Below are positions 1-64,000 of a DNA stretch of 64,000 bases, in pieces. Source of the stretch: Anaeromyxobacter dehalogenans 2CP-1 (lineage in GTDB: Bacteria > Myxococcota > Myxococcia > Myxococcales > Anaeromyxobacteraceae); NCBI RefSeq assembly GCF_000022145.1, contig NC_011891.1, positions 248,001-312,000 on the forward strand. Reading direction: 5' to 3'. The notes under the pieces are model-generated. The model saw only the letters and a program-made list of their open reading frames with translations, was not told the DNA's origin and ran no database searches. How positions within the stretch are numbered: the stretch's first letter is position 1; every line of letters starts with the position of its first letter. The translations under genes and the position numbers were made by a program.

Positions 1-670
1 CCTCGCCCTTCTCCAGCTTCTGGAAGAACGTGGCGATGCCGTGCGGATCGTAGCCGGCCGCGGCCGCGTAGCGGGCCCCGTACTCGTCGGCCTCGCTCTC
101 GTCGGCGCGCCCGTACGCGAGCAGCGTGCCCTTGCCGGCCAGCCCCGCCGCGAGCTGCGCCGCGCCGTTCGGGTTCTTCCCGAGCGCGATGCCCATGACC
201 GTCTCGAGCCCCATGGCGTTCACCATCTGGCGGGCCGAGTGGCGCGCCACCACGTGCCCCGCCTCGTGCCCGAGCACGCCGGCGACCTCGGCGGTGTCGT
301 CGGCGGCGAGCAGCAGGCCGGAGTACACGTACAGGAAGCCGCCCGGGGTCGCGAACGCGTTCACCGTCTTCGGGTCGTTGATGACCTTCACCGACCAGTC
401 CACGTCCGGCCGTTCCTTCTTGGCGCTCGCCAGGATCTTGCCGGTGACGCCCTGGACGTAGGCGTTCACGGCCGGGTCCTCGAGGTACTGGACGTGCTCC
501 TTCGTCTCGAGCTGCTCCTTCACCTGCAGTCCGAGCTGCTTCTCCTGCTCGGTCGGAATGAGCACCGAGGCGATGGAGGTCTCGGTGGCGATGCGCTGCT
601 TGCCGGTGCAGCCGGCGAGCGCCAGGATCGAGAGGAGCGCGAGGAGCGGGGTGCGAGACGGTCGGTGCAT
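1..670 (-). CDS. M48 family metalloprotease, lipoprotein (3' end outside window)
   Basis: Zinc metalloprotease of the M48 (HtpX/BepA/LoiP-like) group, probably acting on periplasmic or membrane-associated proteins. The protein starts with a hydrophobic signal ending in the lipobox LAGC (Cys21), so it should be a lipoprotein. The zinc motif HEAGH is at residues 135-139, and a downstream ADESEADEYG stretch supplies the third zinc ligand glutamate typical of M48. Only the first 223 residues are present; the C-terminus lies beyond the window edge. Stand-alone gene on the minus strand, divergent from the next exported-protein gene. Family assignment is firm; the substrate is unknown. Confidence 0.9.
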   Translation of the reverse strand, partial: MHRPSRTPLLALLSILALAGCTGKQRIATETSIASVLIPTEQEKQLGLQVKEQLETKEHVQYLEDPAVNAYVQGVTGKILASAKKERPDVDWSVKVINDPKTVNAFATPGGFLYVYSGLLLAADDTAEVAGVLGHEAGHVVARHSARQMVNAMGLETVMGIALGKNPNGAAQLAAGLAGKGTLLAYGRADESEADEYGARYAAAAGYDPHGIATFFQKLEKGE

Positions 671-797
671 GCCGGTTCCCTCCGCCGCGCTTCTAGCGCC
701 GGCCCGGGGCGGGGTCATCGTCCGCACGGGGGTGCGGCGCGAAGCCTGATCGGCCCGGGGCGCGGCGCGGCCGGGCCGCGTCCCGCGGTCCCCGGAT

Positions 798-827
798 TTG
801 AAGCCCGCCGCTCCCTCGCGGTACAAG
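798..827 (+). promoter_or_regulatory. Predicted sigma-70 promoter for the exported-protein gene at 863
   Basis: TTGAAG (798-803), an 18-bp spacer, then TACAAG (822-827). This would give a leader of about 30 nt containing a purine-rich GCAGGGGGG ribosome-binding site just before the ATG at 863. Seen by eye only. Confidence 0.5.
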
Positions 828-862
828 CGGACGGTCGATCCTTCACGCAGGGGGGCGTCACC

Positions 863-1642
863 ATGTCGCGCACGCGGGTCGCGGTCCTCTCGACCGCCTT
901 CGCGGTGGTGGCCGCGGGGGTGTTCGGGCTCGGGTTCCTGCGCGGCGCCGCCGAGGCGTCCGCCGCGCCCGCGCCGCCGCCGCTCTCCAGCGAGTACCCG
1001 GGCGGCGCGCCCATCGACGCGGCGCGCATCCAGACCGGCCGGCTCACCTTCGAGCGGATGCCGGCCGAGGTCTCGGGCGCGCTCGAGCTCCACTCCGCGG
1101 AGATCGTGAAGCAGGCCGAGGTGCTCGCCACCAAGCAGGCCCGCATCACCGGCACCTGCGCGCCCGGCTCCGCCATCCGCGTGGTCGGCCAGGACGGCAC
1201 GGTGGTGTGCCAGCGCTTCCCCCGCGGCGTCGTCTCGGTGTCCTCGCTCGCCGGCCTCCCGCGCGTCTCCACCACCGCCACCACCCAGCTCAGCGTGCCT
1301 GGCGGCGTGGGGCGCTACCAGTCCGCGGGGGAGGACGACTTCCTGGTGGTCCCGGTGGACCTGCCCGACGGCGCGGTGGTGACGGGCTTCTCGTTCGTGT
1401 TCTGGGACAGCGACGCCAGGATCGACGGCGCCGCGTACCTGTACCGCTCCGACGACACCGCCATGGCTGCGCTCGTGACGAAGGAGGCCGCCGACGAGGT
1501 GCGGGTGGTGTCCACCCAGGACGTCGCCGCGCAGAAGGTGGACAACGCCGCCTTCGCGTACTTCGTCTACATGCAGCTCTCGGCCGCGGCCGGGCCGCGG
1601 CTCGTGCCCATCGCCGCGTCGGTGGCCTACAAGCTGCCGTGA
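863..1642 (+). CDS. Exported protein of unknown function
   Basis: 259-residue protein with an N-terminal hydrophobic segment (about residues 5-30) that looks like a signal peptide or anchor, followed by an Ala/Pro-rich linker. A central segment carries two cysteines about 20 residues apart (GTCAPGS...TVVCQRF). The C-terminal half is rich in beta-branched and aromatic residues and looks like a beta-sandwich. No enzyme motif is visible. The ATG is chosen because the signal segment starts there and a strong purine-rich ribosome-binding site precedes it. I do not recognise the family. Confidence 0.75.
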   Translation: MSRTRVAVLSTAFAVVAAGVFGLGFLRGAAEASAAPAPPPLSSEYPGGAPIDAARIQTGRLTFERMPAEVSGALELHSAEIVKQAEVLATKQARITGTCAPGSAIRVVGQDGTVVCQRFPRGVVSVSSLAGLPRVSTTATTQLSVPGGVGRYQSAGEDDFLVVPVDLPDGAVVTGFSFVFWDSDARIDGAAYLYRSDDTAMAALVTKEAADEVRVVSTQDVAAQKVDNAAFAYFVYMQLSAAAGPRLVPIAASVAYKLP

Positions 1643-1719
1643 GGCGGCGCGCCGGATCGCGCCGCCGCGCGATCCCCGCCGCGATCGACGCGCGGTTTGC
1701 GTCTACAATGCCGCTCCCC

Positions 1720-2859
1720 ATGTCCCGAAGCGCCCTCCGCCGCGTGAAGCGGCTCGTGGTCAAGGTCGGCACCGGCACGCTCACCGACCGCGCCGGCCGG
1801 TTCGATCGCGACAACTGCGCGCGGCTCGCCTCCGAGCTCGCCGAGGTGGCGCGCGGCCGGAAGGTGGTGCTCGTCTCCTCCGGCGCGGTGGCGCTCGGCG
1901 CCGAGCGGCTCGGCCTCGCGCGCAGCCGGGGCAAGCCCTGGGACATCCCCACCAAGCAGGCCTGCGCGGCCGCCGGCCAGCCCCACCTCATGGCCGCCTG
2001 GGGCGAGGCGCTGGGCCGCCACGGGCTCGTCACCGCCCAGGTGCTGCTCACCGCCGACGACCTCGCCAGCCGCAAGCGCTTCCTGAACGCGCGCCGCACC
2101 TTCGAGCGGCTGCTCGACGCGGGCGCGGTGCCGGTGGTGAACGAGAACGACACCGTGGCGGTGGACGAGATCAAGGTCGGCGACAACGACACGCTCGCCG
2201 CGCTGGTGGCGGGCTGCGTGGAGGCCGACGCGGTCGCGATGCTCACCGACGTGGACGGGCTCTACGACCGGAACCCCGCCGAGCCCGGGGCGCGGCTGCT
2301 GCGCGACGTGCCGCGGGTCACCGCCGAGATCGAGCGGAGCGCGGGCGGGGCGGGGAGCGAGCGCAGCGTGGGCGGGATGATCACCAAGGTGAAGGCGGCG
2401 CGGCGGCTCGGTGCGCAGGGCGTCGTCACCGCGCTCCTCTCCGGGCGCCGCGCGCGCGCGCTCCCGGCGCTGCTCGCCGGCGAGCCGGTCGGCACCGTGT
2501 TCGCGCCCGGGGCGCACCGGCTCAGCTCGCGCCAGGGCTGGCTCGCCGCGGCGGCGCGCGGCAAGGGCGTCATCCTGGTGGACGCGGGGGCGCGGCGCGC
2601 GCTGGTGGAGCAGGGCCGGAGCCTGCTGCCGAGCGGCGTCCGGGGCGTGCAGGGCCAGTTCGGGGTCGGGGACCCGGTGGACGTCGCGGTGGACCCGGCC
2701 CGCCCCTTCGCGCGGGGCCTGGCGGGCTACGGCGCCGACGAGGTCCGCCGCATCGCCGGGCTGAAGACCGGCGAGATCGAGCGCGCGCTCGGGTATAAGT
2801 ACCTCGACGAGATCGTCCACCGGAACGACCTGGTGGTCCTCGAGACCGGCCGGGAGTGA
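1720..2859 (+). CDS. proB: Glutamate 5-kinase
   Basis: Phosphorylates glutamate to glutamyl-5-phosphate, the first step of proline synthesis. The 379-residue protein has the amino-acid kinase fold: KVGTGTL near residue 15, [26 protein letters not shown] and the [11 protein letters not shown] loop. A C-terminal PUA domain spans roughly residues 280-365, as in E. coli ProB. An in-frame ATG 12 nt upstream is possible, but the one used begins the conserved [15 protein letters not shown] block. TACAAT lies 10 nt before this ATG and is a candidate -10 box. The stop overlaps the proA start region, so the two are co-transcribed. Confidence 0.95.
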
Positions 2860-2861
2860 GC

Positions 2862-4145
2862 ATGCGCAAGGAGAAGTCGCTGGGCCTCGCCGCCGAGATG
2901 CGGAAGCTGGCGGAGGCCTCTCGCGAGGCCGCCCGGGCCCTCTCGCACGCCGACCCCCGCCGCAAGGACGCCGCGCTGCGCGCCGCCGCCGAGGCCATCG
3001 GCCGCCGCGAGAAGCGGATCCTCTCCGAGAACGCGCGCGATGTCGCCGCGGCCCGCGCGGCCGGGCAGAACGCCGCCTACCTCGACCGGCTGCGGCTCGA
3101 CCCGAAGCGGCTCGCCGGCATCGGCGCGGCGCTGCACGAGATCGCCGGGCTGCGCGACCCGGTGGGCGAGGTGACCGCGAGCTGGCGGAGGCCGAACGGC
3201 CTCGAGATCCGCAAGGTCCGCATCCCGCTCGGCGTGGTCCTGATGGTGTACGAGGCCCGGCCCAACGTGACCGTCGACGCGGCCGCGCTGTGCCTGAAGA
3301 GCGGCAACGCGGCCATCCTCCGCCCCGGCTCCGACGCGCTCCGCTCGTCGCTCGCGCTCGCCGCGGCGTTCGCCGAGGGGCTCGAGAAGGCCGGGCTGCC
3401 CGCCGCCAGCGCGCAGGTGGTGCCCACCCCGGATCGCGAGGCCACCTACGAGCTGCTCGCGCTCGACGACCTCATCGACCTCGCCATCCCGCGCGGCGGG
3501 CCGTCGCTCATCCGCGCGGTGGCGGCGCGCTCCCGCGTGCCGGTGCTGAAGCACTACCAGGGCGTGTGCCACCTGTACCTCGACGCGTCGGCCCCGCCGC
3601 AGCAGGCGGTGGACCTCGCGCTGAACGGCAAGGTGCAGCGCCCCGGCGTGTGCAACGCGACCGAGTGCCTGCTCGTGCACCGCGGCGCCGCCGGCAAGCT
3701 CCTGCCGCCGGTGGGGCGCGCGCTCGCCGACGCCGGGGTGGAGCTGCGCTGCGATCCCACCGCGCTCACCATCCTGAAGCGCGCCGGGGTGGCGGCGGTG
3801 CCCGCCCGCCCGGACGACTTCGGCAAGGAGTTCCTGGACAAGATCCTGGCCGTGCGGGTGGTCGCGGATCTCGACGGCGCGCTCGACCACATCGCGCGCT
3901 ACGGCTCGCTCCACACCGAGGCGATCGTCACCCGCGATCTCGCGAGCGCGCGGCGCTTCCAGCGCGAGGTGGACGCGAGCGCGGTGATGGTCAACGCGTC
4001 CACCCGCTTCAACGACGGCGGCGAGCTGGGGCTCGGCGCCGAGATCGGCATCTCCACCACCAAGCTCCACGCGTTCGGGCCCATGGGGCTCGCCGAGCTC
4101 ACCACCCAGAAGTTCCTGGTCGAGGGCGAAGGGCACGTGCGGTAG
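2862..4145 (+). CDS. proA: Gamma-glutamyl phosphate reductase
   Basis: NADPH-dependent reduction of glutamyl-5-phosphate to glutamate semialdehyde, the second step of proline synthesis, in partnership with ProB. 427 residues, full length. The catalytic cysteine is Cys264 in GVCNATE, and aldehyde-dehydrogenase-superfamily segments surround it ([23 protein letters not shown]-like). A GTG six bases upstream overlaps the proB stop, but a GGGAG ribosome-binding site is better spaced for the ATG used here. Second gene of a proB-proA-rsfS operon. Confidence 0.95.
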
Positions 4146-4158
4146 CGAGAGGAACCTG

Positions 4159-4755
4159 ATGGCGACGAAGAAGAAGGCAGCCGGCAAGAAGCCGTTCGCG
4201 AAGAAGACCCCCTCGAAGCGCGCCCCCGCGCGCCGCGGGCCGCCCATGAAGGCGCCCGGGAAGAAGAAGGGCGGCCCGGCGAAGGCGCCGGGCAAGAAGG
4301 GCGCGCCCAAGGAGCGCGTCCTCCGCGCCCGCCGGCCGCCTCGCGCCGCCGCGCCCCCCGCCGCGATCGAGGCGGCGCCGGCGCCGGCCCGCCCCGCGGC
4401 CGACCGGCCCGACCCGGCGCGCCCCACCGCCATGGCGATCGCGGCGGCCGCGCTCGACAAGAAGGCCGAGGACGTCACCGTCCTCGACGTGCGCGGGCTC
4501 ACCAGCTACGCCGACTACTTCGTGCTCATGACCGCCGACTCCGACCGGCAGGCGAGCGCCATCGCCGACCACGTCGAGCAGACCATGAAGGCGCAGGGCG
4601 TCACCAAGGTCGGCGTGGAGGGCTACCAGGGCGGGCGCTGGATCCTGGTGGACTACGGCGACGTGGTGGCCCACGTGATGGGCCGCGAGGCCCGCGGCTT
4701 CTACGATCTCGAGGGGCTCTGGGCCGACGCGCCGCGGGTGGCGGTCGAGGCCTAG
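4159..4755 (+). CDS. rsfS: Ribosome silencing factor RsfS with a long basic N-terminal extension
   Basis: The last 107 residues are a normal RsfS/Iojap domain, which binds ribosomal protein L14 and blocks subunit joining in starvation. Typical blocks are SYADYFVLMTADSDRQ, GYQGGRWILVDYGDVVAHVM and FYDLEGLW. The first about 91 residues are an unusual Lys/Ala/Pro-rich tail resembling histone H1. An internal ATG at 4432 would give the usual ~108-residue protein but lacks a ribosome-binding site, whereas AGAGGAA precedes the long start. Thirteen bases after proA, probably the same operon. The stop codon shares CTAG with the stop of the convergent methyltransferase gene. Confidence 0.9.
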   Translation: MATKKKAAGKKPFAKKTPSKRAPARRGPPMKAPGKKKGGPAKAPGKKGAPKERVLRARRPPRAAAPPAAIEAAPAPARPAADRPDPARPTAMAIAAAALDKKAEDVTVLDVRGLTSYADYFVLMTADSDRQASAIADHVEQTMKAQGVTKVGVEGYQGGRWILVDYGDVVAHVMGREARGFYDLEGLWADAPRVAVEA

Positions 4756-5519
4756 GCCGCCGCGGGCTTCCGCCACACGAGCTTCATCCAGGTCCGCGGC
4801 GTCCGCGACGGCGGCGAGGCCTCGAGGAGCTCGAGGCCGAGCCCGTCGCACAGCGCCACCGGCGCGGAGAGCCGCCGCCGGCCCGGGGAGCGGGTGCGCA
4901 GCATCAGCCGGCCCGGCGGCTCGACCCACAGGTCGTGCCGGTGGAGCCCGATGAACCGCTCGGCGCTGCCCTCGCGGCACCACCCCTGCACGACCAGGTA
5001 TCCGCCGGGCGCGAGCACGCGGACGAGCTCGCGCATCACCGCGCCGGGATCCTGCGTGTGGTCGAGCGCGTTGTGCATCCAGGCGAGGTCGAACGCGGCC
5101 TCGCCGAAGCGGCGCGAGAGCGCCTCGCCGCCGCACTGCACGAGCGGGTAGCGGGTGTGGAGCCCGTGCCGGGCGAGCAGCTCGCGGTAGCCGTCCGCCA
5201 GCGCGTCGGAGCAGGTGAGCGCGATCCGGCCCTGCTCGGCCCCGTCGGCCCACATCGAGAGCGGCCCGGAGCCGGCGTCGAGGACGCGCGGCGGCGCGCC
5301 GGTCCGGGCCCGGCGCTCCTCGAGGAGGGGCTCGAGGTAGTGCGGGTAGACGAGCGTCATGAGCGCCGGGGTGGAGCGGCGCCGGATGTCCTCCGCGTAC
5401 TCGCCGCGGCCGGAGAGCTCGCGGTCCCAGAAGGCGAGCTCGTCGCGGAACCCGTCGCCGGGCTCGGGAGGGCGGCCGCCGATCAGCTCGGCGCAGAACG
5501 AGAAGGCCTGGCGGAGCAC
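4752..5519 (-). CDS. Class I SAM-dependent methyltransferase
   Basis: Rossmann-fold methyltransferase of unknown substrate, 255 residues from the chosen GTG. The SAM-binding motif I is VLDAGSGPLS. The later segments LAWMHNALDHTQDPG and VLAPGGYLVVQGW are motif II/III-like, as in type-11 methyltransferases. An ATG 26 codons upstream is open, but GGAGG sits nine bases before the GTG used and the intervening residues (Arg-rich) look non-conserved. Convergent with rsfS, overlapping by four bases. Its role cannot be told from the context. Confidence 0.82.
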   Translation of the reverse strand: MLRQAFSFCAELIGGRPPEPGDGFRDELAFWDRELSGRGEYAEDIRRRSTPALMTLVYPHYLEPLLEERRARTGAPPRVLDAGSGPLSMWADGAEQGRIALTCSDALADGYRELLARHGLHTRYPLVQCGGEALSRRFGEAAFDLAWMHNALDHTQDPGAVMRELVRVLAPGGYLVVQGWCREGSAERFIGLHRHDLWVEPPGRLMLRTRSPGRRRLSAPVALCDGLGLELLEASPPSRTPRTWMKLVWRKPAAA

Positions 5520-5628
5520 CGTGCGGCACCTCCGGGGGCGATCCGTGCAGACGGCCGCCCGGCCCAGCAACGTTGGCGCGCGCCGGGACGGGCGCAACCT
5601 CCGCGCAGGTCCGCCTCCGACGTGGCCG

Positions 5629-6519
5629 TCAGCGGCGGCGCGGGATGGTGAGCGCGGCGGCGGCGAGCACCATCCCGCCCCCGAGCGCCAGGTTCCAGCC
5701 CACCGGCTCGTGGAGCACGAGCGCGCCCAGCGTCACCGCCACCGTGGTGTCGAGCAGCGGCAGCGCGCCGATCGCCGCCATGGGGACGCGCGGCACCAGC
5801 CAGTAGAGGCCCACGTAGGTGAGCGCGGTGCCGAACACCGCCAGCCACGCGAGCGCCGCGATCGCGCTCGGGGTGAACGCCGCCGGGCGCCCGTGCTCCA
5901 GCAGCGCCGCCGCCGTCAGCAGGAGCGCCGCGCCGAACGCGGTCTGGCCGGCGGTCATGGCGAGCGGCGAGACCGCGGCGAGGTGTCGGCGCACCAGCAC
6001 GTTCGCGAGCGCGACGATCATCGAGGACAGCACCACCAGCGCGCCCCCCAGCAGGAGCCGGCTCGAGCCCTCCAGGTCGCCGAGGTGCGGGAGCTGCAGC
6101 ACGGCCACGCCCGCGATCCCGAGCAGCGCCGAGGCGACGCGCGCCGGCGTGAGCGACTCGCCCGGGACCAGCGCGCGCGCCAGCAGCGCGATCCAGACCG
6201 GGAAGGACGCGAACAGCACCGCGGCCAGGCCGGACGGGACCCACTGCTGCGCCACGAACATGAGGCCGTAGGGGAGCGCGATCTGCAGCACGGCGACGAG
6301 CGCGAGCTGCGCCCGCGCCGGCCCCACCACCTCGCGCCAGGCGCCCCCGCGCAGCGCGAACGGCGCGAGCACCAGGGCCGCGATGGCCATCCGCACCCCC
6401 GCGAAGCGCAGCGGCGGCAGGTCCTCGAGGCCGATCCGGATGGCCATCCAGGTCGAGCCCCACAGCGCGGCGACGGCGAGGTAGGTGGCGACGATGCGGG
6501 TGCGCACGGCGGGGCGCAT
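5629..6519 (-). CDS. EamA/DMT-family transporter
   Basis: Inner-membrane exporter of the drug/metabolite transporter superfamily, 296 residues, with about ten hydrophobic helices arranged as two EamA repeats. The N-terminal block AALWGSTWMAIRIGLEDLPP and the second-repeat GTALTYVGLYWLVPR are typical of RhaT/YdcZ-like metabolite exporters. The substrate cannot be inferred. No clear ribosome-binding site precedes the ATG. Monocistronic between the methyltransferase and the kinase gene. Confidence 0.88.
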   Translation of the reverse strand: MRPAVRTRIVATYLAVAALWGSTWMAIRIGLEDLPPLRFAGVRMAIAALVLAPFALRGGAWREVVGPARAQLALVAVLQIALPYGLMFVAQQWVPSGLAAVLFASFPVWIALLARALVPGESLTPARVASALLGIAGVAVLQLPHLGDLEGSSRLLLGGALVVLSSMIVALANVLVRRHLAAVSPLAMTAGQTAFGAALLLTAAALLEHGRPAAFTPSAIAALAWLAVFGTALTYVGLYWLVPRVPMAAIGALPLLDTTVAVTLGALVLHEPVGWNLALGGGMVLAAAALTIPRRR

Positions 6520-6581
6520 GGTAGGCGAAGCCGCGGTGGACGGGGAGCCGTCCGCGCGGCCGGGGGCGGTCCGGGCTCGCG

Positions 6582-7643
6582 TCAGGGGAGGGTGAGCGGG
6601 GCGAGCCACACCGCCGCGGCGGCGGCGAGCGCGAGCGCGGCCTGCAGCGCGGTGGCGCGGCGGCGGCGGCGCACCGGGAACTCGGCCACCGTGGCGGTGC
6701 CCTTCTCGTCGGCGAGGCGGGTGGCGTTCAGCGTGGCCACGTCCATGCGCGAGAGCGCCACCTCCTCGGTGGCGAAGCCGCGGTTCGCGAGCAGCGCCAC
6801 CAGGCGCGCGCGCGGGTGGAGCCTGGCGAGCTTCTTCGCCGCGAACGCGTCGAGGTGGCGCGCCAGCGCGCCGGCGCTCTTCCAGCGCCGCTCCGGCGTG
6901 CGCGCCAGGCAGCGCTCGATGGCGGCGGCCACGCGCGCCGGGCAGCCGGGGGCGAGCGAGCGGACCCGGCGGAAGCGCCCGCGCCGCACCAGCCGGAACA
7001 GCTCGTCCGCGTTCGCGCCGCGGAACGGCTTCTCGCCGCAGACCAGCTCGTAGAGGGTCACGCCGAGCGCCCACACGTCCGCCGCGGGCCCGCCCTCGTC
7101 ACCGGCCAGCACCTCCGGCGCCATGTACGACGGGCTGCCCACCAGCATCCCCACCCGCGTGAGCGAGGGATCCTCGGCGCCCTTGGCGATGCCGAAGTCC
7201 ATCAGCTTCACCTCGCCCAGCCGGGAGATCATGACGTTCGCCGGCTTCACGTCGCGGTGCAGCAGCCCGCTCCAGTGGACGTAGTCGAGCGCCTCGGCGA
7301 GGCGGGCGCCGATCACCGCCACGCAGTCGGCGGGCAGCGCGCCGCCCTGCGCCAGGACGCGCGCCAGGTCGGCGCCGTCGACGAGATCGGTGACGAGGTA
7401 GAGCTGATCGTCCTTCTCCACGAGGTCGTGCACCGCCACGATGGCCTCGTGGCGGAGCTGCGCGTAGGCGCGGCCCTCGCGACGGAAGCGCTCGACGACC
7501 TCGCTGGAGCGGACGAGCTTCTGGTCGAGCGCCTTCACGGCGACGGGCCGCTCCAGGCCTTCCTGGAACGCCTCGTACACCACGCCCATCCCGCCGCGGC
7601 CGATCTCGCGGACGATCCGGCTCGTCCCGACCTTCCTCACCAT
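6582..7643 (-). CDS. Tail-anchored Ser/Thr protein kinase (Pkn type)
   Basis: Eukaryotic-like Hanks kinase, 353 residues, with all catalytic parts: the glycine loop GRGGMGVV, the VAVKAL lysine, HRDVKPANVM with the catalytic Asp, the DFG metal loop and SPSYMAPEV. The kinase domain occupies about residues 9-270. After a linker, one hydrophobic helix ends the protein with almost nothing beyond it, so it should be cytosolic and anchored by its tail, with no external sensor domain. Transcribed away from nifJ with 268 bp between starts. Substrates unknown. Confidence 0.92.
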   Translation of the reverse strand: MVRKVGTSRIVREIGRGGMGVVYEAFQEGLERPVAVKALDQKLVRSSEVVERFRREGRAYAQLRHEAIVAVHDLVEKDDQLYLVTDLVDGADLARVLAQGGALPADCVAVIGARLAEALDYVHWSGLLHRDVKPANVMISRLGEVKLMDFGIAKGAEDPSLTRVGMLVGSPSYMAPEVLAGDEGGPAADVWALGVTLYELVCGEKPFRGANADELFRLVRRGRFRRVRSLAPGCPARVAAAIERCLARTPERRWKSAGALARHLDAFAAKKLARLHPRARLVALLANRGFATEEVALSRMDVATLNATRLADEKGTATVAEFPVRRRRRATALQAALALAAAAAVWLAPLTLP

Positions 7644-7743
7644 AGGTCGCGGAGGATGACCCGTTCCGCCTATCCCACTCAATGCGCAGCCCGCGCCTTG
7701 CGCGCAGAAATCGCGCCGGGGAAGCGCGTCGTGCTGCGGCGGG

Positions 7744-7774
7744 TTGTCAGGGCGGAGGGTCGATCTGCTACACT
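7744..7774 (+). promoter_or_regulatory. Candidate nifJ promoter
   Basis: TTGTCA (7744-7749) and TACACT (7769-7774) with a 19-bp spacer, slightly long for sigma-70. This would give a leader of about 130 nt before nifJ, with a relatively AT-rich stretch and a GGAGG ribosome-binding site at 7900-7904. The rest of the 268-bp divergent gap shows nothing else I can name. Confidence 0.4.
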
Positions 7775-7911
7775 TCGCGGCTCCGATCCGGTTTCGCCGC
7801 GGCCTCGCAGGAAGGATCGGGAGTTGCACGTTCCCCCTTGATTCTCGTCAATTCCGCAAGCTTTGCGCCGCGGCCCGTGGCGGCCGTGGCGCCCTCACCG
7901 GAGGACGCAAC

Positions 7912-11514
<3,603 letters not shown>

Positions 11515-11533
11515 CCCCTGACCCCTGACCCCC

Positions 11534-11547
11534 GACCCGGAGTCATT
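11534..11547 (+). repeat. REP-like repeat copy 1 (left flank of RAYT gene)
   Basis: GACCCGGAGTCATT. Together with the oppositely oriented copy at 12896-12913 it brackets the Y1 transposase gene. One mismatch to the commonest 14-mer of the family. Confidence 0.65.
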
Positions 11548-11568
11548 GCGCCGGGAACGGAGATGACG

Positions 11569-11601
11569 ACGGCCCGGTCCGCCATGCGCGGGCCGGGCCG
11601 T
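11569..11601. terminator. Hairpin terminator downstream of nifJ
   Basis: 14-bp stem (11569-11582 with 11588-11601, one G-T wobble) and a five-base loop CATGC, followed by TATCGTTT-type weak T-rich sequence. Lies 55 bases after the nifJ stop. Confidence 0.6.
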
Positions 11602-11891
11602 ATCGTTTCGGGGCCCACCCGGACGCCTTCGTCGGTGCCGAGGGAGCGGCCGATGCGGGGGAACCGCACGCCGGGGGCGGGGCGCGATACGGGCGGAGCG
11701 CGCGCTTCACCGCGTGGCCGCGTCGCAAGACGCGACGGCTCGAGCGCGACCGAGTAGAACGGCGCTCCTCGCGAGCGCGTGAACTTCGCGGGGAAGCTGC
11801 GCACTCGGCGGCTCCGACCTCGCTTGGCGGTCGCCGCTCGCCACGCCTGCGGGCCGCGCCTGAGCGCGCGGACGGGGACGAGGGCGGGCGC

Positions 11892-12788
11892 TCAGCCGAA
11901 GCTGGCGCAGGGAACGCCGTGCAGGACGCGCAGCAGGTACGTGCCGGCCGGGAAGATCACGCCGGAGCGCCCGGCGCGTCGCGCGCGCCAAGCCTCCCGG
12001 TACGCGCGCAGGAACCCGACCAGCCGCCCGATCGCCTCGATCCGCTTCCAGCGGTCTCGCGCCGCCACCCGTGGGCGGAGGCCGCGCATCGGCGGCGGCT
12101 CCGGCGGGCGGGCCGTGGGTCGCTGCGCGAGCACCCGCCGCGCGCCCACGAACCCGATGCCGGCCAGCGCGTGCGCGTGGGCGACCTCGCGCTCCCGCGC
12201 CGCGATCGCGTCGACGAGCAGCGAGCGGAACGCATCCGCAGGCTCGAACCCAGGCGGCGGCACGAGCGCGAGCTCGACGACTTCCGGCATCGGACCGCTC
12301 CGGCGGAAGAACCCATCCGGTCGCGTCACCCGTAACGCGCCCGCGCCGATCGACTCCGGCGCCGACCAGAGCCCTGGCCACTCCTTGGCGGAGGCGACCA
12401 GCCCGGCCTTCACCGGGTTCGTGAGGACGTAGGCGACCTTCTCGAGCACGTCCTGCGGCGACGAGAGCGCCACGGCGCTGTAGCTGCCCGGCGCCCAGAA
12501 CGACTCCCAGCGGCCGAGCGAGGCGTTCACCGCCCGGGCCACGAGCGCGTTCAGGTACTGCTCGAACTCTGGCAGGCGCGCGTTCACGTCGGTGACGACC
12601 AGGTGGAAGTGGTTCGACATCACGCAGAACGCGTGCACCAGGATCCCGTACCGCCGCGCGGCGACGGCGAGCACGTACAGGAAGATCGCGTTCGTCGCGG
12701 GTGAGGGGCGGAGCAGGAACATGCGCTGGAAGCAGCGGCGCGTCACGAGGTACGTGACGCCCGGGAGGACCTGACGCGGAGCGGTCAT
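11892..12788 (-). mobile_element. REP-associated tyrosine transposase-like protein (RAYT, Y1_Tnp)
   Basis: 298-residue protein of the IS200/IS605-related Y1 transposase superfamily. It carries the HUH metal-binding motif as NHFHLVV (His60-Phe-His62) and the RAYT hallmark YVLTNPVKAGLV. Such proteins nick single-stranded REP hairpins and are thought to spread them. The C-terminal ~110 residues are a basic extension without a clear family. The gene is flanked by inverted copies of a short repeat that recurs elsewhere in this window, and no second ORF or IS ends are seen, which favours a domesticated RAYT over a complete insertion sequence. Confidence 0.85.
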
Positions 12789-12895
12789 GGCGCGGGTGCA
12801 AGGCAGGCGGCGTGCCGCGCGGCCGGCCCCGTGATCCTTGGGCGAAGCCAATGGGCGGGGCGTGCCGTGGTCCGCGGATCGGACCCCTGGTCCGA

Positions 12896-12913
12896 AATGC
12901 ACTACTCTGGGTC
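12896..12913 (-). repeat. REP-like repeat copy 2 (right flank of RAYT gene)
   Basis: AAT, four extra bases, then ACTCTGGGTC: the inverse orientation of copy 1, interrupted by a small insertion. Lies just upstream of the epimerase start. Confidence 0.55.
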
Positions 12914-12935
12914 CGGAACTGCGACAGGAACGTCC

Positions 12936-13910
12936 ATGCCCCCGACCCTGGTCACCGGCGCCGCCGGCTTCATCGGATTCCACCTCGCGAAGGCGCTGCT
13001 CGACCGCGGCGACGTGGTGCTCGGCGTCGACTCGATGGTGCCGTACTACGACGTCCGCCTGAAGGAGGCGCGCCTGGCCCAGCTCACCGGGCGCCCCGGG
13101 TTCACGTTCGAGCGGCTGGATCTCGCCGATCGCGAGGCGACCTCCCGTCTGTTCGAGCGCGGCGGCTTCGGCGCGGTCGTGCACCTCGCCGCCCAGCCCG
13201 GCGTGCGCTACTCGCTCGAGAACCCGCACGCCTACGTGGACGCGAACGTCACCGGGTTCCTCGACGTGCTCGAGGGCTGCCGCCGGCACCCGGTCCGCCA
13301 CCTGGTCTACGCGTCCTCGAGCTCCGTCTACGGCGGCAACACCAAGGTGCCGTTCGCGGTCACCGACAACGTCGATCACCCGGTCAGCCTGTACGCCGCC
13401 ACCAAGAAGGCGAACGAGCTGATGGCGTACACGTACAGCCACCTGTTCGCGATCCCCGCCACGGGGCTCCGCTTCTTCACCGTGTACGGTCCGTGGGGAC
13501 GTCCGGACATGGCGCCCATGCTCTTCGCCCGCGCCATCCTCGAGGGCCAGCCGATCAAGGTCTTCAACCACGGGCAGATGCGGCGCGACTTCACCTACGT
13601 GGACGACATCGTCGAGGGCGTCATCCGCGTCCTCGACCGCCCGCCCGCGGCGGGCGTGGTGCCGCCGCACCGGCTCTACAACATCGGCAACAGCCAGCCC
13701 GTCGAGCTGCTCCGCTTCATCGACGTGATGGAGGCGGCGCTCGGGAAGAAGGCGGTCCGCGAGCTCCTGCCGATGCAGCCCGGCGACGTCCCGGCCACGT
13801 TCGCCGACGTGTCGGATCTGGAGCGGGACGTCGGCTTCCGGCCAGCGACCTCCATCGAGGAGGGCGTGCGACGCTTCGTGGCCTGGTACCGGGCGTACCA
13901 CCGCGCGTGA
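12936..13910 (+). CDS. NAD-dependent sugar epimerase, probably UDP-glucuronate 4-epimerase
   Basis: Extended short-chain dehydrogenase of 324 residues: NAD-binding GAAGFIGFH near the N-terminus, [11 protein letters not shown], the catalytic SSSSVYGGN serine region, and YAATKK with the Tyr-x-x-x-Lys pair. [18 protein letters not shown] and [13 protein letters not shown] are characteristic of the UDP-glucuronate/UDP-glucose 4-epimerase group (LpsL/GalE-like). It would supply a nucleotide sugar for polysaccharide or LPS assembly, in keeping with the WecG-type transferase gene 97 bp downstream. Exact substrate not proven by sequence. Confidence 0.85.
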
Positions 13911-14007
13911 GCCGCCGGCGCGGCCCGGTCCCGGCCGGGCGCGCTCCCCACCCTCGCGGACGCCGGACCCGAACGCAGGGTCGCGCCGCGCAGGCAGGCG
14001 GCCCACC

Positions 14008-14961
14008 GTGCAGGAGGTGCCGCCGCCCGTCCCTGCCGTCCGCCGTTCCTCCGGTCGAGACCCTTCCTATCCAGCCGTCGATTGCCTGGGCGTGAAGGTC
14101 GCGCGCCTGGAGTGGCCGGACCTCCTCGAGTGGTTCCTCCGCCGCCTCGACGCGCCGGCGCCCGTCCGGTGCGGCACGCTCGTGCTGGCGAACGCGCACA
14201 CGCTCAACGTCGCGTCCGCGAACCCCGCGGCGCGCGAGGCGATCCGCGCGGCGACCCTGGTCCTGAACGACGGCGTCGGGCTCGACGTGTACGCGCGGCT
14301 CCGCACCGGCGCGCCGTTTCCGTACAACTTCGCCGGCACCGATCTCGTGCCGCGCCTGCTGGGGGAGTGTGCCCGGCGCGGCCTGCCGCTGCGCGTCTTC
14401 CTGTACGGGGCGCGCCCCGGCCGCGCGGCGGAGGCGGCGCGACGCATCGAGCGCGCGTACGCACCGGTGAAGGTGATCGGCGCACTGGACGGCCACGAGA
14501 CGACCGGCGACGAGGCACGCCGGGCCATCGACGCCGCCCACCCCGACCTGCTGCTCGTCGGGCTCGGGAACCCGCGGCAGGAGGAGTGGCTGGCGGCGAA
14601 CGCGCCGGGGCTCCGGGCGCGCATCGCGATCGGGGTCGGGGCGCTGTTCGACTTCATGAGCGGGAGCGTCGTGCGCGCCCCCCGCGCGGTGCGCGCGATG
14701 CGCCTCGAGTGGATGTTCCGCCTCGCCCTGGAGCCCCGCCGGCTCTTCCGCCGGTACGTGGTCGGGGTGCCGCTCTTCCTCTGGCGAACCCTCACCTACC
14801 GCCCCGAGCCGGTACCCTCCCACCCGACCCAGAGTCCTTTGGGCGCCGGAAAGCCCCGGATCGGGCCACGCAACGACTCCGGGTTCGGCGCGGTGCTCGC
14901 GAGGACGGGGACCGACGCGAAGGACTCCGGGTCGGGGGTGAGGATGGGGTCGGCGGGCTGA
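14008..14961 (+). CDS. WecG/TagA/CpsF-family glycosyltransferase with repeat-derived C-terminal tail
   Basis: GT26-family transferase that adds an amino-sugar or related residue to an undecaprenyl-linked intermediate in surface polysaccharide synthesis. Family blocks: LVLANAHTLNVASANP, LNDGVGLDVYARL, NFAGTDLVPRLL, LLVGLGNPRQEEWLAAN and GVGALFDFMSGSVVRAP. The recognisable domain ends near residue 268 (FLWRTLTYRP). The last ~48 residues are encoded by DNA carrying three copies of the REP-like repeat and look unrelated to the family. Starts at GTG; an upstream GGCGGCCCACC gives no clear ribosome-binding site. Confidence 0.85.
   Translation: MQEVPPPVPAVRRSSGRDPSYPAVDCLGVKVARLEWPDLLEWFLRRLDAPAPVRCGTLVLANAHTLNVASANPAAREAIRAATLVLNDGVGLDVYARLRTGAPFPYNFAGTDLVPRLLGECARRGLPLRVFLYGARPGRAAEAARRIERAYAPVKVIGALDGHETTGDEARRAIDAAHPDLLLVGLGNPRQEEWLAANAPGLRARIAIGVGALFDFMSGSVVRAPRAVRAMRLEWMFRLALEPRRLFRRYVVGVPLFLWRTLTYRPEPVPSHPTQSPLGAGKPRIGPRNDSGFGAVLARTGTDAKDSGSGVRMGSAG
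14826..14839 (+). repeat. REP-like repeat copy 3, inside the 3' end of the WecG-type gene
   Basis: GACCCAGAGTCCTT, one mismatch to the commonest 14-mer. Inverted relative to the next two copies. Confidence 0.65.
14872..14886 (-). repeat. REP-like repeat copy 4
   Basis: AACGACTCCGGGTTC, a degenerate copy opposite in orientation to copy 3; the pair resembles a BIME-type inverted doublet. Confidence 0.45.
14920..14933 (-). repeat. REP-like repeat copy 5
   Basis: AAGGACTCCGGGTC, same orientation as copy 4, inside the coding tail of the WecG-type gene. Confidence 0.55.
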
Positions 14962-15027
14962 CCCCGCACCGCCGGGCCAGCAGCCGCGGGGCCTTCGCGC
15001 CGGTCGCGCGCTGCCGCAACTTCAGAC

Positions 15028-15960
15028 GTGATCCGTCCGCTGACCGCGCGTGTGTCCGCAGTGCTCCTGGTGGCGCTCTGGAGCGCGTCCGCCGCGGTCG
15101 CGGCCGAGCCGCTCCTCGTCCCGGGGCGGATGGGCTACAACGCGCTCCCTGCGCTCCGGAACGTGGACCCCGTCGTCGGGAACCGGACCGAGCTGGAGCT
15201 GTCCGCCACCGCCCAGCTCGCGGGCCTCGGCGCGCAGGACGCGGCGGGGACGCCCTACGTCCGCCTCACCGTGCCGTTCCGCGAGGTGGCCGCGCTGGAG
15301 CTGGACGGGACGCCCTTCGAGCTGTTCCGCACGTCGGCCGCGACGGGGGAGCGGATCGGCGCGCGCGTGCGCTCGGGCGCGTCGCCGGGCGACCTCCGCG
15401 CCGGCGCGCGGTTCCTGGTGCTCGAGGAGCGGGGGAAGCGGCCGGCGCTGGGCCTGCGCCTGGTGGTGAAGTCCACCTCGGGCAAGGACCGTGGCGCGCG
15501 CCGCTTCACCAACGCGCCGGGGTACGTGTTCGACGTGCTCGCCGGGAAGGACCTCGCGGCGGCGGGTCCGGTCCGCCTGCGGGCGCTCGCGAAGCTCGGC
15601 TTCCTCGCCTGGCAGGTGGCGGACGGCCGGCAGGACGACGCGCTCGACTACGGGGCGACGCTGCGCGCCGCGTTCGCAAGCGGCGTCGCGCTCTCGGGCG
15701 AGTGGCGCGGCTACGCCGGCTGGCGCGGCGACGATCGCCCGATGGTGCTGGGCCTCACCGCCGACGTTCCGGCCGGCTCGCGGGTGCTGCTGCGCGCGTC
15801 CGCCGACCGCGGCCTGACCTCCGACGCGCCGCCGCTCGACGTGCGGCTCGGCGTGGTCCTGTTCCTGGACGCGCCCATGGCCCGCGACCGCGCCGCCGGC
15901 CAGGCCGACCCGCGCCTGGCCTCGGGCGCGCGCCCGCGGCGGCAGCCCGGGCCGCGGTGA
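15028..15960 (+). CDS. Exported protein of unknown function, possibly a beta-barrel
   Basis: 310 residues, GTG start. A signal peptide is clear (hydrophobic core about residues 8-22, likely cleavage after AVA). The mature part alternates hydrophobic and polar residues and contains many short strand-like segments (e.g. LRLVVKSTSG, VRLRALAKLGFLAWQV, VLLRASADRGL), suggesting an outer-membrane or periplasmic beta-rich protein. No catalytic motif. The stop is immediately adjacent to the stop of the convergent phosphatase-family gene (shared TGATCA). Family not recognised. Confidence 0.75.
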   Translation: MIRPLTARVSAVLLVALWSASAAVAAEPLLVPGRMGYNALPALRNVDPVVGNRTELELSATAQLAGLGAQDAAGTPYVRLTVPFREVAALELDGTPFELFRTSAATGERIGARVRSGASPGDLRAGARFLVLEERGKRPALGLRLVVKSTSGKDRGARRFTNAPGYVFDVLAGKDLAAAGPVRLRALAKLGFLAWQVADGRQDDALDYGATLRAAFASGVALSGEWRGYAGWRGDDRPMVLGLTADVPAGSRVLLRASADRGLTSDAPPLDVRLGVVLFLDAPMARDRAAGQADPRLASGARPRRQPGPR

Positions 15961-17130
15961 TCACTCGCCCGCGTGCCGCCCGTCGGTCACGCGCACCTCT
16001 GCCGCCACCCCCGCGTGATCGCTCGGCCACAGGCCACCCACCCGCTCGTCGGCGGTCTCGCCCACCACCTCCGCGCTCCACGGCTCCACCGGGCCGCGCA
16101 CGAGCACGTAGTCGATGCGCGTGGACAGGTCGGCGAAGCCGGGGTCGCCCGGGCCGATGCGCAGGTCCTCGGGGAAGCAGCAGGTGAGCCCGGGCGCGTC
16201 GCCGTTCACCGCCGCCCAGACGTCGCTGAACCCGGCGGCGGCCAGCACGGCCTCGCCCTCGGTGCCGGGCTGGGAGTTGAGATCGCCGACCAGCACCACC
16301 GGGCGCGTCTCGGCGGCGAGCGCGCCGGCGAGCTCCGCCGCCTGGGCGGTGCGCACGCCCGCGTGGTAGGCCTCGAGGTGCGTCGAGACGAAGCGCAGCC
16401 ACTCGCCGCGGTACCTCGCGTCCACCGACACCCAGCCCCGCTTCACCTGCACCGGGTTCCCGAGCACGGTCACGGGCAGGAGCGTCGCGTACACGCCGCC
16501 CGTCGGCAGCGCGGTGGCGAGATCGCTCCGCGCCAGGATCACGCCGCGATCCGTCATGCGGACGTCCTGCCCGGTCGCCACCGGCGCCTCGAAGTCGAAC
16601 AGCGTCACCTCGGCCGCGACCACGTAGTGGAGGTCGCGCGCGGCGAGCGCGTCGAGGAGGTCCTGGACGTAGTCGTACGCGACCGTGGTGGCGGGGGTGG
16701 TTCCGCCGGCGAGGAAGTCGCCCGGGTCCTGCACGCGCCAGAGGTACGCCTCCTGGAGCCCGACCAGGCCGGGCCGCGTGGCGGCCAGCTCGTCGGCGAT
16801 CGCCTCCGCGCGCACGTGGAAGTCGTTCGCCTGCACGGTGACCCACACCGCGGTCGTCGCCGCGACGAACGCCGCCGGGGTGGCGGCGGCCATGACCGGC
16901 CCGAGATCGGCGCCGAGGTACAGGTTCCGGGTGGTCACGCCCAGGATCTTCTTGCCTCCTGCCATGGAATGGGGATCCATGCCGGCGCCATGCGCGCTCG
17001 GTGAACCCGCGGCGGGCGGGGCACGGACCGCGTCGGAGGCCGCTGCGGAGGAGCCGTCGCCGTTGCTGCAGGCGACCAGGACGAGCGGGGACAGGGCGAG
17101 CGCAAGGACGGCCAGGCGCGTGCGGGACAT
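15961..17130 (-). CDS. Endonuclease/exonuclease/phosphatase-family lipoprotein
   Basis: 389-residue EEP-superfamily hydrolase. A lipoprotein signal ends in LVAC, followed by a low-complexity linker to about residue 60. Superfamily motifs are present: LVGLQEAYLWRV (catalytic Glu), FVSTHLEAYH, LVGDLNSQPG and the final SDHAGV with the catalytic His. The family includes DNases, phosphodiesterases and sphingomyelinases; the extra-cytoplasmic location argues against DNA repair. GGAGGTGA lies five bases before the ATG. Substrate unknown. Confidence 0.87.
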   Translation of the reverse strand: MSRTRLAVLALALSPLVLVACSNGDGSSAAASDAVRAPPAAGSPSAHGAGMDPHSMAGGKKILGVTTRNLYLGADLGPVMAAATPAAFVAATTAVWVTVQANDFHVRAEAIADELAATRPGLVGLQEAYLWRVQDPGDFLAGGTTPATTVAYDYVQDLLDALAARDLHYVVAAEVTLFDFEAPVATGQDVRMTDRGVILARSDLATALPTGGVYATLLPVTVLGNPVQVKRGWVSVDARYRGEWLRFVSTHLEAYHAGVRTAQAAELAGALAAETRPVVLVGDLNSQPGTEGEAVLAAAGFSDVWAAVNGDAPGLTCCFPEDLRIGPGDPGFADLSTRIDYVLVRGPVEPWSAEVVGETADERVGGLWPSDHAGVAAEVRVTDGRHAGE

Positions 17131-17373
17131 GGTCACCTCCGGCGGTGGGGTCAGGAGCCGGGCGTGTGGAATGTGGATGGGAACGTAGCACCGCCGGTGC
17201 GCTGGCCCGACGCGCCGGGCGGGCCGCCCCGGACGGAGTGCCGGGCGGGGTGTAGCGCCAGCCCCCGGCTGGCCCGCGCGCGGGAGCCCAAGCTGGGCCC
17301 AGCGCCTGTGAAGACCGCAGCGTAACTCGTTCCGGGCCGAGATCGCCCGGCAGGTCGTCGGAAGGGAAACGCG

Positions 17374-18516
17374 ATGCCGAGAGCCACCGGACCTCGACAC
17401 GGATGCAGGCTGCTCGGGCTGGCGCTCGCCGCGGCGGTCGGCCTGGCCGGCTGCAAGCGAGACGGCGGCAGGGCGGCCGAGGCCGCGCAGGAGCAGCCTC
17501 CGGTCGCGCTCGCGCCGGAGAACGTCGCGGTGGTGTCGTCCCGCCGTCTGCAGTCCGGCCCGGAGGTGGCCGGCACGCTGCACGCCCGCCGCACGGCCAC
17601 GCTGCGCGCCGAGGTGGGCGGCGCCGTCGCCGAGGTCCGCGTCGACGCGGGCGAGCGGGTGAAGTCGGGCCAGCTCCTCGCCCGGATCGACGCCTCGGCG
17701 CTGCAGGACGCGGTGCGGGCGGCCCACTCCGCGGTGACCTCGGCGCAGAACGCGCTGCGCGTGGCGGAGTCCGGCGCCCGGCGCGCACACACGCTGGCGC
17801 GCGAGGGCGCCATGGCCGAGCAGGACGCGGAGCGCGCCGACGCGCAGCTCGAGGCGGCGCGCGCGCAGGTCGAGGACGCGAAGGCCCGGCTCGCCGCGGC
17901 CGAGCAGCAGGCCGGCAAGACCGCCGTGCGCGCGCCGTTCGCCGGCGTGGTCTCGGAGCGGAGCGTCTCGTCCGGCGACGTGGTGGCGTCCGGCGCGGCG
18001 CTCTACACGGTGATCGATCCCTCGCGGCTCCAGTTCGAGGGCTCGGTGCCCGCGGCGAGCGTGGGCGCGCTCGTGCCGGGCGCGCCGGTGGACTTCTCGG
18101 TGACCGGCTTCGGCGGCCGCCGCTTCGACGGCCACATCGAGCGCGTGAACCCCGCCGTCGATCCCAGCACCGGCCAGGTGCGCGTCTACGTGGACGTGCC
18201 GAACGCCGACGGCCGGCTCCTCGCCGGCCTCTACGCGCAGGGGCGGGTGGCGAGCCAGGCGAGCGAGGCCCTGTCGGCGCCGGCGACCGCGGTCGACGCG
18301 ACCTCCACCCCGCCCACCGTCATGAAGGTGCAGGACGGGAAGGTGCAGAAGGTGGCGGTCGAGATCGCGCTCCGCGACGACGTGGCCGGCGCGGTGGGCT
18401 TCCGCTCCGGCGTGAAGCAGGGCGACGTGCTCGTGCTCGGCTCGGCCCGCGGCGCGCTCGCCGACGGCACCCCGGTCCGCGTGGTCGAGGACCCGCGCGC
18501 GCAGAAGTCGAACTAG
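17374..18516 (+). CDS. RND efflux periplasmic adaptor (membrane fusion protein), lipoprotein
   Basis: 380 residues. Signal peptide ends in the lipobox GLAGC. Next come the split biotinyl-lipoyl-like hairpin (VAGTLHARRTATLRAEVGG and VRAPFAGVVSERSVSSGD), a coiled-coil hairpin between them (about residues 110-175), and a beta-barrel domain. It links an inner-membrane RND pump to an outer-membrane channel. The pump gene follows 18 bases after the stop, so the two form an operon. No TolC-like gene is next to them, so the outer-membrane partner must be elsewhere. Confidence 0.93.
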   Translation: MPRATGPRHGCRLLGLALAAAVGLAGCKRDGGRAAEAAQEQPPVALAPENVAVVSSRRLQSGPEVAGTLHARRTATLRAEVGGAVAEVRVDAGERVKSGQLLARIDASALQDAVRAAHSAVTSAQNALRVAESGARRAHTLAREGAMAEQDAERADAQLEAARAQVEDAKARLAAAEQQAGKTAVRAPFAGVVSERSVSSGDVVASGAALYTVIDPSRLQFEGSVPAASVGALVPGAPVDFSVTGFGGRRFDGHIERVNPAVDPSTGQVRVYVDVPNADGRLLAGLYAQGRVASQASEALSAPATAVDATSTPPTVMKVQDGKVQKVAVEIALRDDVAGAVGFRSGVKQGDVLVLGSARGALADGTPVRVVEDPRAQKSN

Positions 18517-18534
18517 CCGCCCCGGGCGCTCCGC

Positions 18535-21500
18535 ATGTTCATCTCCGACTTCGCCATCAAGCGGCCCATCGTCACCATCACGGTGATGCTGGCGCTCGTG
18601 ATCTTCGGGCTCCTGGCGCTCGTCACGCTCAAGACCGACGAGTTCCCGGACGTCCAGCCGCCGGTGGTGGCGGTCACCATCGTCTATCCCGGCGCCTCGC
18701 CCGAGACCGTCGAGCGCGAGGTGATCGATCCCATCGAGGACGCGATCTTCTCCATCAGCGGCATCGACGGAAAGCAGACCACCGCCTCCGCCACCGACGG
18801 CCTCGCCCAGTTCATCGTGTTCTTCGACTTCGAGAAGAACCTGATGGAGGCGACGCAGGACATCCGCGACGCGATCAGCTCGAAGCGCCAGGACCTGCCC
18901 ACCGAGATGGAGGAGCCGGTGCTGGTCCGGTTCGATCCGTCGCAGGAGCCGATCGTCACCCTGACGCTCACCTCGAAGACGCTGCCGGTGCCGGCGCTGA
19001 CGCGGCTCGCCGACGAGGTGGTCTCGCGCGACCTGCGCTCGGTGCAGGGCGTCGCCGACGTGCGGCTGGTGGGCGGGCAGAAGCGCGAGCTCACCGTCCA
19101 GCTCGACCCGGAGGCCATGGCCGCGGCCAGCGTCTCGGCCGCGGAGGTGGTGGGGGCGCTGCAGGCGCAGAACCTGGCCGCGCCGGTGGGACGGGTCAAC
19201 ACGCCGCTCGGCGAGCAGAGCATCCGCCTCTCCGGCCGCCTCGGCACGCCGGAGGAGTTCGAGCAGGTGGCGGTCGCGAGCCGCGGCGGCCAGGTGGTCC
19301 GCCTCGGCCAGGTGGCGACGGTGCTCGACGGCGCCGAGGAGGCGCGCACGCTCGCGCTGTTCAACTCGGGCGAGGCGGTGGGCCTGGAGGTCCTGAAGAC
19401 GAAGGGCTACTCCACCACCGCGGTCGCGGACGCGGTGAAGCAGCGGGCGCGGGCGCTCGAGCCGCGCATGGAGGGGGCGAAGCTCGCCATCGTCCAGGAC
19501 TCCGGCACGCGCGTGCGCCAGTCGGTGGACGACGTGCAGCGGACGCTCGTCGAGGGCGCGCTCCTCACCGTCCTGGTGGTGTTCCTGTTCCTCAACTCGT
19601 GGCGGTCCACCGTCATCACCGGCCTCGCGCTGCCGGTCTCGGTGCTGGCGGCCTTCGTGAGCGTCTGGGCGTTCGGCTTCACGCTCAACACCATGTCGCT
19701 GCTGGGCCTCTCGCTCGCCATCGGCATCCTCATCGACGACGCCATCGTGGTGCGCGAGAACATCGTCCGGCACATCGAGCTGGGCGAGGACCACACCACC
19801 GCCTCGCACAAGGGGACCGACGAGATCGGCCTCGCCGTGACCGCCACCACCTTCTCCATCGTGGCGGTGTTCGTGCCGGTCGCGTTCATGTACGGGGTGG
19901 CCGGCCAGTGGTTCAAGCCGTTCGCGCTCACCATCGCCGCGGCGGTGCTGGTGTCGCTGTTCGTCTCGTTCTCGCTCGACCCGATGATGTCGGCGTACTG
20001 GCCGGATCCGCAGGTCGAGAAGGGCGAGCGGCGCGGGCCGGTGGGGCGCGCGCTGGGCGCCTTCAACCGCTGGTTCGATCGGCAGGCCTCGAGCTACCGG
20101 CGCGTGGTGGCCTGGGCGCTCGACCACCGCTGGCTGGTGGTGGCGTTCGCCACGCTGTCCCTCGTCGGCTCGTTCGCGTTGCAGGGCGCGTTCGGCGGGG
20201 CGGGCTTCGTGCCGGTGTCGGACCGCAGCGAGGTGAGCCTCATCGTGCAGACGCCGCCCGGCTCGTCCATCGAGTACACGCGGCGCAAGGTGGAGGAGAC
20301 CGACCGCATCCTCCGCAGCCACCCCGAGGTCGCATACACGTACGCGTCCATCGGCACGCCCATCCCGCTCCAGGCGCCGGGCGTGGACCAGGCGCTCATC
20401 TACGCGCGGCTCACGCCCAAGCGCGAGCGCGACCTCTCTCAGGACGCGCTCGGCGCGGTGCTGCGCCGCGAGCTGTCGCGAGTGGCCGGCGCGGAGATCT
20501 CGGTCTTCACGAGCGGCTTCGGCGGCGCGTTCAAGTCGATCCAGCTCGAGCTGCGCGGCCCCGACTCGCGGGTGCTCACCGAGCTCGCCGAGAAGGTGAA
20601 GGCCGTCGCCGCCGGCGTGCCCGGGGCCGTGGACGTCGGGCTGTCCACCCGCGGGCAGAAGCCGGAGCTGGCGGTGGAGGTGGACCGCGGCCTCGCCGGC
20701 CGCCTCGGGGTCACGGTGGGCCAGGTGGCGCAGTCGCTCCGCATCGCGTTCGCCGGGCTCGACTCGGGCGACTGGGTGGACCCGACCGGCGAGACGCGCA
20801 AGGTGATGGTGCGGCTCGCGCCCGAGGCGCGCGAGCGCGCCTCCGACCTGCGGCAGCTCCCGCTCATCCTGCCGAGCCGGGAGGGCGCGCCGCGGATCCT
20901 GCCCGTCGGCCAGGTGGCGCGCATCACCGAGGGGCTCGGCCCCGCACAGATCTCGCACCTCGACCGGCAGCGGGTGGTGAGCGTGCAGGGGAACGTGGCC
21001 GGCCGCTCGCTCTCCGAGGTGGTGAACGAGATCGAGCGGCGGCTCGCCGGCGAGGTGAAGCTGCCGCCCGGCTACACGCTCCGGCAGGGCGGCGAGTCGG
21101 CGGACCAGGCCGAGGTGTTCACGCGCATCGGCGTGGCGCTGCTGCTCGCCGTGATGCTCATGTACCTCGTGCTCGTGCTGCAGTTCGGATCGTTCCTCGA
21201 TCCGTTCGCCATCCTGCTCTCGCTGCCGCTGTCGCTCATCGGCGTGGTGCTGGCGCTGCTCGTCACCGGCGACACCATCAACCTGATGAGCCTCATCGGC
21301 GTGATCCTGCTGTTCGGGATCGTCGCGAAGAACGCGATCCTGCTCATCGACTTCGCGAAGTGGGCGCGGGAGGAGCGAGGCCTGTCGATCCGCGACGCGC
21401 TCGTCGAGGCCGGCGGGATCCGGCTCCGGCCGATCATGATGACGAGCGTCGCCGTGATCGCCGGGATGATCCCGGTCGCGTCCGGGCTGGGCGAGGGCGG

Positions 21501-21699
21501 CGACTTCCGCGCGCCGCTCGGCCGCGCGGTGATCGGCGGCGTCATCACCTCCACGCTGCTCACGCTGCTCGTGATCCCGACCGTGTACGAGATCATGGAC
21601 GGCTGGCGGACGCGGCTGGGCCGGCTGTTCCGCCGCGCGTTCGCGCGCGGCGGCGAGCGGCACGCCCGCGAGGCGGCGCAGCGGCGGGAGGAGCCGTAG
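18535..21699 (+). CDS. RND-family efflux transporter permease (HAE1-like)
   Basis: 1054 residues, the full length of an AcrB/MexF-type proton-driven pump. Twelve membrane helices in two sets with two large periplasmic loops. The proton-relay residues are visible: the Asp pair in GILIDDAIVV (helix 4) and the Lys in VAKNAILLIDFA (helix 10). N-terminal FAIKRPIVTITVMLALV is typical. Works with the adaptor encoded just upstream. The TetR gene further downstream could regulate it, but the operator seen there lies beyond an intervening gene. Confidence 0.95.
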   Translation: MFISDFAIKRPIVTITVMLALVIFGLLALVTLKTDEFPDVQPPVVAVTIVYPGASPETVEREVIDPIEDAIFSISGIDGKQTTASATDGLAQFIVFFDFEKNLMEATQDIRDAISSKRQDLPTEMEEPVLVRFDPSQEPIVTLTLTSKTLPVPALTRLADEVVSRDLRSVQGVADVRLVGGQKRELTVQLDPEAMAAASVSAAEVVGALQAQNLAAPVGRVNTPLGEQSIRLSGRLGTPEEFEQVAVASRGGQVVRLGQVATVLDGAEEARTLALFNSGEAVGLEVLKTKGYSTTAVADAVKQRARALEPRMEGAKLAIVQDSGTRVRQSVDDVQRTLVEGALLTVLVVFLFLNSWRSTVITGLALPVSVLAAFVSVWAFGFTLNTMSLLGLSLAIGILIDDAIVVRENIVRHIELGEDHTTASHKGTDEIGLAVTATTFSIVAVFVPVAFMYGVAGQWFKPFALTIAAAVLVSLFVSFSLDPMMSAYWPDPQVEKGERRGPVGRALGAFNRWFDRQASSYRRVVAWALDHRWLVVAFATLSLVGSFALQGAFGGAGFVPVSDRSEVSLIVQTPPGSSIEYTRRKVEETDRILRSHPEVAYTYASIGTPIPLQAPGVDQALIYARLTPKRERDLSQDALGAVLRRELSRVAGAEISVFTSGFGGAFKSIQLELRGPDSRVLTELAEKVKAVAAGVPGAVDVGLSTRGQKPELAVEVDRGLAGRLGVTVGQVAQSLRIAFAGLDSGDWVDPTGETRKVMVRLAPEARERASDLRQLPLILPSREGAPRILPVGQVARITEGLGPAQISHLDRQRVVSVQGNVAGRSLSEVVNEIERRLAGEVKLPPGYTLRQGGESADQAEVFTRIGVALLLAVMLMYLVLVLQFGSFLDPFAILLSLPLSLIGVVLALLVTGDTINLMSLIGVILLFGIVAKNAILLIDFAKWAREERGLSIRDALVEAGGIRLRPIMMTSVAVIAGMIPVASGLGEGGDFRAPLGRAVIGGVITSTLLTLLVIPTVYEIMDGWRTRLGRLFRRAFARGGERHAREAAQRREEP

Positions 21700-21723
21700 C
21701 CGCGGCCGCCCGCGGGGTCACGC

Positions 21724-22239
21724 TCAGTAGATCGGCACCAGGTGGTAGCCCTGCGCCTGGTAGCCGATGAGCGAAACGAAGCCGTCCGCCACCACGGTGA
21801 GCTCGGGGAGGAGGCGCGCGTCCTCCACCTGGAACACCTTCGTCGCGATCGTGCAGACCTCCAGCGCCGCGCCGCGGCGCTTCAGCTCCCGCACCGCGGC
21901 GGCGATCTCGACGGCGGCGGCGCGATCCGCGGCGCGGCTCGGCGCCGGCGCCTCGCCGGTGAGGAACCGGACCGTCGGGCCGATGAAGACGACCTTGAAG
22001 TCCGGCGCCACGCCTTGCGCGCGCAGCCCGTCGTACGAGCCCGCGATGAGCTTCAGGTACATGGCGATCTTGGGCCCGTCGGCGAGATCCACGAGGAACA
22101 GGCCCTTGCCGCTGGTGACGCCGCGGAGCGCGTCGGCGTTCCCGGGCGTGGCGGAGGCGCGCGCGGTGAGCGGCGTCCCGGCGGTGAGCGCGAGCAGGGC
22201 GCCGAGGGCGAGGAGAGGGAGTGGACGGTGCGGGGTCAT
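21724..22239 (-). CDS. Exported DsrE-family protein
   Basis: 171 residues with a signal peptide (cleavage probably after TARA or RASA). The mature part fits DsrE/DsrF-like folds: GLFLVDLADGPKIAMYLKL, a middle VVFIGPTVRFL strand and a C-terminal LEVCTIATKVFQVEDARLLPEL with one conserved-position cysteine. Periplasmic DsrE-like proteins are linked to sulfur or redox chemistry, but no partner is nearby. Divergent from the TetR gene with a perfect palindrome between them, so likely its regulatory target. Convergent with the RND permease gene. Confidence 0.8.
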   Translation of the reverse strand: MTPHRPLPLLALGALLALTAGTPLTARASATPGNADALRGVTSGKGLFLVDLADGPKIAMYLKLIAGSYDGLRAQGVAPDFKVVFIGPTVRFLTGEAPAPSRAADRAAAVEIAAAVRELKRRGAALEVCTIATKVFQVEDARLLPELTVVADGFVSLIGYQAQGYHLVPIY

Positions 22240-22319
22240 CGGTGTGGATCCTCGGGAGTGGGGCCCGCGGCCCCGCGCGCCACCATGGCGGGGGAGGGCG
22301 GACCGGATGCGTCGCGGTA

Positions 22320-22335
22320 TAGACAGATCTGTCTA
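22320..22335. promoter_or_regulatory. Palindromic TetR-type operator
   Basis: Perfect 16-bp palindrome TAGACAGATCTGTCTA, a typical TetR-family operator shape, in the divergent gap between the DsrE-like and TetR genes. On the minus strand it fills the spacer of a plausible promoter, CTGGAC-N18-TATACC, so a bound repressor would block the DsrE-like gene. Confidence 0.75.
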
Positions 22336-22399
22336 CCGCGTCCAGCCCGGATTCGTGCGCCTGGCCCGCCGAGGCGGGTGAAATGGCGCGACGAGTGGG

Positions 22400-22405
22400 T
22401 ATACT
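22400..22405 (+). promoter_or_regulatory. Candidate -10 box of the TetR gene
   Basis: TATACT 26 bases before the TetR ATG. No convincing -35 element at the right spacing. Confidence 0.4.
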
Positions 22406-22431
22406 GCGCGCGCCCCGGCCCGGAGCGAGCC

Positions 22432-23037
22432 ATGTCCCCGCGCGAGAAGCTGGTCGAGACCGCCGCAGCGCTGTTCTACCGGCACGGCTGCCACGCCGTG
22501 GGGATCGACACGGTCCTCGCCGAGGCAGGCGTGGCCAAGATGACCCTGTACCGGCACTTCCGCTCGAAGGACGAGCTGGTGCTCGCAGCGCTGCGCCGGA
22601 TGGACGAGCGGTTCCGCAACGCGTTCATGGCCGCGGTGGAGCGGGCGTCGGACACGCCGGCGGGCCGGCTCGACGCGCTGTTCGACGTGGTGCGCGAGTG
22701 GGTTCGCGGGAAGGACTTCTACGGCTGCCCGTTCATCAACGTCACGGCCGAGTTCGCCGCGCACGACGACCCGGTCCACGTCGCGGCGGCCGAGCACAAG
22801 CGGCTCGCGCTCGAGTACATCGAGCGGCTCGCCGCCGAGGCGGGCGCTGCCGACGCGCGCGGGCTGGCCCGGGCGCTGAAGGTGCTCCTGGAGGGCTGCA
22901 CGGTGCTCGCGCAGGTCACCGGTCAACCCGGGTTCGTGGACGACGCGCAGCAGGCCGCGCGGCTGGTGCTCCAGGAGGGGCTCCGAGGCGCCGTGCCCGC
23001 GCGCGCGCCGCGCCGGCCGCGCCGCGCGCGGACGTGA
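22432..23037 (+). CDS. TetR/AcrR-family transcriptional regulator
   Basis: 201-residue DNA-binding repressor. The N-terminal helix-turn-helix is clear: LVETAAALFYRHGCHAVGIDTVL followed by AGVAKMTLYRHFRSKDELV. The C-terminal ligand domain has one cysteine-containing stretch (YGCPFINV), common in the subgroup that controls detoxification genes. It lies divergent from the DsrE-like gene, and the palindrome at 22320-22335 is its likely binding site. The protein ends in a basic Arg/Pro-rich tail. Ligand unknown. Confidence 0.9.
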   Translation: MSPREKLVETAAALFYRHGCHAVGIDTVLAEAGVAKMTLYRHFRSKDELVLAALRRMDERFRNAFMAAVERASDTPAGRLDALFDVVREWVRGKDFYGCPFINVTAEFAAHDDPVHVAAAEHKRLALEYIERLAAEAGAADARGLARALKVLLEGCTVLAQVTGQPGFVDDAQQAARLVLQEGLRGAVPARAPRRPRRART

Positions 23038-23051
23038 GCTCCTCCCCGCTC

Positions 23052-23118
23052 CTTCGGTCGTTCGTGTTCGGTCGTTCGGTCGTTTCCCGTCGTTTCCCGA
23101 CCTCGTTCGTTTCCCGAC
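23052..23118 (+). repeat. Short degenerate tandem repeats (TCGTT/TCGTTTCCCG)
   Basis: Overlapping repeats of TTCGGTCGTT followed by three TCGTTTCCCG-like units. The run lies between the TetR stop and REP-like copy 6. T-rich compared with its surroundings. Confidence 0.6.
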
Positions 23119-23129
23119 CCAGAGTCATT
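23116..23129 (+). repeat. REP-like repeat copy 6
   Basis: Exact GACCCAGAGTCATT. Paired in inverse orientation with copies 7 and 8 across the gap between the TetR and FAD-oxidoreductase genes. Confidence 0.75.
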
Positions 23130-23242
23130 GATCGCGCGGGATGCGAGATCGTCCGCGCCGCGGACCCTTTCGCGCAAGTCGGCGATCTCACGGGGCCGAA
23201 CGGCGACCCCGGGTCCGCCGGCCGTACGCAGACGCCGCGCGA

Positions 23243-23256
23243 AATGACTCTGGGTC
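23243..23256 (-). repeat. REP-like repeat copy 7
   Basis: Exact reverse complement of copy 6 (AATGACTCTGGGTC), 113 bp after it. Confidence 0.75.
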
Positions 23257-23287
23257 CGGATCGGCGCAGCGGGATGAGCGGTGCCAG

Positions 23288-23301
23288 AATGACTCTGGGT
23301 C
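23288..23301 (-). repeat. REP-like repeat copy 8
   Basis: Same exact 14-mer as copy 7, 45 bp further on and only four bases from the stop of the FAD-oxidoreductase gene. Confidence 0.75.
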
Positions 23302-23305
23302 GGGA

Positions 23306-24730
23306 TCAGAGGCCGAGGTCGCGCAGGGCGGCGCGGGCGGCCTGCCAGCCGCACATGCCGTGGACGCCCCCGCCGGGCGGGGTGGAGGCGGAGCAGAGGT
23401 AGAGCCCGGGCACGGGGGTGGACCACGGGTCGGGGGACAGCACCGGACGGGCGACGAGCTGGGCGAGCGACGCCTCCCCGCCGCCCACGTCCCCGCCGAC
23501 CAGGTTCGCGTCCTCCTGCTCGAGCGCCGGCGGACCGCGCACGGCGCGGGCCAGCACGAGCTCGCGGAACCCGGGCGCGAAGCGCTCCACCTGCGCCTCG
23601 ACCGCGTCGGTGAGGTCCCCGTCGAACCCGCGCGGCACGTGGCAGTACGCCCACGCCACGTGTCCCCCGGGCGGCGCGCGCGACGGGTCGAAGCGCGTGG
23701 GCTGCGCGAGCAGCACGAACGGCCGCGCCGGCACCTCGCCGCGCTCGACGGCCGCCTCGGCGGCGGCGATCTCCTCCAGCGTGCCGCCGAGGTGCACCGT
23801 GCCGGCGACGGCGCAGGCCGCGGCCCGCCACGGGATGGGACCGGCGAGCGCCCAGTCGAGCTTGAAGGCGCCGGGCCCGTAGCGGAACGCGGCGAGCCGC
23901 CGGGCGTAGCGCGCCGGGAGCCGCGCCCCGGCCACCCGCAGCACCTGCCGCGGCGTGAGGTCGAGCATCACCGCGCGCGCCGGCGGGAGGTCCTCGAGGC
24001 GGTGCACCTCGGCCGAGGTCGCGAGCTCGCCCCCGCGCGCCCGGAGCTCCGCGGCGAGCGCCGCCGCGATGGCGCCGGCGCCGCCCTCCGGGAACGGCCA
24101 GCCCACGGCGTGCCCGGCCGCGCCGAGCACCAGCGCGAAGGCGGCGCTGGCGGCGGCCTCCAGGGGCCGGTTCGCGTGCGCGGCGAGGCCGGCGAACAGC
24201 GCCCGCGCGCGCGGGCCGCGGAACCGGGCGCGGGCGAGGCGCGCGGCCGGGAGCAGCGCGGGCAGGCCGAAGCGCGCCAGCAGCAGCGGCCGCCGCGGGC
24301 GGTGCAGCACCGGACCGAGCACCTCCTCCAGCAGCGCGGGGAGCTCCCGCGCGAGCGGCGCGAACAGCGCCCGCCAGGCGCGGGCGTCCTCGCCGAGCGT
24401 CGCGTCGGTGGCCTCGAACCCCGGCCCGAGCAGCGCGGCGGTGCCGTCGTCGAGGGGGTGCGCGACCGCGGCGGGCGGCGAGATCCAGCGCAGGCCGTGC
24501 GCCGCGAGCGGCAGCGTGCGGAGGAACGGCGAGGCGACCGCGAGCGGGTGGACCGCCGAGCAGTGATCGTGCAGGAAGCCGGGGAGGGTGAGCGGCAGGG
24601 TGCGCGCGCCCCCGCCGGCGGTCGCCGCCGCCTCGCGCACCAGCACCCGCAGCCCGGCGCCCCCCAGCGCCACCGCGGCCGCGAGGCCGTTCGGCCCCGA
24701 GCCGACCACCACGGCGTCCGGCGTGCGCAC
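23306..24730 (-). CDS. FAD-dependent oxidoreductase of the phytoene desaturase-like family
   Basis: 474 residues, GTG start. N-terminal dinucleotide-binding VVVGSGPNGLAAAVALGGAG for FAD, then TLPGFLHDHCSAVHPLA, and the C-terminal second FAD-contact block GLYLCSASTPPGGGVHGMCG typical of COG1233 (phytoene dehydrogenase and related proteins). Members desaturate or isomerise lipids and isoprenoids, and many have no known substrate. No carotenoid genes are nearby, so a carotenoid role is not supported. Bordered at its 3' end by REP-like repeats. Confidence 0.87.
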   Translation of the reverse strand: MRTPDAVVVGSGPNGLAAAVALGGAGLRVLVREAAATAGGGARTLPLTLPGFLHDHCSAVHPLAVASPFLRTLPLAAHGLRWISPPAAVAHPLDDGTAALLGPGFEATDATLGEDARAWRALFAPLARELPALLEEVLGPVLHRPRRPLLLARFGLPALLPAARLARARFRGPRARALFAGLAAHANRPLEAAASAAFALVLGAAGHAVGWPFPEGGAGAIAAALAAELRARGGELATSAEVHRLEDLPPARAVMLDLTPRQVLRVAGARLPARYARRLAAFRYGPGAFKLDWALAGPIPWRAAACAVAGTVHLGGTLEEIAAAEAAVERGEVPARPFVLLAQPTRFDPSRAPPGGHVAWAYCHVPRGFDGDLTDAVEAQVERFAPGFRELVLARAVRGPPALEQEDANLVGGDVGGGEASLAQLVARPVLSPDPWSTPVPGLYLCSASTPPGGGVHGMCGWQAARAALRDLGL

Positions 24731-24899
24731 CGCCCCCTCCTAGCGGCGGTGCCCCGGCGGCGCAGCCGGGCGGCCGGGCACGCGCGTCGGCGCCACCGCG
24801 GGTCACCCGACCGGAGCGGCCCGTTTCGACTACACTCCGGCGCCCGAGATCCTTTTCCCGCCTCGCGCGTTCCCCCGGCGAGGCCCAGGCGACACGCGC

Positions 24900-25508
24900 G
24901 TGCCGGACGAGAGCGACGAGCGGCTGATGCTCCGGTTCCGGGACGGCGACGCCCGGGCGTTCGAGGCCCTCGTGCGCCGCCACCGGACGCCGATCTTCTC
25001 CTTCCTGCTCCGCCTGACCCGCGATCGCGGCCGGGCGGAGGACCTCTGCCAGGACACGTTCCTGCGGGTGGTGAAGGCTTCCGGCGCCTGGGAGCCGCGC
25101 GCCCGCTTCCGCACCTGGCTCTACGCGATGGCCCGCAACCTGGCGGTGGACGAGTCGCGGCGCATGGCGTTCCGCCGCGCCAGCTCGCTCGAGGCGGACC
25201 CCGCCGCCTCCGCCCTGGCCGCGGACGATCCGGCGCCCGACCGCGCGGCCGACGCGGCGCTCGTCCGCCCGCTCCTCGAGGCGGCGCTCGCGTCGCTGCC
25301 CGAGGAGCAGCGCGAGGTGTTCCTGCTGCGCGAGCACGCGGGGCTCAGGTTCCCGGAGATCGCCGAGGTCACCGGCGCGCCGGAGCCGACCGTGAAGAGC
25401 CGGATGCGCTACGCGCTCGAGGCGCTGCGCGAGCGGCTCGCGGCGATGGGCGTGGAGCCGGAGGTGGCCGCGGGCGGCCCCGCCTCGACCCGGAGCGCGG
25501 CACCATGA
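24900..25508 (+). CDS. ECF-type RNA polymerase sigma factor
   Basis: 202-residue sigma-70 family factor with only regions 2 and 4. Region 2: FEALVRRHRTPIFSFLLRLTRD then AEDLCQDTFLRVVK and FRTWLYAMARNLAVD. Region 4: ASLPEEQREVFLLREHAGLRFPEIAEV followed by PTVKSRMRYALEALRERL. GTG start. TACACT lies 64 bases upstream as a possible -10. Its stop overlaps the ATG of the next gene (ATGA), which encodes its probable anti-sigma factor. Target genes are unknown. Confidence 0.92.
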   Translation: MPDESDERLMLRFRDGDARAFEALVRRHRTPIFSFLLRLTRDRGRAEDLCQDTFLRVVKASGAWEPRARFRTWLYAMARNLAVDESRRMAFRRASSLEADPAASALAADDPAPDRAADAALVRPLLEAALASLPEEQREVFLLREHAGLRFPEIAEVTGAPEPTVKSRMRYALEALRERLAAMGVEPEVAAGGPASTRSAAP

Positions 25509-26824
25509 GCGACGAACGCTTCCACGAGCGCCTCGGGGCGCGGCTGCACGACGCCATCCTGGAGCACGCGTACGGCGAGCTGCCGGCGGGCGAGGGGCGG
25601 GCGCTGGAGCGCCATCTCGAGGCGTGCGAGGCCTGCCGCGCCGAGCTCGGGCGCATCCGCGGGACCCGCGCGCGCATGTCCGGCCTGGAGGAGGCGCCGG
25701 CGCCCGAGCGCGGCGAGGCGGTGCTCCTCGCCGCGGCGCGCGAGGCCGCCGATGCGCGCAGGCGGCGGCGGCGCCTGCCGGCGTGGACGTGGGGCGCCGC
25801 GCTCTCCGCGGTGGCGCTCGTCGCGGTGGGCGCGGTCTCCTACCGGCTGCTCGCGCTCCACCCCGGCCCCGCGCTCCGCGACGATCCGGAGGCGCTGCTC
25901 GGCCGCGCCGCCGCGCCCGCGCCGCAGGCCGGGACCGAAGCGGCCACGCCCGCCGCGCCGGAGGCCCCGGCCGCCGCCGCGGCGCCGGTGGCCGGACCGG
26001 ACGACGTCCGCGCCGAGCGGGCCCGCCCCGCCGCCCCGCCCGCGCCGGAGCGCCGGCGCGAGCCCCCGCGTCCGCTCGGCGCGGCGAAGGCGGCGCCGGC
26101 CGCTGCGCCAGCTGCCGCGCGCGCCGGCGAGCCGGAGGCTGACGCGCCCGTGGCGCCGCGCACCTTCCGCGCGCCTGCCCCCGCGCCCGCGCCCGCGACC
26201 GCCGAGCGGACCGTCGCCCCGCCCGCGCCCGCGCCGACCGCCGAGCGGACCGTCGCCCCGCCCACGCCGGAGCCCACGCCGGCGACGAGGGCCACGCCCG
26301 CGCCGGCGCCGCGCGCCCTCCGCGCGGAGGCCACCGAGGCCGCGCCGCCGGCCGCCGGCTCGGCGCCGGCCGCGACGCTCGAGGCCGTGCCCGCGCCCGA
26401 GCACGCGGCGGGCGCTCGCCGGGCCGCGACCGCGGCCCGCGGGCAGGCGCCGGACGCCGCCGCCGCGCCGGCGGGATCCAGCGCGCTGGCGCGGTGGCGC
26501 GCGCTGCAGCAGGCGGGTGCGCTGCGCGGCGAGGTGGTGACGTTCACCGACTGTGACGGCGAGGCGTGGCGCAAGGTGGAGCGCGACGCGCAGGGCCGGG
26601 TGGTGCGGTACGTCCGCCACGGCCGGCTGGCGGGGCGCGCCTTCGAGGCCGACCTCTACTACGGCGAGGACGGCGCGCTGGCGCTGGCGCGCTACCGCGA
26701 GGAGGGCGGCCCCTGGCGCGAGGCGCGGCCGCCCGGGACCGACGGCGCGATCCCCGAGGCCGCGCTCCGGCCCGCCCGCGCCGCGGATGCGCGCGCGGAC
26801 GCGCCGCCCCGCTGCGGCCCCTGA
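25505..26824 (+). CDS. Anti-sigma factor with zinc-finger N-terminus and long Ala/Pro periplasmic stalk
   Basis: 439 residues. The N-terminal ~80 residues are an anti-sigma zinc-binding domain (HLEACEACRAEL, the His-x3-Cys-x2-Cys motif), which should bind the ECF factor encoded by the overlapping upstream gene. One membrane helix follows (about residues 98-120). A ~230-residue Ala/Pro/Glu-rich stretch includes two near-identical TAERTVAPP units. The last ~110 residues form a compact domain (FTDCDGEAWRKVERDAQGRVVRYV...) likely outside the membrane, perhaps the sensor. The 3' end is duplicated just downstream. Confidence 0.88.
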   Translation: MSDERFHERLGARLHDAILEHAYGELPAGEGRALERHLEACEACRAELGRIRGTRARMSGLEEAPAPERGEAVLLAAAREAADARRRRRRLPAWTWGAALSAVALVAVGAVSYRLLALHPGPALRDDPEALLGRAAAPAPQAGTEAATPAAPEAPAAAAAPVAGPDDVRAERARPAAPPAPERRREPPRPLGAAKAAPAAAPAAARAGEPEADAPVAPRTFRAPAPAPAPATAERTVAPPAPAPTAERTVAPPTPEPTPATRATPAPAPRALRAEATEAAPPAAGSAPAATLEAVPAPEHAAGARRAATAARGQAPDAAAAPAGSSALARWRALQQAGALRGEVVTFTDCDGEAWRKVERDAQGRVVRYVRHGRLAGRAFEADLYYGEDGALALARYREEGGPWREARPPGTDGAIPEAALRPARAADARADAPPRCGP

Positions 26825-26910
26825 TGGACCGGCTCGGCGCCGAGGCCGCGCTCCAGCCCGCCCGCGCCGCGGACGCGCGCGCGGATGCGCCGCCGCGCTG
26901 CGGCCCCTGA
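26755..26910 (+). repeat. Tandem duplication of the 3' end of the anti-sigma gene
   Basis: A 70-bp block (26755-26824) is repeated at 26841-26910 with four mismatches, offset 86 bp. The first copy ends with the real stop codon. The second is out of frame with it but in its own frame encodes the same C-terminal peptide ending APPRCGP and stop. Presumably a slipped or unequal duplication. Confidence 0.8.
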
Positions 26911-27035
26911 TCCCTCCGTCCGCGCCGCCGTCGACCACCGGCGCCGCCCTGCGCGCCCCGGCCTCGCTCTTCGCGTGGACCCCGCCCCGGCGCGCGCCCC
27001 CGCGGCCGCGCCGGACGGCGGCCGCCGGGAGGGGC

Positions 27036-27041
27036 TACACT
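27036..27041 (+). promoter_or_regulatory. Candidate -10 box directly before the glycosyltransferase start
   Basis: TACACT exactly six bases before the ATG at 27048, which would put transcription start on the ATG (leaderless). No good -35 seen; GGGAGGGG lies upstream of this box and is too far from the ATG to be a normal ribosome-binding site. Confidence 0.4.
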
Positions 27042-27047
27042 GCTCGC

Positions 27048-28151
27048 ATGGCGCGCATCCTCTACGGCGTGGCGGGGGAGGGGATGGGGCACGCGGTCCG
27101 CTCGCGGGTGATCATCGATCACCTCGCGCGCACGCACGACGTGCAGGTCGTCGTCTCGGGCCGCGCGCACGACTACCTGAAGGCCCGCGAGCGGGATCGC
27201 CTGGGCGTGAACCGGATCTGGGGCCTCTCCATCGTCTACGAGGACAACGAGGTCCGGAGCTTCCGCACCGTGCTGAAGAACGTCGGCGGCGCGGTGGCGG
27301 GCGGGTGGCCGCGGAACGTGAAGGCCTACTTCGACCTCACCGAGTCGTTCCGGCCGGAGGTGGTCGTCTCGGATTTCGAGACCTGGAGCTACCTGTACGC
27401 GCGCACCCACGGCCTGCCCTGCATCTCGGTGGACAACAACCAGGCGGTGAACCGCTGCGACCACCCGCCGGAGATCCTCTCCGGCCACGAGGCCGAGTAC
27501 CTGGTGGCGAAGGGCGTGGTGAAGGCCAAGCTCCCCGGCTGCTTCCACTACCTCATCGCCACGTTCTTCCAGGCGCCGGTGGCGAAGCCGCGCACCAGCC
27601 TCCACCCGCCGGTGCTGCGCCCGGAGATCCTGGCGGCGCGCGCCGAGCCCGGCGCGCACCTGCTCGTCTACCAGACCTCGACCTCCAACGAGGCGCTGCC
27701 GGAGATCCTGCGCGGCGCCGGCGTGGAGTGCCGCGTGTACGGCCTGCGCCGCGAGCTCACCCAGGACCTGCGCGAGGGCAACCTCGTCCACCGCCCGTTC
27801 TCCGAGGCGCGCTTCGTGGAGGACCTGCGCACCGCGCGCGCGGTGATCTCGGGCGGCTCCTTCACCCTGATGACCGAGGCGGTGTATCTCCACAAGCCCA
27901 TGCTGGCCATCCCGGTGAAGCGGCAGTTCGAGCAGGTGCTGAACGCGCGCTACCTCCAGGCGCTCGGCTACGGCGCCACCGCCGACGACCTCGACGCGCG
28001 CGTGCTCGACGGCTTCCTCGCGCGGCTGCCCGAGCTCGAGCGCGGCCTCTCGCGCTACCGCCAGGACGGGAACCGCGAGCTGCTCGCGAAGCTCGACGAC
28101 GTGCTGGCGCGCGCGCTCGACGGCGGCGCGCCCGGGGAGCCGCGGGCGTGA
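27048..28151 (+). CDS. MJ1255/VC2487-type glycosyltransferase
   Basis: 367-residue GT-B-fold protein of the family often named 'teichoic acid biosynthesis protein' or MJ1255/VC2487 conserved protein. It has the N-terminal GVAGEGMGHAVRSRVI glycine/His motif of GT28-like transferases, VVVSDFETWSYLYARTHGLP, SVDNNQAVNRCDHP, and the donor-site block AVISGGSFTLMTEAVYLHKPMLAIP. Probably transfers a sugar from a nucleotide donor in envelope polysaccharide or glycolipid synthesis; acceptor unknown. Its stop overlaps the GTG start of rlmH. Confidence 0.85.
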   Translation: MARILYGVAGEGMGHAVRSRVIIDHLARTHDVQVVVSGRAHDYLKARERDRLGVNRIWGLSIVYEDNEVRSFRTVLKNVGGAVAGGWPRNVKAYFDLTESFRPEVVVSDFETWSYLYARTHGLPCISVDNNQAVNRCDHPPEILSGHEAEYLVAKGVVKAKLPGCFHYLIATFFQAPVAKPRTSLHPPVLRPEILAARAEPGAHLLVYQTSTSNEALPEILRGAGVECRVYGLRRELTQDLREGNLVHRPFSEARFVEDLRTARAVISGGSFTLMTEAVYLHKPMLAIPVKRQFEQVLNARYLQALGYGATADDLDARVLDGFLARLPELERGLSRYRQDGNRELLAKLDDVLARALDGGAPGEPRA

Positions 28152-28609
28152 AGGTCCGGGTGGTGGCGGTGGGCCGGGATCGCTCGGGCCTGTACGCGCC
28201 GGCGGTGGACGAGTACGCGAAGCGGCTCGGCCGCTACCTGCGCTTCGAGCTGGTGGAGGTGCCGGAGGCGCGCAAGCTCGCCGGCACCGCGGGCGCGAAG
28301 GGCGAGGAGGGCGCGACGCTCCTCGCGAAGGTCGGGCCGCGCGAGCGGGTGGTGGTGCTCGACGAGCGCGGCGACGAGCTCACCAGCGTGGCCTTCGCCG
28401 AGCGCGTGCGCCGCTGGATGGAGCGCGGCCAGGACGTGGCGCTCCTCATCGGCGGGTCGGACGGGCTCGCGCCGGAGGTGCTGGCCCGGGCCGACGAGCG
28501 GCTGGCGGTGTCGCGCTTCACGCTGGCGCACCGGCTGGCGCGGCTGGTGCTCGTCGAGCAGCTCTACCGCGCCATGACCATCCTCCGCGGCGAGCCCTAC
28601 CACAAGTGA
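28148..28609 (+). CDS. rlmH: 23S rRNA (pseudouridine1915-N3)-methyltransferase
   Basis: SPOUT-family methyltransferase that methylates pseudouridine 1915 in helix 69 of 23S rRNA in the assembled ribosome. 153 residues, full length. The SAM knot motif LLIGGSDGLAP and the family signature at the C-terminus, LVLVEQLYRAMTILRGEPYHK-like with a final YHK, are present. GTG start overlaps the upstream stop as GTGA, indicating translational coupling. RlmH is usually encoded next to rsfS; here rsfS lies 23 kb away. Confidence 0.95.
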   Translation: MKVRVVAVGRDRSGLYAPAVDEYAKRLGRYLRFELVEVPEARKLAGTAGAKGEEGATLLAKVGPRERVVVLDERGDELTSVAFAERVRRWMERGQDVALLIGGSDGLAPEVLARADERLAVSRFTLAHRLARLVLVEQLYRAMTILRGEPYHK

Positions 28610-28721
28610 AACCGGCGCGCTGCCCCGCGCCCGCGGGCCCCGCGCACCCATGGGTCACGGCGGTGGGCTTGCGCGCCGCCGCCCGCGCTGCGACAACCAG
28701 CCGACCACCTCGGGAGCCCAC

Positions 28722-31328
28722 ATGACGCGCCTCCGCACGCCCGCCGCGCTCGCCCTGTCCCTCGCCGCCCTCGCCTGCGGCGGCGGCGGGAGCGACTCGC
28801 CGCCGCTGCCCACCGCCTTCACGCTGTCCGGCCACATCGCGGCCACCGCCGGGCAGGACGTGGACCGGGACGTGGCGGACACGTCGACCACGCGGACGCC
28901 CAACGACTCGGCCGCGCAGGCGCAGCCGCTCGCGTCGGTGACCACGCTGGGCGGCTGGGCCAGCGCGGCGGCCGGCGCCTACGACACGGGGCTCCCCTAC
29001 CCGGCGGATCCGCAGGACTGGTACCGGGCCACCCTCGAGGCAGGGCAGACCGTGGTGCTGGAGGTCGCCGACACCGCCGCCACGTTCGAGCTCTGCCTGT
29101 TCTCCGCCGACGGCACGACCAGCATCTCCTGCGCCAGCTCGGGCACGGGGACGCCGGTGCTCACGGTGCCCGCGGCCGCCACCTACCTCGTCCGCGTCCG
29201 CGCGGCGAGCGGCCTCTCCAACTACGCGCTCACCCTGGGCGTGAACGGCGCTGCGGCGGTCGCCGGCGCGGCGCCGCACCTGGCGCTCCCGTTCGTGCCC
29301 GGGGAGCTGGTGGTCCGCTTCCGCGACGACACACTCGGGGTCGCCGCCGCCGGCGACCTGCGGCAGCGCGCCGCCGCGCTGGGCCTCACCGCGCTGGCGG
29401 GCGCCCGCGGCCGGGCCGCGCTGCTCTCCATGTCCGGCCCCGAGGCGCGCGCGCGCGCCCTCGCCGCGCTCGGCGTCGAGCCGCTCGCGCCGGATGCGCT
29501 CGGCGCCGGCGCCGATCCGGTGCTGGCCGAGAAGTGGGACACGCTCCGCGCCATCGCGGCGCTGCGCCGCCGGGCCGACGTGGAGAGCGCCGATCCCAAC
29601 TTCGTGTTCCAGCCGGCGAGGGTCCCGACCGACACGTACTACAAGTACCAGTGGCACTACCCGCTCATCTCGCTGCCGCAGGCCTGGGACGTCACCACGG
29701 GCGTCGCGGGCGCGGTGGTGGCGGTGGTGGACACCGGCGTGTTCCTCGCGCACCCCGACCTCTCCGGCCAGCTCGTGACCGGCTACGACTTCATCCGCGA
29801 TCCCACCATGGCGAACGACGGGAACGGCATCGATCCGAACCCGGACGACCCGGGCGACGCGGCCACGCCGGGCGGCAGCTCCTGGCACGGCACCCACGTC
29901 GCGGGCACGGTGGCCGCGCGCGCGGACGGCTCGGGCGTGGTGGGCGTGGCGTGGGACGCGCGGGTGATGCCGCTCCGCGCGCTCGGCGTGGGCGGCGGGA
30001 CCTCCTACGACATCGTGCAGGCGGTGAGCTACGCGGCCGGCCTCGCCAACGACTCCGGCACGGTTCCGGCCACGCGGGCCGCGGTGGTCAACCTGAGCCT
30101 CGGCTGCCAGGGCTGCTTCTCGTCCACCGAGCAGGCCGTCTACAACGCCGCGCGCAACGCGGGGGTCATCGTGGTCGCCGCGGCGGGCAACGAGGCGTCG
30201 TCCGCGCCGGGCTACCCGGCCGCGTACGCGGGCGTGCTCTCGGTGAGCGCGGTCGACATGAAGGGCGCGAAGGCGCCGTACTCGAACACCGGCAGCACCG
30301 TGGACCTCGCCGCGCCGGGCGGCAACACCGCGGTGGACCTCGACGGGAACGGCTACGCCGACGGCGTGCTCTCCACGCTCGTGAAGGACACCACCGGCAC
30401 CCGCGAGCCCATCTACGCGTTCTACCAGGGCACCTCGATGGCCGCGCCGCACGTGGCCGGCGTCATGGCGCTCGTGAAGTCGGTCTGCCCGAGCCTTGCC
30501 CCCGCGGCGGTGGATCAGCTGCTGCAGGAGGGACAGCTCACCCGCGACCTCGGGACGCCCGGCCGCGACGACACGTTCGGCTGGGGCCTCGTCGACGCGC
30601 TGAAGGCGGTGCAGGCGGCAGCGACGAGCTGCGGCGCGCCGCTGCCGCCCTCGCTGTCGGTGACCCCGGGGCGGCTCGACTTCGGGCCGGCCGACGCCAC
30701 GCTGCAGCTCCAGGCGGCGAAGGTGGGCGAGGGCGCGCTCACCGTGACCGCGGTCTCCGACGACGCCGCCTGGCTCACCGTCACGGCGCCCGGCGTGGAC
30801 GCGAGCGGCCTCGGCGCGTACGCCGCCGCCGTGGACCGGACCGGCCTCGCCGACGGCCGCTACGCCGCCAAGATCACCTTCACGCCGTCGGTGGGTGACC
30901 CGGTGGTCATCCCGGTGACGCTGCAGGTCGGCGCCGCCGCGGCGGCCGGCGACGCCGGCTACCTCTACGCGCTGCTCGTCCGCGAGGGCGTGAGCGGCCC
31001 GGAGCTCGTGAAGCAGTGGAGCGGCGCGGCGTCGGGCGGCAGCTACGCCTTCCGCTTCGACGGCGTCTCCGCGGGCACCTACTACCTCGTGGCCGGCAGC
31101 GACATGAACAACGACGGCTACATCTGCGACGCGGGCGAGTCCTGCGGCGCCTGGCCGACGCTGGGCGTCCTCACGCCGCTCGGCGCGAGCGGCCCGCGCT
31201 CCGACCTCGACTTCAGCGTCGCGTTCGACCCGGCCGTCGCCCCGGTGGGCGCGGCCGCGGGCGCGCCGGTGGGCGCCCGGGGCCTGGCGCGGCAGCCGGC
31301 GACGAAGGGCGTGGCCGGGCTGCGCTAG
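28722..31328 (+). CDS. Secreted S8 (subtilisin-family) serine peptidase, lipoprotein
   Basis: 869 residues. Signal peptide with lipobox LAAC-like LACG, then a short linker. Residues ~70-180 look like a PPC-type beta-sandwich domain. A propeptide-like region (GELVVRFRDD...) follows, then the catalytic domain with Asp337 (VVDTGV), His389 (HGTHVAG) and Ser572 (GTSMAAPHV). After it, a BACON-like beta domain (~residues 640-745) and a C-terminal beta domain with an acidic MNNDGYICDAGESC loop that may bind calcium. Extracellular or surface proteolysis, as expected of a predatory or saprophytic myxobacterial relative. Confidence 0.93.
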   Translation: MTRLRTPAALALSLAALACGGGGSDSPPLPTAFTLSGHIAATAGQDVDRDVADTSTTRTPNDSAAQAQPLASVTTLGGWASAAAGAYDTGLPYPADPQDWYRATLEAGQTVVLEVADTAATFELCLFSADGTTSISCASSGTGTPVLTVPAAATYLVRVRAASGLSNYALTLGVNGAAAVAGAAPHLALPFVPGELVVRFRDDTLGVAAAGDLRQRAAALGLTALAGARGRAALLSMSGPEARARALAALGVEPLAPDALGAGADPVLAEKWDTLRAIAALRRRADVESADPNFVFQPARVPTDTYYKYQWHYPLISLPQAWDVTTGVAGAVVAVVDTGVFLAHPDLSGQLVTGYDFIRDPTMANDGNGIDPNPDDPGDAATPGGSSWHGTHVAGTVAARADGSGVVGVAWDARVMPLRALGVGGGTSYDIVQAVSYAAGLANDSGTVPATRAAVVNLSLGCQGCFSSTEQAVYNAARNAGVIVVAAAGNEASSAPGYPAAYAGVLSVSAVDMKGAKAPYSNTGSTVDLAAPGGNTAVDLDGNGYADGVLSTLVKDTTGTREPIYAFYQGTSMAAPHVAGVMALVKSVCPSLAPAAVDQLLQEGQLTRDLGTPGRDDTFGWGLVDALKAVQAAATSCGAPLPPSLSVTPGRLDFGPADATLQLQAAKVGEGALTVTAVSDDAAWLTVTAPGVDASGLGAYAAAVDRTGLADGRYAAKITFTPSVGDPVVIPVTLQVGAAAAAGDAGYLYALLVREGVSGPELVKQWSGAASGGSYAFRFDGVSAGTYYLVAGSDMNNDGYICDAGESCGAWPTLGVLTPLGASGPRSDLDFSVAFDPAVAPVGAAAGAPVGARGLARQPATKGVAGLR

Positions 31329-31351
31329 CGGCAGGCGGGCGCGCTCCCGGG

Positions 31352-31381
31352 CCGGGCGGCGTTGCCTCCGGCGCCGCCCGG
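31352..31381. terminator. Hairpin terminator after the S8 peptidase gene
   Basis: 10-bp stem (31352-31361 with 31372-31381) of pure G-C pairs around a ten-base loop, 24 bases after the stop. It separates the peptidase gene from the gpmI promoter. Confidence 0.55.
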
Positions 31382-31392
31382 GCCGATGTTCC

Positions 31393-31421
31393 TTGAGGCG
31401 GAGCGGCCGGGCACCTAACAT
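31393..31421 (+). promoter_or_regulatory. Predicted gpmI promoter
   Basis: TTGAGG (31393-31398), 17-bp spacer, TAACAT (31416-31421). Gives a leader of about 24 nt carrying GGAGAGG at 31440-31446. Confidence 0.6.
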
Positions 31422-31451
31422 CTCCGGTCCCTACCAGCCGGAGAGGTGCCC

Positions 31452-33002
31452 GTGCCGAAGACGAAGCCCGTCCTCCTCGTCGTTCTCGACGGCTGGGGGA
31501 TCCGCGCAGCGCGCGAGGCGAACGCGATCGCGATCGCCGGAACCCCGAACATGGACGCGCTCCAGCGCGAGTTCCCGCACGCCGCCCTGGAGACGAGCGG
31601 CCTGTCGGTCGGCCTGCCCGAGGGGCAGATGGGCAACTCCGAGGTGGGCCACACCAACCTCGGCGCCGGCCGGATCGTCTACCAGGACCTGGTCCGCATC
31701 AACCGCGCCGTCGAGGACGGCAGCTTCTACAAGAACGACGCGCTGCTGCTCGCCTGCCGCCGCGCGCGCGAGGCCGGCGGCGCCCTGCACCTGCTCGGTC
31801 TGGTGTCCGACGGCGGGGTCCACAGCCACGTGGAGCACCTCCACGCCTGCCTGGAGCTGGCCCGCCGCGAGGGCGTGGCCCGCGCGTACGTCCACGCGTT
31901 CATGGACGGCCGCGACACGCCGCCCAAGTCCGGCCTCGACTACCTCGCCGCGGTGGAGCGCCGCCTCGCCGCCACCGGCTACGGCAAGGTGGCCACCGTG
32001 ACCGGCCGCTACTGGGCCATGGACCGCGACAAGCGCTGGGACCGCGTGGCGCAGGCCTACGCGGCCCTGGTCTCGGGCGAGGGCTTCAAGGCCGCGTCCG
32101 GCACCGCCGCGATGGAGGCGGCCTACGCGCGCGGCGAGACCGACGAGTTCGTGAAGCCCACCGTGGTCGTGAACGGCGACGGGAAGCCGGTGGGCGCGAT
32201 CCGCGACGGCGACGCCATCCTGTTCTTCAACTTCCGCGCCGACCGCGCCCGCGAGATCACGCGCGCGTTCACGCAGGACGGGTTCCACGACTTCGAGCGC
32301 AAGGCCGTGCCCCGGCTCTCGGCGTACGTGTGCATGACCCAGTACGACGAGACGTTCACGCTGCCGGTCGCGTACGCCCCCCAGGACCTCACCGAGATCT
32401 TCCCGGAGATCGTGGCGCGCGCCGGGCTGCGGCAGCTCCGCACCGCCGAGACCGAGAAGTACGCGCACGTGACGTTCTTCTTCAACGGCGGGCGCGAGAC
32501 CGTCTTCCAGAACGAGGACCGCATCCTCGTGCCGAGCCCCCGCGACGTGAAGACGTACGACGAGAAGCCGGAGATGAGCGCGCGCGAGGTCACCGACAAG
32601 CTGGTCCAGGCGCTCGGCACCGGCCAGTACGGCTTCACGCTGGTGAACTACGCCAACCCGGACATGGTCGGCCACACCGGCCTGCTCGACGCGGCGGTGA
32701 AGGCGGTGCGGGTGGTGGACGAGTGCGTGGGCCGGCTCTGGCAGGCGGCCCGCAAGCAGGGCATGGCCATGCTCGTCACCGCCGACCACGGCAACTGCGA
32801 GATGATGACCGACCCGGTGACCGGCCAGCCGCACACCGCGCACACGCTCAACCCGGTGCCGTTCATCCTCGCCGATCCGGACCTCCGCGGCGCGAAGCTC
32901 CGCGAGAAGGGCGTGCTCGCCGACGTGGCCCCCACCGCGCTGCAGGTGATGGGGCTCCCGCAGCCGAAGGAGATGAAGGGCCTCGGCCTCGTGATCCGCT
33001 AG
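31452..33002 (+). CDS. gpmI: 2,3-bisphosphoglycerate-independent phosphoglycerate mutase
   Basis: Interconverts 3- and 2-phosphoglycerate in glycolysis and gluconeogenesis using two Mn ions and a phosphoserine. 516 residues from the GTG used. N-terminal LLVVLDGWGIR, the phosphorylated serine Ser63 in NSEVGHTNLGAGR, HAFMDGRDTPP, FFNFRADRAREI and the C-terminal metal-binding TADHGNCEMM are present. Another GTG six bases upstream overlaps the GGAGAGG ribosome-binding site and is therefore less likely. Its own promoter and the preceding terminator indicate independent transcription. Confidence 0.96.
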   Translation: MPKTKPVLLVVLDGWGIRAAREANAIAIAGTPNMDALQREFPHAALETSGLSVGLPEGQMGNSEVGHTNLGAGRIVYQDLVRINRAVEDGSFYKNDALLLACRRAREAGGALHLLGLVSDGGVHSHVEHLHACLELARREGVARAYVHAFMDGRDTPPKSGLDYLAAVERRLAATGYGKVATVTGRYWAMDRDKRWDRVAQAYAALVSGEGFKAASGTAAMEAAYARGETDEFVKPTVVVNGDGKPVGAIRDGDAILFFNFRADRAREITRAFTQDGFHDFERKAVPRLSAYVCMTQYDETFTLPVAYAPQDLTEIFPEIVARAGLRQLRTAETEKYAHVTFFFNGGRETVFQNEDRILVPSPRDVKTYDEKPEMSAREVTDKLVQALGTGQYGFTLVNYANPDMVGHTGLLDAAVKAVRVVDECVGRLWQAARKQGMAMLVTADHGNCEMMTDPVTGQPHTAHTLNPVPFILADPDLRGAKLREKGVLADVAPTALQVMGLPQPKEMKGLGLVIR

Positions 33003-33075
33003 CGCCCACGCGCCGTCCGGCGGACCCGGGCGGCGCCGCGGCGCGCCCAATGCCTTCACCCGGAGAGAACCCAGG

Positions 33076-33762
33076 ATGCTCCGCGCCGCCGTCCGCGCCC
33101 TGCTCGACCTCGTCTACCCGCCCCGCTGCGCCGCCTGCGGCGAGCCGGTGGCCGAGGAGCCGTTCTGCGAGGTGTGCGCCGGCGCGCTCGAGCCGGTCCC
33201 GCCGGGCTGCGACCGCTGCGGCGCGCCCGGGCCGGGGCCGGCCTGCGGCGCGTGCCTGGCCGCCCCGCCCGCGTTCGACGTGGTCCGGGCAGGCGGGCTG
33301 TTCGGAGGGCCGCTCGCCGACGCGGTGCACGCGCTGAAGTACGGCGGCCGGCCGGACCTCGCGCGGCCGCTGGGCGCCTGGCTCGCGGCGCGCGTCCCGC
33401 TCCCGCCGGGCGCCGCGGTGGTGTCGGTCCCGCTCGGCCGCGCCCGCCGCATCGCGCGTGGCTACGACCAGGCGGCGCTGCTCGCCGACGCGCTGGCGCG
33501 CGCCGCCGGCGCCCGGGGCCGCCGCCTGCGCGGGGTGCTCCGCCGCGCCCGCGAGACGGCGCCGCAGGTGGGCCTGGGCCGCGCCGAGCGCGCCCGCAAC
33601 GTGGAGGGCGCGTTCCTGGCCGGCCCGGCGGTGGCCGGCCGCGACCTGGTGCTCGTGGACGACGTCGTCACCACCGGCGCGACCGCCGACGCGGCGGCGC
33701 GCGCGCTCCGGGCGGCGGGCGCCCGGTCGGTCACGGTGGTCGCGCTCGCCCGGGCCGAGTGA
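33076..33762 (+). CDS. comF: ComF-family amidophosphoribosyltransferase-like protein
   Basis: 228 residues. An N-terminal zinc ribbon with four CxxC-type pairs (CAACGEP...CEVCAG...CDRCGAP...CGACLA) is followed by a type I phosphoribosyltransferase fold with the PRPP loop LVLVDDVVTTGATADAAA. ComF proteins assist DNA uptake in competent bacteria but are widespread elsewhere with an unclear role. In this window no other competence gene apart from a TfoX-like one is present. Start ATG preceded by CCAGGA. Confidence 0.88.
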   Translation: MLRAAVRALLDLVYPPRCAACGEPVAEEPFCEVCAGALEPVPPGCDRCGAPGPGPACGACLAAPPAFDVVRAGGLFGGPLADAVHALKYGGRPDLARPLGAWLAARVPLPPGAAVVSVPLGRARRIARGYDQAALLADALARAAGARGRRLRGVLRRARETAPQVGLGRAERARNVEGAFLAGPAVAGRDLVLVDDVVTTGATADAAARALRAAGARSVTVVALARAE

Positions 33763-33812
33763 CGCCGAAGCTGCGGACCGGCGGCGGGACCGGGGTTACA
33801 CTCGCTCCTCGC

Positions 33813-36800
33813 ATGCTCGCACGCCTCGCCGCCCTGCTCGCGCTCTGCCTCGCCTGGACGGGGTCCGTCCGCGCGCTGTCGCCGCTCCCGCCGCCCACGG
33901 GCCTCGACCCCGAGGCGGAGCGCGCCGCCGCGGCGGTGGCGGCGCTCGACCGCGAGCGTCGCGGGCCCCGCGGCCTCGCCGCGCTGGCCGAGCTGGACGC
34001 GCTCGCCGACGACCTGCCCGAGCTCGCCCACCTCGCCGCTGCCTACGCCCGGGCCGCCGACGACCGCGAGGCGCACCCGGAGGTCCGCGCGCTGGCGCGC
34101 TTCCGGCTCGCCGAGGTGGAGCGCGCCCGCGGCAACCTGCAGAAGGAGGCGGCCAGCCTGCAGCGGCTCGGCTTCGTCGCGCGCTGGCGGGTGCTCGGGC
34201 CGTTCGACGACGAGGGCAAGCGCGGGCTCGCCGAGGCGTTCCCGCCCGAGAAGGCCGTGGACCTCGCCGCCCGGTACCCGGGCAAGGTGCGCGAGGTGGC
34301 CTGGCGTGCGCTGCCGGACGACGCGGTGGTGGACGGGTTCGTCCACCTGGGCGCGGCGCTGCGCCCGGCCCGCGAGGTGGTGGCGTACGCGCTCGCCGAG
34401 GTCGAGGCGCCGCGCGAGGTCGAGGCCCGGCTCTGGCTCGGCGCGAGCGGCGCGGCGCGGGTCTGGGTGAACGGCGCGGTGGTGCTCACCGACGCGGACT
34501 ACCACCCGGCCCGGCTCGACCAGCGCGCGGTGGGGGTGACGCTCCGGCGCGGCGCGAACCGGATCCTGGTGAAGCTCTGCCACCAGGACGGCCGCATGGG
34601 CTTCTACCTCCGGCTCGCCGACGCGCGCGGCGAGGGGCTGGAGCTGGCGGCCGCGGATCCGCGCGGCGCCGCGCTCCACGAGGTCCCCGCCCCCGGGCCG
34701 ACCGCGCCGGTGCCGCCCGCGGTGGCGGCGCTGGAGCAGCGGGCGAAGGCCGCCCGCGGCGCGCGCGCCGAGGCGGAGGCCCGGCTCGAGCTGGCGCGGG
34801 TGCTGGCGGCGCGGCAGGGCGGGGACGTGCAGGAACGGCGGGCGGCGGCCGAGGCGCGCCGCGCGGCGCTGCTCGCGCCGGGCTGGGTGGAGGCGCAGCT
34901 CGAGGCGGCGGCGCTGGAAGAGGACCACGGACGCCGGCGGCAGCGCATCGAGGCGGCGCTCGCGGCGGCGCCGGAGGATTCGCGGGCGCTGCGGGCGCTC
35001 GGGCAGGAGGAGCTGGATCAGGGCCGCCCGCAGGCGGCGGCCCGGCTGCTCGAGCGCGCGGTGCGGGCCGCGCCTGGCTGGGCGGCGCCGCGCGTGGAGC
35101 TCGCCGAGGCGCTCTCCCGGGCCGGCCTGGAGGCGCGCGGCGCGCTGCTCGCGGAGGCGACCGCGTCCGCGTTCGCCACGGTGCCCTCCGCGGTGCGGGC
35201 CGCGGCGCGGTCGGCGCGGCGCCTGGGCCGCACCGAGGAGGCGTCGGCGCGCAGCCGCACGCTCGTCGCGCTCCGGTTCGACGACGCGCAGACGCGCGCC
35301 GCGCTGGCGCAGATCCTGGCCGATCGCGGCGACGTGGCCGGCGCGCGGGCGCTGCTCGAGGAGGCGCTGCGCCTCGATCCCTCCGACGCGTACCAGCGGC
35401 TGCGGCTCGGCGACCTGCTCGCGGCGAGCGGGCGCGGGGAGGAGGCGGAGCGCGCCTACGCCGCGGCGCTCGCCCTCGCGCCGGACGAGCCGGACGCGTG
35501 GGAGCGGCGCGGCCGCGCGCGGCTCTCGCAGGGCCGGGTGAAGGACGCGCAGGCCGACCTGCAGCGCGCGCTGGAGCTCCGGCCGCAGAGCCCGGAGCTG
35601 AAGCTCCTGGTGCGGAGCCTCGAGCCGGCGCGCGAGCCGTTCGAGCGCCCCTACCTGCTCGACGCGCGCGCGCTGGCCGCGGCCGCCCCGGCGCCCGAGC
35701 CGGACGAGGACGCGCTGGTGCTGGGCGAGCTGAAGGTCACGCGGGTGCTGCCCTCGGGCCTCTCCTCCACGTACACCCAGACCGTGGTGAAGGTGCTGAC
35801 GCCCCGCGGCGCCGACCAGGCGCGCCGGCAGACCGTGTCCTGGTCGCCGGACCGGCAGGAGGTGCGGGTGGAGCGCGCGCGCATCCTGAAGCCGGACGGG
35901 ACGGTGATCGAGGCGCACGACGAGTCCGAGCGGAGCGCGAGCGAGCCCTGGTACCGGCTCTACTACGACCTGACCGCGCGCACGCTCTCGTTCCCGGCGC
36001 TCGCGCCCGGCGACGTGCTGGAGGTGGCCTGGCGGCTCGAGGACGTGGCCGGGGAGAACCTGCTCTCCGACTACTTCGGCGACCTCACCTTCGTGGACGA
36101 CACCACCCGCAAGGCGCGCTTCGAGTACGTGCTGCTCGTGCCGGCCGCGCGCGCCATCCACGCGAACGCGCCCGCCGGGATCGCGCACGCGCAGCGCACG
36201 CTGCCCGGCGAGGTGGTCGAGCACCGCTGGTCCGCCCGCGACCTGCCCCGCGTCGTGCCCGAGCCGGGCATGCCGGGCTGGAGCGAGGTGTCGCGCCACG
36301 TCCACGTCTCCACGTACGCGAGCTGGGACCAGGTGGCCCGCTTCTACTGGGGGCTGGTGAAGGACGCGGTGCGCCCCACCCCGGAGGTGCGGGCCGAGGC
36401 CGAGCGGATCGCGGCCGAGGTGCTGCGGGCTCGGCGCGGCGAGGGCACGCGCGTGGCGCGCGCGCAGGCCGCTGCGAGCGCGCTGCCGCCGCCCGGCGGC
36501 TGGGACCTCGAGACGCAGCGCGCGCTCACCCGCGCCGTCTACGACTTCGTGGTCTCGCAGACCCGTTACGTGGGGCTGGAGTTCGGCATCCACGGCTACA
36601 AGCCGTACCGGGTGGACCAGGTGCTGCAGCGCCGCTTCGGCGACTGCAAGGACAAGGCGAGCCTGCTGCGCGCCATGCTGGAGTCGATCGGGATCGACGC
36701 GCGACTGGTGCTGCTGCGCATGCGCCGGCTCGGCCGCCTCCCCGAGGCGCCCGCGTCGCTGGCGGTGTTCAACCACGCCATCGTGTACGTGCCGGCGCTC

Positions 36801-37583
36801 GATCTGTGGCTGGACGGCACCGCCGCCTACTCCGGCTCCGGAGACCTGCCCGGCGAGGACCGCGGCGCCACCGTGCTGGTGGTGAACCCGGACGGCAAGC
36901 CGCGCTTCGCCACCGTGCCGGAGGCGCTCCCCGAGCAGAACCGCGGCGAGACCCGCTTCGACGTGGCCCTCGCCGCCGACGGCTCCGCCGCGGTCCGCGG
37001 CGCCTGGCGCGTCACCGGCGCGGAGGCGCCCACCTACCGCCGCGCCTACCTGGTGGAGGAGCAGCGGCGCGCCCAGCTCGAGCAGAGCTTCAACCGCAGC
37101 TTCCCCGGCGTGCGCGTCGCCTCCGTGACCGCCTCCGACCTCACCCGCCTGGAGGACGACGTCACCATGCAGTTCGCGCTGGAGGTCCCCCGCTTCGCCC
37201 GGCCCGACGGCGCCGGCCTGCGCTTCTCGCCGTTCGGCGCGGCGCGCGGCTGGGGCGAGAGCTGGGCCGCGCTCTCCTCGCGGCGGCACGACCTCGACCT
37301 GGGCAGCCCCGCCGAGACGGTGTTCACGTACCGTCACACGCTGCCCGCCGGCTGGCGGATCGCCGAGCTGCCCGACGGCGACGCGGCGAGGACCCCCTAC
37401 GCCAGCTTCGAGGTCCGCTACCGCCGCGAGGGCGCGGCGCTCGTGGCGGAGGCGCGCGTCCGGCTGGAGAAGGGGCGCATCCCGGCCCGCGACTACCCCG
37501 CCTTCCGCGACCTGACCTCGCGCATCGACCGGGCCTTCGCGCGCAAGGTGCGCATCGTCCCGGCCGAGGAGGCGGCGCGATGA
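33813..37583 (+). CDS. Exported TPR / DUF3857 / transglutaminase-like protein with intact triad
   Basis: 1256 residues with a signal peptide (cleavage near VRA). Residues ~125-290 form a jelly-roll-like domain (ARVWVNGAVVL...RGANRILVKL). Helical TPR-type repeats follow to about 610. DUF3857 covers about 640-830 and a transglutaminase-like domain about 910-1010, with Cys945 in FGDCKDK, His988 in FNHAIVYV and Asp1001 in WLDGTA, i.e. a complete Cys-His-Asp triad. DUF3857/transglutaminase proteins are exported in Bacteroidetes and myxobacteria but have no established substrate. The stop overlaps the ATG of a paralogue. Confidence 0.88.
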   Translation: MLARLAALLALCLAWTGSVRALSPLPPPTGLDPEAERAAAAVAALDRERRGPRGLAALAELDALADDLPELAHLAAAYARAADDREAHPEVRALARFRLAEVERARGNLQKEAASLQRLGFVARWRVLGPFDDEGKRGLAEAFPPEKAVDLAARYPGKVREVAWRALPDDAVVDGFVHLGAALRPAREVVAYALAEVEAPREVEARLWLGASGAARVWVNGAVVLTDADYHPARLDQRAVGVTLRRGANRILVKLCHQDGRMGFYLRLADARGEGLELAAADPRGAALHEVPAPGPTAPVPPAVAALEQRAKAARGARAEAEARLELARVLAARQGGDVQERRAAAEARRAALLAPGWVEAQLEAAALEEDHGRRRQRIEAALAAAPEDSRALRALGQEELDQGRPQAAARLLERAVRAAPGWAAPRVELAEALSRAGLEARGALLAEATASAFATVPSAVRAAARSARRLGRTEEASARSRTLVALRFDDAQTRAALAQILADRGDVAGARALLEEALRLDPSDAYQRLRLGDLLAASGRGEEAERAYAAALALAPDEPDAWERRGRARLSQGRVKDAQADLQRALELRPQSPELKLLVRSLEPAREPFERPYLLDARALAAAAPAPEPDEDALVLGELKVTRVLPSGLSSTYTQTVVKVLTPRGADQARRQTVSWSPDRQEVRVERARILKPDGTVIEAHDESERSASEPWYRLYYDLTARTLSFPALAPGDVLEVAWRLEDVAGENLLSDYFGDLTFVDDTTRKARFEYVLLVPAARAIHANAPAGIAHAQRTLPGEVVEHRWSARDLPRVVPEPGMPGWSEVSRHVHVSTYASWDQVARFYWGLVKDAVRPTPEVRAEAERIAAEVLRARRGEGTRVARAQAAASALPPPGGWDLETQRALTRAVYDFVVSQTRYVGLEFGIHGYKPYRVDQVLQRRFGDCKDKASLLRAMLESIGIDARLVLLRMRRLGRLPEAPASLAVFNHAIVYVPALDLWLDGTAAYSGSGDLPGEDRGATVLVVNPDGKPRFATVPEALPEQNRGETRFDVALAADGSAAVRGAWRVTGAEAPTYRRAYLVEEQRRAQLEQSFNRSFPGVRVASVTASDLTRLEDDVTMQFALEVPRFARPDGAGLRFSPFGAARGWGESWAALSSRRHDLDLGSPAETVFTYRHTLPAGWRIAELPDGDAARTPYASFEVRYRREGAALVAEARVRLEKGRIPARDYPAFRDLTSRIDRAFARKVRIVPAEEAAR

Positions 37584-40500
37584 GCCGCGCCGTGCGCCGG
37601 GCCGCGCCGCGGTTCACCGGGGTCGCCGCGCTCGCGGCGCTCGCGCTCGCCTGCGCCGGACCGCGCGCCGAGCAGGCCGAGCCCGGGCGCGCCACGCGCG
37701 AGGGTCTGGCAGCGCTGGAGCAGAACGACGTGGCCCGCGCCGAGGCGCGGCTCGGGCCGGCCTCGCGGGTCCGCGACCCGTGGGCGCGGTTCGGCGCGTC
37801 GCTGCTCGCGCGGCGGGCGCTCGACGGCGAGGCGGAGGTGCAGCGGCTGCTCGCGGCCGTGGAGGCCGGGCCGGACGAGCCCATCGCGCTCGTGGCCCTG
37901 CGCAGGCTCTCTGAGCTGGCCGAGCGCGGCCCGGCGCTGGCGGCGCAGGTGGACGCGGGCGTGCTGCGGCTCGGGGCGGGCGGCCGCCTGCGCGGGCTCG
38001 CCGCCTACCGGGTACGGGTGGCGCGGGTGACCGCGGCGGAGGTGCTCGGGGATCACGAGGCCGCCGCCCAGGCCCGGCGCGAGAACGGCGCGGTCCCGGT
38101 CTGGTCGATCGCCGGGCCGTTCGCGGCCCACCACGCGCTCGACTTCGGCGCGCCCATCCCGCCCGACCGCGGAGAGCTGCCGGCCTCGGTGCCCGGTCGT
38201 GCCGGCGGGCCCGCGGTGCCGACCCGCGCGCTCCCCGCGCCCGACGGCACCGTCGCGCTCGACGGCGAGCCGGCGGGCGGGGACCTGTTCGCGCTCGCCA
38301 CCGACGTGGACCTGGCCCGCGGCGGCCGCTACCTCGTGACGCTCGGGACGCAGCTCTCGGCCCGCCTCGTCGTGGACGGCGCGCTGGTGCACGAGCGGCG
38401 CGCGTTCGGGGCCTGGCTCCCGGGGCTCGTGCACCTGCCGGTGGAGCTCGCGCGCGGCCGGCACCGCGTGGTGCTGGAGGTGACCCGCGGCGGGCCGAGC
38501 ACGGGGATCCACCTGGCCTTCGCGCGCGCCGACGGCGCCGCCTCCGACGCCCGCTTCGCCGCGCCGGCTCCGGGCGCGCCGCCCGCGCCGGCCGCCGCGC
38601 GGTCCCGCGCCGAGCCGGCGCTGACCCCGCGGGCGCTGGCGCTCGCGCTCGAGCCGGACGTCGGGGCGGCCACCGCGCGCCTGCTGGCGGCCCGGGACGC
38701 GATGGTGAACGACCGCGAGGCGGCCAAGGTGCTGCTCGCCGAGGCGCTGGCCCTGCGCCCGGAGGCGGCGGCGCTCCGCGCGGCGCGGGCGGACGCCGCG
38801 GTCGACGACCCGAGCCTCGACGAGCAGGTGGCGCGGGCGCGCGCCGAGGCCGACCTGCGCGAGGCGCTGCGGCTCGACCCGGGCGACGCCGAGGCGCGCG
38901 TGGAGCTCGCGGCCCTGCTGCGCGGCGCCGAGCGCCACGACGACGCCGAGGCGGTGCTGGCCGGCCTGGCCCCCGAGGCGGCCGCCCGGCCCGCCGGGAT
39001 CGCCGCCCGGGCGCGCGCGGCCCAGGCCCGCGGCTTGCTGGAGCGCGCCGAGGGGCTCGCCGCCGAGGCGCTCCGCTCGGCGGGGAGCTGCGACGCGGCC
39101 GACCTCGCCTACGAGCTGGCGGTCCGGCGCGGCGCCGCCGCCCGCGAGGACGAGGCCATGGCGGTGCTCTCGCGCTGCCGGGGCGGTCGCGAGCGCCTGG
39201 CGGGCCACCTCAGGCGGCGCGGCGATCCGGTGGCGGAGCGGGCCGCGCTCGACCCGGTGGTGCGCGCCCGGCCCTGGGCGGTCGAGCCGGGGCTGACCCG
39301 CGCCGACGCGCTCGTCGCCTCGGGGGAGACGCGCCGCGCCGTCGCGGCGCTGGAGGCCATCGCGGGGATCTGGCCGCGAGACGCCCGCGTACAGCGGCGG
39401 CTCGCCGACGCGCGCGAGCTGTCCGGGGACGCGCCCGGCGCCCGCGCCGCGCGCGAGCGGGCGCTGGCGCTCGAACCGGGCGACCTGCAGCTCCGGCGGG
39501 CGCTCGCGCTGGAGGACGGGACCGAGGTGCTCGCCGACGTGGCGGCGGACCCGCGCGCGGCCATCCGCGCGTACGAGGCCGCCGGCCGGCGCAACGGCGC
39601 GTCCACCGTGATGGTGCTCGACGCCGCCTACGTCGACGTCCACCCGGGCGGCGCCGCCACCGAGCGCACGCAGCAGCTCGTGCACGTGCTCGACCAGCAG
39701 GGCGTGGAGCAGTTCGGCGAGGTGACCGTGCCGGCCGGCGCGGACGTGCTCGCGCTCCGCACCATCAAGCCCGACGGCACCACGCTGGAGCCGGAGCGGG
39801 CCGGGAGCGCCAAGGGATCGATCTCGCTGGCCGGGCTCGCGCCGGGGGACTACGTGGAGCTCGACTACGTCCGCGCGGCGCAGTCGCCGCCCGGCCTGGA
39901 GGGCTACGTCGCCGATCCCTTCTACTTCCAGGTGCCCGGGAGCCGGCTGTTCCGGTCGCTGTACGTGGTGCGCGCGCCGGCGGGCCTCGGGCTCGAGGCC
40001 GATGCGCACGGCATGCCGGCGCCCGTGCCGGTGCGGGACGGCGGGCGAGAGGTGCTCCGGGCCGAGCGGCACGACGTGCCGGCGATCGTCCCGGAGCCGG
40101 ACGCGCCGGGCGGCGCCGAGTACCTGCCGTTCCTCGCGGTCGGGACCGGCGGCGGGCGCGCGGCGCTGCAGCGCGCGATCGCCGACGCGCTGCCGGAGCG
40201 CACCCGCGCCACCGCCGAGCTCCGCGCGTTCGCGCGCGAGATCGCGGCGGGCGGCGGCGGGCCGGCCCAGCTCGCGCGCGCCGCCTACGCCCGGGTGGCG
40301 CAGGCGGTGCTCGGGTCGGGCGGCGGGATGGGCGAGGACGCGAGCGTGGCGCTCTCGCGCGGGCGCGGCAGCCGGCTGGCGGTGCTGAAGGCGGTGCTCG
40401 CCGAGCTCGGCATCGAGTCGCGCGTGGCGCTGGTGCGGCCGTACAGCGCCGATCCGGCGCCCTACCGCTTCCCGGCGCTCGGCCTCTACGCCGCGCCCCT

Positions 40501-41296
40501 GCTGCGGGTGCGCGCCGGGGGCGCGACCTTCTGGCTCGACCCGACCGCCCGGCACGCGCCGTTCGGCGCGTTCCCGGCGGTGCTGGCGGGGTGCGAGGCG
40601 CTCGTGCTGCCGGAGCCGGGCGAGGCGCCGGAGGTGGACCGGACGCCGGAGAGCCCGCTGGTGGAGGAGGGCCGGGAGACCACGGCCCGGCTGGTGCTCG
40701 CCGCGGACGGGTCCGCCGAGGCGAGCGGCACCGATCGCTACCTCGGCTACGGCGGCGCGGAGCTGAAGGCCGCGCTCGAGCGCCTCGACGCCGCGCAGCG
40801 GCGCCAGGCGGTGGAGGGGATGCTGGGGCGGGTGCTGCGCGGCGTGACCGTCACCGAGGTCGCGTTCGCGGGCGAGGACGATCCCGCGGCGCCGCTCGAG
40901 ATCCGCTGGAAGGCACGCGTGCCGGAGCTGGCGCGGGCGGTGGAGGGCGGGCTGGTGCTGGACCAGCCGCTCTTCCCGGCGCGCCTCGGCGCGCGGCTGG
41001 TGGGCGTCGCGGCCCGCCGGACGCCGCTCCTCCTGCCCACGCCCGAGCGGCAGGTGCAGCGGGTCGAGGTGGTGCCGCCGCGCGGCCTGGCGGTCGTCGC
41101 CGACGCGCCGCGCACCGCGTCGTCGCCCTCGGGCAGGTTCACGCAGACGGAGCGGCTGGACGGCGGCGCGCTGGTCCGCGAGGAGCGCCTCGACCTGCGC
41201 CGCGGGCGCATCGCGCCGGAGCACTACGCCGAGCTGGCCGCGTTCGCGGCCGCGGTGGACCAGGCGCAGGAGCGGCCGCTGCTCCTCGCACGCTGA
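37580..41296 (+). CDS. TPR / DUF3857 lipoprotein with degenerate transglutaminase domain
   Basis: 1238 residues; lipobox LACA in the signal peptide. Same domain order as the upstream gene: jelly-roll-like region (~residues 165-320), helical repeats (~370-660), DUF3857 (~670-870), transglutaminase-like region (~890-1000). Aligning the helix VLKAVLAELGIESRVALVR with its counterpart upstream puts Arg929 where the catalytic Cys should be; the His position is Ala; only the Asp (Asp987, WLDPTA) remains. It is therefore probably catalytically inactive. ATGA overlap implies coupled translation, so the two proteins likely act as a pair. Confidence 0.85.
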   Translation: MSRAVRRAAPRFTGVAALAALALACAGPRAEQAEPGRATREGLAALEQNDVARAEARLGPASRVRDPWARFGASLLARRALDGEAEVQRLLAAVEAGPDEPIALVALRRLSELAERGPALAAQVDAGVLRLGAGGRLRGLAAYRVRVARVTAAEVLGDHEAAAQARRENGAVPVWSIAGPFAAHHALDFGAPIPPDRGELPASVPGRAGGPAVPTRALPAPDGTVALDGEPAGGDLFALATDVDLARGGRYLVTLGTQLSARLVVDGALVHERRAFGAWLPGLVHLPVELARGRHRVVLEVTRGGPSTGIHLAFARADGAASDARFAAPAPGAPPAPAAARSRAEPALTPRALALALEPDVGAATARLLAARDAMVNDREAAKVLLAEALALRPEAAALRAARADAAVDDPSLDEQVARARAEADLREALRLDPGDAEARVELAALLRGAERHDDAEAVLAGLAPEAAARPAGIAARARAAQARGLLERAEGLAAEALRSAGSCDAADLAYELAVRRGAAAREDEAMAVLSRCRGGRERLAGHLRRRGDPVAERAALDPVVRARPWAVEPGLTRADALVASGETRRAVAALEAIAGIWPRDARVQRRLADARELSGDAPGARAARERALALEPGDLQLRRALALEDGTEVLADVAADPRAAIRAYEAAGRRNGASTVMVLDAAYVDVHPGGAATERTQQLVHVLDQQGVEQFGEVTVPAGADVLALRTIKPDGTTLEPERAGSAKGSISLAGLAPGDYVELDYVRAAQSPPGLEGYVADPFYFQVPGSRLFRSLYVVRAPAGLGLEADAHGMPAPVPVRDGGREVLRAERHDVPAIVPEPDAPGGAEYLPFLAVGTGGGRAALQRAIADALPERTRATAELRAFAREIAAGGGGPAQLARAAYARVAQAVLGSGGGMGEDASVALSRGRGSRLAVLKAVLAELGIESRVALVRPYSADPAPYRFPALGLYAAPLLRVRAGGATFWLDPTARHAPFGAFPAVLAGCEALVLPEPGEAPEVDRTPESPLVEEGRETTARLVLAADGSAEASGTDRYLGYGGAELKAALERLDAAQRRQAVEGMLGRVLRGVTVTEVAFAGEDDPAAPLEIRWKARVPELARAVEGGLVLDQPLFPARLGARLVGVAARRTPLLLPTPERQVQRVEVVPPRGLAVVADAPRTASSPSGRFTQTERLDGGALVREERLDLRRGRIAPEHYAELAAFAAAVDQAQERPLLLAR

Positions 41297-41659
41297 CCCA
41301 CGCCGGTGCATACCCGGGGTCGGGGTCCACCCTGGGGCAGCAGCGCCACGAGTCGCGTGATCTCGCGCAGATCCGCGGCGTGGCCGCGCGGCGCGTGCGG
41401 CACGCGCGCTGCATTTCCGGCGGGCGTGCTTCATCGGGTCCGTCCTCCCGAGGAACGCCCGGCGGCAGCTCCCCCCGCTCGCCGCCGCGCCGTCACCTCG
41501 TGAGCCCGCGATCCGCGCCCGCCCACGCGCCGTCGCCCCCCCGACGTGCAGCGAACCGCGGCGCGGATCGCGACCCGGACCGGAGCACACCGGAGGGCGC
41601 CCGCTTTCCCCGGGCGGGCGCCCTCCGGGCCTCTCTCCCGATCGGCCCGGTGCGCGTGC
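41297..41659. other. Intergenic gap with convergent terminator
   Basis: About 360 bp between convergent genes. Apart from the hairpin near its right end, it is GC-rich sequence without a supported ORF, repeat of the window's families, or RNA gene. Confidence 0.6.
41591..41627. terminator. Strong hairpin terminator between convergent genes
   Basis: 14-bp perfect stem (41591-41604 with 41614-41627), loop TTTCCCCGG, 33 bases past the stop of the minus-strand gene. No U-tract on either side, as is common at this GC content. Confidence 0.65.
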
Positions 41660-42271
41660 TCAGCTGGAGGGCGCCGCCGCGGGCAGCGCGTCCACGAAGC
41701 GGACCTCGGCGAACCCGAGGCCGAGCAGCAGCCCGCGGATGGCCCGCTCCGCCGACGCCCGCGCGCGGGCGCGGAGCGCCGCGTCCGCCTGCACCTCGCG
41801 CTCGAACGCGGCGCGGGCCAGCTCCAGCAGGCGCGCGGTCTCGGCGGAGTCGAGGTTCGAGCCGATCACCTCCGTCTCGCCCGGCCGCAGCGCGATGCGG
41901 ACCTCGACGGGCGGCAGCGCGATCTCCGCGGTGCGCCCGGTCACCCGCACGCGCGAGGCGTCGAGCCGGGCCAGGTCGAGCCCGAGGTGCGCGTCGGCGA
42001 ACACGATCGCCTTGCCGTGCGGCGTGCGGAACACGTGGCGCAGCCAGCCGGCCACGTCGCCCCACAGCGACCCCGCCTCGGCCGGCTCGGGCGAGAACGC
42101 GACCTTCTTGTAGAGCGTGACGTCGAGCGCCTCGAGCCGCGCCACCTCGCGGATCCGGGTGGCCACGGCGGGCGGATCGGGCAGGGCGGGGGCGCGTCCG
42201 AGCCGCAGCGCCAGGCCGAGCCCGGCGCCCGCCGCGAGGCCCAGGACGAGGAGTGCGAGGAGCCGGCGCAT
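41660..42271 (-). CDS. Exported or anchored protein, DUF4230-like
   Basis: 203 residues with one N-terminal hydrophobic segment (residues 3-25) that acts as signal or anchor. The middle part (ATRIREVARLEALDVTLYKKVAF ... TAEIALPPVEVRIALRPGE) matches the pattern of DUF4230 proteins, which are anchored, beta-rich proteins of unknown function. The remainder is a helix rich in Ala/Arg/Glu ending with GLGFAEVRFVD. DUF4230 is proposed from memory of the family pattern and should be checked by profile search. Confidence 0.7.
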   Translation of the reverse strand: MRRLLALLVLGLAAGAGLGLALRLGRAPALPDPPAVATRIREVARLEALDVTLYKKVAFSPEPAEAGSLWGDVAGWLRHVFRTPHGKAIVFADAHLGLDLARLDASRVRVTGRTAEIALPPVEVRIALRPGETEVIGSNLDSAETARLLELARAAFEREVQADAALRARARASAERAIRGLLLGLGFAEVRFVDALPAAAPSS

Positions 42272-42280
42272 CCGCCGATG

Positions 42281-42901
42281 CTACCGCGGCCGCCGCGCCG
42301 ACGGTGCGCCGCGCCGCCGCGCGCTGCCGCGCCCACCGGCGCGCACACCGGCGCGCCGCGTCTTCGGGGACGGCGCCGTCGACTTCCGCCCCGCCGCGGA
42401 CGGCGCCGCCTTCCGCGCCGGCCGCGGCTTCGACGGCCGCGCGCCCTTCCTGCCCGGGCGCGCACCCGTCCCGGCCCTCGCCTTCGCCTTCGCGGCCTTC
42501 GCGGCCTTCGCGGCGGCGCCGCGGGTTCCCCGGGCCTTCGCGCCCGCCCGGCGCGGCGCGCGCGCCTTCGCCGCGCGTGCGGCCTGCGCACGGACCGCCG
42601 CGTCGAGCGCGAGCCGCGCCCACGGGAGCATCGCCTCGGCGTCCTCGTGCGCCTCGTCGGGCGGCCGGTAGTAGCTCGTCTCGTACATGCCGGGGTAGAT
42701 CCACATCCGGCAGCCCGCCTCGAGGAACCACGGGCGCGTCTCGCCGTCCGTCTTGAGGAACAGCTCGTCCCCGTCGAGCAGGCCGAACATCAGGCCGTCG
42801 CAGTACAGGCCGACGCCGCCGAACATCCGGCGGGCCTGGACGGGACCGAGCGCGGAGACGAGGTCGACGGCGTGGTCCACGAACGAAGGTGAGATGGGCA
42901 T
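42281..42901 (-). CDS. TfoX N-terminal-domain protein with a histone-H1-like C-terminal tail
   Basis: 206 residues. The first ~105 are a TfoX/Sxy N-terminal domain (QARRMFGGVGLYCDGLMFGL, then GDELFLKTD). In gammaproteobacteria TfoX/Sxy promotes competence-gene expression, but stand-alone N-terminal domains elsewhere have no known job. From about residue 110 to the end the chain is almost entirely Ala, Lys, Arg, Pro and Gly, like histone H1 or an AT-hook-less DNA-coating tail. A similar tail occurs on RsfS in this window, at the opposite end of the protein. Confidence 0.85.
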   Translation of the reverse strand: MPISPSFVDHAVDLVSALGPVQARRMFGGVGLYCDGLMFGLLDGDELFLKTDGETRPWFLEAGCRMWIYPGMYETSYYRPPDEAHEDAEAMLPWARLALDAAVRAQAARAAKARAPRRAGAKARGTRGAAAKAAKAAKAKARAGTGARPGRKGARPSKPRPARKAAPSAAGRKSTAPSPKTRRAGVRAGGRGSARRRGAPSARRPR

Positions 42902-42934
42902 GTCGGCGCGCCTCCCGGTGCCGCCGAGCGTACC

Positions 42935-44074
42935 TCACTCGAACAGCCGCTCCGAGATCGCGCTGTGCAGGTCGAGGCCCCGGCTGGTGAGGACCAGCGC
43001 GCCATCCCGCCGCACCGCCAGCCGGTGCCGCACCAGGTCGGCGGCCTCGCGCGTCTGCGCCGGGCCGAGCGCGGCGAGCGGCGCGCCGTCGCGGGTCCGC
43101 AGCGCCAGCATGAGCCGCTCGTTCCGGTCGGCGCGCGCGTCGATCCGGTCCTCCTCGGCGGTGGGCAGCCGTCCCGCCTCCACCGTCGCCAGCCAGGCGC
43201 CGGCGTCGCGCAGGTTGCCGTAGCGCACCGAGCCCGCGTCCCCGCGCCGGCAGCCGTACGCGCCGGCGCCGAGGCCGAGGTAGCTCTCGTGCCGCCAGTA
43301 GAGGCCGTTGTGGACCGACTCGCGGCCGGGCCGGGCGAAGTTGGAGATCTCGTAGCGGCGGAGCCCGAGGCGCCGGAGCGCCGCGCGCAGCGCCGCCGCC
43401 TGCGCCAGCGCGTCCTCGTCGGAGGGGAGCGGCAGCCGGCCCTCGCGCCGCATGCGCGCGAGCGGCACCTCCTCGGCCATCACGTCGGGATCGAGCGTGA
43501 GCGCGTAGGCGGACACGTGCACCGCGCCGGCCTCCACCGCCCGCTCGGCGTCGCGCCGCGCGGTCTCCACGCTCGACCGGCGCGCGCCGTAGATGAGGTC
43601 CACGCTCACGTTGCCGATGGCGGCGGCGGCCTCGCGGATGGCCTGCTCGGCGCGCTCCGGCCCGTGGCGGCGGCCGAGCTTCGCGAGCACGCCCGGGTCG
43701 AACGACTGCGCGCCGACCGAGATCCGGTTCACCCCGGCGGCCCGCCAGGCCTCGAGCCGCGCCGGGTCGCTGGACTCGGGGTTCACCTCCAGCGTGACCT
43801 CGGCGCCGCCGGGGAGGCCGAACCGGTCGCGGACGGCGGCGAGGACGTCGCGGAGCTCGTCGGCGTCCCAGAGCGAGGGCGTGCCGCCGCCCAGGTAGAC
43901 GCTCCGGAGCGAGAGGCCCTCGAACGCGGGCGCGCGCAGCCCGAGCTCGGCCCGCACCGCGCGCGCGTACCGGCCGGCGCCGGGCGGGCGCTCGGTGGTG
44001 ACCGCGAAGTCGCAGTAGGGGCAGCGGTGCGTGCAGTACGGATAGTGCACGTACACGCCGAACGGGCGCGCCAT
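42935..44074 (-). CDS. hemW: Radical SAM protein HemW (heme chaperone, CPO-like)
   Basis: 379 residues. N-terminal YVHYPYCTHRCPYCDF has the CxxxCxxC cluster of radical SAM enzymes. Then come VYLGGGTPSLW, EVNPES, RISVGAQSFD, VDLIYGAR and the C-terminal HemW domain (RYEISNFARPGRES). HemW was long annotated as oxygen-independent coproporphyrinogen III oxidase but acts as a heme-binding chaperone; it lacks the extended N-terminus of true HemN. Monocistronic or in a loose minus-strand group with the TfoX-like gene. Confidence 0.93.
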   Translation of the reverse strand: MARPFGVYVHYPYCTHRCPYCDFAVTTERPPGAGRYARAVRAELGLRAPAFEGLSLRSVYLGGGTPSLWDADELRDVLAAVRDRFGLPGGAEVTLEVNPESSDPARLEAWRAAGVNRISVGAQSFDPGVLAKLGRRHGPERAEQAIREAAAAIGNVSVDLIYGARRSSVETARRDAERAVEAGAVHVSAYALTLDPDVMAEEVPLARMRREGRLPLPSDEDALAQAAALRAALRRLGLRRYEISNFARPGRESVHNGLYWRHESYLGLGAGAYGCRRGDAGSVRYGNLRDAGAWLATVEAGRLPTAEEDRIDARADRNERLMLALRTRDGAPLAALGPAQTREAADLVRHRLAVRRDGALVLTSRGLDLHSAISERLFE

Positions 44075-44119
44075 CCCGGGGAGGATAGCGCGGCCGCGCG
44101 GGCGGCGCCGCGCCGCCGG

Positions 44120-45205
44120 TCAGCGCCGGTCGCGCCGGGCCACCTGGAACGGCCCGCGCTCCTCCGCGGAGAGGCCGGCCTGGCGGGCGAGCGCGGCGGG
44201 CAGGCGCGGCCCGGCCGACACGATCATGGCGGCGCGCTCGAGGAGCAGCTTCCGGACGCGTGCGTGGTCGTCGCGCCAGGGCGACGCGCCCGCCGCGCCG
44301 AGCGCGACCGAGAGCTCGCCCTTGCCGGCGAGGTGGGCGAGGACGCCGGGGCTGCGCGCGAGGGCGGCGTCGGAGAGGTCGGCGGCCACGTGCCGGTGGG
44401 TGCGGGTCCGGGTGCGGGGATCGTCCCCCCGGCGCACGAAGGTGAGCTCGGAGCTGGCGAGCGGCGCGCGCCCGGCGCCGAGGTCGGCGCGGCCGAGGTG
44501 GCGGAGCGTCCCGTCGGGCTGGACGGTGAAGTAGCGCAGGCCGGTGGGCTCGTACCCTTCGGCCGCGAGCGCGGTCAGGAACAGCGCGAGCTGCACGGGG
44601 AACTCGCCGGGCCGCGAGGCGCCGCGGGCCGTCGCGCCCTCGCCGCGCAGCAGCGCCTGCGCGCCGGCGCGCACCGCGGCGAGCCCCTGCCGCAGCCGCT
44701 CGGGCGCGAGGCCGGCGAGGACGCGCGGGTCGCCGGCGGGCGCGGCCGAGAACGTGGTGACGTTCTTCAGATCGGGGAACGCGCCGAGCGCGGTGAGGAG
44801 GTCGGCGCCGCCGGGCACCACGGCGGTGCTGGGCAGGCCGGCGGGGCGGAGCGGCGCGAGCGCCTCGAGCGCCTTCGCGCGCGGGCCGGTCCGGAACGCC
44901 TCGAGCGCCCTCCGCTGCTCGGCGCAGAACGCGCCCACGACCTGCGCGTCGAGGCCGGCGGGCGCCGGGCCCCGGCAAGCCACGAGGTCGAACAGCCGGC
45001 GGACCTCGGCGCCGAGCTCGGCGGGCGGCTCGGCGGCGGGCGCGGGCTCGTCGGGGATCTCGCACGGCTTCACCGGGACGCAGGGCGGCTCGCCGGGCGC
45101 GCCGGCGGGCGGCGGGGCGTGCTGCGCCGCGGCGGGGCGGGCGGCCGCGAGGACGGTGGCCAGGGCGGCCGCGCAGGCGAGGGACGAGCGCGAGGAGGCG
45201 GGCAT
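44120..45205 (-). CDS. Exported protein of unknown function
   Basis: 361 residues with a cleavable signal peptide (likely after AAA-Q). A Pro-rich linker with a Cys pair (PPCVPVKPCEIPDEP) follows, then a mostly helical/mixed domain: GGADLLTALGAFPDLKNVTTFS and FTVQPDGTLRHLGRADL stand out. It resembles conserved myxobacterial exported proteins, but I cannot name the family. GAGGAGGT is well spaced before the ATG. Located between hemW and the OPT transporter, transcribed away from the latter. Confidence 0.75.
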   Translation of the reverse strand: MPASSRSSLACAAALATVLAAARPAAAQHAPPPAGAPGEPPCVPVKPCEIPDEPAPAAEPPAELGAEVRRLFDLVACRGPAPAGLDAQVVGAFCAEQRRALEAFRTGPRAKALEALAPLRPAGLPSTAVVPGGADLLTALGAFPDLKNVTTFSAAPAGDPRVLAGLAPERLRQGLAAVRAGAQALLRGEGATARGASRPGEFPVQLALFLTALAAEGYEPTGLRYFTVQPDGTLRHLGRADLGAGRAPLASSELTFVRRGDDPRTRTRTHRHVAADLSDAALARSPGVLAHLAGKGELSVALGAAGASPWRDDHARVRKLLLERAAMIVSAGPRLPAALARQAGLSAEERGPFQVARRDRR

Positions 45206-45405
45206 GGACCTCCTCTAGCACGCGTCCCAGGGGCGCGCGACGCAGCCGCGGGTGCGCGGCGCGCGAAACCGCTGCGGCGCTGCACTTTCCGTCTGCCCGC
45301 GGCGGGCGGCGAAAGGCCCGCGCGGGGGGTTCCCGGTTGTCGACATCGGCGGGCGGACGTGGTTTTCTCCCGCCGCAACGCGGAACCCCAGCACCGAGGA
45401 GACGC

Positions 45406-47478
45406 ATGGCAGAGCCGAGCACGGTGGTGAAGCCCGAGGTGGAGCAGAAGGAGTTCAGGCCGTACATCGGCGCGGATCGAACGCTCCCCGAGTTCACCCC
45501 GAAGGCGGTGCTGCTGGGCGCGCTGTTCGGGATCCTGTTCGGCGCCGCCACGGTCTACCTGGCGCTCAAGGCGGGCCTCACCGTCTCCGCCTCCATCCCG
45601 GTCGCGGTCATCGCCATCTCGCTGGGCCGGAAGGTCTTCAAGACCTCCATCCTCGAGAACAACATCATCCAGACCACCGGGTCGGCGGGCGAGTCGATCG
45701 CGGCGGGCGTGGTGTTCACGCTCCCGGGCTTCCTGTTCCTCTCGGCGGGCCCCGGCGGCTCGTCGGTGGGCGCGGGCTACTTCAGCTACGTCACGCTGTT
45801 CACGCTCTCGCTGGTGGGCGGCATCCTGGGCGTCCTCATGATGATCCCGCTGCGGCGGTCGCTCATCGTGAAGGAGCACGGGCAGCTGGTCTACCCGGAG
45901 GGCACGGCCTGCGCCTCGGTGCTCATCGCGGGCGACAAGGGCGGCGACTTCGCGAAGACGGCGTTCCAGGGCGTGGGGTTCGCGCTCGGGTACGCGCTCC
46001 TGCAGAAGGTCTTCCACGTCATCGCCGAGACGCCGGCCTGGGTGACGAAGCAGACGAACAAGTGGCTGCCGAACGCCACCGTGAACGGCGAGATCACGCC
46101 GGAGTACCTGGGCGTCGGCTACATCATCGGGCCGCGCATCGCGGGCGTGCTGGTGGCGGGCGGCGTGCTGGCGTGGCTGGGGCTCATCCCGCTGCTGTCG
46201 GTGCTGGTGCCGGGCGAGGTCATCGCGCGGCAGCTCGTCAAGGTGGGCGCGAGCCCGGAGGGCTTCGGGTTCGACGCGGCGGCGGGTACGTTCGCGAACC
46301 TACCGCGCGCGGTGTACCTCGCCTACATCCGCCAGATCGGCGCGGGCGCGGTGGCGGCGGCGGGCTTCATCACGCTGCTCAAGACGTTCCCGACCATCGT
46401 CAGCTCGCTGCGGGACTCGATCCGCTCGCTGGGCGACAAGGCGGGGGCGGCGTCGGTGTCGCGCACCGAGCGCGACCTCTCGTTCGTGACGGTGATCGTC
46501 GGCTCGATCGCGCTGGTGGTGCTGCTGGTGGCGCTGCCGCAGGTGCCGGGCGACACGGTCCTCAACAAGCTGCTCACGGCGGTGCTCATCATCGCCTTCG
46601 GCTTCATCTTCGTGACGGTGTCCTCGCGCATCGTGGGCATCATCGGCTCCTCCTCCAACCCGATCTCGGGCATGACCATCGCGACGCTCATGGCGACGGC
46701 CATGGTGTTCGTCTCGGTGGGCTGGACGGGCGCGGCCTACGAGCCGATGGCGCTGGTGGTGGGCGGCATGGTCTGCATCGCGGCCGCGAACGGCGGCGCG
46801 ACCTCGCAGGACCTGAAGACGGGCTACCTGGTGGGCGCGACGCCGCGCGCGCAGCAGCTGGCGCTGTTCGTGGGCGCGATCGCCTCGGCGACGGTCATCG
46901 GCGTGACGGTGAAGGTGCTCGACACCCCGACGGCGCGCATGATCTCCGAGGGCATCACCGAGCACGCCATCGGCTCCTCCTACTTCCCGGCCCCGCAGGC
47001 GACGCTCATGGCGACGCTCATCAAGGGCCTGCTCTCGCTCAACCTCGACTGGCACTTCGTGCTGGTGGGCGCGTTCATCGCCATCACCATGGAGCTGTGC
47101 GGCGTGAAGTCGCTCTCCTTCGCGGTGGGCCTGTACCTCCCGCTCTCCACCACGCTCCCCATCTTCGTGGGCGGCGCGCTGAAGGGCGTGGCGGACTTCG
47201 TGTCCCGCCGCAAGGGCGGCGCGGGCGAGGAGGGCGAGCTGGGCAGCGGCAGCCTGTTCGCGACGGGCCTGGTGGCGGGCGGCGCGCTGTTCGGCGTCAT
47301 CGTCGCCTTCCTGCAGGTGTTCGCGGAGGGCACCATGAAGACGCTCGACCTGCAGGAGTCGATCGTCCACGCGATCGGGTCCACGGGGTACGCGGTGCTG
47401 GGCGTCGTCTTCTTCGCGGCGCTGGCCGCGGTGCTCTACCGCGCGGCGCGGAAGCCGCAACCGGGGCTGGAGGCCTAG
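45406..47478 (+). CDS. OPT-family oligopeptide transporter
   Basis: 690 residues with about 15 membrane helices. Family blocks: ELTPKAVLLGALFGILFGAATVYLALK-like start (FTPKAVLLGALFG), GTACASVLIAG, SSNPISGMTIA and NGGATSQDLKTGYLVGATPR. OPT permeases take up peptides or metal chelates by proton symport; the bacterial subgroup is poorly characterised. ATG preceded by CGAGGAG. Long 3' intergenic region with a bidirectional hairpin. Confidence 0.93.
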   Translation: MAEPSTVVKPEVEQKEFRPYIGADRTLPEFTPKAVLLGALFGILFGAATVYLALKAGLTVSASIPVAVIAISLGRKVFKTSILENNIIQTTGSAGESIAAGVVFTLPGFLFLSAGPGGSSVGAGYFSYVTLFTLSLVGGILGVLMMIPLRRSLIVKEHGQLVYPEGTACASVLIAGDKGGDFAKTAFQGVGFALGYALLQKVFHVIAETPAWVTKQTNKWLPNATVNGEITPEYLGVGYIIGPRIAGVLVAGGVLAWLGLIPLLSVLVPGEVIARQLVKVGASPEGFGFDAAAGTFANLPRAVYLAYIRQIGAGAVAAAGFITLLKTFPTIVSSLRDSIRSLGDKAGAASVSRTERDLSFVTVIVGSIALVVLLVALPQVPGDTVLNKLLTAVLIIAFGFIFVTVSSRIVGIIGSSSNPISGMTIATLMATAMVFVSVGWTGAAYEPMALVVGGMVCIAAANGGATSQDLKTGYLVGATPRAQQLALFVGAIASATVIGVTVKVLDTPTARMISEGITEHAIGSSYFPAPQATLMATLIKGLLSLNLDWHFVLVGAFIAITMELCGVKSLSFAVGLYLPLSTTLPIFVGGALKGVADFVSRRKGGAGEEGELGSGSLFATGLVAGGALFGVIVAFLQVFAEGTMKTLDLQESIVHAIGSTGYAVLGVVFFAALAAVLYRAARKPQPGLEA

Positions 47479-47804
47479 TCCTCCGCCGCGGGGGCCGCGG
47501 CGGTCCGGCGGGGCTCGCCGGGACTTGCGTTCGGGCTGATGGGGTGGCGTGGCCGCGGGGGCCGGTCCCGGGGGGATCGGCGGCGCGGCTGCGCTCCGCG
47601 CGGCCCGGGGCGTGGCGGTCGGGGCGGCGTCTGCGCGCGCTCGGGGGCCGCCTGCAATCCCGGACGCGCCGGCCGCGCGATGAGGCCGCGCGGCCGTCAC
47701 GTCGATTGCAGTGCGGGCCGCTGGGGTGGCGGTGCACAGGGCGCGCTCCGCTCCGCCGCGCCGCGACCCCCCGGGCCCGTGCCCCGGGACGGGTGGGTTG
47801 TCGT

Positions 47805-47920
47805 GGCGGGGTGGATGTGGCGGGGTGGCCTACTGGAGTGACCGCGGTCGAGTGGATGCGGCGGAGTGGCTGCTGGGGTGGATGCGGCGGGGTGGGTCGC
47901 GGGACGTCGTGGCGGGGTGG
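47805..47920 (+). repeat. Irregular repeats of GGCGGGGTGG
   Basis: Exact copies at 47805, 47819, 47886 and 47911, plus a one-mismatch copy at 47860, all on the same strand. The G-runs could form G-quadruplexes. Confidence 0.7.
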
Positions 47921-47956
47921 CTGCTGAAGTGGCCGCGGCGCTCGCGCCCGCCCATC

Positions 47957-47988
47957 CGCTCAGGGTGAGCCCCGTCGAACCCTGAGCG
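47957..47988. terminator. Palindromic bidirectional terminator
   Basis: Perfect 10-bp stem CGCTCAGGGT/ACCCTGAGCG around GAGCCCCGTCGA. Lies 12 bases beyond the stop of the minus-strand FrzS-like gene and downstream of the OPT gene. The loop resembles that of the palindrome at 58148-58178 and a widespread intergenic palindrome family of proteobacteria. Confidence 0.65.
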
Positions 47989-48000
47989 GCGCGCCGGGCC

Positions 48001-50577
48001 TCACACCTCGCGCAGCGAGTCGAGCTGGGCCTGCAGGTCGCGGTTCTTCTGCTGGTAGCGGGCGACCTCGCCGTTCAGGAAGTCGTTCTCGCCGCGCAGG
48101 TCGCCGAGCTCCTCGTCGAGCCGCGCCACGGCGGCCTTCAGCTTCGCGACCTCGGCCGGATCGGCGGCCGGCACGGGCGGCGGGCGCGGGGCGGCGGCGG
48201 CCTTCTCCAGCTCCTGGATCCGCTTCTTCATGACGAGCTCGGCGCGGGCGCGCGCCTCGAGGTGCTTCTCCAGCTCCACCATGGCCGCCTTCAGGCGCGC
48301 GGCCTCGGAGGCGTGGCGGCGCTCGGCCTCGCCGGCCTCCGCGGCCGCCCCCTGGCGGCGTCGATCGGCCTCGGCCTGGGCGGTCTGCAGCTCGGCCCGC
48401 ACCTTCTCCAGCTCGGCGGCGCGCGCGCCCCGCTCGGCGTCCAGCTCGGCGAGCTTCCGGCGCACGGCGCCGAGCTCCGACTCGAGCCGCGCGGCGGATC
48501 CCTGCAGCTTGCCGGCCTCCACGGCGGCCCGCTCCTCGGCGCGGGCGCGCTCGGCGGCGGCGGCCTGAGCGGACCGCGAGGCGGCCTCGGCGGCCTGCGT
48601 GCGCTGCTGCACCATCTCGCGCAGCGAGCCGACCTCCTTGCGCAGCCGCGCGGCCTCCTCGGCCACGGGCTCGAGCTGCGCGAGCCGCTTCACCTCGGCG
48701 TCGAGCCGCCGCGCGCGCTCGCGCTCGGCCTCGCCCTCCCGGCGCGCGGCCTCGACCTCGCGCGCGAGCTGGTCGCGCTCGGCGGCGGCCTGCGCGCCCT
48801 TCCGCTCGGCCTCGGCCCGCCCGGCCTCGACCCGCGCCAGCTCGCCGCGCGTGCCCTCCACCGAGGCGCGCCCCTCGTCCAGCGCGGCGCCGAGGTCGGC
48901 GATGCGCTGCGCGGCCGCGGCCAGCTCGGCGGCCTTGGCCTGGAACGCGTGCTCGGCGGCGACGGCCTTCTGGTCGTACGCGCGGGCCTCGGCCTGCGCC
49001 TGCCGGAGCGCCTCCTCCAGCGCCTCGCGCGTCCCGGCGGCCTCGGCCAGCTCGGCCTCGAGGGCGGCGATCCGCTCGCGCGCCTCGGCGTGCTCGCCGG
49101 CGGCGGCCTGGGCGCGCCCCTCCGCCTCGTCCGCGGCGGCGCGGAGCGCCTGGGCCTCCGCCTCGGCCGCGCGGCGCGCCTCGCCGGCGCGCGCCTCGCC
49201 CTCGGCGAGCGCCCGGTCGCGCTCGCCCAGCTCGCCGCGCAGCGCGGCCAGCTCGGCCTCCAGCGCGTCGCGCTCGGCGGCGGCGGCGGTGGCGCGCGCC
49301 TCGGCCATGCCGAGCCGCTCGGCGGCCTCGTCGCGCTCCCGGACGCGCTCCGCCTCGACCTGCTCCAGCCCGCGCGCGGCGTCGGCCTCGGCCTGGGCGC
49401 GCGCGGCCTCGAGCGCGGCGCGCTCGTCGGCCCGGTCGGCCTCCACGGCGGCCATGGCCCGGGCGTGCGCCTCCACCGCCTCGGCGAGCTCGGCCTCGAG
49501 CCGCGCGCGCGCTTCCTCGGCGCCGGCGATCCGGGCGGAGGCCTCCTGCTCGGCGGACTCCTGCTGCTGCATCGTCTCGTTCAGCACCTCCGAGAGCGAG
49601 CGGCGGGTGGACTCGCTCTCCTCGAGCTGGCGCCGGAGGTCCTCGACGCGCGCGGCCTGGGCGGCGGCGTCCTGGGCGCCCTCGGCCAGCCGTGCCTCCA
49701 GCCCGGCGGCGCGGTCGCGCTCGCCGGCGAGATCGCGCGCGAGCAGGTCGCGCTCGCCGGCCAGCTCGGCCACCTCCGCCTTCATCGCGGCGATGGCGTC
49801 GCGCACGCGGGCCAGGAACGCGTCGCGCGCGCGGAGCCGGTCGCGGAAGTACTCCAGCTTCTCCTCGGGCGTGCCCTTCGGCGGCGCGGGGTCGCGCGGC
49901 CACTCCGCGAGCACGTCGGCGGGGTCGGGGCGCGGGGTGGCGCCGGCCACCTTCACCTTGCCGAGCGGGGCGCCGCGCGGCGGCGGGGGCGGGGGAGGCG
50001 GGCGGGGCGCGGCGACGGGGCCGGGGCGGGCGCCCGCCACGGGCGCCGGGGTGGCGGCGGCGAGCGCGCCGGCGAGCCCGCGCGCCGCGACCACGCCGGA
50101 CTCCACCCGCTTCAGCACGGGCGGCGGGTCGCCCTCGCCGGCCCGCGGGGCGCGCGCAGCCGGGGTGGCGGCGGGCGGCGGCGCGGGCGGCGGCGGCGGG
50201 GCGGGCGCGTCGCCGTGGAGCAGCGCGGCGGCGCGGCCGAGCAGCTCGGCCAGCTCGAACGGCTTCTTGAGGTAGTCGTCGGCGCGGGTGCGGGTGGCCC
50301 GGTGCGCGGCGATGGCGGCGTCGGTGGCCTCGCCGGTGTAGAGCAGCAGCGGCACCGAGGCGGCGGCGCGCTTCAGCCGGTTGCACACCGAGAAGCCGCT
50401 CATGTCGGGCAGCTCGGCCGCGAGCAGGATGAGGTCGGGCGCGAGCTCGCGGCAGCGCGCCAGCGCCGGCTCGCCGCTCGCCACGGCGCTCACCGAGAAG
50501 CCAGCCGGCCCGAGCGCGCGACGGATCTCTTCGGCGAGGCCGGGATCCGGCTCGACCAGCAGGACGTTCAGGGCCAT
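48001..50577 (-). CDS. FrzS-like pseudo-receiver / coiled-coil protein
   Basis: 858 residues. The N-terminal ~118 are a response-regulator receiver fold, but Ala53 stands where the phosphorylated Asp belongs (PDLILLAAELPDMSG). Glu9/Asp11, Thr81 and Lys105 positions are kept. A Pro/Ala-rich linker (about 120-215) follows, then a heptad-rich Glu/Ala/Arg coiled coil for the remaining ~640 residues. This layout, a receiver that cannot be phosphorylated normally plus a long coiled coil, recalls Myxococcus FrzS, which moves between cell poles in social motility. No motility gene adjoins it, so function is inferred only. Confidence 0.85.
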   Translation of the reverse strand: MALNVLLVEPDPGLAEEIRRALGPAGFSVSAVASGEPALARCRELAPDLILLAAELPDMSGFSVCNRLKRAAASVPLLLYTGEATDAAIAAHRATRTRADDYLKKPFELAELLGRAAALLHGDAPAPPPPPAPPPAATPAARAPRAGEGDPPPVLKRVESGVVAARGLAGALAAATPAPVAGARPGPVAAPRPPPPPPPPRGAPLGKVKVAGATPRPDPADVLAEWPRDPAPPKGTPEEKLEYFRDRLRARDAFLARVRDAIAAMKAEVAELAGERDLLARDLAGERDRAAGLEARLAEGAQDAAAQAARVEDLRRQLEESESTRRSLSEVLNETMQQQESAEQEASARIAGAEEARARLEAELAEAVEAHARAMAAVEADRADERAALEAARAQAEADAARGLEQVEAERVRERDEAAERLGMAEARATAAAAERDALEAELAALRGELGERDRALAEGEARAGEARRAAEAEAQALRAAADEAEGRAQAAAGEHAEARERIAALEAELAEAAGTREALEEALRQAQAEARAYDQKAVAAEHAFQAKAAELAAAAQRIADLGAALDEGRASVEGTRGELARVEAGRAEAERKGAQAAAERDQLAREVEAARREGEAERERARRLDAEVKRLAQLEPVAEEAARLRKEVGSLREMVQQRTQAAEAASRSAQAAAAERARAEERAAVEAGKLQGSAARLESELGAVRRKLAELDAERGARAAELEKVRAELQTAQAEADRRRQGAAAEAGEAERRHASEAARLKAAMVELEKHLEARARAELVMKKRIQELEKAAAAPRPPPVPAADPAEVAKLKAAVARLDEELGDLRGENDFLNGEVARYQQKNRDLQAQLDSLREV

Positions 50578-50815
50578 GGCTGCCGCATGCTACCGCCGAT
50601 CCGCGGAGCGTGAGAAATGCCCACCCGCCTCGATATCGCCCGCGCGGAGCAGGGGCGGATGTGCGCGGAGCGAGGGGTTCCGGCGCCGCGCGGCGCCGGC
50701 CGCGGCGGCGGCCGGACGCCGGCCCGCGGCGGGGCCGCACCCGCGTCCGCGGCGGCGGCTGGCGCTGGCGCGCCGCGCGGCGGAAGGGTAGGAATCGGCG
50801 CAACGGAGGCCGCCC

Positions 50816-51679
50816 TTGTCCACGCACTCGCTCACCCTCGACGTCCCGCGCGCGCGCGCCGAGGACCTCTCCGCCGAGCTCTGGGAGCTGGGCGCCTCCG
50901 GCGTGGAGGTGCGCGACGGCGAGGGGACGCCCATGCCCGGCCTGCCGCAGCCGGCGCCGGGCCGCGCGCTGCTCGTGGCCTGGTTCGCGGACCGCGCCTC
51001 GGCCGAGGCCGCCGCGGCGTCCGCGGGTGGCGGCGAGGTGGCGGAGGTGCCGGACGAGGACTGGGGCGAGACCTGGAAGAAGGGCCTCGGGCCGATGGTG
51101 ATCGGCCGCGCGTTCGTGCGCCCGTCCTGGGTGGACGCGCCGGTGCCGCCGGGCCTCGCCGAGGTGGTGCTGGATCCGGGGATGGCGTTCGGGACCGGCA
51201 CGCACCCGACCACCTCGCTGTGCCTGGCGGGCCTCTCGGAGCTGCTCGCGGCGCGCCCGGGCGCGTCGGTGCTCGACGTGGGCACCGGCTCCGGGCTGCT
51301 CGCCATCGCGGCGAGGAAGCTCGGCGCGGGCCGGGTCACCGGCAACGACAACGACCCGGTGGCGGTCGCGGTGGCGCGCGAGAACGCGGCGCGGAACGGC
51401 GTCCCGGAGGTCGCGCTCACCGAGGACGCGCTCCCGGCGATCGGCGGCGCCTTCGACGTGGTGGTCGCGAACATCCTCGCGAACACGCTGGTCGAGCTGG
51501 CGCCGGAGATCGCGGCGCGGCTCGCGCCGGGCGGCGCGGTGCTGCTCTCCGGGATCCTGGGGCCGCAGGAGGACGAGGTGCGCGCGGCCTACCTGGCGCT
51601 GGGGCTCCGCCCGCTCGCGGGCGGCGACCGGCGCGAGGGCGAGTGGAGCCTGCTCGCGCTGGAGAAGCCGCGCGCGTGA
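50816..51679 (+). CDS. prmA: Ribosomal protein L11 methyltransferase
   Basis: Trimethylates ribosomal protein L11. 287 residues. An N-terminal L11-binding domain has EDWGETWKKGLGPM, and the catalytic domain has the signatures DPGMAFGTGTHPTT, LDVGTGSGLLAIAARKLGA and VVANILANTLVELAP. The start is TTG, the only in-frame start near the conserved beginning; an upstream frame extension has no family resemblance. The stop overlaps the rsmE start (GTGA), so the two RNA/ribosome methyltransferases form an operon. Confidence 0.94.
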   Translation: MSTHSLTLDVPRARAEDLSAELWELGASGVEVRDGEGTPMPGLPQPAPGRALLVAWFADRASAEAAAASAGGGEVAEVPDEDWGETWKKGLGPMVIGRAFVRPSWVDAPVPPGLAEVVLDPGMAFGTGTHPTTSLCLAGLSELLAARPGASVLDVGTGSGLLAIAARKLGAGRVTGNDNDPVAVAVARENAARNGVPEVALTEDALPAIGGAFDVVVANILANTLVELAPEIAARLAPGGAVLLSGILGPQEDEVRAAYLALGLRPLAGGDRREGEWSLLALEKPRA

Positions 51680-52398
51680 GCCTGCGCCGGGTCCACCTCC
51701 CGCCGGAGCGGATCGGCGAGGGCCGCGCCGGGCTCACCGACGAGGCGCGCCACTACCTGCGCGACGTGCTCCGGCTCGCGCCGGGCGCGGCGGTGGAGCT
51801 GTTCGATGGCCGGGGCGGCGCCTGGGAGGCCACCGTCCTCGACGGCTTCGAGGCGCTCGCGCTCGGCGCCCGCCGCGCGGCGCCGGGGGGCGGCGCGCCG
51901 GTGTGGCTGCTCGTGGCGCTCGCCAAGGGCGAGAAGATCGACCTCGTGGTGCAGAAGGCGACCGAGCTGGGCGCGGCGCGGATCGCGCCGTTCGCGGCGG
52001 AGCGCTCGGTGGTGCGGCTCGAGCCGGAGAAGGGCGAGGCGCGCGCGGCGCGCTGGCGGCGGATCGCGGAGGAGGCGGCCCGCCAGTGCGGGCGCGCCGA
52101 CGTGCCGGAGGTGCGGGCGCCGGCGCCGCTCGGCGCGGCGCTCGCCGAGGTGCCGGCCGGCTTCGGCGCGTTCGTGTTCCACCCCGGCGGCGCGGCGCTG
52201 TCCGAGGCCGCGCCCTCGCCGGCGGGCGGCTACGCCGCGGTGGTCGGCCCCGAGGGCGGGCTCACCGACGCCGAGCGCGAGGCCTGCGCGCGCGCCGGCG
52301 CCCGGGACACCTCGCTCGGGCCGCGCGTGCTCCGCGCCGAGACCGCCGCCATCGTCGCGGTCGCGCTGCTGCAGGCGCGCTTCGGCGACCTCCGTTGA
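51676..52398 (+). CDS. rsmE: 16S rRNA (uracil1498-N3)-methyltransferase
   Basis: SPOUT-class enzyme methylating U1498 of 16S rRNA. 240 residues. An N-terminal PUA-like domain has HYLRDVLRLAPGAAVELFDG. LLVALAKGEKIDLVVQKATELG follows, and then the knot with VGPEGGLTDAEREA and SLGPRVLRAETAAIVAVALLQ. GTG start overlapping the prmA stop indicates coupled translation. Confidence 0.95.
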   Translation: MSLRRVHLPPERIGEGRAGLTDEARHYLRDVLRLAPGAAVELFDGRGGAWEATVLDGFEALALGARRAAPGGGAPVWLLVALAKGEKIDLVVQKATELGAARIAPFAAERSVVRLEPEKGEARAARWRRIAEEAARQCGRADVPEVRAPAPLGAALAEVPAGFGAFVFHPGGAALSEAAPSPAGGYAAVVGPEGGLTDAEREACARAGARDTSLGPRVLRAETAAIVAVALLQARFGDLR

Positions 52399-52422
52399 GG
52401 TCGCGGGCATCCCGCCCATTCC

Positions 52423-52451
52423 TTGACCCCCACCGGCGCCGACCGTAGCCT
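52423..52451 (+). promoter_or_regulatory. Predicted promoter of the RDD gene (leaderless)
   Basis: TTGACC (52423-52428), 17-bp spacer, TAGCCT (52446-52451). The GTG start follows after exactly six bases, so the mRNA would begin at the start codon. Confidence 0.6.
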
Positions 52452-52457
52452 CGGGCC

Positions 52458-53498
52458 GTGCGATGCCCGAGGTGCCACGGCGAGGCCGGCCAGGGGATGG
52501 TGTTCTGTGCCGGCTGCGGCGCGCCGCTCGCGCTCGCGCCCGAGCCGCCGCCGCGGGCGCTCGACGCCTCGCTCAGCATCGACCGCCGCGGCGACGCGAG
52601 ACCGCCCGGCACGCCGCCGCCGCTCCGCGGCGCGCCGCCGCCGCCCGCCTCGGCCGCCGACACGTTCGTGTTCGGCCTGCCCGCGATGCCGCCCGCGGCG
52701 CCGGTGCCCACGGCGCCGGCGCGCACGGGCCGGGCGCGCGAGGTCGATCGCTCCGGCTGGGATCTGGGGCCCCCGCTCGGCGTGCGACAGCCGGACGCAC
52801 CGCCCCCGCAGGCGGCCGTGTCCGCCGCGGACACTTCGGACGACGACTTCGAGTTCGGCCCGCTCCCCGACCTGCGGGCGGAGCCGGCCCGCGCGCTGCC
52901 CCCGCCGGCGGCCGCGTTCGCGAGGGCGCTCGAGGTCGATCGCGAGGTCCTGGGCGCGCCCGCCGCGCCCGCGGCGGTGCCGGCGCTCGAGGCCGCGCCC
53001 GACGAGGCGATCGACGTCGACGTGGACGCGGTCGAGGTCCACCTGCGGCGCCCGGCCACCTGGCGGCGCGCCGCCTCGTGGGCGATCGACGTCCTGCCGT
53101 TCGCGGCGCTCGCGATCTGGGCGCTGCAGGCCATCGCCGGCGCGGTGCCGCTCGCGCCCGGCGAGCCGGGCGGCCCGGCGCACGCGCTCGACCTGGCGCT
53201 CCGCGACGGCGGCGCCATCGCGCTTCCGCTCGCGGCGGGCGCGGTCATCCTGGGCCTCGTGTACCAGACGCTGGGCCACGCGCTCGCGGGCGCCACCCTG
53301 GGCAAGCTCGCGCTCGGGCTGCGGGTGGTCGGCCCGGACGGGCGGCGCCCGACGCTGGCGCGGAGCGCGGCGCGGGCGGCGCTGTCCGCCGCGTCGGTGC
53401 TGCTGCTCGGGCTGGGGCTGCTCGCGGCGCTGTTCACGCGCAGCGGACGGTCGCTGCACGACCTCGCGGCGGGCACCTGGGTGGTCGAGGCGCCTTGA
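52458..53498 (+). CDS. Zinc-ribbon and RDD-domain membrane protein
   Basis: 346 residues, GTG start. N-terminal double CxxC ribbon (MRCPRCHG...VFCAGCGAP). A ~160-residue Pro/Ala-rich acidic linker follows, then a C-terminal RDD domain with about three to four membrane helices (ATWRRAASWAIDVLPF; LGHALAGATLGKLALGLRVV, where the RDD-family Gly-x-x-x-Gly-K motif is clear). RDD proteins are suspected transport or Na/H antiport components, but most are uncharacterised. The TGA stop lies inside the -35 hexamer of the next gene. Confidence 0.85.
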   Translation: MRCPRCHGEAGQGMVFCAGCGAPLALAPEPPPRALDASLSIDRRGDARPPGTPPPLRGAPPPPASAADTFVFGLPAMPPAAPVPTAPARTGRAREVDRSGWDLGPPLGVRQPDAPPPQAAVSAADTSDDDFEFGPLPDLRAEPARALPPPAAAFARALEVDREVLGAPAAPAAVPALEAAPDEAIDVDVDAVEVHLRRPATWRRAASWAIDVLPFAALAIWALQAIAGAVPLAPGEPGGPAHALDLALRDGGAIALPLAAGAVILGLVYQTLGHALAGATLGKLALGLRVVGPDGRRPTLARSAARAALSAASVLLLGLGLLAALFTRSGRSLHDLAAGTWVVEAP

Positions 53499-53524
53499 CC
53501 CCCACACCGCGAACCCCCTAGAAC
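53495..53524 (+). promoter_or_regulatory. Predicted promoter of the MshEN/HEAT gene (leaderless)
   Basis: TTGACC (53495-53500), 18-bp spacer, TAGAAC (53519-53524), then six bases to the GTG start. The -35 overlaps the stop codon of the upstream gene. Confidence 0.55.
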
Positions 53525-53530
53525 CGTCCC

Positions 53531-56056
53531 GTGCGGAGGGACCTGGCGCAGCTCTTGGTCGAGGAGGGCGCGATCCCCGCCGCCGCGGCGGAGCGCGCGG
53601 CCGCGCGCCAGGCCGAGGCCGGCGGCGCGCTCGACACCGCGCTGCTCGAGCTGGGCCTCGCCGGCGAGGACGTGGTCCTGCGCGCGCTGGAGCGCGCGAG
53701 CGGCCTCCCGGCCGCGCCGGACTGGGCGTGGGACGCGTCCGACGCGCGGGCGCGGCGGGTGTTCCCCTCGCGCGTCGCCGAGCGCCACGGCCTCGCGCCG
53801 TTCGCGCTCGAGGGCCGCGAGCTCTCGCTCGTCGCCACCCACCCGGTGGACCTGGCGCTCCTCGACGAGATCAGCTTCATGCTCTCGCTGCACCTCACCC
53901 CGCACGTGGGGCCGGAGTGGCGGGTGCGCGCGCTCATCCACCGCCTGTACGGCGGCGCGCTGCCGCCGCGCCTCGCCGCGCTCGCCGCCGGCGGCGCCGC
54001 GGCCGCGGCGCCGGGCGCGGAGGCGGCCGCGCCGGAGCCGGCCGGCGCCGAGCCGCAGGCGCCGGACGAGGGCGCGCCGCCGCCTGCCGCGGCCGCCGAT
54101 CCGGAGCCGCCCGCGCCGCCGCCCCCGGCGCCCGCGGCCGCCGGCTTCGACGAGCCGGGGCAGCTCGAGCCGCTCGCGGCCGCGGTGGCGCAGGTGCTCG
54201 AGTCGGCGGACTTCTCCTTCCTGGACGCCGCGCCCCCGAGCCCGGCGCCCGAGCCGTCCGAGGCCGCCGACGCCGTCGATCCCGCGCCCGCCGCTCGTCC
54301 CTCGGCGGGCCCGGGGCGCGCGAATGCTCCCGGGGCCGCTCGCGTCGAGCGCGCCGAGCCGCCGCGGGAGCCGGCCTCGCGCCCGGCGCCGCGGCGCATG
54401 GGTGAGGCGGCCGCGCCCCCGCCGCCGCCCGCCCCCGGCGCCCAGGGCCGCTGGACGCGGGCGCAGGCGCAGGCGGCGCTCGCCGCCGCGGGCGAGCGGG
54501 ACGAGGTCCTGCGCGTGGTGCTGCGCTACGCGCGCGAGTTCTTCGCGTTCGCGGCGGTGTTCGCGGTCTCGCGCGACGCGGTGGCCGGGCACGACGCGCT
54601 CGGCGAGGAGGAGGGCGAGGACGCGCGCGCGCTGTGCCGCTCGGTCGCGATCTACACCAGCGATCCGGGCGTGTTCCACACCGCCATCGAGACCCACGCG
54701 CCGCACCTCGGGCCCATCTCGCCCGAGCCGGAGGGGAACCGCGCCATCCTCGACGGCCTGGGGCGCGGGACCCCGCGCACCGTGCTCGTCCACCCGGTGG
54801 TGCTGCGCCAGCGCACCGCCTGCCTGCTCTACGCCGACAACGGCCCGTCGGCGGTCTCGCCGCGCCGGCTCGCCGACCTGGTGCTGTTCCTGGCGGGCCT
54901 CGCGCCGGCGCTCGAGCGCGTCATCCAGGCGCGCAAGCGCGCCCGCAGCGGCGTCAGCGGCGCGGGCGAGGTGCCCGCCGCCGCCCCCGCCGCGCCGCCG
55001 CCGGTGGCTGCGCCCGCGCCCGGCCCGGCGCCGTCCCCGATCCGCGCCGCCACCCCGGCCGCGCAGGCCCGGCCCACCCCGGCGCCCGTCGCTGCGCCGA
55101 CCGGCGAGCCGTGGCAGGCGCACGAGCCCGCCGCGGCGCTCGCCGATCTCGAGGTGGACATCGATCTCTTCGAGGAGGAGCTCGGGGCGGCGGCGCCGCC
55201 CTCCGGCGCGGTCCGCTTCGATCCGGAGGCGGAGGTCACCGCGCTGCTCGAGACCGACGCCGGCTCGCTCGACCGGATCGCGGGGCTTGCCCGCCTGGCC
55301 GCGTTCCCGGAGGCGGCGCTGCCGGTGGTGTGGGCGCGCCTGCCCGGCCCGATCGAGTCCGACGAGGACGGCGCCTCGCCCACCGCGCTCGGTCCGCTCG
55401 CCGCGGCGCTCGCGGCGCTCGGCCCGGCCGCGGTGCCGGCCATGGTGGAGGTGCTGCGCGACCGCGACCCGGTCCGGCGGCGCATCGCGGCCACGGTGCT
55501 GGGCGCGGCCGGCGATCCGTCCACGTTCCCCGCGCTGGCGGAGCGGGTGCTCGATCCGGATCCACGCGTCGCCGGGGCCGCCATCGCCGCGCTCGCGGCG
55601 CACCGCCGCCACCCCGAGATGCGCGCGGTCCCGGAGAAGCTCCGCCGCGCGCTGCTCTCCGGCGTGGCCGCGCGGACCACGTCCGCCGCGCGGGCGCTCG
55701 GCGCGATCCGCGACGCGGAGTCGGTGCCGCTGCTGGTCCAGGTGCTGGAGAGCTCGGAGCGCGAGCCGGCCGAGGCGGCCGCCGCGGCGCTCGCCGAGAT
55801 CACCCTGCAGCGGCTCGGCACCGACGCCCGGCGCTGGCTCGCCTGGTGGAAGCAGAACCGCGGGCGCGGTCGCGCGGAGTGGCTGCTCTCCGGGCTCACC
55901 AGCGCCGAGCGCGAGGTGCGCGCCGCGGCCGCCGAGGAGCTGGCCCGCGCCGCCCCGCCGCCGGTGAGCTATCAGGTGGACGCGCCCGCCCCCGAGCGAG
56001 AGGCCGCCGCGCGGCTCTGGGCCGGCTGGTGGGCGCGGTCCGGCCTGGTGCTGTGA
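53531..56056 (+). CDS. MshEN-domain / HEAT-repeat protein
   Basis: 841 residues, GTG start. The N-terminal ~150 residues match the MshEN (GspE/PilB N-terminal) fold: DLAQLLVEEGAI...AGGALDTALLELGLAGEDVVLRAL and SRVAERHGLAPFALEGRELSLV. MshEN domains can bind c-di-GMP, though the first RLGxLL motif is weak here. Pro/Ala linkers (~150-310 and ~470-540) flank a GAF-like middle domain (~315-465). The last ~230 residues contain HEAT-like helical repeats (AVPAMVEVLRDRDPVRRRIAATVLG). There is no ATPase domain. Unknown function; perhaps a c-di-GMP-responsive scaffold. Confidence 0.8.
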   Translation: MRRDLAQLLVEEGAIPAAAAERAAARQAEAGGALDTALLELGLAGEDVVLRALERASGLPAAPDWAWDASDARARRVFPSRVAERHGLAPFALEGRELSLVATHPVDLALLDEISFMLSLHLTPHVGPEWRVRALIHRLYGGALPPRLAALAAGGAAAAAPGAEAAAPEPAGAEPQAPDEGAPPPAAAADPEPPAPPPPAPAAAGFDEPGQLEPLAAAVAQVLESADFSFLDAAPPSPAPEPSEAADAVDPAPAARPSAGPGRANAPGAARVERAEPPREPASRPAPRRMGEAAAPPPPPAPGAQGRWTRAQAQAALAAAGERDEVLRVVLRYAREFFAFAAVFAVSRDAVAGHDALGEEEGEDARALCRSVAIYTSDPGVFHTAIETHAPHLGPISPEPEGNRAILDGLGRGTPRTVLVHPVVLRQRTACLLYADNGPSAVSPRRLADLVLFLAGLAPALERVIQARKRARSGVSGAGEVPAAAPAAPPPVAAPAPGPAPSPIRAATPAAQARPTPAPVAAPTGEPWQAHEPAAALADLEVDIDLFEEELGAAAPPSGAVRFDPEAEVTALLETDAGSLDRIAGLARLAAFPEAALPVVWARLPGPIESDEDGASPTALGPLAAALAALGPAAVPAMVEVLRDRDPVRRRIAATVLGAAGDPSTFPALAERVLDPDPRVAGAAIAALAAHRRHPEMRAVPEKLRRALLSGVAARTTSAARALGAIRDAESVPLLVQVLESSEREPAEAAAAALAEITLQRLGTDARRWLAWWKQNRGRGRAEWLLSGLTSAEREVRAAAAEELARAAPPPVSYQVDAPAPEREAAARLWAGWWARSGLVL

Positions 56057-56218
56057 GAGCACGTGAACCCATCCCCTCCCGTCGCCGCGGCGGCCGATCC
56101 GCGTCGCATCGCTTCGTTGCTCCTCCCTCACATGCCGACGGGCATGCTCGGTCGTCGCGCCTCGCGCTGCTCGCGTCTCGACCGCCTGGCTCGGTCCGGG
56201 GATTGATTCACGCGCTCT
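56056..56218. repeat. 163-bp element with terminal inverted repeats, copy 1
   Basis: Begins AGAGCACGTGAA and ends TTCACGCGCTCT, an inverted pair with one mismatch; the match extends to 21 bp at 18/21. Its first base is the last base of the MshEN/HEAT stop codon. Contains an internal ATGCC-GACG-GGCAT hairpin. No coding potential of its own. Confidence 0.8.
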
Positions 56219-56219
56219 G

Positions 56220-56382
56220 AGAGCACGTGAACCCATCCCCTCCCGTCGCCGCGGCGGCCGATCCGCGTCGCATCGCGTCGTTGCTCCTCCCTCACGTGCC
56301 GACGGGCATGCTCGGTCGTCGCGCCTCGCGCTGCTCGCGGCTCGACCGCCTGGCTCGGTCCGGGGATGGATTCACGCGCTCT
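56220..56382. repeat. 163-bp element with terminal inverted repeats, copy 2
   Basis: Direct tandem copy of the preceding element (four differences in 164 bp, one base between copies), with ends AGAGCACGTGAA and TTCACGCGCTCT; the outer 21 bp match at 19/21. Confidence 0.8.
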
Positions 56383-56525
56383 GAGCGGCCCCGCAGCGCC
56401 CCGGACCTCGCCGCGCCCGCCCGGGTGACGCGGGCGCGCGAATCCTTGCGCCCCGTGGATCGCGGCGCCTATCCTCCGAGCCCACGGCGAGACCACCGGC
56501 CGAAGCGTCGGCGCGAGGTGCGCAC
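56383..56525. other. Remainder of the intergenic gap before the carboxylase gene
   Basis: About 140 bp of GC-rich sequence after the tandem elements. No strong promoter or ORF can be supported; the sequence before the ATG (CGAGGTGCGCAC) provides a GAGGT ribosome-binding site. The whole gap between genes here is about 470 bp. Confidence 0.5.
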
Positions 56526-58085
56526 ATGCCCCATTCCGATCCCGATCCGCGCAGGGCCCTCCTCGACCAGCTCGACGCCGAGGCCGAGAAGGGCGGCGGG
56601 GACGAGCGGGTGGCGCGGCAGCACCGCGAGGGCAAGCTCACCGCCCGCGAGCGCATCGACGCGTTCCTCGACCCGGGCACGTTCGTGGAGATGGATCGCT
56701 TCAAGACCCACCGCTGCGCCGACTTCGGGATGGCCGAGCACAAGGTGCTGGGCGACGGCGTGGTCACCGGCTACGGCCTGGTGGAGGGCCGGCAGGTCTT
56801 CGTGTTCGCGCAGGACTTCACCGTCTTCGGCGGATCGATCTCCGGCGCCGTGGCCGAGAAGATCTGCAAGGTGATGGACCGCGCCATGGAGGTGGGCTGC
56901 CCGGTGGTCGGCCTGAACGACTCCGGCGGCGCGCGCATCCAGGAGGGCGTGGTGTCGCTGGCGGGCTACGCCGAGATCTTCCTGCGCAACACGCTCGCCT
57001 CCGGCGTCATCCCGCAGCTCTCGGTGATCATGGGGCCGTGCGCCGGCGGCGCGGTCTACAGCCCGGCCATCACCGACTTCATCTTCATGGTGAAGGACAC
57101 CTCGTACATGTTCATCACCGGCCCGGACGTGATCCGGGCGGTGACGCACGCCGAGGTGACGAAGGAGGACCTGGGCGGCGCGCGCACGCACGCGGCGCGC
57201 TCCGGCGTGGCGCACTTCGCGCTCGACACCGAGGAGGCCGCGCTGCGCGCGGTGCGCGAGCTGCTGTCGTTCCTGCCGCTCAACAACGTGGACGATCCGC
57301 CGATCCAGCCCTGCGCCGACGACCCGGGCCGCCGCGACGAGCTGCTGAAGACCATCGCGCCGGAGAACCCGGGCAAGGCCTACGACATGAAGGAGGTCGT
57401 CCGCGCGGTGGCCGACGACCGGCACTTCTTCGAGGTGGCCGAGCCGTTCGCGCCCAACATCGTGATCGGCTTCGCGCGCCTGAACGGGCGGCCGGTGGGC
57501 GTGGTGGCGAACCAGCCGGCGGTGCTGGCCGGCGTGCTCGACATCGACGCCTCGGTGAAGGCGGCGCGCTTCGTGCGCTTCTGCGACGCGTTCAACGTCC
57601 CGCTGCTCACGTTCGTGGACGTGCCCGGGTTCCTGCCCGGCACCGACCAGGAGTGGAACGGGATCATCGTGCACGGCGCGAAGCTGCTCTACGCCTACGC
57701 CGAGGCCACCGTGCCCAAGATCACCGTCATCACGCGCAAGGCGTACGGCGGCGCGTACGACGTGATGGCGTCGAAGCACATCCGCGCCGACGTGAACCTG
57801 GCCTGGCCGGGCGCGGAGATCGCGGTGATGGGGCCGGAGGGGGCGGTGAACGTCATCTTCCGCAAGGAGCTGCTCGCGGCGAAGGACCCGGTCGCCGAGC
57901 GCGCGCGCCTGGTGCAGGAGTACCGCGACCGGTTCGCGAGCCCGTACAAGGCGGCCGAGCTCGGCTACGTGGACGAGGTGATCCGCCCCGAGGACACGCG
58001 GCCCCGGGTGATCCGCGCGCTGGAGATGCTGCGCACGAAGCGCCAGGAGCTCCCGGCGAAGAAGCACGGAAACATCCCGCTCTAG
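56526..58085 (+). CDS. Acyl-CoA carboxylase beta (carboxyltransferase) subunit
   Basis: 519 residues, the full length of PccB/MmdA-type carboxyltransferases, which move CO2 between biotin and an acyl-CoA such as propionyl-CoA. Signatures: [35 protein letters not shown] (acyl-CoA oxyanion site), [33 protein letters not shown] and [15 protein letters not shown]. No biotin carboxylase, biotin-carrier or decarboxylase membrane gene is adjacent, so whether it serves propionyl-CoA carboxylase or a decarboxylase cannot be settled here. Confidence 0.93.
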
Positions 58086-58147
58086 CCCTTCGACGCCGGC
58101 GGCGCCTGCGGCACCGCGTACGCTCAGGTGAGCGGGTCATTGGATTC

Positions 58148-58178
58148 CGCTCGTCCCGAGCCCGTCGGAGGACGAGCG
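58148..58178. terminator. Intergenic palindrome, probable bidirectional terminator
   Basis: 9-bp stem CGCTCGTCC/GGACGAGCG with a 13-base loop CGAGCCCGTCGGA, between the convergent carboxylase and DUF2231 genes, touching the stop of the latter. Belongs to the same kind of palindrome as 47957-47988. Confidence 0.6.
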
Positions 58179-58179
58179 C

Positions 58180-58839
58180 TCACGAGAGCGGGGCGCCCAT
58201 CCCGGACCCGTCGGTGCGCGTGCCCGGCGCCGGCGGCACGGCGCCGGTGCCCGCCTCGGCGAGCGGGCCGAGCGCGGTGCGGTCCACCCGCTCGCGGCCG
58301 GTGACGGCCCGCGCGCCGCGCGAGAGCAGCCAGCGCAGGCCGCGGACCGCGTCGCGCGCCAGCCGGCCCGGCGCCGCGGCCGAGAAGAGCGCGGGCGCCT
58401 CGCTCGCGGCGCCGCCCAGGGCGCGGATGCCGGCGCCGTGGCCGTACACGAGCTCGCCGCCGAGATACGCCGTGTACGTCGCGGCCGCCGACGCCGCCAG
58501 CCCGGAGAGCGCGGTGGTGAGGCAGGCCCGGTTCCGGCTGCGCCAGGCCGCCACGCCGAACGCGGCCACCACCAGGCCCAGGTTGCCGATGCCGTGCAGG
58601 AACATCGCGTCGCGGGCGTGCTCGCCGCGCACCTCGATCTCCTGCGACGCGGCCATGCCGGCGAGCCCGGCGGCGAGGCCGCCCGCCGCAGCGGACCACC
58701 ACAGCGTGCGCCCCACCGCGTCGAGGGCGCGGTCGCGCGGCCGGGCGGTCGCCACGAGGTCCGCGATGGCGGCGGCCGGCAGGAGCGCCAGCGGCGCGTG
58801 GACGATCGCGGGGTGCAGCTCGTGCGTGCGCATCGGCAT
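58180..58839 (-). CDS. DUF2231-domain membrane protein
   Basis: 219 residues. Begins MPMRTHELHPAIVHAPLALLP, the His-Pro-x-x-Val-His signature of DUF2231, and has four predicted helices up to about residue 150. A polar Pro/Gly-rich C-terminal tail follows. Function of the family is unknown (possibly heme- or redox-related membrane proteins). Two ATGs are possible six bases apart; GGAGG is seven bases before the one used. Confidence 0.83.
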   Translation of the reverse strand: MPMRTHELHPAIVHAPLALLPAAAIADLVATARPRDRALDAVGRTLWWSAAAGGLAAGLAGMAASQEIEVRGEHARDAMFLHGIGNLGLVVAAFGVAAWRSRNRACLTTALSGLAASAAATYTAYLGGELVYGHGAGIRALGGAASEAPALFSAAAPGRLARDAVRGLRWLLSRGARAVTGRERVDRTALGPLAEAGTGAVPPAPGTRTDGSGMGAPLS

Positions 58840-58970
58840 CGGGAACCCTCCCGACGGCACGGTGCGGCGGGGGCGGCGCGCGGGCAATCGACGCGCGCCC
58901 TCCCCCTCGGCCTCGCCGCGGCCTGCGCGGCGCGCGCCCGCCCGGCGCGACGCCGCCGCCCGAGACGGCG

Positions 58971-59005
58971 CGGGCCCGGCCCCTCTGCCGAGGAGACCGG
59001 GCCCG
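58971..59005. terminator. Hairpin downstream of the cold-shock gene
   Basis: 9-bp stem CGGGCCCGG/CCGGGCCCG (58971-58979 with 58997-59005) enclosing a smaller inner hairpin, 22 bases past the cspA-type stop on the minus strand. Confidence 0.5.
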
Positions 59006-59027
59006 TTCGCCGCGAGGGTGCGTCCGA

Positions 59028-59231
59028 CTACACCTTGCGGACGTTCGCGGCCTGGAGGCCCTTCGGCCCCTTGACCACGTCGAACTCCACCTTCTGCCCC
59101 TCGGCGAGGCTCTTGAAGCCGTCGCCCGAGATCGCGCTGTAGTGGCAGAAGACGTCCTCACCACCGTCGTCCTGCGTGATGAAGCCGAAGCCCTTCGCGT
59201 CGTTGAACCACTTCACGGTACCGGTCGCCAT
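59028..59231 (-). CDS. Cold-shock-domain protein (CspA family)
   Basis: 67-residue single-domain RNA/ssDNA-binding protein. RNP1 KGFGFI and RNP2 VFCHYSAI are present (RNP2 usually reads VFVHFSAI). It begins [10 protein letters not shown] and ends with the family's PQAANV-type motif as LQAANVRKV. Acts as an RNA chaperone in cold or stationary phase. The upstream ~110 bases are unusually AT-rich for this genome, suggesting a structured or AU-rich leader like that of csp genes, with AAGAGAAG as ribosome-binding site. Confidence 0.95.
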
Positions 59232-59382
59232 GCACTTCTCTTTTCTTCGATTCGACCCGCCGGGGATGACGTTCGATCCAACCGAGCAGACGGTGGACGA
59301 AATTTTCTGTATCCGAAATTGATTCGCCCGTCGAGATGTCGTCCCGACCGGGGGTTCCTGACAGTGAACGTCGACCGATCGT

Positions 59383-60558
59383 TCAGGCGGCCGCGCCCAC
59401 CGCGGCTGGCCGGGCCTGCGACCCTGCGTCGGAAGGTCGCGCCTCATCGGCGAGCCGCTGCTCGAGATCGGTGAGGATCTCCGCAGCGCGGGGCAGGTCC
59501 GACGCGTCGCGTTCCCCGATCCGGGTGATGCTCTGCCCCGTGTAGAAGAGCCCGGCCTCGGTGTCGCCGTGCACCGCCGCCTCGAGCAGCGCGTCGGTGA
59601 TGCAGAAGCTCTCCTTGAAGCCGGACGCGCGGGCCTTGCAGAGCCCCTCGCCCAGGCACTGGATGCAGGAGCCCCGCCGCCCGCGGTAGCCGTCCTTGCC
59701 GAACCACCAGAGCTTGGAGCGCGGCGGCACCGCCTCGCCGCGGGCGAGCCGCTCCGTGAACGCGTTGCGCACCGCGCGCGCCTTCATCCCCTTCACGCAG
59801 CTCGTGATGATCACCACGTCGTCCTCGCGCTTCGCGAGGTGCATCTGCTTGAAGGCGGGGTGGACGTCGCCGTCCGAGCAGGCGAGGAAGCGGGTCGCCA
59901 TCTGCACGCCGGCGGCGCCCGCCGCGAGGAAGCGCGAGACGTCGGCGGCGTCCACGCCGCCGGCCGCGATCACCGGGAGCGACGTCGCCGCGATCACCTC
60001 GTCGACCAGCGTGGGCAGCGGGTGGCCGATGTCGCCGATGTGGCCGCCCGCCTCGGCGCCCTCCGCCACCACGAAGTCCGCGCCCCACTTCTCGTACATG
60101 GCCGCGAGCCGGCCGGAGGAGACGATGCCGCAGAACGGCACGCCGCCCTCGCGGCACCAGCGCACGATCTCGCGCGAGATGCCGGCGCCCTGCACGAGGA
60201 ACGACACCTTCTCCTCGATCGACACGCGCGCGAGCGCCTCGAAGTCGTCCTTGTTGATGGCCGCCATCAGGTTCACGCCCACGAACCCGCCCGGCGCCTC
60301 GGCCCGCGCGCGGCGGATCTCGCCGCGGAGCTGCTCCGGCGTCTTCAGCACCGCCGAGATGGTGCCGACGCCCACCAGCCGCGCGCCGCGATGGCGCGCC
60401 ACCTTGCCGGCGAGGCCGTCGGAGGCGTGGATGCCCATCCCGCCCTGCACCAGCAGGCGCTGACCGGCGCGCACCAGCGCCTCGATCGCCGCGCGGTCGA
60501 GGCGCGGGAACGGCGCGGGGGTCTCCTCGGGGTGAACGGGGGTCGCGTCGGCGGTCAT
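59383..60558 (-). CDS. Nitronate monooxygenase-type flavin oxidoreductase
   Basis: 391-residue FMN TIM-barrel of the nitropropane dioxygenase family. [44 protein letters not shown] and [30 protein letters not shown] are all characteristic. It may oxidise nitronates or act as an enoyl-ACP-reductase-like or NADH:quinone enzyme; the family is mis-annotated often. An unusual C-terminal part carries four cysteines (298, 301, 307, 319) that could hold a metal or Fe-S cluster. Monocistronic, upstream of the cold-shock gene on the same strand. Confidence 0.88.
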
Positions 60559-60794
60559 GTGGGCTCCACCGCGCCCGGAGGGAGGAGGGCGCGAGGAGGC
60601 GGAAGCTACGCCCGCCGTGTCACGCGCATGTCACCGCTCCGCCGACGCGGCGCGCCGGCGCGGTGCGGCTCGGACGCTCCGTCTCGCCGATTGGTGAATC
60701 GGTCGTCCGGGGCGCACCCGGCGGTCGCGCCCCGCGCGCGGTGCCACCGGATCACGCACCGCGGCGAACTGGGGTACGCTCGGCGCGCCGCGCC

Positions 60795-62108
60795 ATGACC
60801 GCCCCCAGCCCCGCCCCGATCGTCGTCGCCGTGGACATGGGCTACGGCCACCTCCGCGCCGCCACCGCGCTCGCCGACGCGCTCGGCACCGAGGTGCTGA
60901 AGGTCGATCGCGCGCCGGTGGCCGGGCCGGACGAGGAGCGGCTCTGGCAGCGCGTGCGCCGGGGGTACGAGGCCATCTCGCGGCTCTCGCAGGTGCCGGT
61001 GGCCGGGCGGCCGCTCGCCTGGGCGCTCGACTCCATCACCGACATCCCGCGGCTCCACCCGCGCCGCGATCTCTCCGCGCCGACGCGCGGCGTGCGGGCG
61101 CTCGAGCGGCTGGCGCGGGGCGATCTCGGCGCCGGGCTGGTGGCGCGGCTCCGCGCCGAGGGCGCGCCGCTCCTCACCACGTTCTACTCGCCGGCCGTCA
61201 TCGCCGACCGGGCCGGGATCGAGCGGGTCTACTGCGTCGCGACCGACACCGACCTGAACCGGATCTGGGCGCCGCTCGAGCCCGCCCGCACCCGCATCCA
61301 GTACCTCGTCCCCACCCGCCGCGCGGCGCGCCGCCTGCTCGCCTACGGCGTGCCCGCGAACCGGATCACGTTCACCGGCTTCCCGATCCCGGACGCGCTG
61401 CTGGGCGGGCCGTCGCTGCCGGTGCTGAGGCGCAACCTGGCGGCGCGCCTGGTGCGCCTCGATCCCACCGGCGAGTTCCGCCGCTCCATGCCCGAGGAGC
61501 TGGCCGTGTTCCTGGGCGCGCTGCCGCGCGAGGAGGAGGGCAGGCCGGCGCAGCTCACGTTCGCGGTGGGCGGGGCGGGGGCGCAGGCCGCCATGGCCGA
61601 CGCGTTCCTGCCCGGCCTCCGCCCGGCGCTCGAGTCGGGCGCGATGCGCCTCGCGCTCGTCGCCGGCACGCGCCCCGAGGTGGAGGCGCGCTTCCGCGAG
61701 GCGGTGCGGCGCGCGGGGGTGGAGCCGCTCCTCGGCGGCGCGGTGGAGATCCTGCGCGCGCCCTCGTTCGGCGAGTACTACGCGCGCTTCAACGCGCTCC
61801 TCGCGCGCACCGACGTGCTCTGGACCAAGCCCTCCGAGCTCACGTTCTACGGCGCGCTGGGCCTGCCGCTCGTGCTCGCGCCGCCGGTGGGCGTCCACGA
61901 GCGCTACAACCGCCGCTGGGCCCGCGAGAGCGGCGCCGGCCTGAAGCAGCGCGACGCGCGCTTCGCGGCGGAGTGGCTGTCGGACTGGCTCGCCGACGGG
62001 CTGCTCGCGGCGGCCGCCTGGGCAGGCTACATGCGCCTGCCGAAGTTCGGGCTGTACCGCGTGCTGGAGGCCCTGGGCCGCACGCCCGCCGCGAACGTGG
62101 CGCCGTGA
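60795..62108 (+). CDS. MGDG synthase/MurG-like glycosyltransferase
   Basis: 437-residue GT28-like protein. An N-terminal VDMGYGHLRAATALADAL replaces the G-x-G-H loop of MGDG synthases and MurG. YCVATDTDLNRIWAPLEP, YGVPANRITFTGFPIPDALL and the donor-site segment DVLWTKPSELTFYGALGLPLVLAPPVGVHE follow. Likely transfers a sugar to a membrane lipid. It precedes plsC, supporting a lipid role, though about 220 bp of hairpin-rich DNA lies between. Precise product unknown. Confidence 0.8.
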   Translation: MTAPSPAPIVVAVDMGYGHLRAATALADALGTEVLKVDRAPVAGPDEERLWQRVRRGYEAISRLSQVPVAGRPLAWALDSITDIPRLHPRRDLSAPTRGVRALERLARGDLGAGLVARLRAEGAPLLTTFYSPAVIADRAGIERVYCVATDTDLNRIWAPLEPARTRIQYLVPTRRAARRLLAYGVPANRITFTGFPIPDALLGGPSLPVLRRNLAARLVRLDPTGEFRRSMPEELAVFLGALPREEEGRPAQLTFAVGGAGAQAAMADAFLPGLRPALESGAMRLALVAGTRPEVEARFREAVRRAGVEPLLGGAVEILRAPSFGEYYARFNALLARTDVLWTKPSELTFYGALGLPLVLAPPVGVHERYNRRWARESGAGLKQRDARFAAEWLSDWLADGLLAAAAWAGYMRLPKFGLYRVLEALGRTPAANVAP

Positions 62109-62118
62109 GCCATCTCAC

Positions 62119-62244
62119 GGGGCTGCGCCCCGCCCCACGGAGCGGAGCTCCGCGGGGCCCCACCTTGCTGCGCGGGTCCCGTGACCTCGCGCGCCCGCCT
62201 TCGCGGGCTCGCACGAGGTCCCCGCGGGCGCGGCTGCGCCGCGC
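62119..62244. repeat. Array of short perfect hairpins before plsC
   Basis: Four perfect hairpins with three- or four-base loops: GGGGC-TGC-GCCCC (62119-62131), GGAGC-GGA-GCTCC (62139-62151), GCCCGC-CTTC-GCGGGC (62193-62208) and GCGCGGC-TGC-GCCGCGC (62228-62244). The third is nested in an outer stem GACCTCG/CGAGGTC (62183-62189 with 62214-62220). May act as terminator of the upstream gene or as a structured leader of plsC. Confidence 0.6.
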
Positions 62245-62326
62245 GCTGCCTCACCTGTGCCGCGCTCGTGTCGCCGCCCAGCACACCCTTGCGGGATGGC
62301 CGGTCCGGGGCGAGGATGCGCCCGCG

Positions 62327-63061
62327 ATGCTGGCCGTCTTCTCCTTCGTCTACTGGATCTTCTTCGTCCTCACGCTCCCGTTCCTGTTCGCGGTGGCGCT
62401 CGTCGTGTTCGTGCTCACCGCGCCGTTCGACCCGCGCCGGGTGGCGCTCCAGCTCTGGTCGTGCGCCTGGGCGTCGTTCTACGTCGTGGTGAACCCGCTC
62501 TGGCGCTCGCGCGTCGTCGGCCGCGAGAAGCTGCCGTGGAACGGCGCCGCGGTGCTGGTCGCGAACCACCTCTCCATGCTCGACATCCTGGTGCTGTACG
62601 GCGTCTTCCGGCCGTTCAAGTGGGTGTCGAAGGCGGAGCTGTTCCGCGTGCCGTTCGTGGGCTGGAACATGTGGCTGAACGACTGCGTGCCGGTCTGGCG
62701 CGGCGACCGCGAGTCGGTGCGGAAGATGATGGCCCACTGCCGCGCCCACCTCGCGCGCGGCGCGCCGGTGATGATCTTCCCCGAGGGCACGCGCTCGCCG
62801 GACGGGCGGCTGCAGGCGTTCAAGGACGGCGCGTTCCGGCTGGCCGTGGACGCGAACGTCCCGGTCATCCCCATCGCCGTGAGCGGCACCTCCGAGGCGC
62901 TGCCCAAGCACGGGATGGTGCTCCGCCAGCGCATGCGCGCCGAGGTGCACGTGCTCGATCCCATCCACCCCTCCGCGTTCGACGGCCCGGCCGCGCTCCG
63001 CGAGGCGGTCCGGGACGCCATCGCCGCGGCGCTGCCGCCGGAGCACCGGCCTGGCGCGTAG
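62327..63061 (+). CDS. plsC: 1-acyl-sn-glycerol-3-phosphate acyltransferase
   Basis: Acylates lysophosphatidic acid to phosphatidic acid at the inner membrane. 244 residues with an N-terminal membrane helix (FVYWIFFVLTLPFLFAVALVV). The catalytic NHLSMLD (HX4D) and the substrate-binding FPEGTRSPDG and VIPIAVSGT motifs are present. The frame is open further upstream, but the protein-like part begins at this ATG; no strong ribosome-binding site is seen. Downstream of a lipid-type glycosyltransferase. Confidence 0.92.
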   Translation: MLAVFSFVYWIFFVLTLPFLFAVALVVFVLTAPFDPRRVALQLWSCAWASFYVVVNPLWRSRVVGREKLPWNGAAVLVANHLSMLDILVLYGVFRPFKWVSKAELFRVPFVGWNMWLNDCVPVWRGDRESVRKMMAHCRAHLARGAPVMIFPEGTRSPDGRLQAFKDGAFRLAVDANVPVIPIAVSGTSEALPKHGMVLRQRMRAEVHVLDPIHPSAFDGPAALREAVRDAIAAALPPEHRPGA

Positions 63062-63147
63062 GTCCCGCGCAGGTCCTGGACGACGCCGCCCGGCCCGCAC
63101 CCCGCGCAGGCGCTGCCCGCGCGCGATCCCCGCTGCATGTTGCCGGG

Positions 63148-63675
63148 ATGATCACGCACACGTACGAGGTGGCCGGCGGGGTGGGCGCGCGCACGCCCGG
63201 CGCGATCGGGCCCGACGAGCTCGACGGGCGCGCGGACTGGGTCGAGATCCCGGCGCGCGGCGAGGGCGAGCTGATGGAGCGGCTCGAGGCGCGGCTCGGC
63301 TCCGAGGCGCGGACGCGCAAGGTGCTGCTGGCGGTGCTCGCCCCGGTGCGCGGCGCGCTCGAGGGCCCTGCGCTCGCGGCGATCCTCGCGCACCTGCCGC
63401 ACCGCTTCGCGCGCGAGCTCCGCGAGGCGGAGTGGAACCTCGACGCCCCGGTGCGCGAGGCGGCCACCGGCGCCGAGTACCTGGCAGAGGTCTCTCGGCT
63501 GCTGCAGCGCCCGCCCCGGCACGCGGCCGCGTACGTGCTCGCGGTGCTCGCGGCGGCGCACGAGGTGATGGGCCCGGCCGCCCGCGAGGTGGCGGGCCAG
63601 CTCCCGCCCGATCTCGCCGACCTGTGGCGCGGGGTCAGGGAGCCGGGCTCTGCGATCGCGGAAGCCGAGCCGTGA
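63148..63675 (+). CDS. DUF2267-domain protein
   Basis: 175 residues. From about residue 50 to 165 it follows the DUF2267 pattern of two similar helical halves: LLAVLAPVRGALEGPALAAILAHLPHRFARELREAEW and, later, AYVLAVLAAAHEVMGPAAREVAGQLPPDLADLW. DUF2267 proteins are small and uncharacterised, often near stress genes. The N-terminal ~50 residues have no match I recognise. Its last 41 bases overlap the 3' end of the convergent kinase gene. Confidence 0.83.
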   Translation: MITHTYEVAGGVGARTPGAIGPDELDGRADWVEIPARGEGELMERLEARLGSEARTRKVLLAVLAPVRGALEGPALAAILAHLPHRFARELREAEWNLDAPVREAATGAEYLAEVSRLLQRPPRHAAAYVLAVLAAAHEVMGPAAREVAGQLPPDLADLWRGVREPGSAIAEAEP

Positions 63676-64000
63676 TCACCGTCTCGCCGTCGGAGGCGAT
63701 CGAGATCTCCCCCCCGTGGCCGCGCACGATCTCGCGCGAGATGTAGAGCCCGAGCCCCAGGCCCGAGCCCTTGCGGCTCTTCTCGTCCGGCGGGCGCGAG
63801 AACGGCTCGAACAGGTGCTCGAGCACCTCGGGCGGCACCGGCGGTCCGGTGTTGCGCACCCGGAGCACGCACGCGTCCGGCTCGCCCGAGAGCTCCACCC
63901 GCACCGGCGAGGCGGGGTCGCCGTGGTCCACCGCGTTCGAGACCAGGTTCGAGATCACCTGCTCCAGGCGATCCGGGTCCCAGCTGCCCGACACGTCGCC
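63635..64000 (-). CDS. Sensor histidine kinase, C-terminal ATPase domain (5' end outside window)
   Basis: The visible 121 codons encode a complete HATPase end: WDPDRLEQVISNLVSNAVDHG (N box), VRNTGPPVPPEVLEHLFEPF (G1/F region), KGSGLGLGLYI (G2 box) and a final VITARLPR. The sensor, HAMP and HisKA parts lie beyond the window edge. The frame stays open to the end, so the gene continues. The 3' end overlaps the DUF2267 gene by 41 bases in the convergent direction. Confidence 0.9.
   Translation of the reverse strand, partial: GDVSGSWDPDRLEQVISNLVSNAVDHGDPASPVRVELSGEPDACVLRVRNTGPPVPPEVLEHLFEPFSRPPDEKSRKGSGLGLGLYISREIVRGHGGEISIASDGETVITARLPRSQSPAP

Follow-up and report, generated by a model that had tools for sequence, protein, structure and literature searches.

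A C-terminal tail carrying three REP repeats on a WecG-type glycosyltransferase of Anaeromyxobacter

Clusters of repetitive extragenic palindromic sequences (REPs) that lie inside genes have been reported to encode 43–82 residues, and REPs of the GTAG type, which are linked to tyrosine transposases, often supply stop codons (PMC3733652). In the amidase ECA3499 of E. carotovora, an ERIC (RU-1) element seems to have eliminated the normal stop codon, making the protein 35 residues longer (496 instead of 461; PMC2759123). C-terminal extension by stop loss has also been described in yeast and fly (PMC4494051). In the glycosyltransferase TagA, the native C-terminal appendage takes part in membrane binding and has been modelled as the source of active-site arginines (PMC6493773). 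The tail described below, at the end of a WecG-type glycosyltransferase, is of a kind already published, that of intragenic REPs and, probably, of stop loss of the ERIC type.

The window (the whole stretch of 64,000 nucleotides that was analysed; G+C content 76 per cent) comes from the 5.03-Mb genome of the soil bacterium Anaeromyxobacter dehalogenans 2CP-1 (G000). On its plus strand, an open reading frame at 14008–14961 encodes a protein of 317 aa that matches the WecG/TagA/CpsF family profile PF03808 with an E-value of 3.7e-50; its start codon is uncertain (GTG at 14008, GTG at 14017, or later). The PF03808 match covers residues 82–250 with 170.5 bits (curated cut-off 27.4), and TIGR00696 covers residues 77–252 with 125 bits (curated cut-off 69). 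Judged by these profiles, the product is a WecG/TagA/CpsF glycosyltransferase, for which sugar-transfer activity is predicted.

Alignment, AlphaFold2 and Foldseek delimit a conserved core with a C-terminal appendage at residues 17–266 (14056–14805, plus strand), which ends in FLWRTLTYRP (residues 257–266). The first-pass annotation had placed the end of the family core near this motif, in agreement with our alignment and with a Pfam domain that extends to residue 250. Across 29 aligned sequences, conservation reaches the appendage EPRRLFRRY....PLFLWRTLTYRP, the end of which is residue 266; W235, R238 and P243 are invariant in 29 of 29 sequences, and R244 and R249 are nearly so. We infer that the conserved arginines of this appendage are equivalent to those of TagA. 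The AlphaFold2 model built from the 29 sequences has a mean pLDDT of 84.5, with block means of 91–98 for residues 21–260 and 84 for residues 261–270 (a run with three sequences only had a pLDDT of 38 and was unusable). In Foldseek searches with this model, all 14 PDB matches at E ≤ 0.001 were TagA/TarA chains, the best of them with a TM-score of 0.92 by target length and 0.59 by query length. Because the TagA appendage serves both the membrane and the active site, the extra tail of the Anaeromyxobacter protein begins just past the working part of the enzyme.

From position 14806, the frame runs on for 51 codons to a TGA stop codon at 14959–14961, and this REP-bearing tail (14806–14961, plus strand) was delimited by the frame, by comparison with homologues and by AlphaFold2. 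A pattern search locates three REP copies in it, each 17–18 nt long: copy 1 (AAAGGACTCTGGGTCGGG) at 14823–14840 on the minus strand, copy 2 (CAACGACTCCGGGTTCG), which is degenerate and reads GGGTTCG, at 14871–14887 on the plus strand, and copy 3 (GAAGGACTCCGGGTCGGG) at 14919–14936 on the plus strand, which pairs with copy 1 in RNA folding. The tail had been anticipated as about 48 codons rich in Ser, Gly and Pro with three REP-like copies inside; the copies are there, and direct count gives 10 Gly, 6 Ser and 6 Pro among the 51 residues. The accompanying description of the tail as built from repeats holds for the three REPs and less well for the rest, as 101 of the 154 aligned tail positions lie outside the REP core, and it is fair only if the spacers are counted as part of a repeat array. 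In the AlphaFold2 model from 29 sequences, mean pLDDT values of successive ten-residue blocks from residue 271 are 50, 46, 42, 37 and 40, a low confidence that is partly due to only 3 of the 29 aligned sequences covering the tail; on this model the tail is probably disordered. Because it contains no in-frame stop codon, it is most likely translated whenever the gene is.

Genome-wide counts confirm that the tail repeats belong to a dispersed family of short palindromic REPs that occurs above chance. With up to two mismatches allowed, RAWKGACTCYGGGTCSGG has 45 matches in the 5.03 Mb of G000 and its reversed control has 2; with up to one allowed, AWKRACTCYGGGTYSGG has 27 and its reversed control 1. 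AWKRACTCYGGGTYSGG occurs 36 times in G001, 34 times in G006, 12 times in G005, and 0–6 times in each of the other five genomes of the genus, which is about the level of chance, since the reversed control totals 10 matches over all nine genomes. Within the window alone, a 15-mer at up to three mismatches occurs 19 times (13.4 expected), a count reached in 8 of 100 shuffles, and a repeat finder run on the window did not show the REP copies and listed other short matches instead. REPs were placed on a simple gene map of our own, restricted to the stretches of G000 and G001 that were fetched: 29 of the 36 placed in G000 and 35 of the 42 placed in G001 lie clear of every called gene. The seven in each genome that do touch one comprise the three in the WecG-type gene, two in a transporter gene, and two at gene ends. 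Both outer REPs of the WecG locus show the variant AAGGACTC, which none of the 25 other G000 matches has (at up to one mismatch). Elsewhere in the window, a convergent gene pair encloses three further REPs (23113–23304); judged by eye, one gene encodes a TetR-type regulator and ends at 23037, the other encodes an oxidoreductase and ends at 23306, and about 2 bp separate the last REP from the stop codon.

Upstream of the glycosyltransferase gene, the minus strand carries a RAYT-like (REP-associated tyrosine transposase) gene at 11892–12788. Its 298-aa product matches NF047646 (E = 9.8e-16; 58 bits) under the curated cut-off of 80 and PF01797 (E = 0.0013; 19.3 bits) under the cut-off of 23; a second RAYT-like copy reaches 43.8 bits against NF047646, again under the cut-off of 80. 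By these profile scores, the RAYT-like proteins are clear relatives and not certified members. Pattern search places REPs on both flanks of the gene, one 110 bp upstream (12899–12915, plus strand) and one on the other side, 17 bp past the end of the preceding gene (11531–11548, minus strand). Of the eight RAYT-like matches in G000, four are close relatives over the full length, three are weak and one is a fragment. Each of the four full-length relatives has a REP 100–110 bp upstream, and a count by hand puts 14 of the 27 G000 matches (up to one mismatch) no more than 10 kb from one of these genes. Two of the four have an inverted REP pair within 350 bp on either side; at the other two the upstream REP is present, and its inverted partner is 0.8 and 1.7 kb off. 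RAYT-like matches are found in 21 of 24 genomes of the family, with four of these having only weak ones (E of about 1e-7 to 1e-8).

Between the RAYT-like and WecG-type genes, a profile search identifies an NAD-dependent epimerase/dehydratase gene (12936–13910, plus strand). Downstream, the next open reading frame on the same strand ends at 15960 and starts at 15028 or 15061, that is, 66 or 99 bp from the stop codon of the glycosyltransferase gene; its product has no Pfam or NCBIfam match at E 0.001, and 6 of the 9 genus genomes contain matches to it. The block of RAYT-like gene, epimerase gene, WecG-type gene and this next gene is common to G000, G001 and G006. Around the relatives of the downstream gene in G004, G005 and G008, 16–17 kb contain no WecG, epimerase or RAYT match (E ≤ 1e-4).

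Orthologues of the glycosyltransferase were found in G001 (90 per cent) and in Anaeromyxobacter sp. PSR-1 (G006; 89 per cent), and in both, all three REPs are present and the tail is complete and in frame. The remaining six genomes of the genus, one of them 66 per cent complete, gave none. Across the phylum, 195 genomes searched at E ≤ 1e-35 yielded no further orthologue, with the next best proteins at 38–44 per cent identity, and homologues found in a plasmid search are all below 60 per cent identity. Thus, among the genomes searched, no orthologue without REPs was found, either with or without such a tail. Since G000, G001 and G006 share the block, the REPs and the tail, the simplest reading places the event before these lineages diverged.

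More distant homologues, at 27–42 per cent identity, end earlier. We compared 26 of them, namely 23 of the 28 non-orthologous matches of one homologue search and three from the phylum search. Left out were a match without a locus and also L017, L020, L021 and L022, which are incomplete, cut by a contig end, or weak. After the position of P266, the 26 homologues have 4–30 residues (median 14), whereas the three REP-bearing proteins have 51, 54 and 56, so the claim that the tail lacks family resemblance stood up to this comparison. Of the proteins left out, L017 and L021 also stop early, at 48 and 42 residues past the LEW motif compared with 85 here, and L020 continues up to its contig end. The REP core (up to one mismatch) is absent from within the gene in all 26 homologues, and from the gene and 200 bp on each side in 25 of them. 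In one homologue from another genus (L005; G009 contig C6), a degenerate REP-like sequence (251857–251873; L005:1505-1521) lies 2 bp past the stop codon of the WecG-type gene and about 115 bp upstream of a RAYT-like gene, an arrangement with similar neighbours and with the repeat outside the frame.

We consider it probable that the tail arose and persisted in the following way. A REP array of the kind that accompanies RAYT-like genes, with its outer copies facing each other and its middle copy degenerate, would have come to sit at the 3' end of the WecG-type gene, over the ancestral stop codon or upstream of its position. Without its stop codon, a frame in DNA of such high G+C content would run on by default to about the observed length. 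In simulated first-order Markov DNA of the window's composition, stop-free runs average 98 codons and 62 per cent of them reach 51, so that an extension of 51 codons needs no special cause once the stop codon is gone. In this way the enzyme would have been lengthened by about 50 residues that are probably disordered. Their position past the appendage that serves catalysis and membrane binding would make them tolerable, and they would be kept no less as a palindrome in DNA or RNA than as a protein sequence. Both the insertion and the lost stop codon are reconstructed from the comparison with homologues, and the tail looks like a tolerated accident, not a new function. The view of the first-pass annotation that inserted repeats removed the original stop codon and extended the protein is likely to be right in outline.

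A different order of events would have a long disordered tail native to the protein, with REPs later landing in it or overwriting parts of it and no stop codon being lost. The large share of spacer positions in the tail would fit such a history, as would the tails of 29–30 residues, unrelated to the one studied here, that the REP-less homologues L026, L027 and L030 possess. So would the distribution of the tail DNA: among the matches listed for the nine genus genomes, it appears over its full length only at the three orthologous places, and the other matches are short, several of them at other REPs. REPs in another gene point the same way. A YbfB-type transporter gene (PF06779; L114:3232-4416, G000 371231-372415) contains two in-frame REPs, 0.6–0.8 kb from a RAYT-like gene; its orthologues in G001 and G006 carry them as well. 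At the plus-strand REP, which is in a variable loop, the REP-less homologues of G017 and G002 align without loss of length. At the minus-strand REP, the repeat spells PRPGVLY where G017 has PRPGTLY, G002 is four residues shorter there, and G000 has four more residues than G001 and G006. This suggests, for a sample of one gene, that the REPs overlie native codons, with the minus-strand REP by itself possibly being one of the roughly one chance match expected per genome. Yet none of the 26 homologues compared has a tail longer than 30 residues, and, taken over its full length, the tail shows divergence like that of intergenic DNA, as detailed below. We therefore regard a native long tail as an unlikely starting point. 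In two other G000 genes, for an M16 peptidase (L121:2874-5588, minus strand) and a DUF4032 protein (L115:8986-10218, minus strand), the last residues and the stop codon fall within a REP, and both proteins end in PDPE-stop inside it.

The divergence of the tail is best seen against its surroundings. From G000, the tail differs by 14.6 per cent in both G001 and G006, the 66 nt past the stop codon by 18.2 per cent (G001) and 13.6 per cent (G006), and the adjoining 89 nt of the core by 11.2 and 6.7 per cent, respectively. Values of dN/dS in the tail and core are 0.74 and 0.14 for G000–G001, 0.47 and 0.16 for G000–G006, and 0.22 and 0.15 for the closest pair, G001–G006. Counted by codon position, G000 and G001 differ at 7/8/8 sites of the tail and 6/11/48 sites of the core (Fisher's test; P-value = 0.002); the same test gives a P-value of 0.02 for G000–G006 and a nonsignificant 0.47 for G001–G006. 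These patterns suggest that the tail drifts almost like intergenic DNA, with little constraint at the protein level. Some such constraint is possible, because the frame is kept (the length differences among the three lineages, of 6, 9 and 15 nt, are all multiples of three), dN/dS is below 1, and the closest pair has a ratio of 0.22 with a P-value of 0.47.

The REP positions may vary less than the spacers, with 4 of 53 REP positions and 19 of 101 spacer positions differing in G001, and 5 of 53 and 18 of 101 in G006, although these numbers are small. In the outer REP arms, 16 of 18 positions are paired in G000, 17 in G001 and 18 in G006. One arm pair is C–G in G000 and G–C in both G001 and G006, a single event in which the changes on both sides alter a residue (P/R and K/N). 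As RNA, the tail segment of G000 (132 nt) folds better than every one of 200 shuffles (z = −5.1), and the orthologous segments likewise beat all 200 of theirs (z = −4.1 and −5.2); a wider piece of 181 nt has a z-score of −3.7. Since arm pairing and folding hold in three genomes, the palindrome appears to be conserved no less well than the sequence of the protein.

The strong fold in all three genomes (z from −4.1 to −5.2) and the survival of pairing through a double difference could also mean that the REP hairpin acts as an RNA element, a stabiliser of the mRNA 3' end or an attenuator ahead of the downstream gene, with the tail as a by-product of ribosomes passing through it, a role that would be compatible with the insertion account. 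The short distance to the next same-strand open reading frame agrees with this, as does the position of 10 of the 29 intergenic REPs placed in G000, no more than 60 nt from a called gene's 3' end. Against it, a terminator scan found no terminator-like site, the sole match in an Rfam search was far below the gathering score, and ribosomes would unfold a hairpin inside a translated frame. Moreover, paired change is not general, since the arms of a REP doublet in G001 (260481/260612) do not match at the tag. On balance we doubt that an RNA function explains the array.

The joint difference of both outer REP arms from those of the orthologues may reflect arm-to-arm conversion. A broader version, in which Anaeromyxobacter REPs enter genes partly by overwriting, as in the transporter, and the WecG arms are kept complementary by conversion, seems to us decidedly improbable; if true, it would mean that these REPs spread by a copying process that follows or tolerates the local sequence.

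Recruitment of the tail as a functional part of the protein, for example for contact with a partner or the membrane, is a still less probable reading: frame and approximate length are preserved in three lineages, and dN/dS is below 1 and lowest in the closest pair, but the constraint is weak, disorder is predicted, and the 26 homologues offer no counterpart. That the tail is an annotation or sequence artefact, produced by a frameshift near the end of the gene, is scarcely credible, as nothing was found in its favour and the frame and tail recur in three separate genomes.

With this tail, for which we favour an origin by a REP array at the 3' end of the gene and loss of the stop codon, Anaeromyxobacter joins the bacteria in which REPs are probably translated. 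The tail also provides a multi-lineage example of small repeats lengthening a bacterial protein, in which the extension persists in three lineages while drifting almost neutrally, and it serves as a warning for annotation that tails past a family core may derive from repeats. In our literature search, no paper contained both 'Anaeromyxobacter' and 'repetitive extragenic palindromic'; papers that combine 'Anaeromyxobacter' with words beginning 'RAYT' exist.

Compared with the described systems, the core fold of the Anaeromyxobacter enzyme is like that of TagA, and the REP-bearing tail is a difference, the available text on TagA mentioning none (PMC6493773). The RAYT/REP/BIME system (PMC2817692) is similar in having RAYT genes near REPs and REP pairs in opposite orientation. 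It differs in that its genomes usually hold more than 100 copies, compared with 27–36 at up to one mismatch in G000, G001 and G006, and the RAYT-like proteins of Anaeromyxobacter fall under the curated cut-offs. The intragenic GTAG/CGTC REPs (PMC3733652) represent the same kind of event, in a paper whose text does not mention Anaeromyxobacter. Where those superfamilies have the GTAG or CGTC tag, the Anaeromyxobacter REPs vary (on the reverse strand GTAA, GTAG, GTCA, GTCG and others). Rickettsia palindromic elements, to which both PMC3733652 and PMC2759123 refer, are likewise palindromes translated in frame, and are a different element in a different lineage. The ERIC element in ECA3499 is like the WecG tail in being a small mobile repeat past a conserved domain that yields a longer enzyme (PMC2759123); at 127 bp it is longer than the REPs, and the likeness drawn here is one of event.

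Follow-up and report, generated by a model that had tools for sequence, protein, structure and literature searches.

A myxobacterial gene pair encoding a predicted secreted transglutaminase-fold enzyme and a lipoprotein paralogue that lacks the catalytic cysteine

In Anaeromyxobacter dehalogenans 2CP-1, two overlapping genes on the same strand encode the large paralogous proteins P1 and P2, both of which comprise a DUF3857 and a transglutaminase (TG) fold. Conservation among relatives and structure models suggest that P1 is an enzyme carrying Cys-His-Asp on the TG fold, which is predicted to be active, whereas the TG domain of the lipoprotein P2 is, as judged from aligned relatives, devoid of the nucleophile and has gained a fixed [R/E/Q]-G-x-R site. 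We lean, by a small measure, towards P2 being a pseudoenzyme that is tethered to the membrane and that anchors P1, presents substrate to it or controls it. The features are given below in positions of the window, that is, the whole stretch of 64,000 nucleotides analyzed (assembly GCF_000022145.1, contig NC_011891.1 of 5,029,329 bases, positions 248,001 to 312,000).

33813-37583, + strand: P1, secreted enzyme-like protein of 1256 aa; Sec signal, PA14-like sandwich, TPRs, DUF3857, TG-fold (Cys-His-Asp), DUF3858-like C-terminus
34155-34682, + strand: P1 N-terminal beta-sandwich, residues 115-290, PA14/rhamnosidase-D2-like (weak family matches)
34683-35669, + strand: P1 TPR region, residues ~291-619 (Pfam TPR matches, e.g. 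500-598)
35754-36251, + strand: P1 DUF3857, residues 648-813 (Pfam, E 1.2e-30)
36390-36932, + strand: P1 TG-fold domain, residues ~860-1040 (Pfam, model and structure match)
36645-36647, + strand: P1 Cys945 codon, in the invariant GDCKDK motif (alignment of relatives)
36774-36776, + strand: P1 His988 codon (alignment of relatives)
36813-36815, + strand: P1 Asp1001 codon (alignment of relatives)
36933-37580, + strand: P1 C-terminal DUF3858-like domain (sub-threshold in Pfam; profile comparison)
37580-37583, + strand: ATGA, overlap of the P1 stop and the P2 start (sequence)
37580-41296, + strand: P2, lipoprotein and putative pseudoenzyme paralogue of P1, 1238 aa (Pfam, profile comparison, model)
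37652-37654, + strand: P2 lipobox Cys25, LALAC-AG (sequence)
38072-38569, + strand: P2 N-terminal beta-sandwich, residues 165-330 (homologous to the P1 sandwich)
38570-39541, + strand: P2 TPR-like region, residues ~331-654, with weaker repeats (Pfam)
39650-40087, + strand: P2 DUF3857, residues 691-836 (Pfam, E 8e-9)
40220-40654, + strand: P2 pseudo-transglutaminase domain, residues ~881-1025 (aligns to human TG2/TG3/FXIII, Z about 9)
40364-40375, + strand: P2 residues 929-932, Arg-Gly-Ser-Arg, replacing Cys-Lys-Asp-Lys (alignment of relatives)
40493-40495, + strand: P2 Ala972 codon at the His position (from the distance to the Asp strand)
40538-40540, + strand: P2 Asp987 codon, retained (alignment of relatives)
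40655-41293, + strand: P2 C-terminal domain (homologous to the P1 C-terminal domain)

The sequence-only reading had proposed two open reading frames joined by ATGA and sharing one domain order, and both points are borne out, although "giant" was a generous word for proteins of this length. Pfam detects TPRs, which correspond to the helical repeats noticed earlier, as well as DUF3857, Transglut_core and a sub-threshold DUF3858 in P1, and DUF3857 together with weak TPRs in P2. With DUF3857 (PF12969) scores of 107.2 bits for P1 and 36.2 bits for P2, both proteins pass the gathering score of 24.6, and P1 likewise passes the cut-off of 23 for Transglut_core (PF01841) with 34.8 bits; no Pfam TG match was obtained for P2. 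Comparison of the two proteins domain by domain with hhalign yielded probabilities of 99.4% for the sandwich, 99.7% for DUF3857, 98.8% for the TG domain and about 100% for the C-terminal domain. Since these domains are homologous one by one, P2 represents a full-length paralogue of P1. The profile of the N-terminal sandwich matches the PA14 structure of RsgI3 (6qe7, E 5.7e-5), and weak matches to RhaB_D2 were obtained with 6 of 33 sandwich members (best E 1.5e-4). On the strand opposite P1 and P2 there are open reading frames of 1291 and 1365 aa, which were dismissed as shadow frames of GC-rich DNA.

The P1 protein carries a Sec signal, and Sec-type signals are likewise found in its relatives. 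The lipobox of P2 recurs in nearly every family sampled and in almost every relative whose N-terminus is intact, and is absent in one genus (g4; G014-G016). As the +2 residue is Ala and not Asp, P2 probably resides in the outer membrane.

The residues named earlier for the active site, namely Cys945, His988 and Asp1001 in P1 and Arg929 and Asp987 in P2, proved exact. In P1, Cys, His and Asp are all kept in 48 of 48 relatives. In striking contrast, none of the 59 relatives of P2 possesses Cys at the corresponding position, which is occupied by Arg in 46, Glu in 7, Gln in 4, and Ala and Ser in one each; the TG domain of these relatives holds no further conserved Cys, and the substitute active-site residue that would have refuted the sequence-only reading thus did not turn up. 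Gly930 is found in 59 of the 59 and Arg932 in 58, and Asp987 is retained in 51. The His position is free, with 15 different residues seen and His kept by 14 relatives. The Asp strand is two residues longer in P2 than in P1, and Ala972 is the best reading of the His position when it is counted from this strand; a plain alignment points to Ala971, so that the residue is Ala, as noted before, in either case. One profile alignment places a gap of three residues over C-K-D rather than Arg at this site, and the Cys is missing either way.

Structure models agree with this assignment. AlphaFold2 models were generated for residues 620-1256 of P1 and 655-1238 of P2, based on alignments of 50 and 41 relatives for P2 and P1, respectively, and reached a mean pLDDT of 91.3 for P1 and 93.8 for P2. 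Both show the TG fold: the TG part of the P1 model (217-418) matches TG2, TG3 and factor XIII with Z of 9.2-9.9, and that of the P2 model (205-371) with Z of 8.6-9.5. Cys945 of P1 (model residue 326) opens the helix 326-339, as expected for the fold, and the same register in P2, 13 residues ahead of the helix end, is taken by Arg929. The best match of both models is 3KD4 (P1: Z 31.7, 492 residues, rmsd 3.0; P2: Z 19.7, 464 residues, rmsd 4.0), which is also the sole PDB match of both profiles.

Next to its architecture, the pair is characterized by its persistence. Genomes were searched with profiles of the C-terminal half of the proteins. The P2 profile matches 114 of the 116 genomes of the class; since a few of these hits are only fragments or stem from the paralogue P1 (G006, G026), the count for P2 is put at no fewer than 112 of the 116. 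Outside the class, the profile finds matches in every one of the nine genera of f11 and in other families of the phylum, indicating that the frequent absence of the second gene, which would have spoken against the sequence-only reading, does not occur. In f11, f13, f14, f17, f24 and f25 the genes lie side by side, the first encoding a Cys-bearing and the second a Cys-less protein wherever the TG domain is covered. The proposed pairing of an intact with an inactive protein therefore holds among myxobacteria, and because orthologous pairs show the same difference throughout the phylum, it lies far beyond chance. P2 is kept even in the genomes of 2.1-2.7 Mb in f2, and both genes are retained in one genome of 2.7 Mb (G029); two draft genomes of medium quality, G010 and G017, contain neither. 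In a C-terminal tree of 91 rows, which left out the pairs of f13, f17, f24 and f25 and whose two rows of greatest divergence (both L124) were flagged as long branches, P1 and P2 are split at a single branch with 100% support, and the two halves branch in parallel, with G134 (f14) first, followed by f11 and the class. The P1 and P2 clades span the class and two outside families, which agrees with a single duplication predating the class, and the pair is additionally present in the four families left out of the tree.

Of 37 linked pairs, 28 show the exact overlap of 4 nucleotides (ATGA, GTGA, once TTGA), the others ranging from -20 to +2; choosing the candidate P2 start closest to -4 biases the count towards this value, but in almost all cases the chosen start is immediately followed by a signal peptide. 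The ATGA suggests translational coupling, but the 1:1 production that had been deduced from it does not follow, as the overlap is silent on stoichiometry. In the Anaeromyxobacteraceae, P2 lies directly downstream at all P1 loci with enough contig, and iPGM-ComF lies upstream of P1 wherever the contig extends that far. The flanking genes vary by family (iPGM/ComF, PFK, RecD2, SucC, FHA) and only the pair is constant, indicating that it is a unit of its own. The neighborhood was also considered as a functional clue and rejected, as the neighbors are mostly housekeeping genes that change between families. In the Myxococcaceae (f2) and in f6, f7 and f9 the genes are unlinked, either at distances of 48, 70 and 152 kb (G102, G052 and G063) or on separate contigs, yet both persist; in f2, P1 is still located by ComF and P2 lies behind a Ser/Thr kinase gene. 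Co-translation is consequently not obligatory. In the plasmid collection, only distant DUF3857-TG relatives and, in three annotated regions, no comparable tandem pair were found; two of these regions contain a single DUF3857 gene and one contains two DUF3857-TG genes with three genes in between.

Between two close strains, dN/dS amounts to 0.128 for the whole of P1 and 0.133 for the whole of P2. For the TG domains, the values are 0.031 in P1 and 0.015 in P2, which is below that of every other part of the two proteins, with small counts, the P2 contrast corresponding to about one replacement in 145 codons.

The protein of known structure closest to the pair, 3KD4 (BDI_1141 of Parabacteroides distasonis), has the same core order of DUF3857, TG and DUF3858. 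It is likewise devoid of the Cys, reading YGTPLE, with Pro, where P1 reads FGDCKD, so that dead DUF3857-TG domains are not confined to Myxococcota, a hint that dead partners of this type might be a general phenomenon and not one of this phylum alone. Unlike P1 and P2, the crystallized chain comprises no PA14-like or TPR part, and the match is uninformative with respect to function. Like the Transglut_core enzymes (TG2, TG3, factor XIII and bacterial TG-like proteases), P1 possesses Cys-His-Asp and is a predicted enzyme, whereas P2 lacks the Cys; the TG domains of both still align to the human transglutaminases. Inactive proteins of this fold are known, such as EPB42 and FBXO21 (PMC10318531) and the bacterial hm2192, an "inactive transglutaminase" fused to seven transmembrane helices (PMC12096838). 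They resemble P2 in having the fold without catalysis, but are not described in those papers as operon-paired with an active paralogue. A closer parallel to such pairing is offered by the prozyme of trypanosome AdoMetDC and the DHS paralogue, where a catalytically dead paralogue activates its live twin (PMC5201418, PMC3663545). As in these cases, P2 appears to be a dead paralogue derived from the duplication of an active enzyme; however, the trypanosome examples are proven eukaryotic complexes, whereas P2 is a bacterial lipoprotein whose complex with P1 is proposed. Other candidate relatives that came into consideration were HvyA of Caulobacter (PMC4241560) and TG-like genes of Burkholderia under the control of NtrC (PMC5491218). 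In the open-access literature, to which the search was confined, with subscription papers outside its scope, DUF3857 was found only as a gene adjoining lolA in Xanthomonas (PMC6341742), no published function was found for the P1/P2 pair, and no paper was found on the function of the 3KD4 protein, which is cited only as a TG-fold relative. In this sense, the pair seems to be undescribed.

How the two proteins might work together can be outlined as follows. An ancient duplication of a secreted protein with PA14-like, TPR, DUF3857 and TG-fold parts would have given rise to a two-component envelope module. P1 would be exported as a soluble protein to the periplasm or the surface and act there as a thiol enzyme that uses Cys-His-Asp on the TG/papain fold, its chemistry being acyl transfer in the form of peptide-bond or amide hydrolysis or of transamidation; the fold is compatible with both the peptide processing and the crosslinking suggested by the sequence-only reading. 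The lipid-anchored P2 would bind P1 via the common domains and thereby hold it at the membrane, while its dead pocket, together with the sandwich and TPR surfaces, might bind the substrate or turn P1 on or off, in the manner of pseudoenzyme paralogues already known. The sandwiches, weakly similar to PA14 and rhamnosidase D2, would fit glycan binding, and the TPRs protein binding. Of the active enzyme with a tethered pseudoenzyme envisaged by the sequence-only reading, the intact triad, the lipoprotein pseudoenzyme and their maintenance as a pair stood, and we infer the remainder, including the complex of P1 and P2. The families with unlinked genes, the lipobox-free genus g4 and the genomes G010 and G017 were counted against such a complex, and long conservation of paralogues is no proof of contact.

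The main rival is that the paralogues have subfunctionalized and do not touch, P1 being the enzyme and P2 a separate lipoprotein whose remodeled TG pocket serves a sensory or structural role by binding a ligand, for example a peptide, glycan or muropeptide. The persistence of both genes where they are separate, in the Myxococcaceae and relatives, speaks for this reading, as do the position of P2 beside a Ser/Thr kinase gene in the former, the fixation of the new motif G930/R932 and the lowest dN/dS in the very domain that is dead. However, the 4-nucleotide overlap has been kept in many families despite changed flanks, arguing for coupled production, and homology over all domains favors pairing; we therefore regard an independent ligand-binding P2 as rather unlikely, though a serious competitor.

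It is considerably less probable that P2 is a substrate or anchor modified or cleaved by P1, for instance with P1 becoming attached to P2 at the membrane or releasing it from there. The common compartment, the coupled genes and the acyl-transfer chemistry of the TG/papain fold would suit such a relation, but it leaves the conserved dead pocket unexplained, and an unsystematic look revealed no conserved Lys/Gln-rich tail or cleavage-like linker. The near-invariance of Gly930, Arg932 and Asp987 could also reflect another, Cys-independent chemistry at an R-G-x-R/Asp site; yet a position that alternates between R, E, Q, A and S, a free His position and the lack of any conserved Cys are unlike a catalytic site, and we give this idea very little credence. 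Finally, the lost Cys and the freely drifting His position are what a decaying duplicate without lasting function might display, but P2 is found in nearly all genomes over class-level time and is under purifying selection (dN/dS 0.13) with an invariant new motif. The low dN/dS together with the class-wide invariants argues strongly against decay, a reading that is already contradicted and to which we assign virtually no weight.

Returning to the tethered pseudoenzyme, it is conceivable, though we put this forward only tentatively, that the pair constitutes an envelope machine shared by much of the phylum, in which soluble P1 would act as a Cys-His-Asp acyltransferase or peptidase directed by P2 from the outer membrane, with the dead pocket of P2, turned into a fixed Arg-lined binding site, setting substrate choice or activation. 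The evolutionary record of the pair is unusually deep and clean, and presents a clean natural case of the division of labor between a pseudoenzyme and its live twin. DUF3857 is a widespread domain of solved structure whose function is not known, and the pair provides an experimental handle on it in genetically tractable myxobacteria. That two genes are kept together over most of the depth of the phylum, often down to the overlap of four bases, and with one partner dead in the same manner, is a strong sign of an unrecognized function in the envelope.

In the structural models of P1 (the secreted DUF3857/transglutaminase (TG)-fold protein) and P2 (its lipoprotein paralogue), the DUF3857 part resembles the M1 aminopeptidase N-terminal domain as well as the luminal portion of ribophorin I/Ost1, with Z up to 11.1 over 166 residues and an rmsd of 3.9 in the comparison of model structures. 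In PDB 3kd4_A, the founding DUF3857 structure, the catalytic Cys position is occupied by Pro, and the label 'putative protease' of this entry is therefore doubtful.

Anaeromyxobacter dehalogenans 2CP-1 encodes a third DUF3857-TG protein:

C1:588000-604000 (own-genome locus L053): third DUF3857-TG protein, DUF3857 at C1:595609-596103

Its layout is reversed relative to P1/P2, the TPRs following DUF3857-TG, and judged by its site motif YGDCKD it looks active. Further genomes of Anaeromyxobacter also carry DUF3857 genes of this kind. In other genomes of the genus, a neighbour of P2 keeps its place:

Window 41660-42271, minus strand: DUF4230 gene, convergent, downstream of P2

Moreover, genes of phospho-signalling were observed beside P2 or the P1-P2 pair in relatives' loci:

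L095 5128-7008: Ser/Thr protein kinase gene ahead of P2, Myxococcaceae
L097 4650-6458: the same
L099 12596-14512: the same
L171 3598-5220: FHA-domain gene flanking P1-P2, family f25
L172 1976-3991: the same

In the Myxococcaceae kinase, a hydrophobic stretch precedes a C-terminal half of extracytoplasmic appearance, and the protein is possibly a P2-linked sensor kinase. The f25 FHA genes again place phospho-signalling next to P1-P2, as a second case.

Exceptional P2 copies were also found. One, in a draft genome, contains an in-frame TAA, either an error or the mark of a pseudogene:

L126 6898-10734 (G126): P2 with in-frame TAA

In genus g4 (L051, L052, L054 and L060), the lipobox of P2 is gone and an ordinary Sec-type signal is present instead, which provides a natural test of the importance of tethering.
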